A stretch of DNA of 64,000 nt from Ectocarpus siliculosus (taxonomy: Eukaryota; Sar; Phaeophyceae; Ectocarpales; Ectocarpaceae). Below are positions 1 to 64,000 of this stretch, piece after piece (within the stretch, counting starts at the first letter, position 1; each line of letters begins with the position of its first letter). The notes beneath the pieces were generated by a model. It saw only the letters and a list, made by a program, of their open reading frames with translations. It was not told where the DNA came from and ran no database searches. The stretch covers positions 603,759-667,758 of the forward strand of contig FN649743.1 in assembly GCA_000310025.1 (NCBI GenBank). Reading direction: 5' to 3'. Made by a program: the position numbers and the translations under genes.

Positions 1-258
1 AGTTGTATGCCCACCGTACACATACTCCTCATGCTGCCAACCATGGCTGCCAACATCTCTTTGTCACGAAGAACACGATGCTGTCATCCAAGCTCCACTC
101 GCAGTCACACCCGTGATGCACCAAAACGTTCTCTCTGGGGTAAAGCAAAGTTGTTCAAATGTTCCAGACTGCCAGTCCAACACGCTCGTTGTACAATATC
201 CTACCGAACCCTCCGCCAGTACTCGAGTGAAAAAGTGTTTCTCAGTTGCGGCAGCAGT

Positions 259-291
<33 letters not shown>

Positions 292-1600
292 TGGTTCATT
301 GTCACGCACAATTTATCCATAGTGATCGGGTCCTTTCCGCCCCCCACCCCGCAAGTGAATTTATACAGCACAGCAGTAGTTCACAGTGACAGCAAAGAGT
401 GGAATCGTGCAAGAGAGGAAATGATGGCGCTGACACAACCAAGGAGACTGGCTTCGCGTGCTGCGCTGGAGGCGAAGTCGGAATCTGAATGAACAGCGCC
501 AAGGCACCCCTGGAGCTCACGACACATCATGCATTCCCTGACAGGAAGAATCAACCGCCTCCTCTTGTTGCGATGTACTTCCGTGTTCCATCACAACGAA
601 ATGAAGGTCGGTGTGTTCGCGGTATGACGGTGGCTCAACTTGGCATCATGAACTATTGGACATCTCAATTGCCCCCCACGGCACCTTTGGGTTGAATTGA
701 ATGTAGGTGCCGACCGAGCGTTCCGTCTAGATAACTGTTGAACTATAGTGAACTGATTCACTCGATTGACAACAGGAAAGGCACATAAAACGTGAACGTC
801 TGCGGAATATAGGCATTACTACTTGAAGTAGACAGAGCATTTCGTCACTGTTGTGGCACGTGTGCATATGTTTCGTCCATGATCGAGTGGATGTGTAGCT
901 TGTGGACGCCAAAGAGAAAGAAAGAGGGAGAGAAACGCGATTTTGTCTTGCACTGGAGTGAAGTTCGACACAGCAATTTTGTGCCACCTACGGAAGTATC
1001 CATCCAGCAAGCGCCCGATTGGATTTTATTCACATCAGTAGAAAACGTTGCGGATGAGACACGTGGCGGGCCTTTCTTGGCGGATATTGGCGATAGAATA
1101 GGATGAACATCACAAACCACATCAGTTTTCCATCCACAGGATTCACATCCCCTTTTTGTCTGGACCCAGCCGTACCGTTGTTAAATGAGCAAAATATTGT
1201 CCAAAAAGTTTTCGTGTCACTTTTATCCGTGTTGGGCATCCGCGTTCAGCAGGTTGTCTCCCAATGGCGACCGTCGATCACTGCGCCCCGCGTCGAGGTA
1301 CATTATTCTTGGATACACGACGGATTTCATTCTGTATGGACGTTAGGTATGAAATCCAAGAAAAATATGAAATCAGAGGTACGCGGTTTGGACCGCGCAT
1401 CATGGGAGCTCCGACGCGAGGATGTGGTCTTGTCGCTCTTGCATGCAGAAATTCGCTTAAAATGCTGACGCGCCCGGAAATTTGTTGGCTACGGGAGGTA
1501 GACAGATTGCGGAGGCTACATTAGTGCTTATGACGGATTATGGGGAATTGTTGTTGATGCCTTCCATCCCCGTTGGGCGTCGCCCTCCAACTGGCCTGGT
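1..1600. other. No supportable gene at window start
   Basis: Apart from a CAG microsatellite, this stretch shows only short overlapping open frames with no recognisable domain, no coherent splice structure and no repeat partner I could find. The last 300 bases may belong to the 5' part (gag) of the gypsy remnant that follows, but no zinc knuckle or capsid motif is visible. Confidence 0.5.
251..291. repeat. CAG/GCA trinucleotide microsatellite
   Basis: About thirteen nearly uninterrupted GCA units with one TA-containing interruption. Polyserine or polyalanine frames across it are products of the repeat and not evidence of a gene. Confidence 0.9.
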
Positions 1601-4260
1601 TAGAACCTCTTTGGCAAAGTGCTCGCTGCGACGCGCACGCTTCTGCGTGTTCGCCCCGTCGAACCCGACGAGCCTTTGCACCCTGAACACTCGGGGCTAC
1701 CTGCCCCAGTGTGTCCCGCTATCTACGAAATTGCGCCCCCGGGTGATGAATCTCCAGCCGATGATTCTTCCTCCGAGGACGCACGTGGCCCGTTGGACGT
1801 GCCAGTGAACACGCCCGCGGACCATTCGAAACAGGTGTTGCACGTTGCCAATGCCGCTTTTCGCGAAGCCGCCGCTTCCCCACCGCCGCTGTTGACGGAA
1901 CACGGCCAAGATTTGGTGAGCGGTGAGGTTTTAGTGGATTGCGATACCTCTACGACGCGAGTCCGTGTAGCCCTGTTGGACTCGAGCTCACCGTCGTCTT
2001 TCATTAGCGATGTTCTGCTTGAAACGATGGAGAGGTCAGGAGCTGCATCTGTCCACAGTCGTCGTTCGGTGCCGCTCGGCAGTGGGGTGGTTTTGGCTCT
2101 GTTACTGCTCTTGAAACCACAACCCCCGTGGACGTGATAGTTGGATGCGTTTCAACTCTCATTTGTCCATTACTTTGCCCGCGCGCGTGGACGCATTATA
2201 GAGAAACTTTCTCTGTCGTCGGAATTTGCGGCGGGAGCTTCCGCGTGTGTCGCAGGACCCTCCGCCCTCGGGGCATCTTACTTCCTGCGGTACGCTGGCG
2301 AAAAGGGTGTGTCCCTATCCGATAGGCCCCCTTTGACGAGGGTGGACCTCGTTCGCAACTCTGGCACTCCCGCCCTCACCGTCAACTATCTTTGTCAGTT
2401 TTTTTTTCCGAAACACGGTGCCCGTTCAGAGTCGTACGCGTTCGTTTCGGACGGGCCTCAACACATCCCTTTGACCGGATGCGCCGAGTCGGAGCCTGGT
2501 GACGCCCTTGGAGTAGCGACTGCCCAACTTGTGCAGATTCTGCTTGCGTCGATTTATCCTTCGCAGCAGACGGCCGCAGGCCCTGGGTTGGGTGATCCTA
2601 CGCCGCCAGCCCATTCCGAGGCTGGGCCGCCGTCTCGCATGAACTCTTTGCGTTCTAATATACCGGTTGCGGATCCGGAGATCTCCGACTCTCCCGCCGC
2701 CTCACTGCCGTCGAAATCGCCGCCGCCGGAATTGTTGGAACGCCTGTCGGACGCACAGCGAGTCAGTTTTCGCTAGTTGTGGAAACGCTTGCCTGAACAT
2801 TTGCGCGATGTTACTATTGATTTACATGACTCGGGTTGGACCCCGGAAGCCCTTAGCGGCTTAGCGGGCGTGCTGTGTGACTTTCCGGATGTGTTTTCGC
2901 GGTCACCGTCCGATTTCGGTTGTTGTTCCGTGAAACCGTTTCGTTTGGAAGTGCCCCCCGGCACGAAACCGCTGGCCTCGCGTCACCAAAGGCTTAAACC
3001 TCTGGTGGAGAAAATGGTCGATGTAATTCTCGATCAAACCTTGCTGCCGGTCTTATTCAGCACTCGCAATCGCCGTGGGCGAGTCCTCTGGTTGTCATAC
3101 CTGAAAAGGACGGCACTATGCGTTTGACCGTGAACTATGTACAACAAGCTGAACAAACTGTGCAGCCTTGGCCAACAACCACAGCCACGTGTCGACCATA
3201 TCATCGATTCCCTGCACAAGGGCAGGGTGTATTCCATTTTCGATCTCAACTCCGCTTTCCACTAGATCACCGTCGACGAGGATACGGTCCAGCTCACGGC
3301 GTTTTGTACGCCCAAACAACTTTTTGAGTGGCTCCGGATGCCTCAGGGAAGTTCCGTGGCACCGTCGTGGTTCACCGTGGTCATCAACGAAGTGGTCAAA
3401 GGTCTGGATCACGTGCTTGCGTACCTCGACGATGTGATTGTGTGCGACGCTGACCCTGTTCACCATGTCGCTAATTTGCGGTTATTCTTCAAGCGTTTGC
3501 GCAAGTACAAGCTCAAGCTTTCTCCTTTCAAGAGTCGCGTCGCGCTCAAGAGGATGTCTATTTAGGCCACACCATCTCTCATGCGGGTGTTACCCTTCGT
3601 GCCGACAAGGTCGAAGCCCTCACAAAAATGCCGCTGCCAACCAACTTCAAGCAGCTGCGTTCCTTGCTGGGTGGGCTTTCGTATTACCGCAAATTCATCA
3701 AGGGTTGGCCATGCGCGTTGAACCACTCACCGACCTTTTTTTTGCGTAAGGGCGCTAAGTTTTGCTTTACGCCCGCCATGGCGGACACTGCCAAAGCCCA
3801 CTTGGCGAAACTGGCCGAACCTCCGGTTTTGGCTTTCCGGATTGGGACGCTGTCGCGAATGGCAGACGCCCTCTCCGGCTGTGCTGCGACGCCTGTGTAG
3901 ATGGTTTTTGGTGCGGCACTCGAACAAGAACAGGTCGATGGTTCTGTCCGCCCCATTCTGTTCGTGAGCCGTGCTACGCTCGAAGCTGAGCGCAATCGGA
4001 CAGTGCTCCACTTGGAGGCTGGAAGTATCGCGTGGGCAATCAAACCCTGCGGGGTTACTCTTGACTTTTGTCTGATTTATTCGGATCTAAAGACTTTGGA
4101 GAGCATCTTCAAGGTGGGCGAACACAAAGATCGTGTACAACCTTGGCTCGAGTCCCTTTCCTCATTCAATTACGTGTGCCGCAAAGGCACTGCCAACGCC
4201 AATGCGGATTTTCTTTCGCGGTTGCCTTTACGACGAAACCGTGTACCAACCCACATGACA
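1601..4260 (+). pseudogene. Degenerate Ty3/gypsy retrotransposon pol (protease-RT-RNase H)
   Basis: Parts of a Ty3/gypsy polyprotein appear in order. A retropepsin-like stretch at about 1950-2030 reads ALLDSSSPSSFIS, with the catalytic D-S/T-G changed to DSS. Reverse transcriptase follows from about 2890 to 3565, with FDLNSAFH, MPQGSSVAPSWF and the catalytic YLDDVIV. The connection region has LGGLSYYRKFIKGW at about 3670. RNase H follows from about 3900 to 4240, ending in NADFLSRLPL. Stops interrupt the frame near 2774, 3125, 3274 (inside the FDLNSAFH block) and 3563, and the reading frame changes after 3563. No integrase zinc finger or DDE core is visible downstream, and I could not define LTRs. 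The element is dead; the order RT-RNase H with a retropepsin upstream fits Ty3/gypsy and not copia. Confidence 0.88.
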
Positions 4261-5440
4261 CGGATGAGCTGCCTGAATATTTGTCGGGCGATTTGCAGGA
4301 ACACAAAAAATACATTTGGTTTACTGGTCTGGGAACGCTATTGTCAGCGCATACGAGGGAACCGGGCTTATCGTAATGCTCGGATAGCTTCGGCCGACCG
4401 AGAACTTGCTCGGAATCACGCCGAACGTTTCATTGCTCCCGGGTACCAGTTGGTCTCGCGTGACACTTGGTTGGCTCGCTGCTCTGTTTCTGTTTTGCCT
4501 GTCGGGGCCCACATTTGGTATTAAGCTTCGGATGGACTTTGGTGGCTTGGACAGATTATTGTTCAGTAGTTTCGCAATCGGCCAGTACATTGTTCGATTC
4601 TTAGACACCCCGGGTCCTAGGCTGCTTTCTCTCCCGTCGGATAGCTACCCCACGGTTTTGGATGCTCCTTGCGGTTCTTGGTGCGTGCAAAAACACCTAC
4701 TCGTGGTTTGACCAACCCTTCCACGGATGGTGGCGTTACGTCGCGGACGCCAGGCGTCGTGGCACAGCTGGCCGTTGCCCCACCCGGATCTGTGCTTTGA
4801 TATACAGTAGTGCCGCCTACGGGCCGCTACACGTTTTTGCGTTTTCATTGTACTTAGTACGCCGTGGTACGCTAGCGCGTGTTTGGGTGGTGTGAGCTTC
4901 TATTATTGTTGCAATAGTCACCCCGACCTTCGCGTTTCTACCACGACCGAGACTCGTTTTTATTTCCGCTGGTTCCGTCGTCGGCGACATGATTCTCAGT
5001 CGTCATCACTGTGCGGTGTGGGGATGGTTTGGAGTACTTCTCGGGGATGAAATACTTGTATTTTTCTCCGACGCCATGTATTTGCAGATATTTGTGTTTG
5101 GTATGGAAAGTTGCATCTTCGATCTTTATTTGAGGCTGAGTATTGGATTGAAGCATCTACATATACGAATAAGAAATCTACAACAAGAGATCAAACAACA
5201 ACTAACTGTGAATACCCGAAGCTAGGAACAACGGACTTTGCTCCCTTCCCACAACATTTCTCTGTTCCTCCATTACAGATATAGCACATGGAAATGTCGC
5301 GGTTCCGGTTTTGACCGTGTGGTGTGGTGGTTTGTGGTGGTGCGGTGGGGGGTGGGGGGTGGGGGGGCTGGGTACCCCCCCGGGTGTTTTTTGTTGGAGC
5401 TTGGGGAAAGAATGAGAGACAGACACTGCTGTAAGGCTGA
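4261..5440. other. Decayed sequence after gypsy pol; G-rich tract
   Basis: No convincing coding region. The first few hundred bases may be eroded gypsy sequence, but no integrase motif is visible. A very G-rich tract lies at about 5326-5392. Confidence 0.45.
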
Positions 5441-5818
5441 AACACTTCTGCCAGCCAAACTCCCAATCGATCAAGACCACCGCTGGAAGAGACAAATAAA
5501 TCTGTGAGACTGAAACACTTTGTGCCAGCCAAACAATTCCAGGGGGTTCTGCTGTTGTCCACGGTGCTCACCTTTGTTTCTATACCCTCTCGCCCGCAAC
5601 TCACCAATTTGGTCTTCGCCAACACGATGAAACTGGCCAGCGTGCTGTGCAGGACAACCGATTGAGTTTGACTGTCGAGCCAACAATCGTGCCAACAGTG
5701 TTCGACCCTACCACGTACAACAACGGGGTGCAGCAATTACCCAGCCAGACTGTGGTATGCCCGGAGCATCAGCATGGCCAAACGGTCTGGTTGTGCGACA
5801 TAGCCCTTGGTATGCTAC
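5441..5818. repeat. Dispersed repeat family A, copy 1
   Basis: Two blocks (5441-5546 and about 5752-5815) align in the same order and with nearly the same spacing (206 versus 203 bases) to 35771-35872 and about 36075-36137. Shared words include GTGCCAGCCAAACAATTC and AAACGGTC. Identity is high in the first block and roughly 70 percent in the second by eye. It is probably an old transposon fragment; no terminal structure or coding domain was recognised. Confidence 0.7.
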
Positions 5819-6287
5819 ATGAATATGTCGGCCTGCGCCATGGTCCGCTGGTGGGCTGCAGGCTGCAGAATGAAAGGTCGCGTTGGGCCGAGGATGATAA
5901 TAGTTTCACCCGTCGGATCCATCGGTCGATCGGTCGATCGGTCCACCCCCCTGCTTCAGATGTTGCTGAGGGCATGTTGTATTAGACCGCCACCACACTG
6001 GCATGTCCAGAGCACACTCGCAGGCCACGTGACCGCACACCACATACGTTGTTCGGGCCTGCGGCGAGGTGGATAGAGGACATGACATGGTAGTGGTTTT
6101 CGTTGTACGGGAATGTGGCGGGGTTGGGCCCCAAAGTGTTTCGGAGAAAGAATGGGACACAATCTGTCAGAACGAAACACTTCTTGGAGTGTAGAACGAC
6201 CAATCCATTGGTTCGCAACGAGCACGCGCTCCTTCCAACACTGTTTACGAAGTGTCAAACAGACCTCGCAGGTTCCAACCTCTCCGA

Positions 6288-6662
6288 ATGAAGAGAAACA
6301 AGCAATCGTTATCTTCCAAAACACATGCACTCGAGAAAATTCCGAAGCAAATGCTAAGGAATCTGTACACGGTCAGCCTATATAAAGTAGTAGCCAATGA
6401 AGACTCTTCGTACGAAGAAGAGTGGGGAAAACTTTCAAGCACACGACGGCTAGTGCATCAAGCATATCTTGAGAATCCTGTAGACAGGCGTCCAGAAAAA
6501 TGGGACGAGATACAAGAAAAATACGATGTGGGAACAATATTCACTGGATACAAACATCCCATTTCAGACCAATTCACAAAATTTATAAGCTGCCATTGTC
6601 CAAATGCGTGTGAACCAATATTCTGCTCTCAGCACACCATTCTCTCAATAGCGAACAAATAA
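6288..6662 (+). CDS. Small AT-rich hypothetical ORF
   Basis: This open frame of 124 codons begins at the first ATG; the frame is open about 12 codons further upstream without another ATG. The predicted protein is hydrophilic, rich in Lys, Glu, Ser and Tyr, with a charged middle (KWDEIQEKYD) and a Cys/His-containing C-terminus (SCHCPNACEPIFCS). It has no signal peptide or membrane helix. I do not recognise the family. The segment is clearly more AT-rich than its neighbours, and its composition looks more protein-like than the shadow frames around it. It could be a relict exon of a transposable element or captured gene, since family A repeat lies just upstream and no introns, partner exons or 3' signals could be assigned. 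Confidence 0.35.
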   Translation: MKRNKQSLSSKTHALEKIPKQMLRNLYTVSLYKVVANEDSSYEEEWGKLSSTRRLVHQAYLENPVDRRPEKWDEIQEKYDVGTIFTGYKHPISDQFTKFISCHCPNACEPIFCSQHTILSIANK

Positions 6663-8619
6663 ACCCGTTGTCATGTGTAAGCGATTGCTGTCGCAGTCAC
6701 ACCATAGTTCACTTATTATCCCAACGCGTCATGGCACTCGTTTTCTAGAGAGGTTCGCCAATCAAATCAGCTTTTTCCAGAGTATCATCTTAGAATCGCA
6801 CGGTTGTTCCCCAGCGAGGAACGACTGTTGGGTCTAAAGAAGGCATCAAAAACGCCGGTTACATACCATAGGCTCTCGACCCAAACCACAGGGTTGTAGT
6901 CTTGTGTGGGAACTCAACCCGGAAGAAATACGTGGCCCGGCTACGCTTCCACTCACCTCTAAAATGCGCTACGGCCTCTTTACAGGCGAAATAGTACTGG
7001 GTAAGCATGCTTTGAGGAATAACGTAAGGACGATGTGTGGCTGTTGCAAATGAGGAACGAGGTAGTCTTCGGACCCACCCGAGGGTACAACAATACGTAA
7101 TGTCTCACCGCAACCGTGCAGCCCGTAACATATGCCGTGGACCAATATTTTTATCAAATGTGAAAGCATTGGTGCCTGCCTCTGGCTACGCACCACCGAC
7201 TCTTGACGCACCTATTATCGGGATCTCAAATGGAGGACCAAGCGCACAGAGCGATAATTTTTCCAGCCAACAAGCGCATGAAAAACATTCCAATTTAGAC
7301 TTTTCCACATGTTTTGCAACGTTTACGGGAAGCCCTTAAAATCTGGACTACTACTGCATCACATGCATACAATGAATCGTACGCCTCTCGCCAACGGTCG
7401 CAGTCTCACGGTTGTGCCTGCCTGCCATGCCCATGCTCTGACAGGATCGAAGACAAAAAGTACCGCAGTTGGGTACAAACACGTCCTCGATGAGCGACGA
7501 CCACAGCGGCGGATGCTAATTTGGTGAAGCCGGACTGTTGCTGGTAACGTTTGCAGTCCCCTTGACACGCCGCCGTTGCCCAACCATATTCGGAAACTAC
7601 GAATCTCATGCTAGAGGTAACCCTCCTTGCATGTTCGGTTCCTTGCCTCCTGCCAACACCAGGGGGTAGCTGGAGCCGGTAGCCACATGCATGTGTCGTC
7701 AGGTCTGTTCACACTTGCTCTCGACCATCTGGCGGTGCCCCACAAGTCTCGCACTGGCAGGCGTCATGTCGGCGATTCCATTCGCTGTGATGGGGAAGGC
7801 CACCCCTACCGGAGACAGCAGCTCTCTCGCCTCGAGGTCATAAGTAAGCGGTAGCTGAGAGGAAAGGAGGGCAAGGGCATTCGACACACGTTCGAGTCAG
7901 CACTGCCGGTAGTGTTGCTGTTGTTGATGGTCGTGGTGGTGTTGTTTCGTTCGTTATAATGAGAGGGGAGTCAGAGCCACCATACTCCAAACTTAAACCC
8001 ATTGAATCTCGCCGTCACCCTGATTGGTTTAATGATTCTGTACACGGTAGGTCTGACGAATGTCTGTACATCTTCAGCGATACGGCAGGGATAATTTTTG
8101 AGCGACGCATGAGCACCAGGTAACTTGTTCGTGATCTCTCCAGCAATGAAAGCTTCGGTGCAGGCGAGGTAACTTGGTACCTGTGTTCTGTAGCCTTTCG
8201 TAGGCTGTGTGCCACTCTCTCTCCTTCTCTCCCTCTTTTCCTCCTTACGGGACAACCGATCAATACACGAGTGTACATCTTACCCATCTGACTGTAGGGC
8301 ACTCGAGGCTAACCTACCGGGAGCACAAACATGTACCTCGCTGCCTCAATTCCGCGCATTTCCCGAACAATCCGACCACTGAATCGATGTCTTCTTCCAG
8401 CTAATGCAGCAGGCCTACAGGAGGGCAAAAATATGCTCATGATGGGAAGCGGGAGGTCTCCCGCTTCTGGACGTACTCCTGGCTGGGCTACAGAACGCTC
8501 CCGCACTTAGGAACCCAGGCAACCCAGGAGTTAAGGGTCGACGGACAAGGGGTTTTGACGCTGGCTCTTTTCCTATACTTTAATCCTATTCAAAGAAAGA
8601 AAACAACCTTCCCGCCAGG
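6663..8619. other. Intergenic, no feature recognised
   Basis: Only short overlapping frames on both strands. No domain, splice chain, repeat partner or RNA gene was recognised. Confidence 0.5.
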
Positions 8620-8987
8620 GTTAGGTGGCGCATTCTTCGGCCATCAGTAGAGGACACCTTGAAGAGGTGTCGTGCATGCTGGCACGTTCAGGTTTCAACT
8701 GGAGCTGAATATCGAAGGTCGCAGCAACCTCTGAAAACAGTCCGAAATCTGCGCCGGATCCAAGCGGCATCCAACATTTGTCATAGCTGTGTTCACCGCC
8801 ACGGACCATAGACCCCTGCACGGAGGGTTGTCAGCCGTAGCTGGTGGCAGTAAACCCACGGTTCAGGAGATTAGAGGCTCCTGTGACCTTCGATATTTCA
8901 GCTCCAGTTGAAAACCTGAACGTGCCAGCACGCACGATGCCTTTACATGGTGACTTCTACTCATGACCGTATAATGCGCCACCTAAC
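8620..8987. repeat. Foldback element with about 115-bp inverted arms
   Basis: The left arm (8620 to about 8737) and the right arm (about 8866-8987) are imperfect reverse complements. Both ends share GTTAGGTGGCGCATT, and the arms share GCTGGCACGTTCAGGTTT and a GGAGCTGAA-ATATCGAAGGTC segment. The central spacer is about 130 bases. No target duplication is obvious. The structure is that of a foldback or MITE-type element without coding capacity. Confidence 0.85.
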
Positions 8988-10064
8988 TCTCGAAACTGAC
9001 CTTGTTCGAGCGCCTTCCGTTTTGGGTCGCTTGACTTGAATTTAGAATCGTGTGAATTTTTGTGTTGATTTCAAAGGAGGCGTGCGGATGTAGACGCGTG
9101 ACATGTATGTTTTGGGCATCCTCTACTGCCGCCCTGTGCAAGAGTAAACTATTTCTGTTTTTCGCGATGCCTTCCGACTGGTCTTGTATGCCTGTTGTGC
9201 AATTTCTGGTGCTCTTGCGTTTGTTTTCAAAATTAGTCAACATCGCAATTCTTTGTCCGCAGACCCTTCCGAAAAATTGAGCCTAAAAAAACCCAAAAGA
9301 GCAGCATTTGTGAGCTCAGGTAAGATCTCCTACACTAAAACCTATGTAGCAACCATTCGTAGCAACCCCAGCCTCGGCCGAAACTAGAGGTTCTTAAGTT
9401 AAGTGGTGGCGCGTTCTGTATTGTTGATGAAAAAACCGATCTCTGTTCGCCGTCAACGCGGACAAAAAAAAATGGGGCCACCCCACCTTGGAAAACGGGC
9501 ACACCAGTGCCTTCAGCATCTGTCCATCGGGTTCCAAAAACTCTCCCACCGTGCTTGTTCTTCTGATGCCCACGGCTCTCTCAATGCTTCCCAACAACGG
9601 CGGTTTGTAATAGCAGAAACGAGCGACTGCAGTCTTCGCATGCCCAGTCCACATGGTAACTCCGCCTGTAGCTTATGGAGCCTTGATGCACACACGGACG
9701 CTGTTGAAGATAGAGCCCCTCAAGCAGCGTCAAACCGATGCTTAGTTTGCTCTTCAGAGCTCAAGACACGGAAGATTAGTTTATCGGAGACTGCTGCTCT
9801 GAGAGCTGAGAGCTGAGAGCTGAGAGCTGAGAGGAAGCTGGCATGCGGCGGGATTTGTTCTGAGGGAGTTCCGCAAGTTCGCCAGGCCCAAATGCGGCGC
9901 AATTGCATCGTGCGGCTTGATTAGAACCCAGCGAACCGGCACACTAAGCCGCTCTATCTCCTCGTAAGTTCGTAGGGTAGGCACCAGAGGTCGTTGCCTT
10001 GCAAATGCGCCAAACACGTGGGCCCGAGGCACTGCTCGAACCCTAAAGCTGAGGCTCCTTCGCT
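8988..10064. other. Region upstream of the TPR gene
   Basis: No gene recognised. It holds the GAGAGCT minisatellite and presumably the promoter and 5' leader of the gene starting at 10065, but no core promoter element could be assigned with confidence. Confidence 0.45.
9801..9835. repeat. GAGAGCT heptamer tandem repeat
   Basis: Four consecutive perfect GAGAGCT units plus a partial fifth, about 230 bases upstream of the predicted start of the TPR gene. Confidence 0.9.
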
Positions 10065-13000
10065 ATGGCGATCGCCAGCTCAGTCCAAGACGACCACGGC
10101 GGTGGCCTCTCACCGGCAGACTTTCAGGCGAGGTGCGCCGAAGGAGGCGGCGCCTCTTCCGTGGAGATGGGCCAAGAGAATGTGATTGCTTCGCTCCTTC
10201 AGCAGCATCAGGAAGTGCTCCGAGAGGTTCGGGATCAAAGGAAGGTGCGCGAAGGCTTACTGCTTGTGTAGGTTGCATCCTAGACTGCTGTACTGCCGTA
10301 GTCCACCGTCCGTGCCTGTAGGACCTCCGCACGTTGGGCGTGTGGACGAACTGTGTGACAGGATTCATTATTCCTGTTACTGGAGGTCGATTTTCACCCT
10401 TTGAACCGCGGTGAGATGCGTCCGTTGGCATACCAATCAACTCAAGTATCCGTTTAGATGCCTGAGGCATCAATACAACCCACAAGGGGAGAATCCAATA
10501 CAACCCACGAGCGACTCAGCTTGCGGCGCGTTCTTCTACGTGTGGTGCTTGACAGGGGCTAGCACTGTCACAGGAGAATAAGCAAGAGATCGCCTGGTTG
10601 GTACTTTCTTCCCTGAAGAAGCAGAGCCTCCACCGGCAAGAGAAGACAGCGAGCGGGCTTCCGGGCCCTCCGGCATTCGCCTTCTCGAAAAGAACCAGCA
10701 AAAAGAGAGCCAGCACACGCCGCCGTCGAAAGCACTCCCGCTCTACCCGTGAAAAACCTCGAAGGCACGAACGAAGCAGGGACGATTCACCACCAGGTTC
10801 ATACGAGCCCTCACCGACAAGCGACCACAACGGCACCGGCGGAATCGCTCTCACGGGAACGTCCAGGTTGCTTCATTTCTCACGGCAGGGAGATACTGCC
10901 AGTGCTTGTGATGATCGCAGCAACGGGATATGTTCGACCTCGACAACGACGGTGATACGGCAGAGGGTGGAGAAACCGGCGGAACAGGTCGAGGTTTCTC
11001 TGGACGGTCTCTGGCTCCCCTCCCTTCATCCTTCGTCGGGGGTGGGGAGTCTAGGCATGGCAGCAGGCAGGCGAGGCAGTGGCTTGCACGACAGGGCTGC
11101 CACTGCCGCGGTGACGGCGGGACACCGGGCGGAAGAATCGCTTACTGCCGGACACCCGACGGCCGTGTGGTTGGCGTCGCCGTTTTCCCGGTCGATAAAG
11201 ACCCAGAACGCCCCCGTGGTTGGCGACAGAAAGGGATCAGCTACCGCTAGAAGAAGCAGAACGCGCCCAGCGACAACGGTAGCCTCGCAAGCAGCAAGAC
11301 GACGTGTCGTGCCGGGCCACCCAAACCACGAGGGAGGTGCGGTGCCGGCAAGAAGCCGGTTGTGTAGTAGTCGACGGAGATTTGATGGTGACGCGGCCGA
11401 CGCCGATTGTGTGCGAGGTAACCGGGGCGCGATCCCGATTGTGGGCGATGATGACGAGTATGGTTGTGAAGATGAGGAAAATGATGGCGGCGACGCGCCG
11501 CCTTTGCTAGGACGGGTCGTTGCGGAGGGGGGTCGTGGAGACAAGCATGAGGAGGGCGGTGACGCCGCAGTGCCTAGGAACATCAGCCGGGACACGGCAA
11601 CCATGCTCGAGAGATCACGCACGCTGGTAGCGAGGGCAAAGGTTGGTGCATATGGTCTTTTTTTCCCATGCTGACGCCAGAGTCTCGCAGGTGCCAACAT
11701 TTAAACCGCCGAGATCCATACCTCCAGGCAGCCACTGGTGTGTGACAGTATAACTGTAGCGCTGCGCGTATCGATGGTCCCACAAGGAATTCATAATACC
11801 TCAGATGAGCTGGTTCTCTGTGTACCACCGGGTCACAATTCTCGCCGACACCCTCATCTCTTTTCGACAAGGGTATTCAACGAAACACGGACTACCTTCA
11901 CTTCTCTCGCACAGGCATACTGTGGCCAGACCGGGTTTTTTTCCGCCACAGACAATACCGGTAGCACGGAAGGTGACGGAGGGCCGCACGAAAAGACGAG
12001 CAAGAGCTCATGCCATCTCGGCCCCCCGCCCGGGGCAGGGCGCGTTGAGGCGCCTGGCTCTGCCAATGGTGGTGATGGTGGTAGTGGCGGTACGGGGGAA
12101 GCGGGCTCCATCCTGTACGGGCCTTCTTCGCTGTGGCCAACTGCAGCGGGCGCGTTCGAGGATTGTGATAGGTGTGGGGGTGGAGCAGCTGGCGACGGTT
12201 GCGATGGTGAGAGCACCGCCGGGGAAGAAGCCGGGGCCAAGGAGAAGGGTCTTGAAGCTGCCGACGGGGGGCACCAATCGGTGGGGGGGTATCAAGGCGG
12301 GACCTCACAGCGAGCAAGGAGAGATAGCGGAAACGCGCCGCCTCCGGGGACCCTCGCGACAGAAATTGGCGCCAGATCGCACGGGATTGCAGCTGTTGAG
12401 ATCGAGGCAAGCTGTACGGAAGGGCCGCAGCAACCCGAGGTATCGCTTCCCTCGCCCGTCAATAGCGAGGTTGGCAGCGGCGGCAGTCGGGGTCGCATGC
12501 GTGAAAGCATCGGTGGCGGCAGCTGCAGCAGTTCAGGGAGTGGTATCCTTAGCAAAGGGAAGAAAAGCAAACGGCGGGGGCAGGGGGTCAGCGGAGGTGG
12601 AGGCCGGACGGGCGGCGACGGTGAGGACGGCAATCCCGCAAAGATTGATACCGAGTGGGAAAACGAGATAGCCAAGAACATCCTGAGCTTGTACCAGACC
12701 AAGCTCAAGGCCGACCTGGACGGCAAAAAAAACGCGAAGGAAGAGGATCTCGTGGTGAGTTGGTCGTGAAATTTTCTTTCGTGGCGATAGAAAGATTTTT
12801 TTATCCTTGGTAACGGCGCTTGAGCTGATTTTGTTTTCGGTGCTCCAACGTGCCCGTCAGTTACATCAAGGCACAAATCTAGGCGCAACCGTGAGCACGC
12901 CGTGGGTATTGCCAGGTTTAGATTTTCGCTTCCAGATGTTGGTGAAATCACCGATCAACAACACCCCTTTCTACACACGCGTCCGGCTACCCTTTTTCAA

Positions 13001-16000
13001 ACGAGCTTCCCGGGCGTACATTTTGTTGCATTGTCGTCTTCACCAATGGCTCAATCGTCCCGTGCATGTAGCTTACACGATGCCAATGGACGATTGTTGT
13101 TGTGCGCTGCAGCGCAAGCAGCGAGGGTACCTCACCGTCGAAGAAGAAGAGGACTACGCCCTCGAGCAGCTGCAGCAGCAGCACCAACAACGATGTTTCT
13201 CACACCGTGCGGCAACAGCCGCCCCCGGCCCAGCGACCTCCCGGCGGAGCAACACGGAAGGGTGCGGTGGCGCACCTACCAAGCCAGGCACTGCCGCCGC
13301 CTCGCCAGTCAACGCCACTCCCACCCCGGGTAGGGAAAGAGCTACGGGCCACCCCGCCCGAACCTCGCCATCTCGTTCTCGACGCCCCGTGACCCGGGCG
13401 GCAAAACCGAGGGAGGTAGTCGTCAGCAAGGACTACTCGTTAGGGCGTCACCCCCCACCGATACTGGCTGCCGCTGCCGGAGCTCCCGGTGCCAACGGCA
13501 GCGCAAGCGGCGGGGGGGGTCACGCTACGGGGGCGGCGAAGGCCGTCGGCGGGGGGCGGGGCGGGTTCCGCGGCAGCAAGGCCATCTCGGTGCTAACCAG
13601 GGGCGGGGGTGAGGCGGTTGTCATGGTGCCCAAGCGGCCGCGACCCATCTGGTTCGCCGGGAGCGGCGCGATTCAGGCCGAATGGTCGGCCCTACCGGGG
13701 GGCGCGCGCGTGGTGAGGGATCTGGAAGGGCTGGAGGAGCAAGGAAGGCGAGTTTTTCAACCTTCGTCAAGCCTAACTGAACAGTAGCAGTCTGTGGCAG
13801 ATCTTGGGTTTGGAGGGTGATGTTCCACCCCCTGCCGAACTGCCGAACTGCCGCCCCCCCCGGTGTTTTGCCATCGGGGTTGGGTTTTCGTCGCTTGGCA
13901 ACGACGTTGTAAAACAAGCCGCCGCCCCCCGGTGTTTTGCAATCGGAATTGGGTTCTCGTCGCTTGGCAGCGACGTTGTAAAACAAGCCAAGTCACTTCG
14001 TGAACTCGGCAACTAGGTTACCGTTTTTTACCTCTGTTTTTTTTTTTGCGGTAACCATGAATGGTGGTCGAGTAGATCATGTTGTGCGGGGTCGAGAACC
14101 CTCACTCCGCGCAACGGGGATGATTGCACCACGTCGTGTTAAAATGGTCAAGAATCCTCGAGGCAGTTACACAGTGCTTGCAACTGTCTCTGGAAGTGAA
14201 AGCACCTGAAAATAAATTAAGTCATACGCAGCTGTCATTCGTATGCAAGGAAGTAAGCACAAGATGCCGAACACCCTTAGCAGGATGCAGCTCACCCTTC
14301 ATGCGACTCGCCGAATACCTCACGGGGCTTCGCGCTTGGTGATGTGAGAGCCTGGTCCGGTGAGAACCCGGCGTGCTCCGTCCCGGCTTTGTAGGGATGC
14401 GAGGTCAATGGTCTAACGACTACGGCATGCACGACTATGAGTACACCCCCCCCTGCCGAACTGCGTGACTCTTCGTGTATAGAGTAAACCGAGTAAACCA
14501 AGTCGGGTTCCGGTTGGCACCGACATGATGCTTCGAGGGGCGTGTCTTGGAGAGCGCACCCTGAGGGGTGTACAGCGCTTGGTTGTATGGTTTGAATGCC
14601 TTCGGTTTGTCTGTGTGTGGAGACCATATCGGCCGAGTTACCTCACAGCTGGTATAGGAAGAATATCTGAGCTGAAAAGCACAAGTAACCGGAGGGTTTT
14701 GGTCATCTTTCAACGCTCTCTTTGGCGCTACTAGAGCATGCTTTACGTAGCTCATGGTATACCGGCGGCAAGTCACCCAATACTGTAACGCGACTTGTCA
14801 CCGCATATGACCTTCACCACCGCATGCACGGTAGGTGAGTGGGGCGAAATTTGTCTCCGCTGCTACTCCCTGGTGCTACTCTTCCGCCTATTTATTATAC
14901 ACCCGACACCCAACTGACTTACTCACGTTTGCGCCCCTCGAACAACCATGCCGCTTGAATTGGCGCCCTAGCCAGTTGGGGTTGGCCGTTTGCTAGACGC
15001 GCCTTCGTACCCCTTACGTGACCTCCGGAATGCTTCGAACGCAACAGGTACGCGAAGTACGTGGCCGTGGTGGAGGGGTTGCTCACGGCCCACCTTCGTG
15101 CAGACGACCAGAGAGGTATGCGGCACGCCAGAAGCGTTTTTGGTTCGGCGCCTGAGCCGGGGGGCGTTCCCCGTGGTCGACACCTCAATCCAACTCCGTG
15201 CTGGGAGGGATTCCCCAAGTTTTTGTCTCGCATGACAAAAGTGTCTGTGTATCCGAGGAGATTGTTATCATACACGGTGAGATTGCCGCTGCGAAACGGA
15301 TTGTTGCTACTGCAGCAGATCGTTCGCACCCCGTTCTAGAAAGTCTCATCAGAAGATAAGTAAGAGCACTTGGTCATTTCCGCTCAACGAAAAAAAAAGA
15401 AAACAGACAGCACTTCAGATGTTGGGTGAGCCTTGTGATGCACAGGGCTCTTCGACCATACGACAACACGAAATGATCGCAGGCCCGTCGCAGCTAGTGA
15501 AGAAGCTGTGGAGGCAGCTGGTGGCAACATGCATTGCGTTTGGGGTGCGCAGCACCGAGAACCAGCGGTTCGAGAGGGCCTTGGAGCTACTCAAGCGGGC
15601 TGGGATACTCCTCTCTAGGTGCGTGTGAGCTCGTTGTCGTCGCGTTTCCGATCGGTCATGTATCCGCTTCGACAAAAAAAAAATATTTGTAGGTATAGGA
15701 TTCTCTTGCTCTTCCCATTCAGCGGGGCTTGGCAAACAAGCACCATTGAGCGAAAACAATAGCACCGGATGGGCCAGGAGCGGTCATGCGCTTCTCGGCC
15801 TCGACCCGGGCTGTTAGCGGGGTACTCCACCCCCGCGCACTGACCGACATACGTACACCCCAACAGCAGCACCGAGGGCTGCCGTGAGACTGAACGCTCG
15901 AAGCTCGAAAAAACACGCGCAGGCAAGTGCTCGACAAGCACTCCACCCTGGAGCTCCGGGCGTTCGTGAACGACGCCTACGGGCTGTACTTCCTCCGGAG

Positions 16001-18074
16001 GGGAAAGTCAAGCGCGGCCTTGGACTACCTGCAGAAGGCCATGAAAACGCACGCTCGCATGCTGGTGAGGGTGACGGGGGATGACGGCGCGGAGGGGGGG
16101 GGGTACCAGAACATTTTACACCCATTTTTGGATCGTCCAGCTCAAACGATTGCGCGGCATCTATCTGTCACTCCATCGTCTCTCATTGGTGTTATGTTTG
16201 TTCTCCATGAAAGATGCAGGGAAGCCTGCCAGTAGAACCTGGTCCCCTCGATTTTTTTGTGCACTCTAGCCCCCCTTGGGAGGTGCAGAGATTGAGCGCC
16301 GTGCTTTGGTTGGCCGTTTTCCGATTTATTGTACGTCGAGTGGCTGCAAGACGTAGTTGAAGACATGGTGCGTTTAATGGCGCCTTCCAGGCTCAGCTGT
16401 AGTTGTCGGAACTCTGTTCTCTCCCCCCCGAGGTGCCTGCGGTTGTTTTCACACGCAAACGAACGGTCAATGAGCCCACGGAACATGTTTATACCCTGTG
16501 AAGTGAACAATCGACAGCGACGCTCTCGGGACTAGGGAAAACAGCCGAGCAATCCAACACCGCAGCAAATACCCGATGGGCGTCGAGAAAGTTCGGAAAG
16601 AGAAACTTCCCCGCCCCTCTCGAAGGGTGCCGCGTACCAAAATGCCACCGCTGTCGTCTCGCCGTCCCACTCTTCTGTCGCCCATCGGCCGAACGCAGGA
16701 CTGGGGACACGTGGCCAAATGCCATCTCCACTCCTCCATGGTCTTGTCCAAGCTCAACCGCCATGACGAAGCTCTCAGGTGTCTCGGACAGGTACTCCTA
16801 ACGAAACGCCTCAGATGGGGAAGCGCGTTCCCCGCGGCTCCGACGCATTTTTTTCTCGACGCCTTTTCCAGGCAGGGCCAAACAAAACAAACTCCCACAA
16901 GCGATGGGTTCAGCATTTCTTCGCGAAACACTTGCGTTTGCTAAAACGGATATCCGCGCCAGTAAAAAAAGCGTAGAGAACCCTCTGTCGACAGCAGTAG
17001 CGGCCTAAAACGTGCTCAGTACCACATGGAGTAAGAAGCCCAACCCAGGATACCGCTGGTCAGTAGCCGTGCCTCGTGGTCACCGACGAAGCTTTCCGTT
17101 TCATCTATTTCCATTCCTTTTGTGCCCTTGTCCCCTGTCCCCTTCCCCCGCCCTCCGCCCCCGGTCTCTGCCCCCGCGCTTCCTGCGGCGACGACTCGCC
17201 AGGTCTTGGCGATGGTCCAGGAGGGCAAGCTCGACGTCGGGGGGAACTCTCCGCAGAAGCTGTGCCTTGTGGCCATCTGCTATCACAACATGGCTGTGAG
17301 TGAACAGTGACTTTAATCTGTTTGGTATGTGACTTGGACGCTGCGAAAAGAACATACCTACGGGTTCGGGGGGTCACAGACGTCCTTACTGACCTGTATC
17401 ACGGCTTGAAGGGTCGGATACTTGGGATAGCTGTGTAACGCCAATGCTTTACGGGACAAGACCGGTATCGATAAACAAGTCCAGCTGCAGGAGGCATGTG
17501 GTTCCCCCTCTACCACATTCAGAATCGGAACCATGCGATAGTGCAGCTGTGTATCGAAGAAGGTTCAATGGCTTTCTCCCTGGCAAGCTCTGAACACTTG
17601 TGTAGGTGAGGGTAAACAATCGCACGTCACGCGAGCGACTAATACCAAGAGGGGCCGGCTGAGAACCTCCCCAAAGTCATCCTCTCTTCTGCACCAAGGT
17701 ATGCTATATATAGCACGATTTCATTCACTCGGGAACTCGTCCGGTCCTACCCGTGCAAAACTAAACCCGAAACGCTACATGCATGCGCACAGGTCGAGCA
17801 GTTGATCCTGCGCCATGCCGGAGAGGCGTGCATGAGCAGCCAGAACGCCCGTCGGCTGGCGCGCCTGTGCCTGTCCTACTCCAACCGCTGGCTCCACTCC
17901 TTCGAGGGCACCCACAAGCTCGCGCTCGCTGAGCTCTCCAGGAGCCTGTCCACCACCGGTGGAGACGGGGCGGGTGGAAACGTGGCGCAGCGGAGGGGCA
18001 GCGGCGGGTACGGGGAGGGGGAGCGAGAACAGAAGGATATATTGCAACGATTGACGGAAGAACTCTTTTCGTAG
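10065..18074 (+). CDS. TPR-containing protein with long disordered N-terminus (10 exons)
   Basis: Proposed exons are 10065-10244, 10625 (or 10619)-11641, 11915-12754, 13113-13747, 15048-15115, 15483-15618, 15923-16064, 16699-16791, 17203-17295 and 17793-18074. All phases agree and give about 1161 aa. Residues 1 to about 780 are low complexity: an Arg/Ser-rich stretch (KKRASTRRRRKHSRS), acidic and Gly-rich segments, and a Gln-rich helix after RGYLTVEEEEDYALEQL. From about residue 860 the protein is globular and helical (IWFAGSGAIQAEWSALPGG, then EEQGRYAKYVAVVEGLL). TPR-type helix pairs follow (DAYGLYFLRRGKSSAALDYL, KCHLHSSMVLSKLNRHDEAL), and a conserved C-terminal block (ICYHNMAVEQL, ARRLARLCLSYSNRW). 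TPR proteins are scaffolds; the partner here is unknown. Exons 4-10 are well supported. Exons 1-3 rest on splice sites and phase alone, and the exon 2 acceptor is ambiguous. Intron 4 starts with GC (AG|GCGAGT). Confidence 0.8.
13844..14448 (+). mobile_element. SINE-like element, copy 1, in TPR intron 4
   Basis: This block of about 605 bases matches 40323-40911 in reverse orientation nearly end to end. It is bracketed here by direct repeats CCCCCTGCCGAACTGC (13828-13843 and 14449-14464), which look like a target-site duplication. The other copy has a different flanking duplication. It begins with two tandem units of about 67 bases (GTTTTGCCATCGGGGTTGGG..., 13861-13995) and ends in a C-run instead of poly-A. 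An A-box-like word TGGTCGAGTAG lies at 14065-14075, followed by GGGTCGAGAACC, which is only loosely B-box-like. No TIRs and no protein domain are visible. It lies about 100 bases inside a GC-donor intron. Confidence 0.78.
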
Positions 18075-18888
18075 CACAGGTTTCGTCGGGGCGGGGGTTC
18101 GTATCGTCACAGAAAGGTTGGACAGGATTCGTACAAACACGGCGTCTGTAGAGATGACCGACGATGCACTGGGCAGCAAAACCGGAACATGCCGGAAGAG
18201 GTCTAGGCCCGTAGGGCAGCAAAAATTTGGCCCCATGCGTCTGATAGTTCGAGACTGCAGGGATCGGACCTTGATACGGTTCAAGCATCTATTCTAGGGT
18301 ATGGGGAGCCACCAGCACGGGCCAACCTTTCTGTTGCCGGTGCTGTCTAGTCTGTGGGTGGGTCGATGGTGAACAGCTCCTGCAGAGGCGACATAAATCA
18401 AAGGGAGAAAATATCACCTTATGCTTATGACGGAAAGACAGAATAGGTGTCCACTGTGCTCCGACTGGCGTTTTGGAGAAGGCTCAGCAGTGGGCACTGC
18501 TCTGACAAAATCCGCATGGACCTGGTTTCACGTCCCACCAACATTGGGTATTCCATCCCCTGGGCGCCTTGCACCTCCGGGAGTTCGGTACAGGAGTAGT
18601 GGCGAGGCAGGTGTTCGTGGTGCATTGCCTGGCGCCAGGCCTGTTGCGACACTTGGTTGATGTGTGGTTTCGGGAGAGCCACAACCGAAGGAGCCACTCA
18701 TCATGCCCTCTCCTTGCCCGCTCGTGAGATTCAGGCACATCCCATGCATCGGGGTTTAATGGGGCCTGCGAACAGCTTGGTGGTGTTCTAGTATTGGTCT
18801 GAGAACACGACTGACGTCGTGAGGGTTTGTTATTATTCTGTGTCTGGTTCACAGTCGTCCTTCGGCATTCACAGTGGACCGTTCCGTA
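18075..18888. other. 3' flank of TPR gene
   Basis: Probably includes the 3' UTR of the TPR gene. No further coding exon, RNA or repeat recognised. Confidence 0.45.
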
Positions 18889-19170
18889 ACATGTTATCCG
18901 CATGTCAGCCTCAAGCGTTAATTAAGCATGCAAGAAAAGTTCAAGGAGGACATGCTGATCCTTTCTGTACATAATGGTTGAGGCGTGCGTCGCAGGCGAA
19001 GCCTTCTGTGCGACCAAGGATGATAGAATTCAGAAGCTCTTCGGTTGTGACAATTAGGAACGCACGTGAGGAGAAAGTGATCGTCAGGACCATGATGGGA
19101 TATTGGTAAAGAACGATGTGAGAGGAAGGTGCAGCAAAGCTTGAACAATGGATCAAACTCAGACACGCAA
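18889..19170. repeat. Dispersed repeat family B, copy 1
   Basis: Aligns in direct orientation along its length with 33779-34029, sharing ATCCGCATGTCAGCCTCAAG, GGATGATAGAATTCA and GATGTGAGAGGAAGGTGCA, with small indels. No coding potential or terminal repeats were recognised; it may be an LTR or a non-autonomous element fragment. Confidence 0.8.
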
Positions 19171-19289
19171 GTCAAGGCTTGAGTCTGCAGCTCACATCCG
19201 CCTGTTTGTGGAATAGCGATGATCTCTGAACGTCCACAACATCAGTGCGGCGGTCCGATACTTCTCAACTTATGGTTGTTGTACACTAA

Positions 19290-19620
19290 ATGGTATTCTC
19301 ACGAACGAGCGGTTCCCCTTGCAAACTCTGGGGTGAGGTTCCCTAATGCTTCGGCTGTTGTACACGAAATCGTATCCATCTCCACTAGCGGGGGGTGCCC
19401 CTGCCAATGTCGTGTTGAGGTTCACTTATGCAGCGGTCCCCCGGCGTTGGTCGGGGTGAGGTTCCCCAATGCAGAGGTTCCCCTCGTGCATGGGATGAGG
19501 GTGTTCCCTACGGCAGAGATCTCGCTGCTGCAAAGCAAATGGGGGTTCCCTCACGCGCCGGTCCCCTTGCACTCTTTGCGTAATAGGTCCCGTATGCACG
19601 GGTTGCCTAATGTGTACTGC
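19290..19620. repeat. Degenerate tandem repeat, GGTTCCC-rich
   Basis: Imperfect reiteration of a unit of roughly 60-75 bases containing GGTGAGGTTCCC, AATGC and CGGT(T/C)CCCCTTGC. Units have diverged in length and sequence. No gene recognised. Confidence 0.5.
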
Positions 19621-20052
19621 AGCGGCGGGCCGAATAGTCCACGACAATGGCAATGCCCACGAACCCCACGACTAACTTCTACAGAGAAGCCGCAGGGCTG
19701 ACTTAGTCTACTGTAATGGGTTGATGTCGGCTTCTATGGTGGCTGGAGTACTTTACAACGGCTTGGGTGGGGCACGTGTCAAGGGGGAGCATGCACTTGC
19801 TGAGCGGTCAAACAATTAACCCTCTTGTGGCATAGAGCCAAATGTCTACGAGCAAAGAGAGACAAATCGGTGTGTCAACGTGGCAAACAACGAATTTCCT
19901 CCAGAGTTGGGACATCACATTGCCTGCGCATGAAGCGCCTTTGAGTACATGCGATTCTACCTGCACTGTGACCGCACACTGCACCACGCCCAAACCCCGT
20001 GAAGTGCCTTCGAGCGAGGCGAGTCACTCGGCGCGATGACCGTATTCGGTAA

Positions 20053-22465
20053 AATTACAAGTGCGCCAGCAAGGCGGACGTTCAATCCGCGCGCTGCGTC
20101 TACCTGTACGGCCCAAACCACCACTCAACGACCATCGCCGTTGTTCTTCACGCCGACACCGGGAGGGTCACGATTACCAACGACGTCGCGTGGGTCAACC
20201 GCCAGGAAGTTGCGCCGGCGCCGGTGCCGGCCATCGGGGGGAGTTCTTCGGTCACCGCGGCGCCCTTGCCGGCCGCCGACGTACCTGCGGCCGCTGCCGC
20301 ACCGCCACCGTCATCGTGGATGTACACCTACACCCTGCCTGCATCAGCGACCGCCGCAGCCCCGCCCCCGGCTTCTCCGCCGATCATCTCAGGATCCTCC
20401 TCGGCTCCGTCGCCGATCTCCGCCGCGCCATCGTCAGCATCGCCGTCGACCGCAGCTACGCCGCCCCGCTCCCCGCCGACGCCACCGCCGCAGCCCGCCA
20501 GCGCCGTCGCTCCCGCTCCCCCGCACCTGCCGCTTTCGAAACGAACCATCAAGGAGCTGGGAAGAGCGGAGACGAGGGTTCACGGCCTCACGCGCGGCGA
20601 CGGAGTGCGGTTCATGGATGAGCAACAACCAACGCCGTCACCGTGCGGTGGCGGCACCGCTCTCCAACACAGCCGTGGGCTGCTATCGATGGTGGACAAG
20701 GATGCGCTCATCTCGTCGCTCGCCACTAGGGATGCCGTCGACCAAGGACGCCGAAACCTACCTCCCCCGCCGCCGCCGCTTGATCCGAGTCTTGGAGGCC
20801 GTGGGAGCGGGGGGGGGTGTGGGATCCGGGGGGAAGATGGGAGCCTGGGGGGCGTGGGCACTGCACATTCTCGCGGCGATGTCTTCACTCGCGAGGACGT
20901 GGGCGCCGCTCTTCCCGCCGAACGCCCGCCTGACAAGACGCCAGACCTTCCTCACTGCCTCGCCAGCGACCTCCGCGTGCCGAACACGTTTAAGGATGCC
21001 ACGCGTTCCCAACACCCAGAGTTGTGGCAAGATTCAGGTACCTTGGAGCCAGTGCATGTAGCAACCAGAACGTAACGCCAAGCGGGTCTTTAACTGTAAG
21101 GCCGACGAGTACGGATGACCGACGAAATTCGAGGCAAGACTTTTAGGGCGGGGGGGCATTCAGAGGGCTTCGATTGATTTTGGAGAGTTGTTTGCACCCA
21201 CCGTATCAGTGTCTATGTGCGTTTGCTAGCAGCATTGGCATGTGAGCAGAACCTTGACTTTTGCCATTTCGATGCTCAGCAGCATTTGTTCAGTCTGAGC
21301 TTGATGAGGATGATTTCATGCGTCTACCGCAGGGTTGTGGCAGGTTATCTGGTCTGATCGTGAAGCAATGCAAGACTCTGTATGGGTTGAAGCAGGCATC
21401 ATGACAATGGCATGCGCACCTGACGAGATGTTTGTTACTTTTAGGTTTTTTGTTGTGCCTGGCGGATGCGTGTCCTTTGCGACTGATGGAGGAGGGAGAG
21501 TGTGATCATGATCGTCGTGGTCCACGTGGATGACATATATTTTTGCTGTAGGGCAGAAGGGTAGGTGGGACCAGTTTGGCAGAGATCTCAACGAGATGGT
21601 ACCCGTGAAGAACCTTGGAGAGTTGAGGTAGTATTCCGCGTCCTTTTACGAAAGATATGTAGAGAGAGGACTGTTGAATATTTCGCAGCAGATTGCAGAG
21701 TACGGTGTAGAGTGGGGGAAGAGCGCGCCTTTGCCTGTTAGCGTGAAGCTGACCGACTTTGACGAGAACGAAGCGTGCGCTGATGTGCCTTTTCGCGAGT
21801 TGACAGGATCCCCGATGTGGTTGGCCAATCAAACAGGGCCGGACATCGCGAACGCAGTACCAGCAGTAGCGCGGTATTGTGCGCCTCCGAAGATGGTGCA
21901 CTGGAAGGCAGCACTAGGTATTTTAGGGTACGTCCGTAGGACGAGTTGGATGGGTATTACATTTGAGAGAGGAGTAGTGACCGGTATGAGCATGCAGGGG
22001 TTTGTGTATGCTGACCATGCAAGCAAAGCGGCAGACCGGAGGTCGGTGTCAGGAGGGCTAGTGATGTGCGGGTGCGGGGGGTGGATGTGTGACTTGGTTT
22101 TCAAGTGACGCAACAGGGCGTTACGCTTTCCACCTGTATGTGGCAATTGCCGACGTCTTGAAGGAAGCGCTGTTCTTGAGGCAGGTGTGGCGTTTTATGC
22201 TGTCAGATGCGGGTACACAGTATGCCATGCATCCCGGCGTTCGAGGATAATCACGGAGCGATTCAGATTGCGCACAACCCGATCACGAATTCCAACTCGA
22301 AGGACATCGATGTACGGCATCACTTTATGAGGGAGCTGATAGAGAGGAAAGAGATTTGAATCACTCGTGTGCCGACGCAGTTTCAGGATGCAGATTTGTT
22401 GACGAAGGCTATTACCGAGGAGTCTTTTGCGGTGCACCGTGACTTTGTGATGAACTTGCAGTGAA
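20053..22465 (+). pseudogene. Degenerate Ty1/copia pol (post-integrase, RT, RNase H)
   Basis: An uninterrupted frame from about 20053 to 21078 starts with a copia-type post-integrase segment (VYLYGPNHHST, then GRVTITNDVAWVNR). It continues as a Pro/Ala/Ser-rich linker. Reverse transcriptase (about 21190-21660) is broken by stops and frameshifts but shows VHVDD at about 21520 and VPVKNLGELR. An intact frame at 21674-22108 carries the end of RT and the RNase H start (FRELTGSPMWLANQTGPDIANAV, here split by substitutions from the family, then KAADRRSVSGGLVMCG). The last part, to about 22460, is frameshifted (FLRQVWRFML in one frame, HHF...EL in another). It is not functional. The order and motifs fit Ty1/copia. 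Confidence 0.88.
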
Positions 22466-22497
22466 GGAAGCGTTTTGGGGTCGATTCGTATTCTGTC

Positions 22498-22535
22498 GAG
22501 AAGAGAGAGAGAGAGAGAGAAAGAGGAAGAGAGAG
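22498..22535. repeat. GA dinucleotide-rich microsatellite
   Basis: A run of GA repeats with a few interruptions just after the copia remnant. Confidence 0.85.
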
Positions 22536-22770
22536 ACGACATTGGACAAGAGAGGGAGAGAGCCTGGGTGAGGTGGTATTGTTTGATAGTTGGGTTAGCG
22601 ATATTTATTGAGTATTTTGGAGGAGTTTCTCTTGTATTGGAGATAGCGTTGCTGAATTGGGGCATCGGATGTGTTTGAGATTTTGGATTTTTTGTTCTGG
22701 ATTGTTTTGGAGGAGTTGGAAAGTAAATTGGTGATGTTGATTTTTGCTTAAAGCATGACGATGCATACGA

Positions 22771-23155
22771 GCAGGGGGGCTATTTGGTATACTCGTAGCA
22801 TAGTATGACGGGTGAATCTTAGGTATACATCTACGGAGATCGCAGTGACGATGAGGTTCGGAGGAACGGGAAGTTTCTTTGTAGTTTCCTTGGGAGTGAT
22901 GGAATGGTGGAGATTCAGGGAGATGCTCTTGGTGTTTTTGAGCGTGATGCGTGACTTCATGGCGTGACGAATTGACAGCACGCCCCCTTTCCACACTATC
23001 AGACGACTGGCGAGGGGTCCGGCCCCGGAGATCACTGCTCGGAGGCCAAGACCCGCCGACATATATATTTTTCGACAAATGGTGTAATTTATCGAATAGA
23101 CCCCACACTTGCACCACGCACAAAACCCCGTCAAGTGTCTACGAGCGAACCTAGC
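22771..23155 (+). mobile_element. Candidate polypurine tract and 3' LTR of the copia remnant
   Basis: GAGCAGGGGGGC at 22771-22782 sits where a polypurine tract would precede a 3' LTR, about 310 bases beyond the copia RNase H. A short segment near the end (CACGCACAAAACCCCGTCAA, about 23116) resembles CACGCCCAAACCCCGTGAA at about 19987, just 5' of the copia body, as LTR copies would. The match covers only about 40 bases, so the assignment is tentative. Confidence 0.35.
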
Positions 23156-23207
23156 AGTATCGATGCGACACTCACATCAACAACACACCAAATCGGTCTA
23201 GACTATG

Positions 23208-24204
23208 ATTTTGTGCTTTCTGGGTGGGAGAAAGCTAGCGTGTGCCACCGCCGTGACTGCTACCTACCTACAGGCGACGGCCGACCACAAAAATATCATC
23301 CATAGGAGATCGGCAAAATCACGAAACGGGCGGGTGCGGGGTGATGTTCATCGGAGATGAACCTCGGCTAATCCGACTGGCTCTCGGCCCATTGTCGTCG
23401 TATATCGAAGAAACCAAATCCCGGTTGCTGATGCACAGTCTACTAGTGGAAGTTATGCTTTTGAAGCGTCGGCGGACGCAAATGACCCCGTGTATGTGTG
23501 GTATATCTACCAGCTACGGCAGCAAGGGGTGTACGTTTGAGAAGAGAATATGAAATATGCATATCATGGAGGAATCTGTTTACGGCACAACCCCTTCGGA
23601 TGATTCTCAATTGAAGATTCACCGATAGAATCCCCATCTCCCGATGCAAGATATGCTGATCCGAGAACATGTAGCTACATTGTGTACGTACAACGTTCTA
23701 CCACTCGTTCTCATGAGAGGTTTGAGCTTAAGTGTTTTCTGTGTCCTCTACAATAGGTACGCTGCGCATCGTTCCGAATCTTCAGATGAGATTCATCCGA
23801 AGGTGTTGCGCCGTAAGCAGATTTCCATAGTACTCATATTCATATTCTGAGAGATTCTCTTCTCAAACGTACACCCCTTGCTGCCGTAGCTGGTAGATAG
23901 ACCACACACACATGGGGTCATTTGCGTCCGCATGTATCCGACGCTTCAAAAGCATAACATCCACTAGCAGGCTGTGCATCAACAACCGGGATGCGATTTC
24001 TTCGATATACGACGACAGTGGGCCGAGAGCCAGTCGGATTAGCCAGTCGGATTACCCGAGGTTAATCTCCGATGAAAATGACATTACCGCACCCGCCCGT
24101 TTCGTCATATTGCCGATCTCCCATGGATGGTATTTTTGTGGTTGGCCGTCGCCTGTAGGTAGGTAGGCAGCACGCGGTAAAAAGCTCCCACCCAGAACAC
24201 AAAA
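23208..24204. mobile_element. Large foldback element, about 1 kb
   Basis: Left arm 23208 to about 23627 and right arm about 23777-24204 are imperfect reverse complements over more than 400 bases. Outer ends share TTTTGTG and TTCTGGGTGGGAG; inner parts share GCAAGGGGTGTACGTTTGAGA, GAAACGGGCGGGTGCGG and CAACCCCTTCGGATGA with its divergent partner. The loop is about 150 bases. Indels and substitutions show both arms drifting independently. No open frame with a recognisable transposase is present, and flanking duplications were not identified. Confidence 0.88.
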
Positions 24205-25704
24205 GCAGACGCGTTTCAGGGCTCCAGAGAATATCCACGGCTGAACCTGCCAGGCGCTTTTTCATCGCGGAGGGGGAATCAGGTGGGCGGACTGGGCGCC
24301 ATGTGCACAACGTTTACTGTAGTGGCGAGGGATCACTGGTTGCTACCACCGCCTGTGAGACTCGAAGTGAAGCATCGTGGCTGCGGCATAATGCGCGTTC
24401 CCCCCCTGCCTCCTCCGGGCCCGCAAATATTTCATGGCACCGGATTGCACCGGATACAACAAAACGGAGGCACACTCTCTCCCACAGCACTCATGTCGCT
24501 GCCGCTGAATGGCATAGTTTATGCCTTTAAAACAAATGCTCTCTGTGCCAGGGATCATGTTAATATGCTGTAGACAGAAAATTGTCGTCGGCGTCTGCCC
24601 TTTGGACCATATAGAGTCCCCTCGATACTTTTTGTTGTTAATCGCACCCGTTCAATCACGCGCAACCGACTTGACAAAGGCCGACACCTCGCACATGACT
24701 GACAGCACCGAGCATAGACGCACAGTACACGTCGGCCGTACTTGTAACCCTACCGCAAGCCAATTGCGGGTAGGGCAGGTTTGGTAGCACGCACGTATCC
24801 AAACCACGCTTTATTTTTCCTGTGAAACCCACACACACGTTGAATCACACGTAGCAGCCATGATATCGCCGAAACACGTCGCAGCTGATTTGACAGCATA
24901 GAGCATAGGCTCGCAGCACACGACGGCCGTACTTGCTGACCTACCGCAAGCTGCTTAGGGTTAGCGCAGCATTGCAGCTCGCACGGCGTATCTACAGCGG
25001 CAGCAGCACGCTTGACACAGCACACAGCAGTACGCGGCAGCAGTGAATTTTTCTTTCGCGTTTGCACACGGCAATAAAGTCCCGTGCGCGTCCCTATCCA
25101 TCACAACGAAAGCAGGGGTAGTTGTGGCCGCTGTCGTGCGCCCAGCACATCAATCTATAAATTAGACGCCCGCCCTGAATATATTTCTTCTTCAAGTTTG
25201 CTACTTTAGAAAAGTGCTTTAATTACCTTTCGAAATGCAGTACCAAGCAAGGTCTCATGCGCATTGCATGAAGACGGGCTGTGTATCTCATGTGTTTGTG
25301 GGCAGTTTGATAACGCTCGCATGTCGTACAAAACATCGCGACCGGGGTCATTCTACATTGGAGCCAGCTCTGGGGACAACAACTTGCCAGCGAAATATCA
25401 GACTTCTACGATGTCCTGTGATTATGGCAGATTTGCAGCGAGAACCGAATCTGAATCCAAACAACACCACAAACAAAAATGTTCAACACTGCGGGTGCAT
25501 GCGCTACGACTTGTCGACAGTAGCAGCGTCTCACTTGACCCGCTGCGAAGTGTAATAGAGCGAACAAACGTAGGTGCTGTTGGACAGCGATATGGAAGCA
25601 GCGAATGAATGGATGGATGAATGAATGCGGAAGAGTAGGGCAAACAATTCACTACAACAACTAACGAATACAATCAATAGTTGGGAAAGGGTCCACCTAG
25701 CCCG
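24205..25704. other. Intergenic, weak internal duplication
   Basis: No gene recognised. Two related segments (about 24700-24790 and 24890-24970) share GGCCGTACTTG and ACC(C)TACCGCAAGC, suggesting an old local duplication. Confidence 0.4.
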
Positions 25705-25960
25705 TATTGATCCGCATTGATTGGAATCAACTACATAGTCACCCAAGATTCTGAGCCTGTAGCTGATTGGAACCAACTAGATACCCAAGATTATCAGTCA
25801 GTATTTGATTGGAATCATCTACTTGTTGCACAACATTCTGACCGAGTAGTAGTTGGTTGGAAACAACTAGTTGCAAAATGTTCTGATCGAGTAGTTGTTT
25901 GGAAACAAGTAGTTGCACGTGGTTCTCACCGAGTAGTTGTTGTCGAACAAATACACCCAG
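25705..25960 (+). repeat. About 48-bp minisatellite, open in frame
   Basis: About five imperfect units resembling ATTCTGACCGAGTAGTAGTT followed by GGAAACAACTAGTTGCA. Being a multiple of three in period, it keeps a frame open (25717-26091) with a 16-residue repeat such as HSDRVVVGWKQLVAK. The opposite strand is also open across it. I do not count this as a proven gene: there is no recognisable domain and no splice context. Confidence 0.7.
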
Positions 25961-27663
25961 GTACATATCGTAGTTGTACGGAGATAATTGACGCATATCG
26001 TTTTGATGGGTTTCAGAATCGGTTCGCCAAGGATTGTCTGGGCGGAACGCCCCCCCGGGGTATATGCTGTAGCAAGTTTTCGCAACTTTAGCCGTTAACC
26101 GCACGCGCCACGGAGGCCTACCAAGCTCCGAGCACGAGCGTCATTCCATTTCCGACGAGCCTCGTGCGTAGCCCTGAGAAGGAATCGCGAGAAGAGACTC
26201 GCTGCCGCGAGAGAAAGAAAGGCCGAATCATAAAGAGTGACTAAATCTTATTCGTACACAGTCACCCGTCTCGTTTCGATGATTTATTGTCGTTAACGCG
26301 AGGAAGTTTCCCTGGACAGTATCGCATCATCCCCAGGATCAATGGAGGCGTGCACGTACGATGCACCTTGACAAGCGAGGATCACTGCGTATGAAATTTG
26401 GCGGGCAAAGTCGTGGAAGTGTTCCGATTTTTTTTCTCGCACTTGTTCCAGAAATCAAACAGGTTCAATGTTGATTATATAACTCTTAGATATAACCAAG
26501 TACCAACAGCCTGGTCGACGGTGGTACGCGTATGAACACACCACGGTTCCTCTGAGCGGTATTCCAGTAGTGCACTACAAGGACACGGAATGATATCACT
26601 TCTTCCACGAGAAAACACGAAAGGTGGCCAGTTCCTCCCCTGCCCCTTCCTCTACGCTTGACTTGAGATTTATCAGTGAACGAATTTACAGCTAGCGACC
26701 GAAAGAAGGTAGTATCGGGAAGGGCCGGCAGTTAAGAAACGTCAAGGTCGGCTCAAGGGTTAGATTTTGGCCCAAAAAACAAAATTGGCAGAGTCCCCGC
26801 ACATTGTGTTGAGTGCGGGTTCTGAACCCCGAGTTTTCGTTTATTTTCCATCCCTTCCATTCCGTTTCCTTCCGCTTCATAAACCTTGTTGTAGTCTTTG
26901 CCATGACCAGCAACGCCCTCGGCGGTGGGCAGTCAGTAGAGCGCCTCCATTCGGTCGCGCTTCTCAACCTTTGCAACTTGCAACAAAGATTGTCAGTGTT
27001 GAGACTCTCTCACACGGGATACAGTGCACATGCTCACCAACAAGTCGTTTTCCACTACAGCAAGGCGGCAAATCATTGATATTTATTGCTCCACCTCTTT
27101 TGCCAAACGATGGTAACCAGTTGGAGTCGCTGCCACCGGCGTGACAACACCTATCCAACGCACCATTGCAACCACAAACGAGGCAATCATTTGATTTATA
27201 GTTGGCAAACACTCCGTAGTCTACAAATGAGTTGTTTTTGTGACCGGTGGGCCAACCACGGAGCAAGACCAAGGGCTCTGGCTCGAGATTCCCAACTCAA
27301 AGCCGGCCGCAAACGAAGTTGTCGCAGTGTATAAGCGTTGATGTTTCGCATGATGAAGCATGCGGGCGAGAGCTACCAACTCGGACCAAATTCGGACTCG
27401 GTCATGGCACCTCTACGGGCATAGTAGGTATTACTGGCGGGTGTCTTCTCTGTGCTTTGGTTGTGGTCGCGTTTGTCAGCGTGTTTCAAACCGCCTCCAA
27501 GTTTCGGTAAGACTTTGGAAGAGCATCCCTCCGAAATTTGTAACTTGTTGGTCCGACCTCAACCTTCAACCTCAACGCCCTGGTAAATATCATACATCCT
27601 CCCTGAGCTAGAGTCCAAATTTGTTTCTCGGTTTTATTTTTTCAACCAGGACGACAAACAGCC
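25961..27663. other. Intergenic / possible 5' leader of the orphan ORF
   Basis: No confirmed gene. A short frame at 27247-27510 ends in a plausible membrane helix (GIVGITGGCLLCALVVVAF), but nothing else supports it. A potential 5' UTR intron is visible from GTAAATATC at 27582 to a T-rich CAACCAG ending at 27646. Confidence 0.4.
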
Positions 27664-28353
27664 ATGTCTGAGCCAAGGTGGTTCATGGAGTGGAAAAAAC
27701 ATGGAACGGACTCGCACTACATGAAAGGACACCACGAGTACGGGCAAATCACGACCGAGACAGGTAGTCCGTTCGCGTTCGACGGCTTCCGCGTCAGGCA
27801 TTTGTTCAAGGCCGATCCCAAGCTGTGGAAGATATCCCTTTCGGGTTTCCGTCGACCCTTCCGCGGCGTCGGTGATCAACCCACCCACACTATTCGCAAC
27901 GATCCCAACCCTCAGCGTTACATGTTCGTGGACTCCCGGCCGGAACACAACTGGACCATGTTGCAGAAGAATTTCGATTCCGGCGGCATTGCCGGTGAAT
28001 TCTTCATTGAGCACGCCGACGTCGACAATATTCGGAAGCTTGAGGCCAGCGCCCAACGACTCATTGCCGCAGACTTCCTAAATGGAGGAAAGATGGAAGG
28101 GAAGGCAGACTACTGCATCCCCGTTTACATCATCTGCGCACTCAACGGAGGCGAGTCCTACCTCGGCCTCGACGATCACGACAACGTCATTCGCACGGAT
28201 GCCCCCCACGTGTGGTACTTGGGCCGCGGCCGGAACGCAATTGCGAAGAGGAACATTTCGGACGCCGCCATGAAGGTATTCGATCGCTCGGTGGCCTCGG
28301 CTGCGGCCGCCGCGACTGGGGTATCCGCGGCTGCTGACCATGGTGGCAGCTAG
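27664..28353 (+). CDS. Intact orphan protein, 229 aa, single exon
   Basis: A clean ATG-to-TAG frame with balanced amino acid composition, far longer and more protein-like than neighbouring shadow frames. A pyrimidine tract and AG 17 bases before the ATG suggest a spliced 5' leader. The N-terminal half has many aromatic and charged residues (PRWFMEWKKHGTDSHYM, FDGFRVRHLFK, MFVDSRPEHNWTMLQ). The second half has hydrophobic strands followed by GGESYLGLDDHDNVI and PHVWYLGRG, a pattern that recalls beta-trefoil (fascin- or ricin-B-like) strands. I do not recognise the family, and that resemblance is only a hint. The C-terminus is an Ala-rich tail. There is no signal peptide or membrane helix. It is isolated between retroelement remnants, so it could be a lineage-specific gene or a domesticated or captured sequence. 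Confidence 0.65.
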   Translation: MSEPRWFMEWKKHGTDSHYMKGHHEYGQITTETGSPFAFDGFRVRHLFKADPKLWKISLSGFRRPFRGVGDQPTHTIRNDPNPQRYMFVDSRPEHNWTMLQKNFDSGGIAGEFFIEHADVDNIRKLEASAQRLIAADFLNGGKMEGKADYCIPVYIICALNGGESYLGLDDHDNVIRTDAPHVWYLGRGRNAIAKRNISDAAMKVFDRSVASAAAAATGVSAAADHGGS

Positions 28354-29070
28354 GGTGCTGCTCTTCCCCATGTTCAGCGGAAAGTCCCCAACATTCCAAA
28401 TATCGGAGGTTTCTTGATTCGACGCTCTGACTGAGCTTGCTGGGATATTTGTCAGGAGAAGTGCTTGCGGCTGGTTTCGCGGCGTGGCGATTACAGTCGT
28501 AGTAGAAGTAAAGAAACCGGCGGCACCCTTGACCAGGCATGTTTCGGACGGTGCAAGTACGGTGCGCGACTCGGGGTTGAGGCAATAATGTAGGGGGGTG
28601 CACGAGGGGCATATCCGAATCCACTACCACTCCCTGTAAGGAGTTCGTGCGGTTGACTTGAGATCCGAGGGCCAACACGCTGAATCCCTCACCAAGCCGC
28701 TCAATAGTCGTTTCGACTACAACAGAAATACCGCAGCTTTTTTCATGAAAAAATCCTTGATATTGTTTTCGGTTTCGGGCGCAAACTATTGTTTGACGCC
28801 TGCTGGGGTGCAACATCATGCTGGAAGAAGGGGGCGGTAATGATGTGATACAAACACAGCCTTAGCAGCGTGTGTAGTAGGTAGAGGATCTGAAAGTCCT
28901 GTCATATGGTTTTGGATTGTTCTGGGCTGTTGGGTAATCAATACCACGCGTTTTTTTCTGCACTATAAAATCATGAATTCGATATGGAGTACGTATTCGA
29001 CGCGTGTTTGGCTTACACCAGAGTTTGTTCAACTTCGAGAGTATGATATAAGCAGTATATTGGTGCGCGC
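28354..29070. other. 3' flank of orphan ORF, no feature recognised
   Basis: Probably includes the orphan gene's 3' UTR. No further gene, RNA or repeat was recognised. Confidence 0.4.
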
Positions 29071-30039
29071 AGTGTCGGGTCTGGGGGGCAGTTCGCTATG
29101 GATTTTGTTGTGGCGTTTGCAGTTGCGACGGATCTGGGGGGCTGTTCGCCATGCATGTGTGGTTTTGCGATATTCTGTTCGCACAGCGGCGAGAGACTGA
29201 ATGCACGCGATTTCATGTAGGAGTCAGCTACATATACTGTAGCGGGGCCCGGCGTACGTAGCACGCTTGTTTCGTGTTTCTGTGATGTTCCTCTTCGTCG
29301 GAGATTTCTGAGATTCTACTTCGTCGCAGTTCATCTTGAGGCGGAAATGGCTCGTGTTTGACGTACGCTAGTCTATGTACGTATGACTGCGTAGCATATA
29401 TATTTGATTCACACTGAATCTTGAGATCCAGGAATCGCCTCCGATGCGTTGATATGTACGGCATTCCTGTTCGTGTTTGTTTTTGGTTAGTTTTTTTCTG
29501 GGTTTTGACTTGTTTTTATTTTTGACCCGAACTTTGTGTTGCATGCGAAATTCAATGATAACTGCCGTAATCTGCTGTTTGTTCTGCTGTCCAGAAGCAT
29601 GGGGGGGGGATTTGTGTACCATGTTTCTAGTCGCAGCACCTGCAGAGCAGAGTGCTTTTGGAGTTTTGTTCAAGTTGGATTTGTTTCGTTATGGTTTTCT
29701 TTGCGTTTTTTTCGTTCTGCTGTGTTTTGCGTCGAGAATCAGGGAGAGGGGGTGAATGTGTTGTCATGATTCCAGACGCACCACCAGCGAATGCATTGAT
29801 GCTTTGCTTGTGTAAGCAAGGCATGTTTCAGCTGGGGGGCTGTTTCGTGCACTTTGATGTTTTGAGATTCTCTGTCGATTGCAAAGGAGAGGGAGAAAGC
29901 GCAGGCAGATCTGTACGTATGTTGCGGGGAAATGTTCCAGCTGGGGGGCTGTTACGTATTGATATTGGTATTGATATTGCTGTCTTGTGCCACAGTCAGT
30001 GAGAGAAGGGTGGCACATAACTTGTTGTTTCGGGAGGTC

Positions 30040-31297
30040 TTGCAGCAGGCGAGCTGTTTGCATGTTGCAATATTTTCTATCGTTTATTGGACAACAGCTG
30101 AGGCACCGATTCGCATGTGCGCGCTGTTTAGGATTTGGTCCTTGGACGTTGCATTGGAGGAAGGATTTGACATGTTTTGACGAGTAATGGTTGGGGTCTT
30201 CGTACGTTCCAAATGCTCGTTTTGATTGGTCAAGACGTTGAAACTTCGTTTTGTTCGAGGATGTTGTGTCAACTCTTTTGAAGCGGTTTTTCCAGATCTG
30301 TCCGTCACCGTGCCGACGCTTTTCTGATGTAGCGCAGATACTTGTTGGGTACTCTTCTGAGGATGATTCTGTTGTGCTGACGGTTTGAGATTATATCCAG
30401 GGGCGAGCACATTGGGTTCGTGGATAAACTGGTGGAGACGCATTGTGTTCAATGCTTACCCAGTTTTGTAGAGGATGTTTCTCAAGTGGTTATTTTGTGT
30501 TTTTGTATTGGTTAGAAGGTAGTCACAAAGGACTCGCAGATCGCAATTGTTATCAAGCAGGGGGGCTGTCTGGGGTACTTGGACAAAATATCCGATCTGG
30601 AGAGTATATGTGTGCGGGGGGTATGCTATTGGGGGTCCAAGTGCGGGGCCCCTCGAGAGACTTGTATTTGGGGAGATATTGCAGCAGGGGGGCTGTTTGC
30701 ATGTTACTATATTGTCTATCGTTTCTTGGACAACAGCTGAGGCACCGATTCGCATGTGCGCTGGTTAGGATTTGGTCCTTGGACGTTGCATTGGAGGAAG
30801 GGTTTGACATGTTTTGACGAGTAATGGTTGGGGTCTTCGTACGTTCCAAATGCTCGTTTTGATTGGTCAAGAAGTTGAAACTTCGTTTTGTTCGAGGATG
30901 TTGTGTCAACTCTTTTGAAGCGGTTTTTCCAGATCTGTCCGTCACCGTGCCGACGCTTTTCTGATGTAGCGCAGATACTTGTTGGGTACTCCTCTGAGGA
31001 TGATTCTGTTGTGTTGACGGTTTGAGATTATATCCAGGGGCGAGCACATTGGGTTCGTGGATTAACTGGTGGAGACGCATTGTGTTCAATGCTTAGCCAG
31101 TTTTGTAGAGGATGTTTCTCAAGTGGTTATTTTGTGTTTTTGTATTGGTTAGAAGATATTCACAAAGGACTCGCAGATCGCATATGTTATCAAGCAGGGG
31201 GACTGTTTGGAGTACTTGGATACAATATCCGATCTGGAGAGTATATGTGTGCGGGGGGTATGCTATTGGGGGTCCAAGTGCGGGGCCCCTCGAGAGA
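30040..31297 (+). repeat. Tandem duplication, two units 637-639 bp apart
   Basis: Segment 30040-30660 recurs at 30679-31297 with high identity by eye. Shared words include GACAACAGCTGAGGCACCGA, GATCTGTCCGTCACCGTGCC and TGGGGGTCCAAGTGCGGGGC. Each unit contains an LTR start. The opposite strand has matching long open frames in both units, which reflect the duplication and not a gene. Confidence 0.88.
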
Positions 31298-31475
31298 GAG
31301 CCCGCGCATGTGTTCTGTCTATGTTCTGTATGTCTGCAAAGACTACTGTGTACATTGTGCTGGAAGGAGCACGGGTGTCTAATAATCAAGGTTATGTTCA
31401 TCTGCATCGGTCTGGGGTTGTCATAGTCCCTAGATCTACTCATATTACCGTGGGTGAGCACGGTAGCCCCCGGGG
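31202..31475 (+). mobile_element. Partial copia-type LTR, + orientation
   Basis: Begins TGTTTGGAGTACTTGG directly after a purine tract (GCAGGGGGAC). It is the reverse complement of 32225 down to about 31965 over about 260 bases, with GTGCTGGAAGGAGCACGGGTG identical in both. It breaks off near 31475, where sequence related to an opposite-strand gag begins. Confidence 0.65.
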
Positions 31476-31751
31476 GAAGGCGCGGGGGCCTCTAACGTGA
31501 AATTTCGCACCTTGCGTTGCCTCCACCAGGTAATCAAGAGCTCGCTCGTTCTCCTCCACAAGCTGTGGCCCGTACCTCTCGATCAGCACGCTACGAGGAG
31601 GGCCATTGATCAAAACCACGGGGTTGTCAGATCTCTGCAGTGTGTGGGCCAAACCCTTGCTGGCCATGAAAATCTCGAACACCTGGCGGAAATCAACGAA
31701 GTTGCCGTCGTAGACAGTCGGCTTTCTCTCCGCTTGCCTCCTCTTGAACAT
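31440..31751 (-). pseudogene. Copia gag-like fragment
   Basis: On the minus strand an open frame runs from 31751 to 31440: a basic start (MFKRRQAERKPTVYDGNF), then FVDFRQVFEIFMASKGLAHTL and a helical end (LVEENERALDYLVEATQGAK). Its place after an LTR and primer-binding-like site on the same strand, and its helical character, suggest the N-terminal part of a copia gag. It is truncated at the junction with the + strand LTR near 31475. Functional gag is not expected. Confidence 0.5.
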
Positions 31752-31924
31752 TAGTTGTTGTGTGGACCCTTCCGCCCATGTCTAATCTCCGGACCTTCCT
31801 CCGGTATACACTCCCCCAGCCGGCCACCCGGCCATATTCCCAGCTGCCTTCCCAGCTTTACAGTTCTCCGCAGCCCTCTCCGCTGCTGCCGCCCTCTCCG
31901 CGGCATGTTGAACATCCGACACCA

Positions 31925-32225
31925 ATCGTCTTTTAAAACGATTAATCGTGTTCGAGGGGCTACCGTGCCCAACCACGGTACTATGAGTAGATCTGGGGAC
32001 TACGTTAACCCAGGACCGATGCAGATGAATACAACCTTGATTGTTAGACACCCGTGCTCCTTCCAGCACAATGTACACAGAGTATTCTTTGCAAACATGC
32101 AGAACATAGACTGAACACATGCGCGGGCTCTCGCTCGAGGGGCCCCGCACTTGGACCCCCACTAGCATACACCCCACACACGTGTACTCTCCCGATCGGA
32201 TCTTCACATCCAAGTACCCCAAACA
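31925..32225 (-). mobile_element. Copia-type 5' LTR with primer-binding-like site, - orientation
   Basis: Read on the minus strand it starts TGTTTGGGGTACTTGGATG and mirrors the + strand LTR at 31202. Immediately inside (31924 to 31913, minus strand) is TGGTGTCGGATG, close to the TGGTATCAGAGC site known for copia elements primed by initiator tRNA-Met. The exact LTR end is uncertain because no clear terminal CA precedes it. Confidence 0.5.
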
Positions 32226-32416
32226 GGGAAAGAACGATGTTGGACGAAGATTGACATTGGTCAATGATTCCCTGATTATCGTGTTCGGAGTATCGTATCG
32301 TGACTGGGAGGCCGAGACGGATACGATTTCCCAACAAGCGTTTGCCTGCCGAGGATGTTTGTGGCGCAGTTTCGTGTGACCCGCAACAAGGAGATTTCAA
32401 TGGGTGGTGGGATTGA

Positions 32417-33430
32417 TTGCCATGGGTGGTCGGATTGAAGCTTGTAGAGGTCGATGCAGATAAGGCAGACGTTGGGAAGCCGCTTCGATCGTTGGGTCGA
32501 TGCATGGTGTGGTTGGAGAAGCAGACTCGTCCCGACGGTCTCAATGCGGTGTGGGCTGTAGAAAAAGGCATTCTCATGCGCAAATATAGCTGGTGCATTG
32601 AAGTGCAGCGTTGAAAGTACATTAGGTTCACGAGAAACTACGGATTCCATTTCAGAAGGGGAACGGCGACGGGGGGTGTCTGCAGTTGTTCGTGGATTCG
32701 GACTATGCGAATATGGGCAAGGACAGGAGGTCTGTTTCTTGGGGTTGGGTGATGTGCACGGGTTCCTGTGTGTTGCTGTTTTTTAGGACAATAAAGAGCA
32801 TAACGCGGTCCTCGACGGAGGCAGAAAACGTTGTGATGGCTGAGGGGTTGAAAGAAACGAATTTTAAGCTGCATGTCCGGAGGCTTTTCTTTCCAAGTCG
32901 CAACGTGGGATACACGAAGGTTTTGGAGGGCAATGCAGGGGCGATCCTTTTGGCAAACCACAGGTGGAGGTCGACCCCCCTTCCCCAATATGTAGGATGC
33001 TCGCTCCCCCTTGTGGAGACGTTGCTCGCTCCCCCTTGTGGAGACGTTGGTCAAGGTCGGACACGTTGGGAACCCAACCAAGGTCTCGAAAGAGGAGAAA
33101 TCGAGATATTTTCGAGGCCCTTGGTTGTGTTCCCCAAGGTATCCGACCTGGACAAGGTCTTCACAAGGGTTCCGACATTATGGGGAAGGGGGCTCGACCT
33201 CCACCTGTGACAACCCAGCAGAGATCCCAAATTCGAATCACATCGACGTGCTTCACCACATTTCGGGAGCACGCGACCAACAAGGAGTTCAAGGTTGTGA
33301 ATGTACCGTCGGAGGATCAGCGTTGCAGACCTTCTCACCAGGCCGTTGCCCAAGGATCCCTTTTAGGCGCACGTTTGGTTGGTTTCGCTCGATGCCTCGG
33401 TATGTATGTAGCTCTTGCTATTTTTGTTTT
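32417..33430 (+). pseudogene. Copia RT/RNase H remnant interrupted by a miniature element
   Basis: In shifting frames the + strand shows the end of a copia RT (KQTRPDGLNAVWAV at about 32517). Next comes the RNase H start at 32686 (FVDSDYANMGKDRRSVSWGW, SSTEAENVVMAEGLKE) and, after the insertion at 32959-33209, the RNase H end (SNHIDVLHHI, then VNVPSEDQR). Stops and frameshifts occur throughout. The continuity of RNase H across the insertion gives the pre-insertion sequence order. No LTR was assigned to this copy. Confidence 0.82.
32959..33209. mobile_element. CACTA-like miniature element nested in copia
   Basis: A 251-base insert begins CACAGGTGGAGGTCGA and ends with the reverse complement TCGACCTCCACCTGTG; terminal inverted repeats extend to about 34 bases with few mismatches. 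It interrupts the copia RNase H frame. The bases AC occur on both sides (32957-32958 and 33210-33211), and removing the insert plus one AC restores continuity of the coding sequence. CAC-starting termini and a 2-3 base duplication are typical of the CACTA (EnSpm) superfamily. Inside are two direct 25-bp units (CTCGCTCCCCCTTGTGGAGA...) and inner palindromic segments. It has no coding capacity. Confidence 0.8.
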
Positions 33431-33778
33431 GAGTTTCGTTTTTTTGCGTAAAACCCTTGTCTTGTAGTCTGCATGGTTGACGCAGAAATTTAAGCCGGTG
33501 GGATGGTTCGAGTTTGTGGCTCTAATGACAAATTCTGGATTAAGTGGCCGAAATATCGCTTCGAGGCCCAGCTCTGAATTAGGAAAAAGAAATAATTGTT
33601 ATGGGTTCTGGCGAGACTGTCATCAGGAACAATCCTCAGAACGATGGCTAAACTCAAAATCTGTTTCTTTGAGAGAATTTTTGAGTCCGAATTTGTTTGC
33701 ACTACCTCAAGAAACAAAACAAAAAAGTCGTAGAGGACCATCATGATTGCCCGAAGCAAGCTGCGATGCCAATGGATT
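33431..33778. other. Spacer, no feature recognised
   Basis: Short frames only. It may contain the eroded 3' end of the copia remnant. Confidence 0.4.
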
Positions 33779-34029
33779 ACATATTATCCGCATGTCAGCC
33801 TCAAGCGTTAACAAAACATGCAAGCAAGTTAAGGGAGGACTTGCTGATCCTTTCTGTACATGATTTTTGAGGCGTGCGTGCGACCCAGGATGATAGAATT
33901 CAAAAGTTTCTCGGTTGTGAAAATGGGGACCGCACGGTACGAGAAAGAAACAGTCAGGACCGCACAAACGATGTGAGAGGAAGGTGCAACGAAGCTTGAA
34001 CAATGGACCAAACCCAGACACTCTGACGC
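33779..34029. repeat. Dispersed repeat family B, copy 2
   Basis: Direct-orientation counterpart of 18889-19170, slightly shorter because of several deletions. Confidence 0.8.
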
Positions 34030-34862
34030 AATGAATTTCGAAGTATTCGATTGGAACGGTTGTGAACGACGACGCAAACACGTTTGCAGCGCTTCATGAA
34101 TCGACTGCCCTGTTGACTACCCCAGTCTTGGCCTGGCATTAGATATCGAGTTACATTGAGATTCTAATGCATGTCTGGGTTCTGTGTTTCTTTCGCTGTT
34201 ATGGTGTATCGTATTGAATCCTGTTTGGGTAAACGGCGTTGTTATGCATACCAATGAACGTTTTCGCGTCAGTTTGACGTGTACGATGACGTATTCCGGT
34301 ACTGAACAGAGGTCGGAACGGGTGTTAATCTGTATTTGTGAAAGGAGCAACATCGCTCTCATGTCGGAACAACAGCGGGACCGCTTGCCTATGGTGCCTC
34401 TTGAATCTCACCCCTCGCCGTGGTTACAGCCTATCAGAAGGTGGTGAAGTTGCTGGTTCGAACATCAAGCTCGGGGCGCCTCTTTTGATTACAGAGACAT
34501 ACTGTGACACACACATCAAGTCCAAAGGTCTATGTCGGCAATAGAATGAAGTATTTTCACGAGGAATATACGCGGACAAGGTCGGAAGTTATTGATGCAT
34601 CCATTGTGGCTGTTTCGAAGGGTAACACGGCTGATTACAAGGCGGCATAAATCCATCTTGTAGTCTTGTAGTCACACTGTCTCTCTCGTACAGAAAGCGA
34701 TGAAGAATCTGTTACAGCCTTGTCTTCTTGACCAACATTCACGCCAGTGAAGAGTAGGGGCCTCGAATGCCACCTCATCCTCCTCCAAGTCTGCGAAAGC
34801 GGCTGATCCTACATAGATTCAAGGGAGTGTTACTTACATACATGACGTTATTCATATAGATA
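34030..34862. other. Spacer, no feature recognised
   Basis: No coding or repeat structure recognised up to the TIR element. Confidence 0.4.
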
Positions 34863-35642
34863 CCGTAAGAGTCGGACAGTTGGCACCGGGTGCGATCGTT
34901 TTGTCAAATGTTAATTCCTCGGGTTTTTTATCGCACCCCGGTGCCATCTCTCCGACCACGGTGCGGAAATGTAATTCAATCATATCGTTTGGAATTTACA
35001 AGGCACCCCGGTGCGATCTCTCCGACCGGTGCGATCCCCGATGAAATATATACACACACCGGTGCGATCTCTCCGACCGGTGCGATCCCCGATGAAATGC
35101 ACACAGGTGTTGAATGCGCGCACGGTGCCATCTCCCCGACCGTTGTCATAGTATTGACTGGTACCAGTGCAGGTACCGCGCACGCACACCGTCTTCTGCA
35201 CACACGAGTATCAATTGTTTCCCGCTTTCGTTTCGGTCTTCTGCGGATACCAGTACGTACGCAGAAGTTCAATAGTTTCGGGCTTTGTAAGGTGGGGTAG
35301 GGTGCGGCTTGTACGTTGTGTGCTTGGTTGAGTGTACGGTTGGCAACTTTCACGCCACTAAAAATATGAACACAACGCATCCCGCGTGAACCGCGACGAT
35401 CCAATCGTACGTAGAGGAGTGGCGCTCCGCTGACTCCGTCCCCACGTGTAAAAGGTACGCACATGTACCTCATTCCGGCAGCTGAAAAGGAGTTCAATCT
35501 TGGATTTGGGGGTCGGAGAGATCGCACCGGGTGCGATCTCACCGACCCCGGTGCGTGAATCAATTGAAAATTTTTTTCTCGGGTTTTTTATCGCACCCCG
35601 GTGCAATCTCTCCGGCCGGTGCCATCTCTCCGACTCTTACGG
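34863..35642. mobile_element. TA-flanked TIR element with reiterated motif
   Basis: Perfect 13-base terminal inverted repeats CCGTAAGAGTCGG (34863-34875) and CCGACTCTTACGG (35630-35642) are flanked by TA on both sides, as in Tc1/mariner-type insertions. GGTGCGATCTCTCCGACC or a close variant occurs at 34940, 35010, 35061, 35124, 35530, 35600 and about 35619, and inverted near 35511. A direct repeat CGGGTTTTTTATCGCACCCC occurs near both ends (34919 and 35579). No transposase is encoded, so it is a non-autonomous element of about 780 bases. The middle (about 35145-35500) lacks the motif and may be captured DNA. Confidence 0.82.
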
Positions 35643-35770
35643 TACATACATGTGTAGCCAGAGCCATGCATAGAGAACTTGCCTGCCACGCCACGAAAGG
35701 CACTCTACAACCTTAGGGCAGTTGTCAATCTGGTACACCATCGAGTTACTCCAAGCATGTGCCTCGTTTG

Positions 35771-36290
35771 TGCCAGCCAAACTCTGTTTCATCATTCAAG
35801 ACCACGCTGGAAGAGACCGATGTCGATGAGACTGCAAGACATTTTGTGCCAGCCAAACAATTCTGGTGCCCTCGATGGTTAATGTCCACCTCGCTCACAT
35901 TCGCCTCTGTGCCCCTCAGCCAACAACATGTGATCTGCACCAACATGGATCAACAATGGTCGTTGGCTCCGACCAGCTGTGGGGACCACTGACCGAGATC
36001 GCCGTGCTGCCAACAGCGGGTCGCCTCGGCTTCAGATGTTCGACCTACAGTGGCGTGAAGCAAACACGCAAGCCGTGGTGTACCCGACCATGAGTATGGT
36101 GAAACGGTCCCGCTGTGTGATACATGCGTTGGTATCTCCGCCTGTGTGGCAGTCGGCAGTCCTCTGTGGTGTGAAGCAAAAATCGGCTTGGATCGCAGAT
36201 AAACTTTTCACGCTGGCTTCGTCAACCGTCCACCGTTCTTTTTTCGGAACCCTGAACCACCACAAATTTCGCCACATTCCGAACTGAAAA
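35771..36290. repeat. Dispersed repeat family A, copy 2
   Basis: Matches 5441-5818 in two colinear blocks (35771-35872 and about 36075-36137) with conserved spacing. The repeat seems to continue to about 36290, where matches to copy 1 are no longer clear. Confidence 0.65.
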
Positions 36291-37124
36291 AAAACAAACG
36301 AAAGCCCCACCAAAGATCTTTCCTAGGTATCCCTGTCATCACACATCCCTGCCCGCTACAACTCCCCAGGCGGAGAGTACATACCTTCCTCTCATCACAA
36401 GGTCAGACCCAAATCTCTCATGTAGAGAATGCTGCAAGTAGACAGACAGACGTCGACGGTACATAGGTCTGACCACACGCTGCTGTGGCCTGACTATATA
36501 CGAATGCGTGTGTTCCAGTGATCCAGATGAAGGCTGCCCGTCATACGAAGTTCGATACATCTCTGCTCGTTTCTCGTAATGGTTTGGATGGGATGAAGGA
36601 AGGAAGGAGCAACAGTACACAGGTGTGAGGGACACGCCAGTCGATGGCTTTGAGGCGAGCTGTTCTCGCGATCATCACAGACAGATATGCGAAATACGAA
36701 AGTAGTTCAGGGATTGAGATTCGTCAGCTTTCTTTTCAAGTTTGATGAGACTCCTTCGCCCTCTTTCCACTCATCCCGTGTTCCTCTCTATGTATCATCC
36801 CCACGTATCTGCTCACATTGCATCTGTCATCGCACTGGGTGACACGTGTAGCCCGTTTGCCCCTCCCTGCCGACCACGCCCTCAGCAACCATCCTTCGCA
36901 TGAGTTTTTCGGGATATCTCCGCTGCAGAAATGACGTGCATCTTCCGGAGCACAAAAACACTGGGCTTCGCCTCTGAACACACCACCAAGCGCGCTATCA
37001 TGACAGCGAGGACGACGTTGTTGGCAGCAGCGGTGCCAATATCACCTCCGCCACCATTACGTTGGAGCTGCCGCCGCAGCAGAGGTCGACATGCGTCTTT
37101 GAACAGTGAGTTTTTCTGCTGTTA
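36291..37124. other. Spacer upstream of RCC1-like fragment
   Basis: No supported gene. A possible exon-like reading frame near 37045-37107 (DDVVGSSGANITSATITLEL) runs into a GTGAGT-type donor, and could be an upstream piece of the RCC1-like remnant. Confidence 0.35.
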
Positions 37125-37400
37125 TTGGTGATGGGTGTTGACCGAGCTGCGGCCAGCGAAACTCTAGCAGCTGGGGGTGCCCTTGCATGTGCCACAACCA
37201 CGACGGGCGGTGTGAAATGCTGGGAGCTCAACAGCAAAGGGCGGCTGGGGTACGAGAACACAGCCAAGCGTGGAGCAGACTCGACTACTCTAGTGCAGCG
37301 CTACCCTACGTTGACCTTGGTACCCGACGCACGGCGGTGTCCATCACAGCGGGAGACCAACACACCTGCGCCGTGCTTGAAGAAGGAAGCCTCAAAGTAG
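37125..37400 (+). pseudogene. RCC1-type repeat protein fragment
   Basis: The frame reads LAAGGALACATTTTGGVKCW, then ELNSKGRLGYENTAKRGAD. After a one-base frame change near 37300 it reads YVDLGTRRTAVSITAGDQHTCAVLE in pieces. The Gly-rich pattern with VKCW, LG-Y and AGDQHTCAVL is typical of RCC1-type beta-propeller repeats, here about one and a half. The frameshift, the absence of further blades and the array that starts directly downstream indicate a truncated copy. RCC1-type propellers act in protein binding or nucleotide exchange; nothing specific can be said for this piece. Confidence 0.65.
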
Positions 37401-37611
37401 ACAGACTAAAGGCCCTAGTTGCCGGGTATCGTTGGGAACAAAGCGTGAGTTGCGACAGCTGCATGCGGCCGTTGAATCCGCACTCACAGCCCCCCATGAG
37501 CGTGCGACGCCTCATCATAGGGGAAACTCCATGCCCCCTCCCTCCTGTCTCTCTTCCCCGCACGCTGCGGGTGAGCCCACCCATCTCACTGATGCCTGCG
37601 GAATGGATGCC

Positions 37612-39460
37612 GGCCGGCCACTCCGGGAGGACGGGGCAACTCGGGTCCCCGTCCGCCGTGGCTCGCTGCAACAGCTCGACAAGGTACTGCATATAGCGTC
37701 CTCCCAACGCACCGGGCAAGCCACGGTTCTTCGCCACTATCCTCAGATTCCACCGGAGGTTTGAACTCCAGCAAAGACTCGGCGTTGCTGGAATTCAACC
37801 TCCGATGGAACTTGAGAATGATGGTCAAGAACCGTCGCTTGACCGCGGCGCTGGGAGGGAGTACCTTGTAGAGAGGATGCAGCGGGCCACAGCGGACTGG
37901 GACCCGAGTTGTCCCGTCTTCCCAGAGTGGGCGTGGGCGGCCGCCAAAGGCTTCTTTCTCTCCGCGAAAGTGCGACTTGGAGACGGGGCAACTCGGATCC
38001 CTGTCTGCCGTGTCTCGTTGGATCAGGTCGACAAGGTACTGGTTCAAGCGCGCTCCTAACGCCGCGGGCAAGCCGCAGTTGGTCACTATGATCAAATTCC
38101 ACTTTCGCGGAGAGAAAGAAGCCTTTGGTGGCCGCCCACGCCCACTCTAGGAAGATGGAGCAACTCGGGTCCCAGTCCGCCGTGGCTCGCTGCATCAGCC
38201 TGGCAAGGTACTGGTTGAATTGCCCTCCTAACGCCGCGGGCAGGCCGGCCGCTGTTGTTGGCCACCATCTGTGGGTTCCACCGGAGGTTGAAATCCAGCA
38301 ATCAGCTGAAATTCACCCTCTAGTGGGACGTGAAGATGATCGCCAAGCTGCGCGACCTGCCGGCGGCGCTAGGAGGGCACTAAAACCGTACCTTGTCGGG
38401 TTGATCCAACGCGACACGGCAGACTGGAACCCGAGTTGCCTCAGTAGGTGCGGGTGGCCACAAACGGCTTGGTCTTCTCCGCGAAAGCGTTTTCGACCAC
38501 GACGTCGATTTACAAGCGGTGGGTCCGTAGAGAGGAGGCGAGGGTTCACGCCAGGAAGACGAGGCGCAAATTCACCGAACCGCTGGCGGTCCGGCCACTC
38601 CTGGAAGCCGGGCAACTCGGGCCCGAGTCCGCCGTCGCCGGCTGCATCAGCTCGACAAGGTATTGGATGTAGTGCCCTGACAGCGCCGTGGGCAAGCCAC
38701 GGTGCTTGGCCACCGTCCTCAAGTTCCACCGGAGGTTGAAACTCGAGCAAGCTCTCGGCTTGGCTGGAGTTCAATCTCCGGTGGAACCTGAGGATGATGG
38801 CCAAGAACCGTGGCTTGCCCGCCGAGCTGGAAGGGGGGCACTGGTATACAACCGGTTCCTCGTGGAGCTGATGCAGCGGGCCACGGCCGACTGGGACCCG
38901 AGTTGCCCCGTCTTCCCAGAGTGGGCGTAGGCGGCCACCTCAAAGGCTTGTTTTTCTCCGCGAAAGTGTTTTGAACCACGACGTCGATTCACAAGCGGGT
39001 TGCTGAGGTGGGTGCTTAGACAGCAGGAGAGGGTTCACACCTGGGAGACGAGGCGTAAATCCACCGAATCGCTGGTGGCCCGGCCACTCCTGGAAGGCCC
39101 AGCAACTCGGGCCGGGTCCACCGTCTGCCGTCGCCCGCTGCATCAGCTCGACAAGGTACCAGTTGTAGTGCCCTGACAGCGACGTGGGTAAGCCACGGTG
39201 CTTGGCCATCATCCTCAAGTTCCACCGGAGGTTGAAACTCGAGCAAGCACTCGGCGTGGCTGGAGTTCAACCTCCGGTGGAACCTGAGGATGATGGCCAA
39301 GAACCTTGGCTTGCCCGCCGAGCTGGAATGGCGGCACTGGTATACCACCGGTTCCTCGTGGAGCTGATGCAGCGGGCCACGGCCGACTGGGACCCGAGTT
39401 GCCACGTCTTCCCGAGTGGGCGTGGGTGGTCGCCAAAGGCTTGTTTTTCTCCGCGAACGT
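37612..39460. repeat. Alternating inverted-repeat array with coding-like units
   Basis: About nine units of 110-215 bases alternate in orientation. Forward units: about 37786-37975, 38308-38488, 38757-38970 and 39245-39455. Reverse units: about 37612-37770, 37980-38090, 38099-38290, 38570-38740 and 39040-39232. The forward sense shares CAGCGGGCCAC, GACTGGGACCCGAGTTG and CTCCGCGAAAG. Translated in its sense each unit gives variants of MAKNRGLP, then YLVELMQRATADWDPSCPV and PEWAWA...GFFLSAKV, so the peptide is partly conserved among units on both strands. Unit joins are perfect small palindromes (TTCCACCGGAGGTTGA with its complement). I do not recognise the peptide. Stops and shifts occur in some units, so no single gene can be proposed. 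Confidence 0.8.
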
Positions 39461-40301
39461 GTGCTGTATGTGGAGGACCATGCGATGAATACCAGCCTCC
39501 TTTGCGCCTAGATGTGCTGTAGCCATGCAGCAAACAGATGGATCGATCATCAACTGGCGAAATCAGCAAGCATCCCGTCGGAAGGTCAGGGACAGCAGTC
39601 GTGGATAGCAGCACGTGGCGCGGTTAGGAGCAGCAGCAAGTTTACGGAGAGAGGCGGTGCTCTGCGGTGAGATCCGAGCAAAATTGTGATGTACGTAATA
39701 AGTGCTTGTTATTGTTGTTGTCTTCACATTAAAAGCCGTTCCGATCTCTCTCTACCCAGTACCTTCATATGTCCGTACTGATCCAAAACTTGACGCGGCC
39801 GATTCCCGTGGTCACAGGCTAACTTACCCTAAAAAGGTACACTCAAATAAACTAGCCCCGAGGGGTCCGCAAGTCAAAAGAAATCAACGACAGATATTCT
39901 GGAGTCCTCCGCTCCCTCTGCGCGCTATGCGAGGTAACAACTGAGACAACGAGTCAGCGTGACGGACCAGTAAGAAAGAGGTGCACCCCCTTGGTTCAAT
40001 CTTGGTACTTCACAGCGCAAGCAGAGACAAGGCCATGTGACACAGAAAAAGAGAGAAAAAAGAGGGACAATAGAGAAAAAAGAGAGAAAAAATATATATA
40101 AAAGGAAACACGAAGGAAAGGGAAATGCAAACGAAAAAGAGTGAGGACAAAAAGGGACCAGGGCGAAAATAACAAGAAAAACGAGAGAGAAAAAGGCACA
40201 CGGCGGAGAGACCACTAACGAACAAGCAAACACGCAAACATGGCCACCAACCAGCGATACATTGTAATGGTACGTCATCACTAGTGGGGGGTTGGTGCAA
40301 C
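39461..40301. other. Spacer with purine-rich tract
   Basis: No gene recognised. The + strand at about 40048-40195 is strongly purine-rich (AGAGAAAAAAGAGAG type), which opens long Phe/Ser/Leu frames on the other strand without biological meaning. Confidence 0.45.
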
Positions 40302-40322
40302 GGTGCAGCGTTGGGGGGGGGG

Positions 40323-40911
40323 TACTCATAGTCGTGCATGCCGTAGTCGTTAGACCATTGACCTCGCATGCCTACAAAGCCGGGACGGAACACGCCGGGT
40401 TCTAACCGGACCAGGCTCTCACATCGCCAAGCGCGAAGCGCCGTGAGGAATTCGGCGAGTCGCATGAAGGGCGCGCTGCATCCTGCTTAGGGTGTTCGGC
40501 ATCTTGTGCTTACTTCCTTGCGTACGGATGACAGCTGCGTATGACTTAATTTATTTTCTGGTGCTTTCACTTCCAAAGACGGTTGTAAGCACTTCGTAAC
40601 TGCCTCGAGAGTGCTGACCAATTTTAACACAACGTGGTGCGATTATCCCCCTTGCGCCGAGTGAGGGTTCTCGACCCCGCACAACATAATCTACTTGACC
40701 ACCATTCATGGTTACCGCAAAAAAAAAAATAGGCAAAAAAATGCGGTAACCTGGTTGCCGAGCTCACGAAGTGATCGGCTTGTTTTACAACATCGATGCC
40801 AAGCGACGAAAACCCAACCCCGAAGGCAAACACCGGGGGGGGAGGCTTGTTTTTCAACGTCGTTGCCAAGCGACGAAAACCCAACCCCGATGGCAAACCA
40901 TCGGGGGGGCG
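40323..40911 (-). mobile_element. SINE-like element, copy 2, in LINE 3' region
   Basis: Reverse-orientation partner of 13844-14448. It is flanked by direct repeats GGTGCAGCGTTGGGGGGGG (starting 40302 and 40912), different from those of copy 1. This shows independent insertion. The two 67-base leading units, the A-box-like word (TGGTCAAGTAG on the minus strand) and the C-run at the 3' end are conserved. It sits just past the LINE coding end in the same orientation. Confidence 0.78.
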
Positions 40912-40951
40912 GGTGCAGCGTTGGGGGGGGGGGGGATTGGCTAAAAGAAAT

Positions 40952-41898
40952 TCAATCCGGCACGTATCGCGCCACTCGGCCCGTCTCTTCTCGTTTGCTT
41001 TCTTCCCTCGCCGTCTTGTCCGTCTCCTGCCGCCCTCCCGCCCCATTGGTTGTTGGCTTGTGGTCTCGTTTGAGCGTTCGTTGTCGGCTGGCCTCTTCTT
41101 CCTTCTTGTGCCAGGAGGTCATGAACCTCTCAGCTCCCTGCAGCACCGCCGCATGCCAGGATACTCCCCCCTCCACCTTCGCGGCTTCCGTCCACTTTAA
41201 CTTCGGTGCCGTGTCTTTCGGTACCGGGATTCCGAGACAACATGGATCGGTTTTCGTAGATCCGTGGTCGGCCCCGAATGCCTTCAGGTCGTCGAGCACA
41301 CACTTCGGCCAGTTCTGTTCCTGTCCCCTACGTCGCTTCCCCCCCCCCGCCAGTTCGCCGAGCATCAGTGGTTTCGGGAGTCGCCCGTCCGGCTGCCTTG
41401 CCAATGCTCCGCGAACAGTAGGCGTCGTTGTCGGATCGTGGCTTCAGCGCTCTGGCATCCGACCCTCTTCAGCGTCTGGGCGTAGGAAAGCTGCCGGTAG
41501 GTTGTCTTTCTTGCGCTTGTACCCGATAACTCGAAGGAGCAGTCGGTGGTGTATCGACCGCAGCGTCTGGTAGTGGCCGCTGAGTGGTGACCATGTCATG
41601 CAGCCGTACAGCAGTGCCTCCACCGCCTCCGCCAAAAGCAGGCGGATCTTGAGTCGGAATGGCGCTTTCGGTCTGTCGAAGAGCTCCCGGCCATATCGCC
41701 AGAGGCACGCCCACGCTCCTCTGCTCCTGTAGTTGATCTCCCGGGTGAGGTCGCCATGTTCGTTTACGAGGCCACCGAGGTACCGGAACTCGGTCGTCTG
41801 GCTTAGTTTCGTGTGTATGTTGGTTTATTCTTACACCTTCCGTGCGGTGTACATGGTCTCCTCCAGGCTAACGACGTCCCCTCCCTGCAGCGACTTCC
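40952..41898 (-). pseudogene. 5'-truncated LINE-type (non-LTR) retrotransposon 3' end
   Basis: Read on the minus strand from 41898, the frame shows QTTEFRYLGGLVNEHGD, then RAWACLWRYGRELFDRP, EALLYGCMTW and HHRLLLRVIGYKRKK (41444-41635). After a stop and frame change it continues with LPKPLMLGELAGG and WPKCVLDDLKAF to a charged tail (41404-40952). This order (post-RT, YGC-TW, HHRLLLRVIG, then a basic tail) is the C-terminal portion of APE/RT-type LINE proteins. The upstream RT core and endonuclease are missing, as expected for 5' truncation, and a stop at about 41838 and another near 41443 show decay. Confidence 0.85.
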
Positions 41899-43176
41899 AT
41901 CGTATGGGTGTTGCTGAACCTCGATTCGGCATACAGTACGGGCCCGCAGTTGAGAAAAATAGGCTCAAATTTTTACGAAAAATACAGAAAAAAGGGCTAA
42001 GAATCACAGCTCAATCTCGGCCACAACATAAGAAACGTCCCAATAAAAGAAACATGGTGCGTACCCCCAAGACATAGGAAACAAGCGGTAGCTGGAGGAG
42101 CCTACCCAATAAGAAGCGTCCCACTGCTGCTCCTTCCGTGTTCTCACCCCCCTATGCATACCTAGCTGAACAGTGCATTTGTTTGATAGGGGGGAGATGA
42201 GTGCTTGTTTCACCATTTGTTGTGTGTTGTATTCTTAGCAAAAGTATTCTTTAGCCAAATAAGAAAATCTACGTGATAAATAAGAGGATTGGGAGGATGC
42301 GACGTTCCAAAGGAAAAAGAAACGCCTTTTTTAAGAAAACGGACGACTTCGGCCGGTCCTTGGACTCAAAATGAGGGGTTGAGGCTCGACGCGAGTTTGA
42401 CGTCTTATCTGCGAGCCCGTACTGCTGTATGTACGAGTTGCGCAAAACGTACTTACCATAATTTTCTCCAACAAAGCTAACTGGCTCTTCCAACTATATG
42501 AGTTCGCCCGTTCCCCATTCACTGATAGATGAGACGAAAACACACACGCACGAAGTACTTGACGATCTCTCCAGCTGTTTGCCTCTGTGCTACACACACA
42601 TTGGACACAATCTCTGTATGTACCTTGTGGGGCGGAAAAGTCCCCCGGGACACGGAGAAAAATAACGCATTGCTTGGATGCTAGCCCTGGCAGGGTGCCT
42701 GCCATTTGTGCTACATACCTTGGGGTGCGCCTAGGGTCGCCGCATTCTGATGTCCAAAGAAGATTCGCTGGCGTGGGCCCTCTCTGTCTGGTCATCTGGT
42801 CATGGTGTCATATGGTGCAAGTGACGCGCGTCAGCCATCGTGCGTCCGTGGGTTTTGGCGCGGTGCAACTTCCACCGGTTCGGGACTGCGGGCATGGCTC
42901 AATGGCACTGGTGCTCGTTTCCCCATCATGTCTCGCTCTCTGCCAGCCAAATATACACGCTTGGCATCTTCGTATAGCAGCCAGAAAGGCACTCGTGCTA
43001 CAAGTATAGCTTATTTGTCTTATTCACATCCTCTGCCTTTCCCTGGTGACTCTTGGACGCCGAGGGATCGGGCACAAGCGCAGCACATCCACGCCGAGGT
43101 ATCGGACACAAGCGCAGCACATCCATCCCTCGTTCTCTGGAGGTGCTGGACGTTGATACCCACACGGGTCGCGAGT
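41899..43176. other. Intergenic, upstream of methyltransferase
   Basis: No supported gene. The frame leading into the first methyltransferase exon stays open upstream to about 42802, but its composition does not look coding, so the true start may lie further upstream or in a separate exon. Confidence 0.4.
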
Positions 43177-46100
43177 ATGCCAGTGGTGCTGTCGTCTCGC
43201 TGGGGGATAGAACCGGTGACTGTTGGCACCGCCTGCACCGACGATGGTCCTTTGCCGCTTCCCTTCGAAACGTCCACAACAACGGCAGCAGGAGAGGCGG
43301 CGACACAACAAGATTATTGCTGTGATGACCGTGCCATTGGTGAGGACGGAGATGAAGAAGACATGGAGCTCACCGGCAGGACGCTGTGGGACTGTACCCA
43401 AGTGCTGTGGGATTTAGTCGCAGACCCCCGCGAGGGCAACACGTTTACGGTCAGGGACAAGGTACATGATGTTTGCGTGCCCTGCGTATGTAGACTTTGT
43501 AGGCATGTACAACGATTTGGACAACATGCTCGAGCTGTTGTTACCGATTTTTCCAGGATTTTCCACCCCCCCAACGGCGCGTTGTTGTTCAATAGCTTGC
43601 TGGGCCTCGCGTTGAAGGAAAGCTTGATTACGGTAGATAGCGGTGCCAGCGAGCTCGCCGCATGCATGAGCCAATACAAGCTGGGCCAGCCAAGAAGCTC
43701 ACTTTCGTTGTTTCGCGTCTCACGCTGCCAATTCCACGAGTTTTGGCTTGAAATCTTAGAAGACAATCGAGGATGCGCCGGTGCCAGAATTTTTCGAATC
43801 TGAGTTGATTTGGGTATTAAATGCTCAATTGGCGGTGTAGTGGGGGATGCTTCCGGTACTGAAATCAGCATAAAAAATTTACAGATTAAGCCGAAATTTG
43901 GTGTGCACTTACCTGGGAGCATTGCGAGAACAATGATGGTAGTTACAAGGCTCAGGTCATCTTCCATCGAAAGTTATGGCCTCGTAAAATATCCTCTACA
44001 ATACAACATTTTCCTGTATATTCCTATATATATTTTCGTCCCTGCGCCCAGGTGTAGAGGCCAGTAAGCAATTTTCTATTTACACCACGATTTTTACGAG
44101 TTGGAATCTGAAATTGTGACACGTGGTCGGTGGTAGTATAACGAAGACCTTGACTGGCCGTACTTTTTTTTTTTTTTTAGTCCCCCTATCGCGACCAATC
44201 AAGACGCCATTTTCCCTTTAATAGGGCTACCTCGTGAAAAAAAAAAAGTACGGTCAGTCAAGGTCTTCGTTATACTAACACCGACCACGTGTCAAAATTT
44301 CAGATTCTAACTCGTAAAAATCGTGGTGTAAATCGTTTTCAACCCTTTTGTAGGCGTCTTGGCTGGCCCAGCTTGTAGGATACACAGCAGTGGTGCCGCG
44401 GTCCGATCGTACGGCAGCAAGATTATCCAGCTATTTTCTGAAATAAAGAAACGGCGAAAGAAACTGGGGGCAGCCGCCGGGCCGCCGGCACCTCGCTGTC
44501 TCCTACGGTATTCGGTAGCTCAGAAATACCTCGAGCTCCAGAGTAAATGTGGTGTGCGAGTGGGCCGACACTGCTAAAGTAGTCGTTATCGCGTGCGGAG
44601 TCGCCAGCGAACACGAGACGCGCGGAGTGCAAAGTGAAAAAAATGGCTGTCTACATTGATGTACATGCGGTGCAACTTTTCAGTTCTACTCACCCATCCT
44701 CAACGCGCGGGGTGTCCGCGCCACGCTGAGTTATTTGGTCCTACAAAACGTCGGTGCCCCTCCCCCAATCGGCGTCCCCCCCGTGGGTCTTCCCTGATTC
44801 ATCATTCTTCATCAATGAATCTGCTCGATACAACTGGCACAGGTTACCGTCGACTACCATGCTCACACCTCTCTTCCATGACAGCAGTGATGCACCCGTT
44901 TCGTGTCTTCTCAATCTCCACAAAAATGTGGCAATACACCGTGTGAGCTGCCGCCGTGTGGCTGGTAAACGTCGGATTGCGTTGGCGTGGAATCTGTGGA
45001 GGTTTCCTTGATGTAAGTCATTCTGCCACAAATCCCCTTGTCCCAAAGCACTGCTGTCCCACGGATGCAGACTACTTCGTTGCCTTCTCCCTCAAGCGAC
45101 TCACAACTGTTAAATATCTCTCAACCCGAAAAACAGCAAGAAGTGCCTTGACCGTGTGCTATTGGGTGCGTGTATTTTTTTGTCTGTTGTCTCTTGTGCG
45201 TGGGGCGCCAGCGCGTGATCGAGCTCGGCGGAGGCACGGGAGCCCTGTCCGTGGGCCTTGCACGGTCTGAGGCTGCGTCGGTCACTTGCACGGACCTCCC
45301 GTGCCATCTAGCCCTGATACAGTCGACGGTGGTCGCCAACGCTCGAACGACCGCCAGCTGTCGCCGAGGTGTCCTAGGCAGTGACGTTGGTGGTGGTGGT
45401 GGTGGTGGTTGCGGTGGTGGTAGCGGCGGTGGAAACTGCGGCGGCGTTGTAGCGGGAACAAGTCGTGGAAGCGACCCACCAGCGGCGACGGAAGTGCCGG
45501 CAGCAGCCGCGAGAGAGGCTAGAGTTCGCGTGGTAGCCCTGCGGTGGGGTGAAGAGGAAGACATCGCGAACGCGAGGGCATTGCCGTTCAACAACCATAG
45601 CGGTGAACGCAGAAGATGTAGCAGCAGCAGCGGCGGTGGCGGCGCAAGCGATGACGAGTCTTCGGCGTTCGACGTGATCGTGCTCAGCGAGGTGCTGTAC
45701 TGGCCCGCGCTGGACCTGCTGCAGGAGGACACGAGAGAGCCTTTGCGGCGCACTCTTGTGGGGCTCTCCAAGCCCGGGACGAAGGTCATCTTGATCTACA
45801 AGGAGAGGTGAAAATAACACAAAAAACACGTGCGAGAAACGTGTTGGTTCACCCGAACCAGGGTTAGGATGATCGAGCTGGACGGGGTTCATGCTTTTGG
45901 CTTGGAGGCTAAGAGCGAGTAGAGCCGAACAGACGAACACCAACCAACCGTTCGTTTTCCTGGCTGTGGTGGTTTTGACGATGCCCACGCCCACAATGCC
46001 ATGGCCGAATGTGTACAAGCGGTTGAATTTCACGTTTCTCTGTGAACCCCACTTGGCCTGGCCGACCTTGCACCAACTCGCGAAATTTAGAGACACTTAA

Positions 46101-46727
46101 GCTGGCAGATAACCCACGAAGCATTCCCGGACAACCGGACGGCTCGACACGATTTCCAGCCCGCACATGCTTGGGATACCACGGTCATCTGCCAGGGATC
46201 GGTTTACGGACGTGGATTTTTCATGAATCGTTTGTATGCACTCGTTCGGGTACCGAGGGTTGCATACGGTACGGCACCCCCTGGATCGGTTTGCACAGCT
46301 CCACTACTCGACGACGAAGAGGATACCTAACTCAAACGATACGCTTTCGAACATATCTCAACGAGACGGTTGCAACGCCACTTTTTTCGGCACCGCCGCC
46401 ACTCTTTCTGCTCTGAGGAGAAGTCGAGCTTTGAAAATCAATCCAGAGGGGGGTGGTATCCTGTGTAACCTACGGCATGCTGCTGTTGTCACATCGGCAC
46501 CACGAGGAATCAATGAACAGAGTGTAAACCGCTTTCATGAACACGTTTTTCGCAGGTGGCCAGAGCGAGAGGCGGAGTTCCTAAGGACGTGCGAGGCGTC
46601 TTTTGAAGTTGGGGACATCCCGGCGGACCTGTTGGCTTTGCCGACGGCCTCCACAGAGGACCCTGGTTCCGCGGCGATCAGGGCGGTGGTTATGGTTCGC
46701 CTGCCGTTACAGAGAGATGAGCAATAA
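43177..46727 (+). CDS. METTL21-type (Methyltransf_16) lysine methyltransferase, 3 exons
   Basis: Exons 43177-43461, 45212-45807 and 46556-46727 join in phase to 350 aa from the chosen ATG. GRTLWDCTQVLWDLV near residue 65 is the conserved N-terminal W-D motif. RVIELGGGTGALSVGLA directly after the first junction is the AdoMet-binding motif I. VTCTDLP follows as the acidic end of beta-2. DVIVLSEVLYW is the catalytic-face motif, and VILIYKERWPERE spans the second junction. Family members methylate lysines of translation factors or chaperones in the cytosol; the substrate here cannot be told. A long Gly-rich insertion (SDVGGGGGGGCGG onward) and a Ser/Gly insertion separate the core strands. Other ATGs (43363, 42802) are in frame, so the N-terminus is uncertain. 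Intron 1 holds a hairpin repeat. The gene converges on bL25. Confidence 0.86.
44078..44333. repeat. Palindromic MITE in methyltransferase intron 1
   Basis: 256 bases form a near-perfect hairpin with arms of about 110 bases. The ends are ATTTACACCACGATTTTTAC and its complement; arms share GAAGACCTTGACTG and the T-run/A-run partner. The loop is about 40-50 bases. The target duplication is unclear. It has no coding capacity. Confidence 0.88.
46240..46500. repeat. Diverged dispersed repeat in methyltransferase intron 2
   Basis: Similar in order to about 60960-61180: both contain A(A/T)ACG(A/T)TACG(C/T)TTTCG, then CGAGACGGTT, then a GGGGTGGT segment and CCTACGGCA. Similarity is patchy, so this is a tentative repeat pair. 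Confidence 0.4.
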
Positions 46728-47249
46728 AAAAGCGCCAGCAGATATTCTCAGGTGCATGCGCGGGAGGAACTCACCGTAAATTGCGGAATGGACTTCGTTG
46801 GAGTGCCCCGGCACTTTGTTTTGGGGGACGGGTTCGTGATGATGGACGTTCAGCACCAAGGAACAACGTCCCACGAAACGTCCCCAGTGGCGCCGGGATT
46901 TCGTGAAAATGTTCCTGGGAGAGCACGACGACGTCGGGTGAAGTCTCAAACAGTACAACATCATGCGTTGAGATGTGAATGCATGCGTTGAGATGTGAAC
47001 GGTATTTTGGAACTCCTATTCTGCGCGACTTTGCCACAAGTCAGCAGCAAGAGTTCAAGAAGAGCGTAGCAAGTGGTGTGCAAGAGAGTGCGGACTTCGA
47101 TCCTTCAGATCTTCCGTTCGTCCGTCGACCGCAACAACTCGCAGGGATACACTCCTTGAGAGCAATGAAACAGTGGGAAAACAACCAAACGGAAGTCACA
47201 TAGCGAGCAACCCCCTGCAGTGCAAGCGAGAAGAGCATACCGAAAATAG

Positions 47250-48051
47250 CACAAGATAACACACCCCGGTGATAACATTTTTGGGTTTAAAAATATTTTC
47301 ACCGGGTGTGGTATCCTGTGGGGGGGGTGTTATCTTATGTACCCCGGGTGATAAACTGCAGCTCGCAGGGGCCCCTAAGGGGATGTGACAAACCGGGGCG
47401 TGTGATAGCACGTCCGAACACCCACAGAATGTGTTTGGGTGTGTGACAATGAGGGGGTGTCCACCAACACAAGATGAGAGGCTTTGGGGGTGCGTGTTGA
47501 CTCGTCTGCGGTACTCATACGTACAGCTGAGAGCGAGCCAGCAACTGGCTGCTGGTGAGGCGAGGCGGTGGCTGTCATGTTGGCGCCTGTTGCTGTGCCA
47601 GCTGCTGCTGTTGTAAGATCAATTGCAGCAGGAGGTGGAGCCGTGGCAGGAGCCGCTTGCGTAGAAGAAGTTTGCTCGGGTGAAAGAACGAGGTGATCTG
47701 TTGCACCTGGGCTGCTGCAGTCGAAGCAGTTGTGGAAGAAGCGGATGTACCTGCGGCGGCAGTCTGCTTTTCTCCTGCACGTTCATGTTGGAGGTCTCCA
47801 TGCGGGGCGTTTCCCGCACACAAAAAGGGTGTGTGTTGTGTATTATGTCCAGGGGCAGATGCTGTCACCTCGGTGATAAAAGGAGGGGCCCCGTGAATAT
47901 ATGCGACGTAACCTTAATTTATCACCGGGGTGTGTCATCTTGTGTATCCCGGGTGACAAATCGATGGTTTGTCAGAAACGCCCAAAAATATCACCGGGGT
48001 GTCGTTTTCTGTGGGTTGGTGTGGTGTCTTACGTAGGTGTGTTATCTTGTG
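47250..48051. mobile_element. TIR element with subterminal CACCGGGGTG repeats
   Basis: Perfect 16-base terminal inverted repeats CACAAGATAACACACC (47250-47265; complement 48036-48051). Both subterminal regions carry several ATCACCGGGGTG-type words in both orientations (around 47264, 47303, 47340, 47867, 47922, 47948, 47985). The central 47400-47860 lacks them. The architecture is that of a non-autonomous DNA transposon; CACA ends are compatible with CACTA-type elements, but no matching target duplication is visible. The middle has a minus-strand frame rich in Gln/Leu that may be captured sequence. It lies between the convergent methyltransferase and bL25 genes. Confidence 0.75.
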
Positions 48052-49157
48052 TCATTTACGGTAGGAGCATGAAGTGCGGCACGAATGTTACCGACTCGTG
48101 GTGTCCAGCGAATACGGAAAACTGCATCCTGTCATCCAATCTACTCCGCGCCCCCCCTATCGCGTGGCACGCTGTTAACAAGCGTTTTCTTACGTGCTGA
48201 TCCTCCCGAGATCAGACTGCCGAGTTTTCATTCTTCAGCAGGTTAGAATGGGAATTCAAATCAAAGAGAAACACGCACGCACGCACCCTTCCTTTTCCCT
48301 GTTTCGAAAATCATTTTGTCAGTTACGACAAAATTTTTGAGCACCTCACGCAAGCAAAAAAACCCTTCTACTACACGACCCGTGGTACGGATAAACCTCC
48401 ACCATCATCCGAGCACGAATCACGGACCACGAACGAGACAGGCGAGAGCGCTGCCACTCGCCGCCCTGACGCGCAGTAAGCACGTACACGCGCACATGTA
48501 TTTGTGCATTAAATGCGTTACAATTCGCCAACAAGGTCGACACAACGGAGCAACAACCGGACGTACGTGTCCCCCTTCGAATAAAGGTCGGCTCGGCACC
48601 AGACTATCGTTTCCACCACTCCAGCACAACAGCATCTACACAATACTAGGAGACATTCTCGCGCACACGGAAGGGATAGCGTTGTTTCACAGCATGCCGT
48701 TTGGGAAGTATAGTCGCTTAAACAGGGGACGATCACCCGCCCCCCGCCCCCCCGTCCCGTTCCCGTCCTCTTTCTGCCTCACGAACAGCCTTAGGCGTAT
48801 TCTGCAACGATTTCATCATGTGACGCATCGACACTAGCTGTCGACACTCGGGAATGGCCAAGAACTTCTAGCTATCTAGCACCGGCTGCCGATCGTCCCA
48901 AAACCTCAACCTCTTCTCTCAAGCCAAAAGTACAGCGTGCAGAGGCGAGTTCCCTAACTGCACATCAGCTCACGCACACTCCGTCAACTTCACACTCTCC
49001 GTCGTGACAAACAACAACGACAATTTAGGGAGGGGTGGGTGGGTGGGGGACAACACGCAAAAAAATGGCAATTTTCTTGTCCAACGCCCATGTGTGTCAG
49101 TTGTGCGCATCGAGCAGGACGGGGGGAGCTACTTCTACATGACCCCCGGAGTAAGAA
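48052..49157. other. 3' flank of bL25 gene
   Basis: Probably contains the bL25 3' UTR (minus strand). The longest + strand frame (48316-48837) has non-coding-like composition and no domain. Confidence 0.45.
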
Positions 49158-52100
49158 TCACGCCTCGTCATCCACAAAAACCTCGTCCTCATCGTCGCCG
49201 GCGCTGTCTCCGGAGGCGAAAACCTTGCGGCCCTTGATAGTGCACACCACCTCGTTCCACATCTGGCAACGCGGGATGCAACGGAATTCGAATGAGACAA
49301 GCGCAGCAGTCGTGAGCAACGCCGACGAAAAACATGTCCGTCGACCCATAACCTAAATTGCTAGTCCCATGGATTGTTATCGTTTTCCACGTTTGAATCG
49401 TTTTCTGCACCCTTTCCATCCGTTCTTCCACATTTGAACCGTTTTCTGCACCCTATCCATCCGTTCTTTCCCACCGTGTAAAGGTAGGCAAAGCAGAGGT
49501 CCCCCGTCACACGACGCCAACACCTAAAACCGTGCTAAATGGTACAAACCAATCCTAGAAAAATGGCACGGGTCGGCCATATAGATGCATTGTGCCCCTG
49601 GTCCAAGGCCGCGAGTGGAGGCCCCATGACAGAAACTCACTCACCCCAGGCTCGTTGGCTCGGTGGAGCAGGATCCCCTCAGGCATCATCAGGTCGCTCA
49701 CTCGAAGCTGTTCGGAAAACACAGAGAGCGGGAGGAGGGAGCAAATAGTGGTGGGAAAAAAAACGTTCAGGTTGCAGGTTGAGGTCATTTCGCTTCGCGT
49801 CTCGAACTGTTCGAAGAGACGACGTCAACAGAGAGAGAGGAAGAGGGGGGAAGGGAGAGAGGTTGCACCAAAACCGCGTCCGCAATGGGTACAACCAGGA
49901 GAAAAAAAACTACAACTTTTCCGCGGTGGGGGCGGATTTGAGGCCCATTCCAACCCACGCCGATCGCGAGCAACACACACCAGACTGCGGACTGAGGACG
50001 CAAAGACAAAAATGCAAGAAGGGGCGGGGTGGCACTTTCCTTCGCGAATGAAAAGATTTCAAGCGAAAAGAAGTCCGAAACCCATCAAGAAACGCGCCCG
50101 AGCTAGCGAGGAGCCAATCAGATGGAACGGGTTCCGGCACGGAGAAAATACCAAGCCCCCCCCCCAATACTTTCTGCAGCGAGAACCCGACTCGCAATCG
50201 AGAAACCTAGCAGAGCAGGGCAGCTGGCTTACCTTGCTTCCCGACCGAACGAACTCGAGATCCAAGTAGAGCCATTTGGGAACCATTTCTGGGTCCTCTG
50301 GGAGGAGTATGTGCTGGTGGGTCTTCAACCTGCGAAGCGCAAGGTCCAAATACAGGGGCGTGATGGTGGGGGAACGGGGGGGGGACGAGAACTCATTTTT
50401 CAGCATCGCCTGTGTGAAATATCTCAGACCAGTCAAATTTCCAAAAACTGAGCATTAGTCCCGAGCACTGTGCATCCTACTCCTCATGGGATTGGGGGCA
50501 GGGGCGGGCTGCACGAGGTAGGGGATCGCGGGGCGAAAGTCTTCCCAAGACCAAGGAAGAAAGCCGGCACGGCACTGCTGCATTCAGGGGGGACCACGCA
50601 TCTGCTGGCATGTCGACGCCATGCGAATCAACGGCGCGAATTTCTGCTGTTGCATTGCTGCTGCTGCTACTGCTGCTGCTGCCGCTGCCACTCGCCTGCG
50701 GATGTACGCCCCCTTCCGGAAGTTCTCGTTGAGGTCGCTGTTGATGAACTTAATGGGGATCGGGTACTTTCGACCGGCCTTGTATCTTATCCAGTTCACG
50801 CTCAGGAGGGTGCGGAACACTTGACGACAAACAAGACAAAAAAAAAAAACGCGTCAAAAAATAGGGGGGCGATGGAGTATGAGAGCCAGGTTAGTAAGGT
50901 GGCGAATGTGTTCGACCATCAAAACATCCGCCGCTACATCCCACTTCACAACGGCACACGCCAGAATAATTGGGGCTGTTCACGCCTCCGGCAATGACCA
51001 TAGCTCCTCCCGTTCCCGTACCTACCCGCCTGGTCGAGAATAACACGGAGGATCGCCACTGCAGTCGAGAGATAAAAAACGATCGTGGCCGGTTGGGTTC
51101 GCATCGGGACACACGGCTCTTGATGCAACAGACCGTCAAGGTGGTCAGTTCTCATTCGTAGGGAATGGCGCGCGCAGTTCTCAAGCATTTCGCGGGTGTA
51201 CCTCTCGCCGCATGTTGCTGCACGCGCAAAGGACACCAATCGTATCGGCACATGTTCGGGGCCTTCCCATGAAAACATTCGCATTTGGTCTGGGATATAG
51301 CCTCCCATGACCCACTGAATACCCGAATAGAGCAAATAATGGGTTCTAGCCTGGAGAAGCCTGTGCCTCACGGAATTCCGTTTCTAGACGGTTTGGAAGA
51401 GTACTGAGAGAGGGGTATTGTGCGGAGGTCCGACGATAAAAAAATGTGACCTGTAGAATATAAATCTCGGAATTTAAATCTCTGCGGAACAACTTCAATA
51501 AGAACGGCATCGAGCTTGTCATTCAAATATTGTTGCTCTTTACTGGTGGTGTTCGGAGTGATTTTGCTCGTGAGAAACCGCCGAGCTTCGTGTCCTACAC
51601 GAGGAATCACGGTAGTTACTCTGCAGGATGCAGGCCTAGGGGAGACATGAAATAACGAGCTATTCTACGTCACCTACATGAGAGTATGCACCCCAACAAC
51701 CACACCAATGCTACTTCGATGCTTACAACAGACTGATCGAACGCGTCTTGCCGCACAATCATCGAAAACCGGCAAGTAAACCGAAAACCACCCTTGCCTG
51801 GACGGAAAAACGACAAAAAAAAGAAGAAAAAGGCATTCACTGCCGTGACTGCAGCGGGCGCACAGCAGCAGGCGGGAGATTGAACCAAAGACAACAGCCT
51901 GCCGTTAAACCCTTACCTCCGAGTGTAGTAGAGAGAAGAATTACGGGCGTGAGTGGTGCGGAGTTTTCGCGAAGAAGCAATTCGCGCCAAATCACACCGG
52001 TGGTTTCAACAACCGTCGTCCCTCGCTCCACCAAAAACCATAGTCGCAGCTCCCACGAGACAAGCGCGCGACACAAACCAACCCTACCCTCAACTCACCG

Positions 52101-54519
52101 GGGTGTAGGCGACTTTGGTTCGCAAGCACGAGCTCACGGCGCTCGGGCTGTTGCTGCTGCTGCTGTGCGCCCCCCTCTACCCCCCCCTCTCCTGCCGATA
52201 CCCCCTCCTCTTCCTCCTTGCCCCGATCCCCCCCCGCTCCCGGGTCTGTTACTGTAACTTCTATCCCATCATCGGCGGCATCGTCCCCGGACGATGTCTC
52301 CCCCTCGATCACCAAATCGTACACCTTCAGGAAACCAGGAGCAAGACGGAGGGGAGGGTGGGACGGGTCACTTTAGACAAGTTTGGGGTGGGCGCGCTGG
52401 GGCAATCACTTGCTGCCACAGGGGCACATTTGATTCCTAGACTTGCCTTCACTGCCCGCGAGAACACGAATAGGGGGGGGGGGGTCAATAGTTGTTGGGC
52501 CGTTCCTCCTTTCGAGAGTCATTTCACGATGGCACTCTCGTCTCATTCGAGGGATAGTGCTTTCTTCTGTTGAGTGAGACGACACGGCTCGGCGAAATGC
52601 CACGACAAAAAAAAAACGACGCTACTGCTTGGGTGCAATGCAGGACAAGAGAACAGACGGGGGGGCCTGGAACAGGGCAAAACAGGGCGGCGTTGTTGGA
52701 TAATGCCTCGCTTGCGGTAAGATAGGTCGTGCTTGAACAACGTGGGGCGGCGCCTCTAGAGGCTTTCGCCTGCCTACAGCGGTGTCAGCCAGCGTGCCGG
52801 GCACCAGTAGTTCAACGTGCATGTGGGACGGACGCACCAAGCGTAAACTCGTTTTCGCGTACCGTGTTGTCGAAGGAAGCGTTCAGCCGTCGAACCTCCC
52901 GGTCGAGCACGATCTTGTCCACCTTCACCAGGATAGGGTCATCGGCCGGCCGCCCGACGCCGCCGCCAGGCCTGCTGCTGTGGCCCCTGTTGTCGCTGTT
53001 CGAGTACACCACCCCCGGCACCTTTCCGGCTGCGGATTCACCGAATTGATTCCGTCCCGCCCGGGTGCAAGCAATCAAAACATTCCATATTTGGGGGGGG
53101 GGGGGGGGGGGGGGGCCCGCCCAAAAAGGGGGGGGGGGGGGGGGGGGGGNNNNNNNNNNNNNNNNNNNNNNNNNNNNNNNNNNNNNNNNNNNNNNNNNNN
53201 NNNNNNNNNNNNNNNNNNNNNNNNNNNNNNNNNNNNNNNNNNNNNNNNNGGGGGGGGGGGGGGTTAGTCGAAGCTCCTTTAACTCCGGTCGGGCACAACG
53301 GGCAACTGCAGCTCCCGACGACTACAATGCTGCCTTGTACTGCTGTACCGTGAGAGCAGCGGCTTGAACGGTTCGAGGAAGACTTATGTCTTCGACAGCC
53401 ACATTTTGGAGATATAACGAGAGAGCAAGATGCAGGGGACCGGGCGGAGCGTGTGGATTTGGAGTAGTGAGGCGGGCAGGGTGGCGGAGGTCGAGAACCA
53501 GGTGGAAGTGGACGAGAGAGTGCATCGTGACATCGTGACAGAGTCTTCAAGGGTATAGATGTGCATGAAACACAAAAAGGCTAAAAAATGCTGAGCAACT
53601 ACTGTAACGATGCGGTACCTGAGCATTGAGCAGAACAAGTACACTGCTGGCCAATGGGTGTGCACAAACACACACGCCTGTGGATCAATGGATGTACATA
53701 CATAAGACAAGGATGATCTCTGCTGCGCTCAGCTGTGAGCATTTGAAAATCCATTCGCCATCAAACAAATCCCGTCTCTTGTAATTATTGGCGCACTCAC
53801 CGGGGCAACGCGTGAGCCTAGAGCCCACGGCGGTAAAACCACGGCAACAACGACTGGCTGCAGCAGCACCCACGCCACCACTCCTGCGGACGACACATGG
53901 CCACACTCAACACCACAATACCGATAAGTAGCCATGTCGTCAATGGTGAGCTATCTGCAACGGGGAGGTACTTGGAGTTTGCTACACGAGGGGTACCAGA
54001 GAGTAGGGCAAAGACAGCCAGCGGTGCCTCTCACGGCAAGCAAACAGGAAGAAGCAGCAGCCCAGCAGCAAGCAGGGGCGTTCCCCGCTCACCTCTGCGA
54101 ATCCTCCTGGCCCCCCTGCTGCCGTACTCGCCGCGCGGCCTGACCTGAACCCTCATCTCCCGGATGATGGGTCCCGAGTCCTCCTCCTCCATTGGCGGCG
54201 TCCTCACCACATCGTCCTCCTTGGGGATACCGAACACAAGCTTCCGAGTCGCTGCCGCAGCAGTAGTACTCGGTGGAGTTTCCTCTGCTGCTGCTGCAGT
54301 AGCGGACGAGAGGGGTCTTGCCCTCGACGGCACCGGCGCAGCTCTGCCAGTAGCAGCAGCAGCTGGAGCTGCTGTTGTTGCCGTTGTTGCTGCGGCACCT
54401 GATGAAGGCCGTCCACGAACAACCAGCGAGGCGGTAGCGAGCAATGCCTGCTGCTGCTGCTGCTGCAGGGGGTGAGCCGGTGCCCGCCGTGAGGCTGCCG
54501 TTACCAATCGGCAAAGCAT
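49158..54519 (-). CDS. bL25 (Ctc/TL5) family organellar ribosomal protein, 7 exons
   Basis: Minus-strand exons 54519-54093, 53029-52863, 52324-52099, 50819-50696, 50329-50233, 49707-49645 and 49262-49158 sum to 1209 bases with all phases matching: 402 aa plus stop. Residues 1 to about 90 are Ala/Arg/Ser/Gln-rich without acidic residues, fitting a mitochondrial (or plastid) transit peptide. bL25 landmarks follow: GARRIRRAGKVPGVVYSN (exons 1-2), VRRLNASFDNTVYDLVIEGE (2-3), LANQSRLHP, then NWIRYKAGRKYPIPIKFIN, then MVPKWLYLDLE and LRVSDLMMPEGILLHRA. The family binds 5S rRNA in the large subunit. Exon 3 carries an acidic Gly/Glu/Gln insertion absent from bacterial proteins. The C-terminus is an acidic tail. 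Intron 4 has a GC donor (AG|GCGAGT), required by phase. The start is the first ATG of the open exon. Confidence 0.88.
49388..49469. repeat. Two 41-bp tandem units in bL25 intron 6
   Basis: Adjacent units 49388-49428 and 49429-49469 share TCGTTTTCTGCACCC / CCGTTTTCTGCACCC and ATCCGTTCTT with four or five differences. Confidence 0.88.
53150..53249. other. Assembly gap (100 N) with poly-G flanks
   Basis: Exactly 100 N, so a placeholder size. It is flanked by long G-runs (from about 53094, with a CCCGCCC interruption, and 53250-53262). It lies in the first intron of bL25. True length and sequence are unknown; the G-runs may be real or a read-end artefact. Confidence 0.98.
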
Positions 54520-56223
54520 CGTTCCCTTCCTGGCAGCGCTCTCTGCTTCAGTAGCTGTCACGTGCGTGCAGTGTGCCACACAAGGAGGGTGCTGTTGCTC
54601 TGCCCCCTGTTCCCTCTTGAATCAGCACACAAGGAAAAGTGTGCATTTTTTCGGCAGGGGACAGGGGATTTTCGTCCCCCCCTCCCCTCTATTCTCCATT
54701 TTTCCTTCCTTCTGGTCGAACAGCAACACACCCATGACCGACGAGCGATAGAGCTACTGGAAGGAGAGCCAATACAGCATACCCAGACCAGCAACATCAG
54801 TGCCGGTGAGTGTATCCCCTCTCCTCGGCTGTTGCATGCCTTGCATTGCCCAGTGCTTGGTTTGGGAATTTTTGGGAAAGGACTAAGCGTGCACGCGGCA
54901 CACGGGCCTACCAAGGGGCAGACATGACCCAACGTTTTGAGCATCAGAGAAAGAAGAAGTGAGCAGACACATCTGCCTTTCCCGCGTGCCAAGCAAGGGT
55001 TTGCCGTGGGTCAATGCTGCGGGAGAGCATGCGCGAAGGCCCAGTCTCCGTTGGGCAGCAGCGGCGCAGTGTCGCAGGTCGCAGCACCTGCACGTGTGTC
55101 TGCTCTTTCTCTCTCTCTCTTCCGCTGTCCCTACTCGCCGTGTTCCGTCTCCCCAAAATATAACGCTTTTTTTCCTCTTTTTTTTTGAAAGCCCCCCCGC
55201 GCGTCGTTCCGCGGATGCGACGGCGGCGAATAGCAAGTTGGCAATTGTGCGGCTGGAACTCGCCGCCGCACGTGCGTCTTTCAATGTCTCGTCCTCATGA
55301 CAGGAGACGACATAATTTTTTGTGATGGATGCACGCTTTTTGGTGTTGCTGTTGGTGTGTTCCGTTTGTCGGCGAGGTCTTGTTCTAGCTTATACAGGGG
55401 TCTCTCCTTGTAGCGTTCGACTTCTCTTTCTTGTACATGTAGCAGAGCCTGTATTTTGCCCAGAGTTCATCGTAGGCGTTGGTCGACTCCCGCGCCAAGC
55501 TCGGCGACCGTCGTCGCTGTCGCGGGATGCGACGCGCAAGCAAGACTAGGGTCTGTTTGTCCTCCACATGGAAAATTAGAGGCCGTTTTCTCCCTTGTTT
55601 GCATGCCGCCTTTGGTGTGTATCTTTATCGGTGTGCATCTCAAAAGCTCCATATGCGTGTGTGTATTCGTTGTTGTTGTGTGGTATGTTCTGCTGTATGG
55701 GGCCACGGCAGCTCTCCTTTTTGCAAAGGTGCAAAGGTGGTTGGAGTTCCCAAATATTAATATTCCACAAGGTTCTCTCTTTCGCCGCGTATCCGCACAC
55801 CGCGACAACGCCCGCTGCAACGCGCGATTGTTTGTGCATCGTGTCCTTCCACTACGCGACACGAGCTCTGCATGTGCCCCGCCCACCCCCAAGCCCGTAA
55901 GGCGATCCTCATCAGCCTTATATTGCAGCAGCAGTTGGCAGTTGCTACAAATATCAGATTTTGTGATCCCGCGCGTTGGGTTTGACGATTGCACTCAAAA
56001 GTCTTTCCGCCCCACCGCCGTCCCCCTCTTGACTCGCTCTTGCCCGCTGTGCTATCTGTCTTCTGTCCCCTTGCTGCTGTCATACACCCGATGGTACTGC
56101 TGTTTTTGGGAGCAGGAACACAGACTTGGAGAACTCTTTGATTTTGCGAGAAGGGAGAGTTTGCGGAGCGTGGAAGAACGGACGCGTGCGGGGACATTCA
56201 TAGAATTTTGAACAGCTGCAACA
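54520..56223. other. Divergent intergenic region between bL25 and membrane-protein gene
   Basis: Expected to hold two divergent promoters. A possible + strand exon (54723-54805, ending in a GTGAGT donor) and a stop-containing coding-like end (about 55190-55300) were seen but could not be joined in phase. Confidence 0.4.
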
Positions 56224-59200
56224 ATGGTTGAGTTTTCCCCACTACCTGTGCTCTTCGTTTCCAGCGTGGTGAGTTCAAGATGTCTTATAATACAAGTGTA
56301 TGTTTACTAATATTGTTTTCACTCAACTGAGAGTTTTTTTTCTGATTTTTTGTTGAGTTTTGGGCGGCAGGACACATGTTTCGGCGAGGCGATCATTGTC
56401 ATCGCCAACAGCCAGGAACAGAAATACATGGGCGTGAAATGTGGGTGGTCGGGCGAACGCGCACGGCCCCAGGACCCACCCTCTCAAAGACACCACTACG
56501 TGCCGCGTGTTGTTTCGCCTTACACGAGGGTGACACTTTTTCGTTGCATGCAGACGGCTGCGCACGGTATGTCTCTGAAGGGGGGGGGGGCGGGATGGGC
56601 CTTCGCGTGTCTGAATGTCAAATTGGCCGCCTTTTTCTCCACGCCACTTCTCGTCGGGGGGGCGGGGATCTCCGGAGTGACAGATAGTGTACGTAGACGT
56701 TTCATGTCGCGCTGGAAAAGGGCGGCTGATGATTGGTCCAGCACTCGGCTCGATCGATGCCCGTTCGCGTTCTATATCCGTGGAGAGGACGGGGTACGCT
56801 TGTGCGGCGGGCGGGAGGGAAGGGGGGGATATGCTCTTGAACTCTTCAACCGCCGACAACATGAGAAAGAGTACGTTTCACACGGCTCGTCTTCCTGCTT
56901 ACGCGCGTAGCTGACTGGAATTGCTTTCCGAAGTAAAAATCATCTGGATGATATGCATGTGTGACTAAACGCCGATATCGAACTTAGTGCATTGGGGCTG
57001 CTGATTGCGTATCGTCGAGTTCTGGTTTGGATGACGGCTTGTTCAATGGCACAGCCATTTGAAGCGTAAAGGTAAAGACGTCACATCGGTGGTGTTGAAA
57101 GTGAGATCCGTACAATAGCGACAGCAACACGCGTGTCCCTCGGACCGGACCCTTACCAACTTTACCTATCGTCGAAAGTTGTTGTCGGTGAGGGCACACA
57201 CGCATATGGCACTCGTTACGCCGTCGTCTACCTCGTCTTGGAGACGATTACCGATGCGCCGGCGTCGTGCCGTGGTCGAGTCGTTGGTCTCGCGGATCGG
57301 TATACCAACTTTGTTCTGTTATTGCGTAGGTTCTGCTTGTTTGTCTTGCATTCTTGTTCTATCTGTCTGTCTGCCTGTCAGTCTACCAGTGTCTTTGTCG
57401 TGCCTAACGATTGTCTGTTTTTCTGTCTTTCATTGACGCGACGCAACGACTCTCAGCTCTACACGATCTCAGCGTTCGATGCCGAGGGCGGCGATGGCAA
57501 CGGGACCAAGGCCTGGGCTATCTTCTGCGGCCTCATCTCCTCCTTCATCAGCGGAATCCTGGCATTCTTGCAGGTGTCTAACAGCAAGCCCTCCGGTGTT
57601 GTCGTTGTTTTTGGTTGTCTACTTGTGTGAAGGTGACCGTAAGAACTTGTTCACGTCTCCCGGAGGTTTGTTGAGGTTGTCTCGCTGTTTTCACACAGGC
57701 TGTTGCCATCGGCTGGTCGCGTTGCCGATGACGTCGTTCGCTGGTGTGTACTGGTGATTTCATTTTTAGTTGTCGCTTTCCCACGTGATGAGAGAACGAA
57801 CGTTAAGCCGATGGTATTTGTGTTGTGCTTTCTTTTCCGCCGTCTTTGTTACAGTACGATTTTGCTCGCAATTGTTTTCCAACAGCACTCATGTACTACT
57901 GCTGTAGTAATGCGAGCGCGTGTCGATTCTATCGTCTGCTCAGTTGCGCCTCTGTAGATGCCTCCTCTCGATGAAAAATATCCGCCAAACGGTACCTGCA
58001 TGCTGCCCGCTTGAGGAGTACGAGGGCCGACGGGGGCTAGACTGCCGTTGGGCTTGCCGACCGTTGTTCGATACCGTGCTTGGCTTCCTTTCTTTTTATT
58101 TACAGGTTTTTTACCACTTATTGAGGACGTGATGTCGTTTTTTCCCTTCTTGAACCTGACGGTTTCCTTCTTGACCCCCCCCCCTCCCCCCAATGTCTTC
58201 GGTTCTTGCGATATGCCGACGCTGCTGCTGGTTGCGTAGGCACGGGGTAAGGGAGACATGGTCCACAAGTTCCAGAAGTTCATCGCTCTCTTTTTCTTCC
58301 TCTGGTGGACTCTCGGGGCCGGTGAGTCGGCAACACCCCCCGCCTGGCCTGGCTAGTGAAACATTGGACATACGCCGCCTCGCTTGGCACGGATGCAACC
58401 GTGTGAATGGTTCAAACAAGAGACAGCAGACTTGCGTCATTCCCTCTTTCTTTTTTTTTGTGCACCCAACTTACTGAATTTTGCCTACCAGAAACTGAAG
58501 CCGGCGTTGATAATCACCCCCATTAATGTTGAGGCTATGAAGCCGTAGCGCCTGAAGCGTATGGTACCCCGGAAGGATTAAGCTTGGTCTCTCGGAAGTG
58601 CCGAGGAAGTAGAATTGACCGCGGGATCTCCGCTCATGCGTGAACCTGTAGTGCGTGTATCCGCGGAGAGGGTTCATTCAGGCCCTGGAAAGTGTTGGAA
58701 GGTTTGCGATGGATGGAACCATGGGCACGAAGAAACGGGGTTCGAGATGATGCGCAACAAGCAGCAAAAAGATATATTTTGTTCAAATGTTTCCGAGCGC
58801 GTCACGCCAAAATTCTAAATGCACATGGAAATAGATGTACCCTTGCCCCGATTTCTATCGCCGTGTATGCATGTAAACTGGCGGACGGTCGCACAACTTC
58901 ACCAACAGATGACTCAGATATAACACCGAACAGGCGCACATTTAGGACAGGCACCGCCGATGATGATAAGATTTGCCGTGCCCGAAATAGTGAAATAATC
59001 AAGCTTCATTTTCGTACACGTGTCGCAGGCATCGGGACGTTCAAGGGGCCCTTTACGATCTCAGGAAACGGTTACTTCGCGGGCTGGATCGCCTTCGCGG
59101 CCTCCCTCAAGTACGCCTACGGCACCAACGACGCCGTCAGGGGCTTCGCCGACCGCGCCGCTGATGCAATGAAGGTAATGGCGGCTCTCTTGTTTCCCGC

Positions 59201-59758
59201 CCCCCCTTGTATGACTTTGGTGTCTCATAAGGTGGAGGTGGTTCTCTTTTTCGTTCCCCCCCATGGTAGGACTACGGTGTGTCGCAACTTTTTGTGTATC
59301 TTTGTCAAGGTGGCTCTCTTATTCTCCCCCTTACGTGACTGTTGGTTAGGGGGGTTTTCGGTATTGGAGTTGTCGAGAGGCTGCATTCAATGATGCCACC
59401 TTGATTCGTTTGGCGATGGTTTTGTGCGTGCGAGTAAACCCTACTTTAGTCGTGGGAAGACAAGTGGTACAACTGGACATGCATGCCCTGGCCGCGCGAT
59501 CCACCCGACAGAAATAGATAGTCTCTTCACCTGACCCGTGTTGTTGGCGTTTCGCCAGTTTTGTCCGTGTGACGTTTAGTGCTCTCGCTCTCTTTTTGGG
59601 TGTCGCCAAGTGTTTTTTGCCAGTGCAACCCGTGTGACACGAGCGTTTGGCTGTTTCGTTTCTCTCACCGTACCTTGCTGCCCTGTCGACAGGAGCACCA
59701 ACCGACGGACCCGGACGCAGGCTTCGACCCGCAAGACCAGGCGGAGGCATACGCCTAA
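56224..59758 (+). CDS. Small four-helix membrane protein, MARVEL/synaptogyrin-like, 6 exons
   Basis: Exons 56224-56268, 56371-56433, 57457-57573, 58240-58321, 59029-59174 and 59693-59758 join in phase to 172 aa. Hydrophobic segments: LPVLFVSSV onward (about 7-28, weak), AWAIFCGLISSFISGILAFL (about 55-74), KFIALFFFLWWTLGAGIGTF (about 85-107) and YFAGWIAFAASLKYAYG (about 117-133). FFLWWTLGAG followed by FKGPFTISGNGYFAGW resembles the third and fourth helices of MARVEL/synaptogyrin-type proteins, which shape or sort membrane vesicles. The C-terminus is short, acidic and cytosolic (EHQPTDPDAGFDPQ). ACAATGG at the start is a good initiation context. Exons 3-6 are strong; exons 1-2 are short and rest on splice signals (GTGAGT and GTGAAA donors) and phase. 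Function is inferred only from topology and the shared motif. Confidence 0.74.
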
Positions 59759-61264
59759 GTCTAAAGCAGCAGCAGCTGCGAGACGGCGGAGTGTTACCTT
59801 AGTGTTGGAAGTAGCTATGATGAGAAAAACGGACAACGGCCAGCGTCGAAACGACGACATGAGAAGCAGAGAGACATGGCGACAGATCGACAACCTGGAG
59901 CGAGCTCGTTGGGGAGGAACAGCTGAGAGTTAGTCGTGAAGCGGGCAGCTTTTCGGTGTGCAATAAGCTGACGCGTGGGGCGGGATGATGGATTGATGTT
60001 GCGCGCAAAAACAAGCAGATGTCGCCCGCGAGCCACACCAGGAGCTTCCGCGCACCAGTCAGGAAGACAAGCGTGGGGCTGAGGCCCACAAGCACGTGGT
60101 GTACGGCCGTTGTTGTTGTCGTCGTTTTTCTCGTTGTTGCTGTTGGTTTTTTGTTTCATGGGTTTGATTTAATGTAGTATATCGAGGCATCCAGTGCGGT
60201 GTGGTGAATACATACGCATACGTCGAGGGGACGTCAAGAGCTTTGGCTCGCAGGTGGGCAAGTTTTCAAGGCCCAAGCACCGCTCGAAAAGCAAGGTGAT
60301 AGGTATAGGGGATAGGCAGCAGCAGCATAGCAGTGATAGCACTTGGGAGTAGATGGGTGGCACGCGGAGGACGTGGAAGGGGAGGAAATGAGCGGCCGTC
60401 CCTTGCGGAATCATAACAGGTGCGGTGGGATTAATGCCGCTCGGAACGTGTAGTTTATGGTCAATTCTTTTAATCTTGGAAGCAGCTGGTGGCTTTTTCG
60501 ATTAAACAATTTATCCATTCGTGGAAAAAAACAGTTGTTGACTTGATGCCATCAACCACTCATGTCAGCCGCCCACGATACGCGTTGGTTGCCTGAGAGA
60601 GATGCGTCAAGTGAGGCATGGAAAGGGGGCATAAAAATCATGACGCACACGAAACAGGCAGAGATGCCCATCAACCGCTCTCCGACTCTTATTTGTGTAC
60701 TTCTGCAGCATCTTTTGTTGGCCGTCCCTGTTTTCTCTTTTTCAATCGCTGACGAAGGGAGAAGCCGGAGCTTATCGACAGATGAAACGTTCCTGGGAAT
60801 TTGCACCACTTTGCTCAACACTGTTTGCCAACTATCGTGTGCGCTACCAATATCCGAACCTCGGCAACGCAACGGCTGTTGTTACTGTGATTGCCTCGCC
60901 GTGTTGCATGTGCTCTCTGCCGTCCCGAGGTTGCCGGAAGACACATCAGCCCTCCTGGACCGATTTTCGAAAGCTCACATTCCACGAAGAGGGAGCCAAT
61001 CAAATGAAGCTAGAATACACGTTATACGTTTTCGGTCAAAGCTCTTTCGACGAGACGGTTCGAAGAAGCCATGTCCGGCATCAACACTGTTTCTGTTACA
61101 GAGGAATCGAAGCGTTGGAAAGCTGTCGACGGGGTGGTGTGTATTTAATGCGACCTACGGCAGCTCTCCCGCTCTTTCAAGCGGCATTTTTTCCAGGGCT
61201 GCTGTCTTCGTTAACGGTTTTTCATGTCGGTATCATTTCCCGCGTTAACCAGAAACCACGGAAC
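59759..61264. other. 3' flank, no supported gene
   Basis: Overlapping open frames in two + strand phases (60562-61248 and 60695-61288) lack a domain, splice support or consistent composition. A diverged repeat segment (about 60960-61180) matches the methyltransferase intron 2 repeat. Confidence 0.45.
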
Positions 61265-61900
61265 AACACAGTTCTTATTGGGCGGTAACTGGCCACCAAG
61301 GTAAATTTTGTACGGCAACTGGTCAGTGCGGTAACATTCTTGTACGGTAACCAGCCACACCGCGGTACAGTAATGCCCAGAAATGTGCATCTTTTTGCGG
61401 GAACTGGTCACCACACGGCATAAAGTAGTAAGTTGTACAGTTAACCACATCATGGCACTTTGGGCCGTGCTTCGTTTGCTTTGAAGTGATCCTTAAGCGT
61501 GTGGTCACCGCCCAACGAACGTGCGCGACACATTCACCGAGCATCACGTCCGTCAACCAAACCAGCATGAAAAACAGGGTGAAAACCAGACGGGACATGC
61601 AACAATGCGATTGCTTCATCAACCGAGGTACTCGACATCAACCAAACAACACTAACGCACTTGTAGTGGTTCTGTGCGGTAGATGGGGTCCTGTTGTTCA
61701 TGCGGTAATGCACTCGCGGTAACTGGAAAGCACGGGAATTGCGATTGTTGAGCGGTAATTTTTTGTACGGTAATGGGAAAATTCAATTTGTTCGTTAACG
61801 GTTTGGGCGTTCGGTAATTCTTATTTTTCACGGGATCACGGGAAAAGGTAGTTACCGTGGTTTTACCGCAGTAGTAAAATTACCGCGGAGAAATTAAGGA
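61265..61900. repeat. Region rich in CGGTAA(C/T) motifs
   Basis: CGGTAAC or CGGTAAT occurs repeatedly on the + strand (around 61285, 61329, 61344, 61702, 61715, 61754, 61769), with complements TTACCG near 61853-61893. Spacing is irregular. It may be an eroded element with subterminal repeats; ends were not defined. Confidence 0.5.
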
Positions 61901-64000
61901 AGACAGCCCTGATTTTTTCTAGCGCTCCCGGGCAAACAAATTGGCCAATCAGAAAACTGCGGGCACCTTTATCTCTCTCTCTAGGTAGCTCGGAACCCCA
62001 CTAAGAAACGTCATGTAACCGTCCTCACTCAGTAGTAAGCAAATTTGCATACTTCTCTGTTCCGACTGGGTCCGTACCAAGTTTTAACATCGATCTGGTC
62101 CAACGGGCGCGGACACCATCCGTGGGGTAGTACTGGCCTCCACAAAACCCGTTGATCTTTTTTATCGTTATTGTTGTAACAAAAACACAACAAATGACAA
62201 ATAAATCTCCTCGTTGATTGTGTGGCTGTCGACCGCGCGAAAGAACGGAAACTGGACGACGTTTTCCGCATTGATTGCAAGATGCCAACAACGCAAAAAG
62301 GATCCCGCCAAACGGATGAATCTTTGCAGCAGACAAAACAAACACAGTTCAGTCTCCATGTATTCTCCCACCCACACTGGTGAAGTCGAAACCACGAAGA
62401 TCGGCCTGACTAAACAAACAGAGAGGCAGCAGCACCCGAGCCGTGTGACGCCCACCCCGCAAAAAATAAACACAGTATCACCGCAAAGGTGAGTGTCGCT
62501 AACAATGATGACGATGGAGAACCGAAAACAACAACACAGCACTCTTTTTCTTACCCTCCCCCCTTCTCTCCTCTCCTCTCGAAAAGAATCTCCGCGGTCC
62601 AATAACTACAACCGCCCAGCCAGGTGGGTTTGTTTCTGGAAAAAAACTGTTGTGTTCTTCACAGCACCACCTGACCTGTAGAATAACAACGCCTGCCTGC
62701 CTTGGTTTTTTCCACACCTACCAATACCACCGTTGAACGACAGGCCAAAAATAACCTCACAAATACTAAATAAATGTAGCGCATACCGGTAGTTATTACG
62801 CACGAATAGAATACTCCCTGTCACTGGCGCCGTGCTACACCCCCCACACGCAATTAGCCACAAAGATACTATAGGCATCGCAAAACAAGGAAAACAGCAG
62901 CAGCAGCAACCGTGGTGGCTTCACAGCTGACTCGAGTTACGTAATAAAACATGCCATGTTGTACCGCCTTTAGTCGATTCTCTGGAATCTTTCTGCACAA
63001 CAAGCCATCCCCAAGATGGACTGAAAGTAACAAACATAAACATTTAACACAGCCTACCGCAGAGGGAGGTGCGGCTCGACACAAGTTGGACAAATCGACA
63101 AAACAAGACAACAAACGACCTAAACGCGAGGGGCGGGAGGCTCGACATAAGTTGGACCAATCAACAAGTAATTAAACAGCTCAACAGAACGAATCAAGGG
63201 GCAACAACCAAAACAACAGCGAATCGTGCACTCAACCATGACACTTCTCCAAACACGAAAAACAGGAGGAGTGCGTCGGGAGAGAGGAAAGGACGCGAAA
63301 GATGCCACATCCCCTCCGGTAGCAACAACATCCGAAGGGTGATTTCTGCTTAGACCTTCGCTTGCTTCTCGCCCAAAACCAAAACGCCTGGCCAACACGC
63401 CATCATCCACGCAGCAACCGGTGTGCTGTGGACATAACTCCTTCAAAAAACCGCGGGCAACGGCATAATAACACAATCATTACCGACAGACAGCTTGCAA
63501 TCGACGAGACCGAACACAGGTGCGGCCGACGCTGGAATGGAATATCGAACCACATGCTCCACTTTTCTGCATGGCTACGTAGGTGCGCAAAATCTAACGA
63601 ATCATCAAAGGTATCGTTGCCTCCACCAAAATTTGATACTACTATTCGTGTTATTATACATGTGCCTTTCTAACAACAGAAAACTAGCCAGCCTGACGAC
63701 AGACGAAACGAAGATCACCGCAAGACATCCTTCACACTGCGTGTGTGTGCGTTCCGAACGGGAATCGAACCGTGAGCGCAACACGCAACAAACCTCATCG
63801 ACAAGAACACCAGACGCATGCACGCAATCGATCACAACCCATGGAGGGGGGAAGGGAAACAGATAAGACCGCTTTCAAAACGAGCAAAAACACGTACTTC
63901 TTTACTGAGACAATACAGGTCGCGATTGCTGCAGCGAATGCGCAGAAACCAATGCTGCAAACAAGACACAAGAGTGTGGGAGTCGGTGGAAGCAAACAAC
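61901..64000. other. Intergenic, no supported gene
   Basis: Only short frames on both strands and A/C-rich stretches; no domain, splice chain, RNA gene or repeat partner recognised up to the window end. Confidence 0.5.

Follow-up and report, generated by a model that had tools for sequence, protein, structure and literature searches.

A palindromic array in the Ectocarpus siliculosus genome, very probably decayed from a truncated exon copy of an exonuclease-related gene family

Fold-back and MITE-like inverted repeats are built from closely spaced inverted arms. Inverted triplications via an extrachromosomal dimer are described for ODIRA and related strand switching at short inverted repeats (PMC4689423). 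Mu killer of maize is described as co-linear with its target, which it silences (PMC3440606). For Ectocarpus, homologues of Dicer, Argonaute and RdRP as well as small RNAs from transposable elements have been reported (PMC4513859).

The array described here is located in a 64-kb window, i.e. the whole stretch of 64,000 nucleotides that was analysed. Like fold-back and MITE-like repeats it has closely spaced, inverted arms, and more such repeats occur in the window; unlike them, its arms derive from a coding fragment, and in six solitary loci (L001-L006) the corresponding exon was not seen as an inverted pair. ODIRA (PMC4689423) is resembled in the short hinge, the inverted copy beside the original and the later change in copy number, but the arms of the array are about 200 bp long and diverged. 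As in Mu killer (PMC3440606), part of a multicopy gene has been duplicated in inverted orientation and hairpin RNA is possible in principle, but the units match the solitary copies L001-L006 at an overall identity of 60-79%.

Self-comparison and alignment delimited the array at 37506-39461, with nine related units of approximately 110-270 bp each in both orientations and short hinges between them. The units are arranged in the order R1 F1 R2 R3 F3 R4 F4 R5 F5 (R, reverse; F, forward), with four forward and five reverse units. The original prediction of about nine units of 110-215 bases starting at 37612 was correct in number; the size range had to be widened, and the left edge was moved to approximately 37506 because of about 100 bp of additional family sequence carried by R1. 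Strict alternation of orientation, as originally assumed, did not hold, since R2 and R3 are adjacent and both reverse, which is the single break. The features are as follows (window coordinates).

R1, 37506-37774, minus strand: founder-like unit, alone among the nine in extending about 100 bp further into family sequence (alignment of L002, L003 and L005 from 37505-37509 through 37774)
Open frame covering R1, 37306-37794, minus strand
F1, 37776-37972, plus strand: unit with deletions, its tail departing from the family sequence (inverted arms I4 and I22, and alignment)
R2, 37981-38092, minus strand: truncated unit in the middle of the imperfect palindrome 37635-38440, where alternation is broken
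R3, 38093-38299, minus strand: closest to F1 (120-nt inverted arms 37860-37979 and 38093-38212, 87%)
F3, 38303-38487, plus strand: diverged unit with weak grouping with R2 (91.8/67)
Spacer, first copy, 38490-38591, no strand: repeated at about 38969-39080 (direct repeats D6 and D7)
R4, 38592-38741, minus strand: sister of R5 (99.6/100)
F4, 38763-38968, plus strand: sister of F5 (99.3/99), with an 8-nt insertion common to F4 and F5
Spacer, second copy, 38969-39080, no strand
R5, 39081-39237, minus strand: sister of R4
F5, 39259-39461, plus strand: sister of F4
Direct repeat of 879 bp, 38139-39462, plus strand: 38139-38969 against 38592-39462 (79.8%), spanning whole dyads

The best self-match of the array scored 771 bits in direct and 324 bits in inverted orientation; the maxima of 50 dinucleotide shuffles were 26.5 and 37.4 bits, respectively. 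The array is real, and the predicted joining of related units in both orientations at short hinges was confirmed by self-matches far above the shuffles. R2 is the midpoint of an 850-bp imperfect palindrome (69%) at positions 37635-38440. In the alignment, the hinges are unlike one another between dyads, and the tail common to the F units departs from the family sequence. A genome search with the spacer (38470-38625) gave two matches only, both being the array's own copies, and the spacer was dismissed as a piece of the dispersed family from which the units derive.

Palindromes are a known product of fold-back chimeric reads, and an assembly artefact of this kind was considered. Fold-back chimeras yield near-identical arms. 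Since the units differ among themselves by 7-36%, misassembly appears unlikely; direct and inverted repeats of unequal divergence are moreover nested within each other, and an origin from chimeric reads is regarded as extremely improbable. Within the window, a run of N occurs only at 53150-53249.

Just upstream of the array, an RCC1-like fragment was located at 37110-37696 in two frames, with borderline scores. The frameshifted RCC1-type fragment of the original prediction was thus recovered in two frames adjoining the array, but its scores were below the cut-offs (RCC1_2, 21.8 bits, cut-off 22; RCC1-like domain, 17-18 bits, cut-off 150). Positions 37100-37520 had no second match in a genome search that skipped very common words, and this flank was rejected as a repeat. 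Further closely spaced inverted repeats were found in the window at 23247-24178, 31203-32226, 44078-44333 and 8617-8990, the one at 44078-44333 being palindromic almost without interruption (83.5% over 261 bp). Two direct copies of approximately 641 bp lie head to tail at 30020-31297 and are 95.5% identical. Two oppositely oriented copies (90%) of a repeat of about 630 bp lie at 13824-14453 and 40313-40936 and carry short tandem units at one edge. This repeat is also located next to the exonuclease-related gene copies of L008 and L009.

A genome search with 37612-37830 located solitary copies of the unit on at least six other contigs (C90, C30, C425, C15, C14 and C199), the counts of this search being lower bounds. 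The six solitary loci were mutually alignable, with blocks reaching 2.5 kb in some pairs and shorter ones in others, L006 being the most distant; the dispersed family is therefore larger than the unit, which represents a small part of it. More distant relatives found by peptide search of the genome were located on C34 (two copies) and C3, one of them within a 423-residue open frame. The peptide of the C34/C3 relative gave a weak further match on C129 (E 5.1e-6, one stop). L006 is collinear with the C34 gene across several open frames. Neighbouring open frames of the C34 gene matched the Pfam family DNA_pol_A_exo1 (3'-5' exonuclease) with 25.1 bits at a cut-off of 23.6; matches to DUF6729 in this gene were marginal (27.3 bits in one frame, 24.6 in another, cut-off 27). 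The only match of the DUF6729 model in the genome was again on C34 (25.9 bits) and below the cut-off, so that this label rests on marginal scores; no mention of DUF6729 was found in the literature searched. No Pfam family was matched by the 66-residue unit peptide or by three array frames, and the array unit corresponds to another part of the gene than the Pfam domains. The derivation of the cassettes from a real gene, one of the options originally offered, is supported by the family on other contigs and by the relatives in the C34 gene. A viral origin of the parent family was rejected after one scan (viral_contigs) with the 330-residue frame of L006, in which four pattern matches were obtained and none confirmed.

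The C34 and C3 copies (L008, L009, L010 and L011) are 99.6% identical over about 5 kb, and a further stretch of about 1.5 kb is 100% identical up to a run of N; the copies run into a tandem repeat on one side and into a run of N on the other. This near-identity may reflect either a recent duplication or an assembly effect. A 370-residue open frame at L007:1807-2919 (minus strand) matched a DDE_1 transposase with 100.8 bits; it adjoins the C34 gene and lies outside the stretch shared by the copies at C34:791 kb and on C3. Approximately 460 bp at L005:2251-2710 adjoin the family exon and are missing from L003 at the same point; this segment is MITE-like, with 143-bp inverted arms (85%).

The history of the array was analysed with a tree of the nine units and seven outside copies (194 columns). 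R4 and R5 grouped at 99.6/100 and F4 and F5 at 99.3/99; R3 was placed with F1, F4 and F5 at 79.6/73, and R2 with F3 at 91.8/67. Deep nodes were weak (array clade 76.2/39; F1+F4+F5 0/46; R1+R4+R5 without support of its own). Since R4 groups with R5 and F4 with F5, copying involved an entire mirror-image dyad; whole repeats were duplicated as blocks. The alternative, that several independent snap-back events gave the reverse-forward pairs, is consistent with the presence of four hinges and with R1 being about equally far from R4 (76.9% identity in the tree alignment) and F1 (75.5%). However, a separate snap-back origin of each dyad would place R4 with F4, which is contradicted for R4F4/R5F5 by the near-full support for R4+R5 and F4+F5; in addition, the 879-bp direct repeat covers whole dyads. 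Repeated independent snap-back, as contained in the original prediction, therefore failed for R4F4/R5F5 and may apply at the R1F1 end; as a general account of the array it is improbable.

In its simplest form, the history would comprise a founding inverted duplication, the copying of dyads and one larger inverted duplication. As the identity of R1 and R4 is not above that of R1 and F1 and F1-F4 identity amounts to 85.9%, simple copying of one dyad does not account for R1F1 and R4F4. A single founding inversion behind all dyads is likely but weakly supported by the sequence comparisons. Alignment with L002, L003 and L005 identified R1 as the only one of the nine units in which family sequence continues for approximately 100 bp outside the shared part, and R1 is likely to be the founder of the array; R4 and R5 may have kept a shorter, diverged remnant of its family tail. 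Since 37635-38440 is an imperfect palindrome centred on R2, R3 is probably an inverted copy of F1. Inverted duplication is visible at two scales, in support of the palindromic duplication that was originally suggested. A dyad is approximately its own reverse complement, so that copying in either direction should keep the alternation.

Variants of the predicted peptide were present on the sense strand of the units. Statements on reading frames were based on open frames and translations; a mechanical indel count was not used, as it assigned one or more frameshifts to each of the 16 rows, the open L007 frame included, and did not separate units from solitary copies. The core is open throughout in R1, R4 and R5, and R2 is open but truncated; F1, R3, F3, F4 and F5 are frameshifted and/or stopped. 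The shared peptide on both strands was therefore recovered as variants, but its continuity is broken in five of the nine units. Changes at codon positions 1, 2 and 3 numbered 7, 6 and 4 between R4 and R5 and 3, 5 and 1 between F4 and F5, i.e. 10, 11 and 5 in these two youngest pairs, with 5 of 26 at third positions. The corresponding numbers were 4, 7 and 10 for F1-F4 (10 of 21 at third positions, some excess) and 5, 10 and 9 for F1-F5 (9 of 24). Rates at the three positions, each calculated over non-independent pairs, were 0.235, 0.242 and 0.266 in all 36 unit pairs, 0.182, 0.128 and 0.203 in 15 pairs of solitary copies, and 0.177, 0.170 and 0.282 for R1 against the six solitary copies; the last comparison retains a trace of coding ancestry. 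The codon pattern proposed as a check on the unit alignment was flat over the 36 pairs, with an excess in F1-F4. Given the proportion of third-position changes in the youngest pairs and the five shifted or stopped units, the peptide looks inherited from a coding ancestor and not maintained, on small numbers.

Related, coding-derived cassettes in both orientations would also be expected if an inversion-based diversity system were active and altered an expressed product by flipping units. The cassettes are not intact as a set, since five of the nine are shifted or stopped; R4/R5 and F4/F5, the sister pairs, retained their orientation, and the hinges differ between dyads. This part of the original prediction was not supported, and such a system is very hard to credit here.

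The dyads are predicted to fold strongly, at -201 to -257 kcal/mol for 319-341 nt (energies without shuffle baseline), and an inverted copy of a candidate target gene that is able to fold is present. This property would suit a source of small RNAs, in which transcripts of the inverted repeats are diced and silence the parent family, in the manner of Mu killer or of a nascent microRNA gene derived from an inverted copy of its target. Ectocarpus is reported to possess Dicer, Argonaute and RdRP homologues (PMC4513859). The hinges matched microRNA-precursor models with at best 45.3 bits (E 1.7e-7, cut-off 100), and the longest exact match of the array in the nine loci examined was 21 nt, the length of a single small RNA, in L001, L002 and L003. 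However, exact matches to the C34/C3 loci were at most 14 nt long, and the Rfam matches of the hinges, all below the cut-off, were scattered over several unrelated families, as expected of any hairpin. MIR3454 was discarded as a lead, as the literature under that name was unrelated by title.

Stem pairing has not been kept either. Arm identity within dyads was not above that across dyads (R1-F1 82% vs. R1-F4 83%; R3-F3 73% vs. R3-F1 80%; R4-F4 78% vs. R4-F1 79%; R5-F5 78% vs. R5-F4 78%). Changes on both arms that keep pairing numbered 0, 0 and 1 vs. 10, 23 and 25 lost Watson-Crick pairs in three overlapping dyad comparisons (R3F3 left out, G-U not counted as pair), in total one vs. 58, with 0 of 10, 0 of 23 and 1 of 26 changed pairs kept. 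Compensatory change maintaining the stems was not evident in these three comparisons. A hairpin source of small RNAs is therefore given little probability, and still less is given to the specific proposal of a young hairpin locus restricted to this lineage, a proto-microRNA cluster before covariation whose transcripts would feed silencing of the exonuclease-related family.

The locus is very probably a non-coding, decayed array grown from one truncated exon copy of a dispersed 3'-5' exonuclease-related gene family, and most likely does nothing for the cell. This reading combines the family match, the long flank of R1, the duplication of dyads as R4F4/R5F5, the palindrome around R2, the five broken units and the pairing that was not maintained. 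The founding inverted copy would have originated at a short hinge, by synthesis that was either hairpin-primed (snap-back) or strand-switching; dyads would then have been copied through unequal exchange or slippage, and one further, larger inverted duplication would have occurred around R2. The weak deep nodes, the open frames of R1, R4 and R5 and the third-position excess in F1-F4 count against such debris, as does the consideration that a young hairpin RNA could be workable without covariation.

The structure is real but ordinary, very probably a gene fragment that was multiplied into a palindromic array and has since decayed. Ordinary steps suffice to reach an array that alternates and bears a peptide as soon as a mirror-image dyad is in place, since direct and inverted copying should both retain the alternation; the likeness of the peptide on both strands would be inheritance from a coding ancestor. 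Inverted and direct duplications, nested within one another, can still be read from the array, and small RNAs, if detected at the locus, would make it an example of hairpin genes that originated from their target gene.
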